Part shown: piece by piece, positions 1 through 11,753 of the stretch | How positions within the stretch are numbered: position 1 is the first letter of the stretch | How the letters are laid out: every line of letters starts with the position of its first letter | Assembly: GCA_027051265.1 (NCBI GenBank) | Contig: JALTZH010000172.1 | Location: 1-11,753, forward strand | From: an archaeon | GTDB taxonomy: Archaea > Hydrothermarchaeota > Hydrothermarchaeia > JALTZZ01 > JALUTC01 | DNA length: 11,753 nucleotides | Direction of reading: 5' to 3' | Program-made: the position numbers and the translations under genes | The notes under the pieces: generated by a model | What the model was told of the DNA's origin: nothing | Seen by the model: only the letters and a program-made list of their open reading frames with translations | Databases searched by the model: none

Positions 1-12
1 AAATAAAATTTT

Positions 13-1458
13 TTAACCTTTAGCTACTCCTATTGGTCTAAGTTTAGCGACTTTAATAGAAATACCAGCGTTATGACAAACTTCTACCACATCACTAACG
101 TTTTTATAAGCGCCTGGCGCTTCTTCTGCTGCAACTGGTTTACTTGCTACTCTTACATATATTCCTTTTCCTGCAAGCTCTTGTATTACTCTTTCTCCCC
201 TATATATTCGTTTTGCTCTTTCTCTACTTAAAACTCGACCAGCACCATGACACGTTGATCCAAATGTTTCTTTCATAGCTCTTTCAGTACCAACTAATAC
301 ATAGCTTGCACGCCCCATATCTCCTGGAATTAATACCGGTTGTCCTATATTCTTATACTTTGAAGGTATCTCTGCATGATTCTTTGGAAATGCTCTGGTG
401 GCTCCTTTTCTATGTACGTATACTTTTATCTTCTTTCCATCAATCTCATGCTCCTCCAGTTTTGCCATGTTATGTGCAACATCATAAATCGGTGCGATAC
501 CTAAAGATTCTGCATCTTTACCAAATACCTGTTCAAAACTTTCTCTAACCCAATGTGTTATCGCTTGCCTGTTTGCAAACGCATAATTTGCTGCTGAACA
601 CATTGCTTTAAAGTAATTTTGACCTTCAGGTGAATTAACCGGCGCGCATGCAAGCTCTCTATCTGGTAGCTTTATACCGTATTTTCTTATAGCTCTTTCT
701 AATATTTGTAGATAATCAGTACAAACTTGATGTCCTAAACCACGGCTACCTGTATGAACCATTATAGTAATTTGACCAACCTCATATATCCCCATAACTC
801 TAGCAATTTCAGGTTCGTAAATTTCCTCAACATATTGAACTTCAAGAAAATGATTTCCAGAACCAAGTGTTCCAATCTGTTGGACACCTCTTCTTTTCGC
901 AAAGTTTGAAACTGTTGTTGGATCTGCATATTTCATTTGTCCTCTTTCTTCTATAAATTCTAAATCCTTTTCATAACCGTAACCATTCTCGATGCACCAT
1001 TTTGCACCTAATTTTAAAACGTTATCGAGTTCGGATATTGATACCTTAATTTTTCCAGTTCTACCAACACCAGAAGGAACATTTCTAAATATCGTATCTA
1101 CTAATTCTTTTATCCTGGGCTTAACGTCTTTCAATGTTAAATCCGTCTTTAATAATCTTACTCCACAATTGATATCATAACCAACTCCTCCGGGAGATAT
1201 TACTCCATCTTCAGCATTGGTTGCAGCAACTCCTCCAATTGGAAAACCATAACCGTAATGAATATCAGGCATTGCAATTGAGTATTTAACTATTCCAGGT
1301 AAACATGCTACGTTTATCGCTTGTTCTATAGCTCCTTCTTCAATTTCGTTAAGCATTTTGCTCGATGCATATATTCTGGCTGGTACTCTCATGCATTGTT
1401 TTTGTCCGGATTCAATTTCCCAAAGATAGTTATGAATTTTTTTGAACTTAAATCTCAT
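13..1458 (-). CDS. rtcB: RtcB, GTP-dependent tRNA-splicing ligase
   Basis: RtcB joins RNA ends carrying a 2',3'-cyclic phosphate (or 3'-phosphate) to 5'-OH ends, using GTP and Mn2+; in archaea it seals tRNA exons after intron removal. The 481-residue protein has the full active site: D95 and C98 in [10 protein letters not shown]202/H203 in [10 protein letters not shown]235 in [12 protein letters not shown]329 in YDVAHN, and the guanylated histidine H404 in STCHGAGR. These positions match the Pyrococcus enzyme almost exactly. No intein is present, although archaeal rtcB is a frequent intein host. No archease gene lies beside it in this window. The ATG start has no clear Shine-Dalgarno site; a TATA-like AATATTTAA (+ strand 1480-1488) centred about 26 nt upstream suggests a leaderless or nearly leaderless message. 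The stop is 12 nt from the window edge. Confidence 0.97.
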
Positions 1459-1479
1459 ATGATTTAAATTAAAAATAAT

Positions 1480-1488
1480 AATATTTAA
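1480..1488 (-). promoter_or_regulatory. TATA-like box before rtcB
   Basis: The minus strand reads TTAAATATT, centred about 26 nt before the rtcB ATG, the usual archaeal spacing for a leaderless start. The background is AT-rich, so a chance match is possible. Confidence 0.3.
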
Positions 1489-1539
1489 TCCAAAATTTTA
1501 ATTGTTCACTTCCTTTATTTTTCCGTTGCTTGCAAGATC

Positions 1540-1567
1540 CCTTGCGAAATCAAGAGGATACGCAAGG
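1540..1567 (+). repeat. Left-end hairpin of the element
   Basis: CCTTGCG (1540-1546) and CGCAAGG (1561-1567) are perfect inverted repeats around a 14-nt loop, about 30 nt inside the left GTTCAC. IS200/IS605 ends carry subterminal hairpins recognised by TnpA, so the placement fits. Confidence 0.5.
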
Positions 1568-1640
1568 AGAAATGAGCGAGAGAAGGATAGAAATGTTTGC
1601 TAACGTTAATGTTAGAGTTTTGCAGTTTAGCCCTCATGGA

Positions 1641-1820
1641 GCTTAGTTCGGTTCCAACAACTTGACCGCTAAGCAGATATATATCGTGTAAGTAGCACCG
1701 CCATCCCTCTATACGGGATGGATAGGAGTAGAGGTGGCGTGAACCTGCCTGTGGGGTAAAGCACCCGATAAGGGTGTAAACCTTCACAAAATCCTGTCCG
1801 TAATGGCAGGGGTAGTTCAC
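1641..1820 (+). ncRNA. Highly structured segment, candidate omega-RNA-like or other structured RNA
   Basis: Several strong helices follow each other. GCTTAG 1641-1646 pairs with CTAAGC 1669-1674, enclosing CGGT 1649-1652 with ACCG 1665-1668. CCATCCC 1701-1707 pairs with GGGATGG 1715-1721. CACCC 1762-1766 pairs with GGGTG 1772-1776. CCTGTC 1793-1798 pairs with GGCAGG 1805-1810. A long-range pairing of GTGAACCTGCC (1739-1749) with GGCAG (1805-1809) and GTTCAC (1815-1820) competes with the last hairpin. In TnpB elements the guide RNA covers the 3' end of tnpB and the right end, so a + strand RNA would fit. The helices are equally possible on the minus strand, so the strand is inferred from the TnpB remnant. 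Expression is unknown. Confidence 0.4.
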
Positions 1821-1954
1821 TAATCCTCCGTAATTATTTTTTCGAGACATCTTGAACATATATAGCCTTCAACTCCTCTATAAAAAAATCTATAAAGTTT
1901 TGTTTCGGATTCTTTTCTCTTACAATATTTACAGGATTTGCTTAACTCTTCCAT
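1820..1954 (-). CDS. 44-residue two-CxxC zinc-ribbon-like mini-protein
   Basis: A short ORF begins with ATG only 2 nt after the stop of the upstream kinase gene, an arrangement typical of translational coupling. The 44-residue product carries CKYC (C8, C11) and CSRC (C33, C36) about 21 residues apart, many Lys/Arg/Glu residues and aromatic residues between the pairs (LYRFFYRG). This is the layout of a single treble-clef or zinc-ribbon unit binding one metal ion. I do not recognise the family. A metal-dependent nucleic-acid or protein-binding role is likely, but no function can be assigned. Its TAG stop falls exactly where the neighbouring putative IS element begins: the last base of the stop is the terminal base of that element, so the natural C-terminus may have been longer. 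Confidence 0.7.
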   Translation of the reverse strand: MEELSKSCKYCKRKESETKLYRFFYRGVEGYICSRCLEKIITED

Positions 1955-1956
1955 AT

Positions 1957-2577
1957 TTAAGGTATAATAATAGTTCCTACATCTCTTCCTCTAATCGCAT
2001 CATCCAAAATTTTAAAATTTCTACCGTTTATTATTTGAAATGTTATTTTAAATTTTTTAATATACTTTCCTAAATAATCATCTACAGGTTTAAACTTTAG
2101 TTTGATTAAGTCATCCGATGTTATCTTCCTAATAATCTTTCCTCTTATGTATATTCCGTCGACATCCGTGATTTTTAAAACTCTTCTTATCCCTAACTTA
2201 TAAGCAAGATAGCAAGAGATGCTGTCGCTCGTAATTTTCCATGATTTCTCCAAAAATATATCATCCTTTAAAATATTGTATGGCATAATTATCCCAGGAA
2301 GTCTTATTTTGTTTAAATCAAATATTTGATAAAAAGATAGAAATTTGTTTAAATAGTAGCCATACTGTTCCATTGAAAGAATGGCTAGTATATGAGCAAC
2401 ATCTTCCTCAAGTTTATATTCATCATAAACATCTCTTATAAAATCTGCAAATATACTTCCACCAGGTATTATAACAATATTTTTGTATTTTTTTAAATAC
2501 TTACATATCTTGTAAGCATATTTAATTAAACTACCACCAAATTTTATTAAAATTATTTTGTCTGAGTATGTCTGCAT
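1957..2577 (-). CDS. Amino-acid-kinase-fold small-molecule kinase, MfnE-like (COG2054)
   Basis: The 206-residue protein belongs to the amino acid kinase superfamily. Visible motifs are the N-terminal IKFGGSL (11-17), VIIPGGSIFADFIRD (35-49), WKITSDS (113-119), ITDVDGIY (136-143) and the C-terminal NGR (184-186). The spacing and the WxITSDS...TDVDGIY pattern closely resemble MJ0462/MfnE, which phosphorylates an aminomethyl-furan-methanol phosphate to its diphosphate in methanofuran synthesis. No methanogenesis gene is in this window, so the substrate may differ. The gene begins 12 nt after thi4 and is followed after 2 nt by a CxxC mini-protein, all on one strand, so the three are probably co-transcribed. 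That context suggests a heteroaromatic-methanol phosphate substrate, but this is inference. No Shine-Dalgarno site is visible before the ATG. Confidence 0.8.
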   Translation of the reverse strand: MQTYSDKIILIKFGGSLIKYAYKICKYLKKYKNIVIIPGGSIFADFIRDVYDEYKLEEDVAHILAILSMEQYGYYLNKFLSFYQIFDLNKIRLPGIIMPYNILKDDIFLEKSWKITSDSISCYLAYKLGIRRVLKITDVDGIYIRGKIIRKITSDDLIKLKFKPVDDYLGKYIKKFKITFQIINGRNFKILDDAIRGRDVGTIIIP

Positions 2578-2589
2578 AACTGAATTTTT

Positions 2590-3369
2590 TCATTTTAAGT
2601 CATCTATAATTATTTTAGCTATTTTTTTACCAGATATTATCATCCCTCCAAAAATAGGACCCATTCTTGGGGTTCCATAAAGAGTTGCAACAGCCATTCC
2701 AGTTACATATAGTCCGGGTACAACCTTACCGGTATTTTCTATTACAGATTTCTCAGCTAGGGATGCGTAGGCGGATTTTTCTCCCAATGGTTGAATTTCA
2801 AGTTCTGGTATTTTTCTCGAAGCTATTGAAAGTACCTCAGCATCATGTCCTGTCGCATCAACAACGGCTTTTGAATATATGAACAATGGATCAACATGTA
2901 GTCCTGACATTATTACAGGCGTCCACTGTATTGCAACACCAACAATTCTTAGCGGATCTGTTCTATAAATTACATCATCAACTGTAACACCATGAATAAT
3001 TTTAGCTCCAGAATCTATTGCTCGCGCTGCGAGTTTTGCCATGAGTTCAAATGAATCAACGACAAACAAATCCTCATCCGTCTTATAATATTTTACGTTG
3101 AAATCCTTAAGGATTTCTATGGCTTCCTTTTCTACTACAATCTTATGAAATAACATTCCTCCTCCTCCTAATCCACCACCGAAACTTAATCTTCTTTCAA
3201 AGACAACAGTTTTCAATCCAGCATCTGCTAAGTATTTCGCAGCTGTTAATCCAGCAGGTCCGGCACCAACGATTACTACATCAACATTTGTAAACGAAAC
3301 CCAATCTTTCATTGAATGTTCTATTATAAGTCTTGTTATCCTCTGCTCTAAAAAATCTTCTCCATTCAA
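2590..3369 (-). CDS. thi4: Thi4, thiamine thiazole synthase (archaeal sulfide-dependent type)
   Basis: Thi4 builds the adenylated thiazole precursor of thiamine from NAD, glycine and sulfur. The 259-residue protein has the dinucleotide-binding VGAGPAG (34-40), the acidic ribose-binding end VVFER (55-59), a glycine-rich GGGLGGGGM stretch (64-72), and the C-terminal [20 protein letters not shown] typical of the family. Where yeast and plant enzymes have the sacrificial Cys (CGHD), this protein reads TGHD (Thr173), as expected of archaeal Thi4 that uses free sulfide catalytically with iron. These genes are often misnamed ribose-1,5-bisphosphate isomerase. The start is a TTG: it gives the N-terminal length I recall for archaeal Thi4 and has a G-rich GGGGGGAT about 4 nt upstream; the next in-frame ATG is residue 20. 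It is probably the first gene of an operon with the MfnE-like kinase and the CxxC mini-protein. Confidence 0.92.
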
Positions 3370-3389
3370 GAATATCCCCCCAATATTAT

Positions 3390-3397
3390 TATTTAAA
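3390..3397 (-). promoter_or_regulatory. TATA-like box before thi4
   Basis: TTTAAATA on the minus strand is centred about 24 nt upstream of the thi4 TTG. A second AT-rich candidate lies further up near 3415-3430; if that one is used, the G-rich GGGGGGAT would lie in a short leader and could serve as ribosome binding site. Confidence 0.3.
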
Positions 3398-3473
3398 TTA
3401 ATACAAGTTTAAGTGTTTAATTTTTATCTTTCTGTTATTTTTAAACTTTGTTAAGAGTGAAGAATATTTTATT

Positions 3474-3848
3474 TCATAAAAAACGCATAGCAGGTAAATA
3501 ATGTTTTAATTTGCTTTCTATTATTTTATATTCTATATAATATTCGTTAAACGCTTGCAATAGCGAATAGAACGAAAGCAAAACAAATTCCTGCTTCTTT
3601 CTCCATTTTTTCTTTTCAAGAGATTTTTTACCAAAAATTTTTCTTCTAATATTTTCTAAATGCTTTGGATCTTCAATAAGAACAAGTTTAACATCCTTTA
3701 AAAATATATATTCCAATAATTTTATCAAACAATATTTATCATCCAATGTTCCTCTAAATTCATCAACGACTTTTCCATTCTTTATAAACAACGCTGTATA
3801 TAAATTCTTTTCATCAATTCCCCAAACAACTGTGAGAATATTTTTCAT
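3474..3848 (-). CDS. Orphan 124-residue protein, possible RNase H/RuvC-like fold
   Basis: I do not recognise a named family. The order of predicted elements is beta (ILTVVWGID), beta (LYTALFI), beta (GKVVDEFRG), helix (YCLIKLLEYIF), beta (VKLVLIED), a basic stretch (KKSLEKKKWRKK, 74-85), helix (LSFYSLLQAFNEYY), beta (EYKIIES). This is the topology of the RNase H superfamily, with D12 in GID and E59/D60 in LIED where RuvC-like nucleases place catalytic acids. The segment from IEDP to EYKII also echoes the RuvC core of TnpB (IEDL..IR then WSF..L...IEYK). The last catalytic acid expected near the C-terminus is absent, and no zinc ribbon follows. It could be a structural relative, an inactive remnant or an unrelated protein. 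It stands alone between an oligo(T) terminator and the thi4 promoter. Confidence 0.75.
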   Translation of the reverse strand: MKNILTVVWGIDEKNLYTALFIKNGKVVDEFRGTLDDKYCLIKLLEYIFLKDVKLVLIEDPKHLENIRRKIFGKKSLEKKKWRKKQEFVLLSFYSLLQAFNEYYIEYKIIESKLKHYLPAMRFL

Positions 3849-3873
3849 AATTAATAATCATAAAACAATAAGT

Positions 3874-3881
3874 TATTTAAA
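3874..3881 (-). promoter_or_regulatory. TATA-like box before the 3474-3848 gene
   Basis: TTTAAATA on the minus strand is centred about 29 nt before the ATG, which has no Shine-Dalgarno site, consistent with a leaderless transcript. Confidence 0.35.
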
Positions 3882-3891
3882 ATTTTTCTAT

Positions 3892-3905
3892 AAAAAAAAA
3901 AAAAA
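3892..3905 (-). terminator. T14 tract downstream of the aminotransferase gene
   Basis: A run of 14 A on the + strand is a U14 tract in minus-strand transcripts, about 105 nt after the aminotransferase stop. Long U tracts terminate archaeal RNA polymerase without needing a hairpin. It separates this gene from the orphan gene at 3474-3848. Confidence 0.5.
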
Positions 3906-4010
3906 TTATAAATTTTCTAGGAGATATTTATGCTAAAGTTTTTCGGAGATTACGAACAGTAAAATATATTCTAATATTTAACAACTTAAAATATTTTCGT
4001 TATTTAGAAC

Positions 4011-5177
4011 TTATTTGAAAAGCTGTTTCATTCTCTTTAATGCCTCCTTGAGATTCTCTTCGCTTTGTGTTAATGATATCCTTATATAACCTTCTCCATA
4101 TTTACCAAAACCAATTCCAGGAGTTACTACAACACCATGCTCAAGTAATTTTTTCGTAAAACTTATAGAGTCTTCTTTCACTTTTAACCATATATAAAAC
4201 GTAGCCTTTGGTTTTTTCACCTCGAATCCTATTTCTTCTAAACCTTTTACGAATAAATCTCTTCTAATTTGATATCTTTTAACGATCTCTTTAACGCATT
4301 TCTGATCATGTGTTAATGCAACTATCGCAGCATCTTGAATCATGTTTGCAACACCGGAATCAATATTTGTTTTGACATCTCTTAGAGCTCTAATGATATC
4401 TTCGTTTCCCACAGCATAACCTATTCTCCATCCTGTCATGTTATAAGTTTTAGAAAGAGATCCAAATACTATCGAAACTTCTTTGGCATTTTTGATTTGA
4501 AGGATTGTTGGATGTTTGAAACCATCAAACGTTATATATATGTAAGCTTCGTCTGAACAAACGACGAACTCATAGTCCATTGCCAAATCTATTAGATGTT
4601 TGTAAAATTCTTCAGTTGCAACACTTGCAGTTGGATTGTTTGGATAATTTATCCAAAAGATTTTTGCCTCTCTATAAATTTTTTCAGGTATCTTATCAAG
4701 ATTTGGTAAGAAATCATTCTCCTCTAGCAATGGTGTTTCGTAAATCCTGGATCCAACAAGAATTGGAGCTGTTTTATACACGGGATAACAAGGATTTGGG
4801 ATAATTGATATATCGTTTCTATTAAGTAATGCGAGATGTATGTTATGAATTCCCTCCTTAGATCCGATTAATGCAATGATTTCTTTTTCAGGATCAAGTT
4901 TTACGTTGAAGTCTTCTCTAAAACGTTTAGCGACAGCTTCTCTAAATTCTATCTTCCCTTCATAGCTAGGATATCTATGATTTCTAGCATTTTTTGAAGC
5001 TTTACATATTGCTTCAACTATATGTTTAGGTGTTGGTATATCTGGATCTCCAATACTAAGATCTATTAAATCTAAGCCTTTTCTTTTTATTTCTTCTTTC
5101 TTACGATCAATTTCTGCAAATAAATAAGGAGGTAATTTTTTCAACTTATCAGAGATTATCTTTGAATATTTCGTCAT
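4011..5177 (-). CDS. dapL: Class I/II PLP aminotransferase, probably LL-diaminopimelate aminotransferase
   Basis: This 388-residue fold-type I PLP enzyme has the Schiff-base lysine K243 in SLSKTYNMTGWRIGY, the cofactor-contacting NYPNNPT (177-183) and CSDEAY (207-212, D209 and Y212), and a C-terminal GEGYIRISL that supplies the substrate-carboxylate arginine. The substrate loop (IGSKEGIHNIHLALLN, PNPCYPVYKT) and the GIGFGKYGEGYIRISLT ending resemble DapL, which makes LL-diaminopimelate from tetrahydrodipicolinate and glutamate in lysine synthesis. Related archaeal aspartate or alanine aminotransferases are the alternative, since no other lys/dap gene is in the window. It starts only 18 nt from an upstream ATG of the divergent DsrE-like region and is followed by a U14 terminator. 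Confidence 0.85.
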   Translation of the reverse strand: MTKYSKIISDKLKKLPPYLFAEIDRKKEEIKRKGLDLIDLSIGDPDIPTPKHIVEAICKASKNARNHRYPSYEGKIEFREAVAKRFREDFNVKLDPEKEIIALIGSKEGIHNIHLALLNRNDISIIPNPCYPVYKTAPILVGSRIYETPLLEENDFLPNLDKIPEKIYREAKIFWINYPNNPTASVATEEFYKHLIDLAMDYEFVVCSDEAYIYITFDGFKHPTILQIKNAKEVSIVFGSLSKTYNMTGWRIGYAVGNEDIIRALRDVKTNIDSGVANMIQDAAIVALTHDQKCVKEIVKRYQIRRDLFVKGLEEIGFEVKKPKATFYIWLKVKEDSISFTKKLLEHGVVVTPGIGFGKYGEGYIRISLTQSEENLKEALKRMKQLFK

Positions 5178-5195
5178 AAATTTTTTAATTAATTT

Positions 5196-5232
5196 ATGAA
5201 GAGAAAAAAAGTAACTATTTTTTAATGAGGAA
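5196..5232 (+). pseudogene. Out-of-frame 5' end of the DsrE-like gene
   Basis: ATG at 5196 opens MKRKKVTIF and meets TAA directly after the T6 run. The sequence is a good hydrophobic beta 1 of a DsrE fold and lines up with the following gene if the T run were one base shorter. An A7 and a T6 tract lie here, both error-prone and slippage-prone. Confidence 0.5.
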
Positions 5233-5607
5233 ATGTGCCAGGTATTTAACGGGTTAGCAACGGGATTAAGTTTATTAGGAGAAGGGGCTGATGTTACAAT
5301 ATTTTTTAGTTCTAGAGGAATAAAAGTTGTTCATAAAAAATATGTTAAAGAATTGAAATGTTTACCCGATATGCCAAAAGAAATACGGGAAAAAATTCTT
5401 AAAAAGATGGATGAAATGAATTTACCTACGGTTGAAAAATTGCTTATTATGTTAAACAAAGAAGGAGCATTACTCTTGGCATGTCCTCTCAATAAAGATA
5501 TTTTTGATATAAAGGAACATGTTTTAATAGATGGAGTAAAAATCGCAATTCCAGGAACATTTTATAAGGAAATTGTATTGAAAAGTGATTTCGTATTAAG
5601 TTTTTAA
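5233..5607 (+). CDS. DsrE/DsrF-like sulfur-relay family protein, N-terminus probably frameshifted
   Basis: The 124-residue product matches the DsrE fold from its first helix on: GLATGLSLLGEGADVTIFF (helix then beta 2), a Lys-rich middle region, GALLLACPLN with the family's cysteine (C84), and the closing DGVKIAIPGTFYKEIVLKSDFVLSF. DsrE-type proteins bind or relay sulfur or act in small complexes; the substrate here is unknown. The annotated ATG (preceded by GAGG at 5227-5230) leaves out beta 1, which every family member should have. A segment MKRKKVTIF with the right character is encoded at 5196-5222 in another frame; removing one T from the T6 run at 5218-5223 would join it to NEEMCQVF. The gene is therefore either frameshifted, mis-sequenced at a homopolymer, or truly shortened. 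It converges on the aldolase gene with 7 nt between the stops. Confidence 0.8.
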   Translation: MCQVFNGLATGLSLLGEGADVTIFFSSRGIKVVHKKYVKELKCLPDMPKEIREKILKKMDEMNLPTVEKLLIMLNKEGALLLACPLNKDIFDIKEHVLIDGVKIAIPGTFYKEIVLKSDFVLSF

Positions 5608-5614
5608 GTTTTAT

Positions 5615-6229
5615 TTAAGGTTTAAATGTAGAACCTAAAATATCTTCAATATCATCTTTTTTGAGCAACGATAATATTCTTGAAAAAACATATATCATTG
5701 CCTCTCTTTCTAAAATTAAACTGGATTTAAGCGCCATATCTAAATCGTAACCTACACATACTGCGCCATGCTTATGAATTAATACTGCATTAGCTTCACC
5801 TAAATAATGTGCAACGTTTTTTGCAAGTTCAATACTACCTGGTTTTGAATAAGGTGCAACTCTTATTTCTCTTTTACCAAGATATTTGTAATGTTCTTCC
5901 AGAATAGGTTCCAACTCCTCCTTAGAAACGGCAAGTATTGTTGCATATAAAGGATGGAAATGAATAATTGCATTTACATCCTCTCTTATTTTATAAATTT
6001 CGAGATGCATCCTGTATTCTATGGATGGTCTCTTATTGTTTAAAACCTTTCCATTCAAATCCAGTTCAACAATATCTTCGTAACTCAATTCTTCAAAATC
6101 AATTCCTGTTGGTGTTATCAGAATAAGGTTATCTTTTCTCACACTAATATTTCCAAAACTTAAATACGTTAAGTTAAGTTTAACTAATTTTTTTCCAACT
6201 TCTACTATTTTCTTCTTTAAATCCTCCAT
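5615..6229 (-). CDS. Class II aldolase (L-fuculose-1-phosphate aldolase-like)
   Basis: The 204-residue protein belongs to the zinc-dependent class II aldolase/adducin family. It shows GNISV (26-30), ITPTGID (38-44), the catalytic glutamate E71 in PSIEYRMH, the zinc ligands H90 and H92 in IIHFHP, and the third zinc histidine H154 in IHKHGAV. Members cleave L-fuculose-1-phosphate or similar sugar phosphates to dihydroxyacetone phosphate and an aldehyde; the Methanocaldococcus homologue has been linked to lactaldehyde supply for coenzyme F420. The exact substrate cannot be read from sequence, and methylthioribulose dehydratase or other epimerase-type relatives remain possible. It is divergent from the por operon with 36 bp between the start codons. 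Confidence 0.85.
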   Translation of the reverse strand: MEDLKKKIVEVGKKLVKLNLTYLSFGNISVRKDNLILITPTGIDFEELSYEDIVELDLNGKVLNNKRPSIEYRMHLEIYKIREDVNAIIHFHPLYATILAVSKEELEPILEEHYKYLGKREIRVAPYSKPGSIELAKNVAHYLGEANAVLIHKHGAVCVGYDLDMALKSSLILEREAMIYVFSRILSLLKKDDIEDILGSTFKP

Positions 6230-6233
6230 AAAA

Positions 6234-6243
6234 TTTTAAAAAA
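6234..6243 (+). promoter_or_regulatory. TATA-like box of the por operon
   Basis: TTTTAAAAAA is centred about 27 nt before the porD ATG in the 36-bp divergent gap. No Shine-Dalgarno site precedes porD, which fits a leaderless first gene. Confidence 0.35.
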
Positions 6244-6265
6244 CGTTAAAAACACTAATAAAGTT

Positions 6266-6511
6266 ATGTTAATTTTAAGACAAAAAACAACTCTTGTAAA
6301 TAAAACGGGTGGATGGAGAACTTTTGTTCCAAAATTTTATAAAGAGAAATGTATAGACTGTGGTTCTTGTCATTTATATTGTCCAGACTCTGCAATAAAA
6401 AGAATCTCTGAAAGAGAGTACGAAATAAACCTAGATTATTGTAAAGGCTGCGGCATATGTAGTAACGAATGTCCTACTAAAGCAATAGAAATGATTTTAG
6501 AAGAGAAGTAG
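6266..6511 (+). CDS. porD: Pyruvate:ferredoxin oxidoreductase delta subunit (2x[4Fe-4S] ferredoxin-like)
   Basis: The 81-residue protein has two [4Fe-4S] motifs, CIDCGSCHLYCP (C29, C32, C35, C39) and CKGCGICSNECP (C59, C62, C65, C69), after the TGGWRTFVP segment usual in PorD N-termini. It passes electrons from the TPP centre of the catalytic subunits to external ferredoxin. It is first in the cluster porD-porA-porB; its stop is directly followed by the porA ribosome binding site. The delta subunit is shared by several 2-oxoacid oxidoreductases, so pyruvate as substrate rests on porA and porB. Confidence 0.93.
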   Translation: MLILRQKTTLVNKTGGWRTFVPKFYKEKCIDCGSCHLYCPDSAIKRISEREYEINLDYCKGCGICSNECPTKAIEMILEEK

Positions 6512-6520
6512 GTGAGTTTT

Positions 6521-7675
6521 ATGCTCGAATATAAAAGAAGAGAGATTTTATCTGGTAATAAAGCTGTTGCTGAAGCTGTTAAATTATGTGATGTAAAAGT
6601 TATTGCTGCATATCCAATAACACCTCAAACTCCAATAGTAGAATATATCGCAGAATTTATAGCAAACGGTGAGCTTGATGCTGAATACATAAAGGTAGAA
6701 TCCGAACATTCAGCGTTATCTGCATGTATTGGAGCATCTGCAGCTGGTGTAAGAACATTTACAGCAACAAGTAGTCAGGGTTTAATGTATATGTATGAGG
6801 TTCTATTCATAGCAAGTGGTCTAAGATTGCCTATAGTTATGGCCGTTGTTAACCGTGCAATATCAGCACCCATAAACATCTGGAATGATTGGCAAGATGC
6901 AATGGTATGTAGAGATTCCGGATGGATTATGATGTTTGCTGAAAATAATCAGGAAGCATTTGATTTTACTATACTTGCATATAAAATTGCTGAAGATAAA
7001 AACGTTCTTCTACCTGTTATGATAAATTTGGATGGTTTTGTTTTAAGCCACACATATGAACCTATAGAGATATATGAGAAGTCATATGTCGAAAAATTTT
7101 TACCAAAAGAACCAAACATTCCTCATAAACTTGATATAAACAACCCTATCACCTTAGGACATTTAGTAACTCCTGAATATTACATGGAATTTAAATTTGA
7201 ACAAGAGGAAGCATTACAGAGAAGTAAGGAAGTAGTTAAGAAAACGATTGAAGAATTTAATAAAATATTTGGTAGAAATTATTCCATAATAGAAACAGCA
7301 GGTGATGGAGATATAGCAATCGTAACAATGGGATCATTAGCAAGTAGTTTGAAATACTTGCTGAGAAGTGGTGAGAACTTTAAATTAGTATCCTTAAAAC
7401 TATATAGACCATTACCAAAAGAAGAACTTATAAAAGAATTAAAAGATGTTAAAACAATAGCTGTGCTTGAAAAAGATGTATCATATGGATTTGAAGGTGG
7501 AATATTATATAACGAATTGAAATCTATACTATATGGAAAAACCGATGCTAATATAATTAGTTTTATAACAGGATTGGGTGGAAGAGATACAAGAGTAGAA
7601 GAATTGAAAAAAATTATTAAAATATGTGAGAATCCCTCTAAAAATGTTTATTGGTTAGGATTAAGGAGGATATAA
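6521..7675 (+). CDS. porA: Pyruvate:ferredoxin oxidoreductase alpha subunit
   Basis: PorA pairs with PorB to oxidise pyruvate and CoA to acetyl-CoA and CO2 with reduced ferredoxin, or to run the reverse pyruvate-synthase reaction. Visible hallmarks are SGNKAVAEAV (11-20), YPITPQTPIVEYI (31-43), a conserved EHSA region, TATSSQGLMYMYE (81-93) and RAISAPINIWNDWQD (112-126). I place the start at ATG 6521 rather than the GTG at 6512, because GGTGA at 6511-6515 is well spaced as a ribosome binding site for the ATG and would overlap the GTG; this gives 384 residues, the usual length. The Shine-Dalgarno for porB lies in its last codons. Other 2-oxoacid substrates are possible but less likely. Confidence 0.93.
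   Translation: MLEYKRREILSGNKAVAEAVKLCDVKVIAAYPITPQTPIVEYIAEFIANGELDAEYIKVESEHSALSACIGASAAGVRTFTATSSQGLMYMYEVLFIASGLRLPIVMAVVNRAISAPINIWNDWQDAMVCRDSGWIMMFAENNQEAFDFTILAYKIAEDKNVLLPVMINLDGFVLSHTYEPIEIYEKSYVEKFLPKEPNIPHKLDINNPITLGHLVTPEYYMEFKFEQEEALQRSKEVVKKTIEEFNKIFGRNYSIIETAGDGDIAIVTMGSLASSLKYLLRSGENFKLVSLKLYRPLPKEELIKELKDVKTIAVLEKDVSYGFEGGILYNELKSILYGKTDANIISFITGLGGRDTRVEELKKIIKICENPSKNVYWLGLRRI
7664..7670 (+). promoter_or_regulatory. Shine-Dalgarno site for porB
   Basis: AGGAGGA, the strongest ribosome binding site in the window, lies inside the end of porA, 8 nt before the porB ATG. It supports that ATG and therefore the unusual cysteine-rich N-terminus of PorB. Confidence 0.75.
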
Positions 7676-7678
7676 GTT

Positions 7679-8647
7679 ATGGAGTATGTGAAGTGTAGAG
7701 GTAAATGTGTTGCAAATTGCTCTGCAGTTAGATGTTTTACATTTAGAAGAGAATCAAAAAAGTATTTAGTTAAAGATGATTTATTTCTAAGTGGTCATAG
7801 AGCCTGTCAAGGATGTGGTGCAACGATAGCAATAAGACACGTATTAAAAGTTGCGGGAAGAAATTGTATAATAGTTCAACCAACAGGATGTATGGAAGTC
7901 GTATCTACACAATATCCTGAAACCTCGTGGCTTGTCCCATATATTCATGTAGCATTTGAAAACGCTGCCGCAGTTGCAAGTGGAATTTCTAGAGCTTTAA
8001 AAGTTAAAGGCATAAAGGCAAAACCTATTGTTATTGCTGGTGATGGAGGTACTGTTGATATAGGTTTACAATCTTTGAGTGGAATGCTTGAAAGAGATGA
8101 AAACGTATTATATATTTGTTATGACAATGAAGCATATATGAATACAGGAATACAGAGATCTGGATCAACACCGTTGTTTGCAGCTACAACTACAACACCT
8201 TCCGGAAAACTTTCCAAAGGAGAAGATCGACCGAAAAAAGATATTGCTAAAATAGCAATTGCTCATGACATTAAATATGTTGCAACAGCAAACGTTGCAT
8301 TTCCACTAGATTTCATGAAGAAAGTTGAAAAAGCTCTTAAGATATCAGGTGCAGCGTTTATCCATATATTAACACCATGTCCACCGGGATGGAGAATACC
8401 AGAGAGTAAAAGTATAGAAATTGCTCGCTTAGCTGTTGATACATGTATGTGGATACTCTACGAATATGAAAATGGAAAATACAAGATAAACTATCTTCCA
8501 ACTGTAAAAAAACCCGTTAAAGAATATTTGTTGCTACAAGGAAGATTTAAACATCTTGACGAAAAGGATATTGAAACTATTCAAAAATTGGTTGATAAGA
8601 GATATGAAGAATTACTAAAATTGGCTGAAATTACTATACAAGAGTGA
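7679..8647 (+). CDS. porB: Pyruvate:ferredoxin oxidoreductase beta subunit (TPP-binding), with Cys-rich N-terminal extension
   Basis: PorB binds TPP and the proximal [4Fe-4S] cluster. The TPP/Mg motif is GDGGTVDIG (121-129) followed by [11 protein letters not shown] (147-157). Four cysteines sit at the family's cluster positions: C43 and C46 in [10 protein letters not shown]71 in PTGC and C234 in LTPCPPGW. Before the normal start region (near GHRACQGCG) there is an extra segment of roughly 30 residues containing C6, C10, C14 and C19 in [15 protein letters not shown]. It cannot be removed by a later start: no ATG occurs until residue 72, and the ATG used has a strong Shine-Dalgarno. The extension could carry another metal or Fe-S site. 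A separate gamma subunit gene (porG) is not present in the cluster. Confidence 0.93.
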
Positions 8648-8659
8648 AATAATTTTTTT

Positions 8660-9073
8660 ATGAATATAAAGATATATATAATTGAGAATTTGAAGAAACA
8701 ATTTGGAATTGATGATTTCACCTTCCTAGATAAATATACTTTTTATATAAAAGGAAAGAAAAGAGTTTACATATACAATGGTTGTGAAGATGATATAAAA
8801 GCATTTCATAAAGGCTTATACTTCGGAACTATAGAAAAAGATGGTTTTAGATTAAGTATAGAAGGAGCACAGCTCATTGCAAGATATGCAAAAAAGAATA
8901 TAGTAGAAGTGAATGAAAAAGAAGCTAGAGATTTTATGAAAGGCTTTAGTATTAAAAGAAATATACGAGGATATGTAATCATTAAGTATCGGAATTTAAT
9001 TCTTGGATGTGGAAAAGGTAACGGTAAAGAAGTAAAGAGTTTTATTCCAAAAGATAGGAGAATTTTTGAATGA
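8660..9073 (+). CDS. PUA-domain RNA-binding protein (COG3270-like)
   Basis: The 137-residue protein has a PUA-like C-terminal half: HKGLYFGTIE (50-59), a helical LSIEGAQLIARYAK (65-78), EARDFMKGFSI (88-98), then GYVIIKYRNLILGCGKGNG (104-122) and a terminal IPKDRR. This pattern is shared with NIP7-type proteins and with the RNA-binding tail of RsmF/Nol1-type RNA methyltransferases, and with free-standing archaeal proteins grouped as COG3270. It probably binds rRNA or tRNA; it has no catalytic domain. It follows porB after 12 nt, with a T7 run (8653-8659) just before its ATG, and it overlaps the next gene by ATGA, so it is translationally coupled to that membrane protein. Confidence 0.8.
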   Translation: MNIKIYIIENLKKQFGIDDFTFLDKYTFYIKGKKRVYIYNGCEDDIKAFHKGLYFGTIEKDGFRLSIEGAQLIARYAKKNIVEVNEKEARDFMKGFSIKRNIRGYVIIKYRNLILGCGKGNGKEVKSFIPKDRRIFE

Positions 9074-9720
9074 TAGGGATATTAAAACTATTATTCTCTT
9101 TGTTTTTATTTTTATATCTTTTTAATAGTATATTTGTAGATTTAACTAAATATGAAAACGTTAAAAGAATTGTCAACGAGACTATTGTTGAAAAGTTAAA
9201 AAAGGAAGTTAATCTGGAAGAACTCTATAGAAATATATCTGTAATATGTGAAAATGCAACATATATTTTAGATGAGTTTAAAACATTTACTGAAAACTTA
9301 TCAATACTATGTAAACAAGTTCAAAACGTTTCATATCAGATGTTTTTCAATAGAATGATATATGATATATATTATAAAGAATATAATTGTACAATATTGG
9401 AATGTATTTCCCGTGGCGATTTTGGAATAATATTCTCAAAGAAATTTAATGATTTCCTAAAAAGCATGAACGTTTATCTCTTAATAGGATTGATTTTTAT
9501 GGTTTTAATTTCTATAGCTTTCCCACGAGGATTGGCTGAAGTTGGAAAATCGTTGATTTATATTTCATCAACATTTCTGGTAATAACTATTATTATCGTA
9601 TTACTTAAACTTGGACCTATTACTGTTAGAGAAATAATATTGTCAAAGTTTGATAACTACGTATATCTAATAATTGCTGGAATATGTATATACATAATAG
9701 GTAAATTTAGATCCAAATAA
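9070..9720 (+). CDS. Four-helix membrane protein with glycosylatable external domain, family unknown
   Basis: I do not recognise this 216-residue protein. Hydrophobic segments lie at about 2-23, 134-151, 161-181 and 196-212. The region 24-132 between the first two is soluble, with helical charged stretches, four cysteines (C60, C81, C107, C112) and six N-x-S/T sequons (N36, N55, N62, N76, N86, N106) packed in about 70 residues. This fits an externally exposed, N-glycosylated, possibly disulfide-bonded domain, with the tail of three helices anchoring it. The start overlaps the stop of the PUA gene (ATGA), an odd pairing of an RNA-binding and a surface protein. It converges on aroC with 5 nt between the stops. 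A transport, sensory or S-layer-associated role cannot be told apart. Confidence 0.75.
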   Translation: MIGILKLLFSLFLFLYLFNSIFVDLTKYENVKRIVNETIVEKLKKEVNLEELYRNISVICENATYILDEFKTFTENLSILCKQVQNVSYQMFFNRMIYDIYYKEYNCTILECISRGDFGIIFSKKFNDFLKSMNVYLLIGLIFMVLISIAFPRGLAEVGKSLIYISSTFLVITIIIVLLKLGPITVREIILSKFDNYVYLIIAGICIYIIGKFRSK

Positions 9721-9725
9721 TTTTT

Positions 9726-10826
9726 TCAGAGTAATGTATTCGGATTAATATATCCAGCTCTAATCATGTGATCTGCTAATGTTATTGCAACCATCGCTTC
9801 AATTACTGGTATTACTCTCGGAACTATACAAGGGTCATGTCTACCAGATATTTCTATTTCGGTTTCTTTCATCTCTAATAGATCAATGGTCTTAAGCTTC
9901 CTAGTTTTAATAGAAGGAGTTGGTTTAACAACAGCTCTCATTACTATTGGCATTCCATTAGAAATTCCACCGAGAATACCACCGGAGTAATTTGTTCTTG
10001 TTTTTATCTTGCCATTATCTAAATAAAACTCATCAAGAACTTCAGAACCTTTCTTTCTTGAAAACTCAAATCCAAGCCCAAATTCTATACCTTTTATTGC
10101 TCCTATACTCATTATAGCTTTTGCTAAATCTGCTTCGAGTTTATCAAAAACAGGCTCTCCAAGACCATAAGGGACGTTTAGTATTTGAATCTCAACAATT
10201 CCACCCAAAGAATCCCCCTGCTTCATGGCTCTTTCAATTTCCTCTTCCATTTTTTTCGCAGCATCTAAATCTGGGCATCTCAAAAAATTTTTTTCGATAT
10301 TCATTTCAATTTGCTCAACAGATTTTGGAACGCTAGCTTTTATGCCATATATCTCAACAGTATATGCAAGAATTTTTATGTTAAACTTTGATAACAACTT
10401 CTTTGCAATAGCTCCTGCTGCAACTCTTGCAACAGTCTCTCTACCGCTTGCTCTTCCACCCCCTCTATAATCATAATGTTTATATTTTAGAAAATATGTT
10501 ATATCTGCATGATTAGGTCTTGGTTTATACTTTATCTTCTCATAAGGTCTTGAATTAACATCCTCATTAAATATTACCATACAAATAGGAGTACCTAAAG
10601 TTTTTCCATCAAAAATTCCAGATAGTATTTTTACTCTATCTCTCTCTTTTCTTTGGGATACAAATCTTGAGGTTCCGGGTTTTCTTCGATCCAACTCTCT
10701 TTGAATATCACTCTCATCCAGTTCTAATCCAGCGGGACATCCATCAACTATTACACCTAAAGCTTCACCATGAGATTCACCAAAGGTTGTAACCTTAAAT
10801 GCTTTTCCATATGTATTTCCTGCCAT
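9726..10826 (-). CDS. aroC: Chorismate synthase
   Basis: AroC converts 5-enolpyruvylshikimate-3-phosphate to chorismate with reduced FMN, the last step of the shikimate pathway. The 366-residue protein carries the classic signatures GESHGEALGVIVDG (16-29), the arginine-rich RRKPGTSRFVSQRKE, RPNHADITY, YRGGGRASGRETVARVAAGA (FMN and substrate binding) and near the C-terminus SGRHDPCIVPRVIPVIEAM. Length and motif order are normal and no defect is visible. It starts 17 nt after the end of the VWA gene on the same strand, with no clear Shine-Dalgarno; co-transcription is possible. No other aro gene lies in the window. Confidence 0.97.
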   Translation of the reverse strand: MAGNTYGKAFKVTTFGESHGEALGVIVDGCPAGLELDESDIQRELDRRKPGTSRFVSQRKERDRVKILSGIFDGKTLGTPICMVIFNEDVNSRPYEKIKYKPRPNHADITYFLKYKHYDYRGGGRASGRETVARVAAGAIAKKLLSKFNIKILAYTVEIYGIKASVPKSVEQIEMNIEKNFLRCPDLDAAKKMEEEIERAMKQGDSLGGIVEIQILNVPYGLGEPVFDKLEADLAKAIMSIGAIKGIEFGLGFEFSRKKGSEVLDEFYLDNGKIKTRTNYSGGILGGISNGMPIVMRAVVKPTPSIKTRKLKTIDLLEMKETEIEISGRHDPCIVPRVIPVIEAMVAITLADHMIRAGYINPNTLL

Positions 10827-10843
10827 ATTAAATAGATAACATA

Positions 10844-11753
10844 TTAGAAAGTAAGTTTTTGGTAGATGAGTGGGAGTTTTTTTGGCAGGGAGGAGATGTT
10901 GTCGATGATAATGAAGGAACCTTGGGGGAAGATACGGAATATGTATTCTGGGGCGTGTTTATCGATTGTGATGCAGAAGAATTTGACGCCTTTTCTTTTA
11001 GCTTCTATGAGGGACATTTTAGTATCTTCGAAGGCGTAATCGTCGAGATATTCATCGAAGTCTTCAGGTTTACCATCTGTTAGGAGGATGAGGAGTTTAG
11101 ATTTAGCATCGGTAGCGAGGAGTTTTTGCGTAGCATGCCTAATAGCTGCTCCCATTCTAGTATAGTGTTTAGGTGAGAGGGAGGAGATTCTTTTTTTGAC
11201 GTTCTCGTTATATTCCTCGTTGAAATCTTTAACGATGAAGAATTCGACATCTCTTCTTGTTTTTGAGGTAAAGGCAAAGATTCCATACTTGTCGCCGAGA
11301 GCATTTAGGGCCTCGCACAGAAGCACTAGAGCTTCTTTTTCGAGATTAATTGTCCAACCTGTTGTTGATCCGGAGATATCGACGAGGAAGGCGGTAACGA
11401 TATCTCTTTCTCTTTTTCTTTTTGAAATGTAGAGGTTTTCGGCTGGTGAATAACCTGCTTTCATATCTACATACGCATCAACAGCTGCGTTCAAATCTAT
11501 CTCATCACCATAATATTCCCTCCTCTTCCTTAAAAGCTCTTCCCTCAACATCTCAAACTGCCTCCTTAAATAGTCTACTAAACTCCTATACTTCTCCAAT
11601 ACCCTATCAACAAACCACGTCCCACTACCTTCTAACTTCTTCTCCCTCAACGCTACCCACTTTATCTTGTAATCCTCTAACTCGTAGTCCCATTCATCGT
11701 ATAAATATGCATCTCTCGTGTCTCCTAACTCTACCCCAACACCACCTCCACTA
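10844..11753 (-). CDS. NorD-like VWA-domain protein, C-terminal part (gene runs off the window)
   Basis: The open frame continues to the window edge, giving 302 residues of the C-terminal part; the in-frame TTG at 11650 is not a real start. The sequence before it (YDEWDYELEDYKIKW) is the segment that precedes the VWA domain in NorD/CbbO-like proteins. The VWA domain follows an RERD linker with the MIDAS motif DISGS, a threonine in YTRMGAAIRHAT, and LLTDGKPED. Such proteins work with MoxR/NorQ-type AAA+ ATPases to insert metals into, or mature, large enzymes; the ATPase would be expected near, but is not in this window. A clear codon-use change occurs near 11460: the 5' part prefers AGG, AAG, TTA/TTG and TTT, the VWA part AGA, AAA, CTC, TTC and ATC. 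The function of archaeal members is unknown. Confidence 0.88.
   Translation of the reverse strand, partial: SGGGVGVELGDTRDAYLYDEWDYELEDYKIKWVALREKKLEGSGTWFVDRVLEKYRSLVDYLRRQFEMLREELLRKRREYYGDEIDLNAAVDAYVDMKAGYSPAENLYISKRKRERDIVTAFLVDISGSTTGWTINLEKEALVLLCEALNALGDKYGIFAFTSKTRRDVEFFIVKDFNEEYNENVKKRISSLSPKHYTRMGAAIRHATQKLLATDAKSKLLILLTDGKPEDFDEYLDDYAFEDTKMSLIEAKRKGVKFFCITIDKHAPEYIFRIFPQGSFIIIDNISSLPKKLPLIYQKLTF

Follow-up and report, generated by a model that had tools for sequence, protein, structure and literature searches.

A probable TnpB-less mini-element with an omega-RNA-like right end in a genome of the Hydrothermarchaeota

The locus

The stretch of DNA that we analysed (11,753 nucleotides, hereafter the window) belongs to an archaeal genome assembly of 1.46 Mb in 257 contigs that is 95% complete (G000). 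Between an rtcB-like gene and a short zinc-ribbon-like open reading frame, it contains an intergenic block that differs from its surroundings in composition and in fold. The features are listed here in window coordinates, with two further genomes named for comparison, one from the same order (G002) and one from the same genus (G001).

13-1458, minus strand: rtcB-like gene, named from its sequence
1504-1509, plus strand: GTTCAC in the left flank, outside the element; missing from other copies and at chance frequency
1514-1518, plus strand: TTTAT target and presumed TAM, in the flank of the element; found ahead of the conserved left end in almost every copy aligned
1519-1820, plus strand: mini-element of 302 bp, with dispersed copies in G000 and G002; borders from the comparison of copies and from rejoined flanks
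1519-1598, plus strand: left end, common to full-length TnpB elements; 80.7% identical to L017 over window 1514-1598
1540-1567, plus strand: left-end hairpin CCTTGCG...CGCAAGG, from the centroid structure
1625-1674, plus strand: internal hairpin GTTTAGC...GCTAAGC, common to the mini-copies; outer five pairs retained in 7 of 8 copies
1686-1820, plus strand: right end and putative omega-RNA scaffold; match of 116.7 bits to a covariance model built from 12 sequences, the window among them, together with alignment and pair counts
1691-1807, plus strand: remnant of a TnpB C-terminus with two in-frame stops; tblastn against residues 377-413 of the TnpB of G002, E 0.002
1815-1820, plus strand: GTTCAC, right terminus of the element, common to the right ends of the family
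1820-1954, minus strand: C4 zinc-ribbon-like protein of 44 amino acids, with its open reading frame at 1823-1954
1821-1840, plus strand: flank that would be the guide if the RNA were used, as in known TnpB systems

An earlier note on this DNA had described the block as rich in G+C and in hairpins, and both descriptions hold. The G+C content is 46.7%, as compared to 32.5% for the window, and no other 302-bp stretch exceeds 43.0%. On the plus strand, the block folds with a minimum free energy of −112.6 kcal/mol (z −5.2), which none of 100 shuffles equalled; on the minus strand, only z −1.85 is reached. Palindromes lie near both termini, namely the left-end hairpin and the hairpins of the right end, and the repeat search reported no inverted repeat that pairs the two element ends with each other. 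With its 302 bp, the element is too short for TnpA or TnpB, and the sole open reading frame listed over it runs antisense and has no match in Pfam.

Copies in two genomes and TnpB-bearing relatives

The search for further copies that the earlier note had suggested showed that the block is not single-copy, but dispersed in two genomes. At E ≤ 0.01, a nucleotide search found 10 places in G000, one of which is the window copy; the best match among the others has 77% identity. An eleventh place, on contig C17, came from a covariance model of the right end. Eleven places were found by nucleotide search in G002, two of them complete mini-copies. The same kind of search with the block gave no match in the same-genus genome, and the element had no match in a plasmid collection. 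Nine mini-copies or remains can be aligned (seven from G000 and the two from G002), and they are alike in length and layout in both genomes, the window copy being 66-67% identical to those of G002. The other copies in G000 are decayed. Pairwise identities among the copies range from 47 to 75%, and this therefore is an old, decaying family rather than the product of a recent burst.

The mini-element consists of the left end of the family, a short internal segment (about 1599-1690) without alignment to the TnpB genes of G002, and the whole right end, and it is inserted directly 3′ of TTTAT. Its terminal sixteen nucleotides, GGCAGGGGTAGTTCAC (1805-1820), form the terminus common to the whole family. 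Full-length relatives are found in G002, where several copies of about 1.45 kb carry the left end of the window copy, a TnpB gene and the same right end. Besides the similarity of the left ends given above, part of the right end is 82% identical over window 1690-1756; the full copies end in GTAGTTCAC, a right end that they share with the window copy (...GGGGTAGTTCAC). The encoded protein matches the profiles OrfB_IS605 (PF01385, E 2e-10) and Cas12f1-like_TNB (PF07282, E 4e-6), as well as guided_TnpB (NF040570) with an E value of 7.5e-22 that lies below the curated cut-off of that model. G002 has 19 matches to the TnpB of the family, many of them fragments.

The ends of the block match those that flank TnpB genes in G002, and copies without TnpB occur in two genomes; it is therefore highly probable that we are dealing with a PATE-like mini-element that lacks TnpB and derives from a solo-TnpB transposon (IS1341-type, IS200/IS605 superfamily). 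The earlier note had reached a PATE- or MITE-like reading from the window alone, and the match to the ends of TnpB elements agrees with it. The broken TnpB C-terminus that it had reported is also present, though in the right half of the block and not between the left hairpin and the right half.

As an aside, the TnpB family of G002 (L025:1507-2748 and relatives) lacks the CxxC zinc-finger motif, and it has an aspartate in place of the RuvC-II glutamate of its relatives (VGDG versus IGEL).

Borders and target site

The block had been described as bounded by GTTCAC on both sides. The right-hand motif stands as the family terminus, whereas the left-hand one had to be given up as a border: the copies start with TTTAT (window 1514) and then the conserved left end, and almost every aligned copy has TTTAT before or within its left end. 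The GTTCAC at 1504-1509 lies in the flank by chance: other copies lack it, and the window holds three matches to this hexamer on both strands, as compared to 2.8 expected.

The borders were placed to the nucleotide with the help of an interrupted gene in G002. When the left flank of the copy on its contig C17, up to and including TTTAT, is joined to the right flank of the copy on its contig C4, starting after GTTCAC, a single open frame results (...GDIVVFMDADGQHKPEE...) that encodes a family 2 glycosyltransferase (Glycos_transf_2, PF00535, E 1.4e-28). The frame is restored exactly at these two junctions and without target duplication, and a chance fit of this kind is unlikely. It follows that TTTAT lies just outside the element and that GTTCAC forms its last six bases, such that the element in the window extends from 1519 to 1820. 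TTTAT is also the predicted TAM of the solo tnpB of S. islandicus (PMC10640517). The two halves of the glycosyltransferase gene adjoin different element copies on different contigs (C17 and C4; L023 and L017), which implies that copies recombined or that the assembly switched between them.

At the locus in the window, the stop codon of the zinc-ribbon frame straddles the right element junction, and the protein would keep its last residue if the flanks were joined. The same-genus genome carries the zinc-ribbon frame without the element, yet its other neighbour differs. Gene order in that genome differs both beside the kinase gene and beside the zinc-ribbon frame, such that it offers no exact empty site for the window copy. 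A weak match to the right flank in another genome (G008, L051) was discarded, as it is not the zinc-ribbon frame. Relatives of the zinc-ribbon-like protein occur in most genomes of the class, and there is a second copy on contig C50 of G000. Furthermore, the locus of the window recurs at 99.97% identity in a record (WAOB01000101.1, L073) with the title DPANN group archaeon isolate S141_124_esom, which may come from the same population or be a mis-binned contig.

The right end as a putative omega-RNA

The right ends of mini-copies and full copies can be aligned along some 130 bases, with a consensus of 24 pairs in four helices. Of the alignment cells at these positions, 92.4% are paired, as compared to 32-56% when the partners are slid, and four pairs show two-sided changes. 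The covariation score was reached in 11 of 500 shuffles, and related sequences can beat such shuffles without structure. Support for a conserved structure of the right end may thus be called moderate. The right 135 bp of the block match the covariance model of the TnpB-linked right end, that is, of the putative omega-RNA, and in the window this match overlaps the TnpB remnant. Across 394 genomes, the model has matches in 27; in the two cases from outside the order that we inspected (L081 and L082), the match either overlaps a TnpB gene or has one immediately upstream. A search of the window against Rfam gave nothing at gathering score, and two matches below threshold, to trypanosome LSU and engA, were set aside as low-score chance.

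RNAalifold with all nine mini-copies finds hardly any consensus structure (8 pairs), owing to the decay and the gaps in most of them. Folded singly, the sister copies in G000 have z scores from −2.6 to +1.2, and the strong fold is therefore not general among the copies. The orphan omega-RNA that the earlier note had envisaged survives solely in the sense of a segment that resembles an omega-RNA and would have been inherited with the element.

Transposase and nuclease in the genome of the window

We found no intact cognate TnpB in G000 and no Y1_Tnp domain or TnpA in either G000 or G001, in the case of G000 in an assembly of 257 contigs from which mobile genes are easily lost. What G000 does contain is a distant TnpB with 28% identity on contig C52, whose frame is open to the contig end. 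Without a Y1 transposase and an intact TnpB of the family, the copies in G000 can probably no longer move, although mobile genes often drop out of fragmented assemblies.

Contig C17 of G000 (L119, 3400-6500) carries a TnpB of another sequence type that is broken into several open reading frames, and its right end still matches the right-end model. G002 has one Y1 TnpA (L026, on contig C65) next to a different TnpB in divergent orientation, and this transposase is a candidate for having acted in trans on the mini-elements.

Origin of the mini-element and other readings

We propose that the mini-element arose when an internal deletion removed most of the TnpB gene from a full-length ancestor. 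A Y1 transposase would then have mobilised the shortened element as single-stranded DNA, acting in trans because the family carries no such enzyme of its own. In this way, the short form may have spread in the lineage of the window and in its relative, and the copies in G000 would have been stranded later, after the loss of both transposase and nuclease. The right end would be an omega-RNA-like scaffold, inherited along with an end that matters for mobility and most likely idle today, such that the mini-element in the window is most likely a fossil.

A different reading is that the window copy is a guide RNA kept without its nuclease, in which case it would be transcribed and act in trans with the TnpB of another element, or serve the host. 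Selection would then have maintained the fold after loss of the nuclease, for use with a TnpB of another family (e.g., the one on C52) or in a role free of any nuclease. Such a role is possible, and it is the good fold of this one copy that speaks for it: the window copy, with z −5.2 to −6.0, has a stronger fold than any other. Its right end is complete, the right-end alignment shows moderate covariation, and with the distant TnpB on C52 a conceivable partner is at hand. However, the covariation takes in the TnpB-linked copies and may predate the loss of the nuclease, the sister copies have decayed and their folds are at most slightly better than those of shuffles, and the cognate nuclease was not found intact in this genome. 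We consider this reading improbable, in both its trans-acting and its nuclease-free form.

That the block is an ordinary structured RNA of the host unrelated to transposons, as a G+C-rich, well folding and intergenic stretch might suggest, is refuted by its dispersed copies whose two ends are common to TnpB elements, besides the TnpB remnant within it and the lack of a match in Rfam, and we regard it as highly improbable.

Relation to known systems

The fossil mini-element that we favour is a well-preserved archaeal case of a kind already described, and not a new kind. Its closest precedent is a PATE-like element of 271 nt in Halanaerobium hydrogeniformans, which has the same anatomy in that it joins a left-end hairpin to the final 58 nt of tnpB and the complete right end and contains nothing more (PMC7290912). 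However, that element belongs to another family and is present in one copy in a bacterium, whereas the family described here is archaeal, occurs in several copies across two genomes and contains an additional internal segment. Archaeal, core-deleted derivatives of IS605/IS1341-type elements are likewise known from Haloquadratum walsbyi, where PATEs such as HqIRS71 and a core-deleted ISHwa23 arose in this way (PMC3119063). Homogeneous PATEs of Haloquadratum are more than 90% identical to each other (PMC3119063), in contrast to the decayed copies of the present family with their much lower identities.

With respect to the right end, the solo-tnpB elements of S. islandicus are comparable in that their predicted TAM is TTTAT and they lack tnpA, and their conserved right end is taken as the omega-RNA gene (PMC10640517); unlike the window copy, they encode TnpB. 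The haloarchaeal sotRNAs or omega-RNAs (RF02656, RF02657) overlap the 3′ end of tnpB (PMC12558985) and lie in tnpB genes, whereas the window has no match to any Rfam family at gathering score.

Our analysis documents an archaeal family of TnpB-derived mini-elements with its target, its ends and its TnpB-bearing relatives, and it provides a clean natural case of a right end with a guide-RNA-like scaffold that outlives its nuclease. It makes testable whether orphan loci resembling omega-RNAs are transcribed and used in trans, or are fossils only. In this context, standalone omega-RNA loci of IscB have reportedly been described by Altae-Tran and colleagues in 2021, with the cognate nuclease present and use in trans proposed. 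The window copy shares with them a putative guide-RNA locus without an adjoining nuclease, but differs in that its genome yielded no intact cognate nuclease.

The exact left-end pattern was also found in 16 stretches of a species collection, in records under the names Alkanophaga, Alkanophagales, Methanoxibalbensis, Archaeoglobaceae, Geoglobus, Thermococci and others. Some of these stretches look like mini forms with other interiors, with a length of 245 bp in one case (L064) and of about 129 bp in another (L077).
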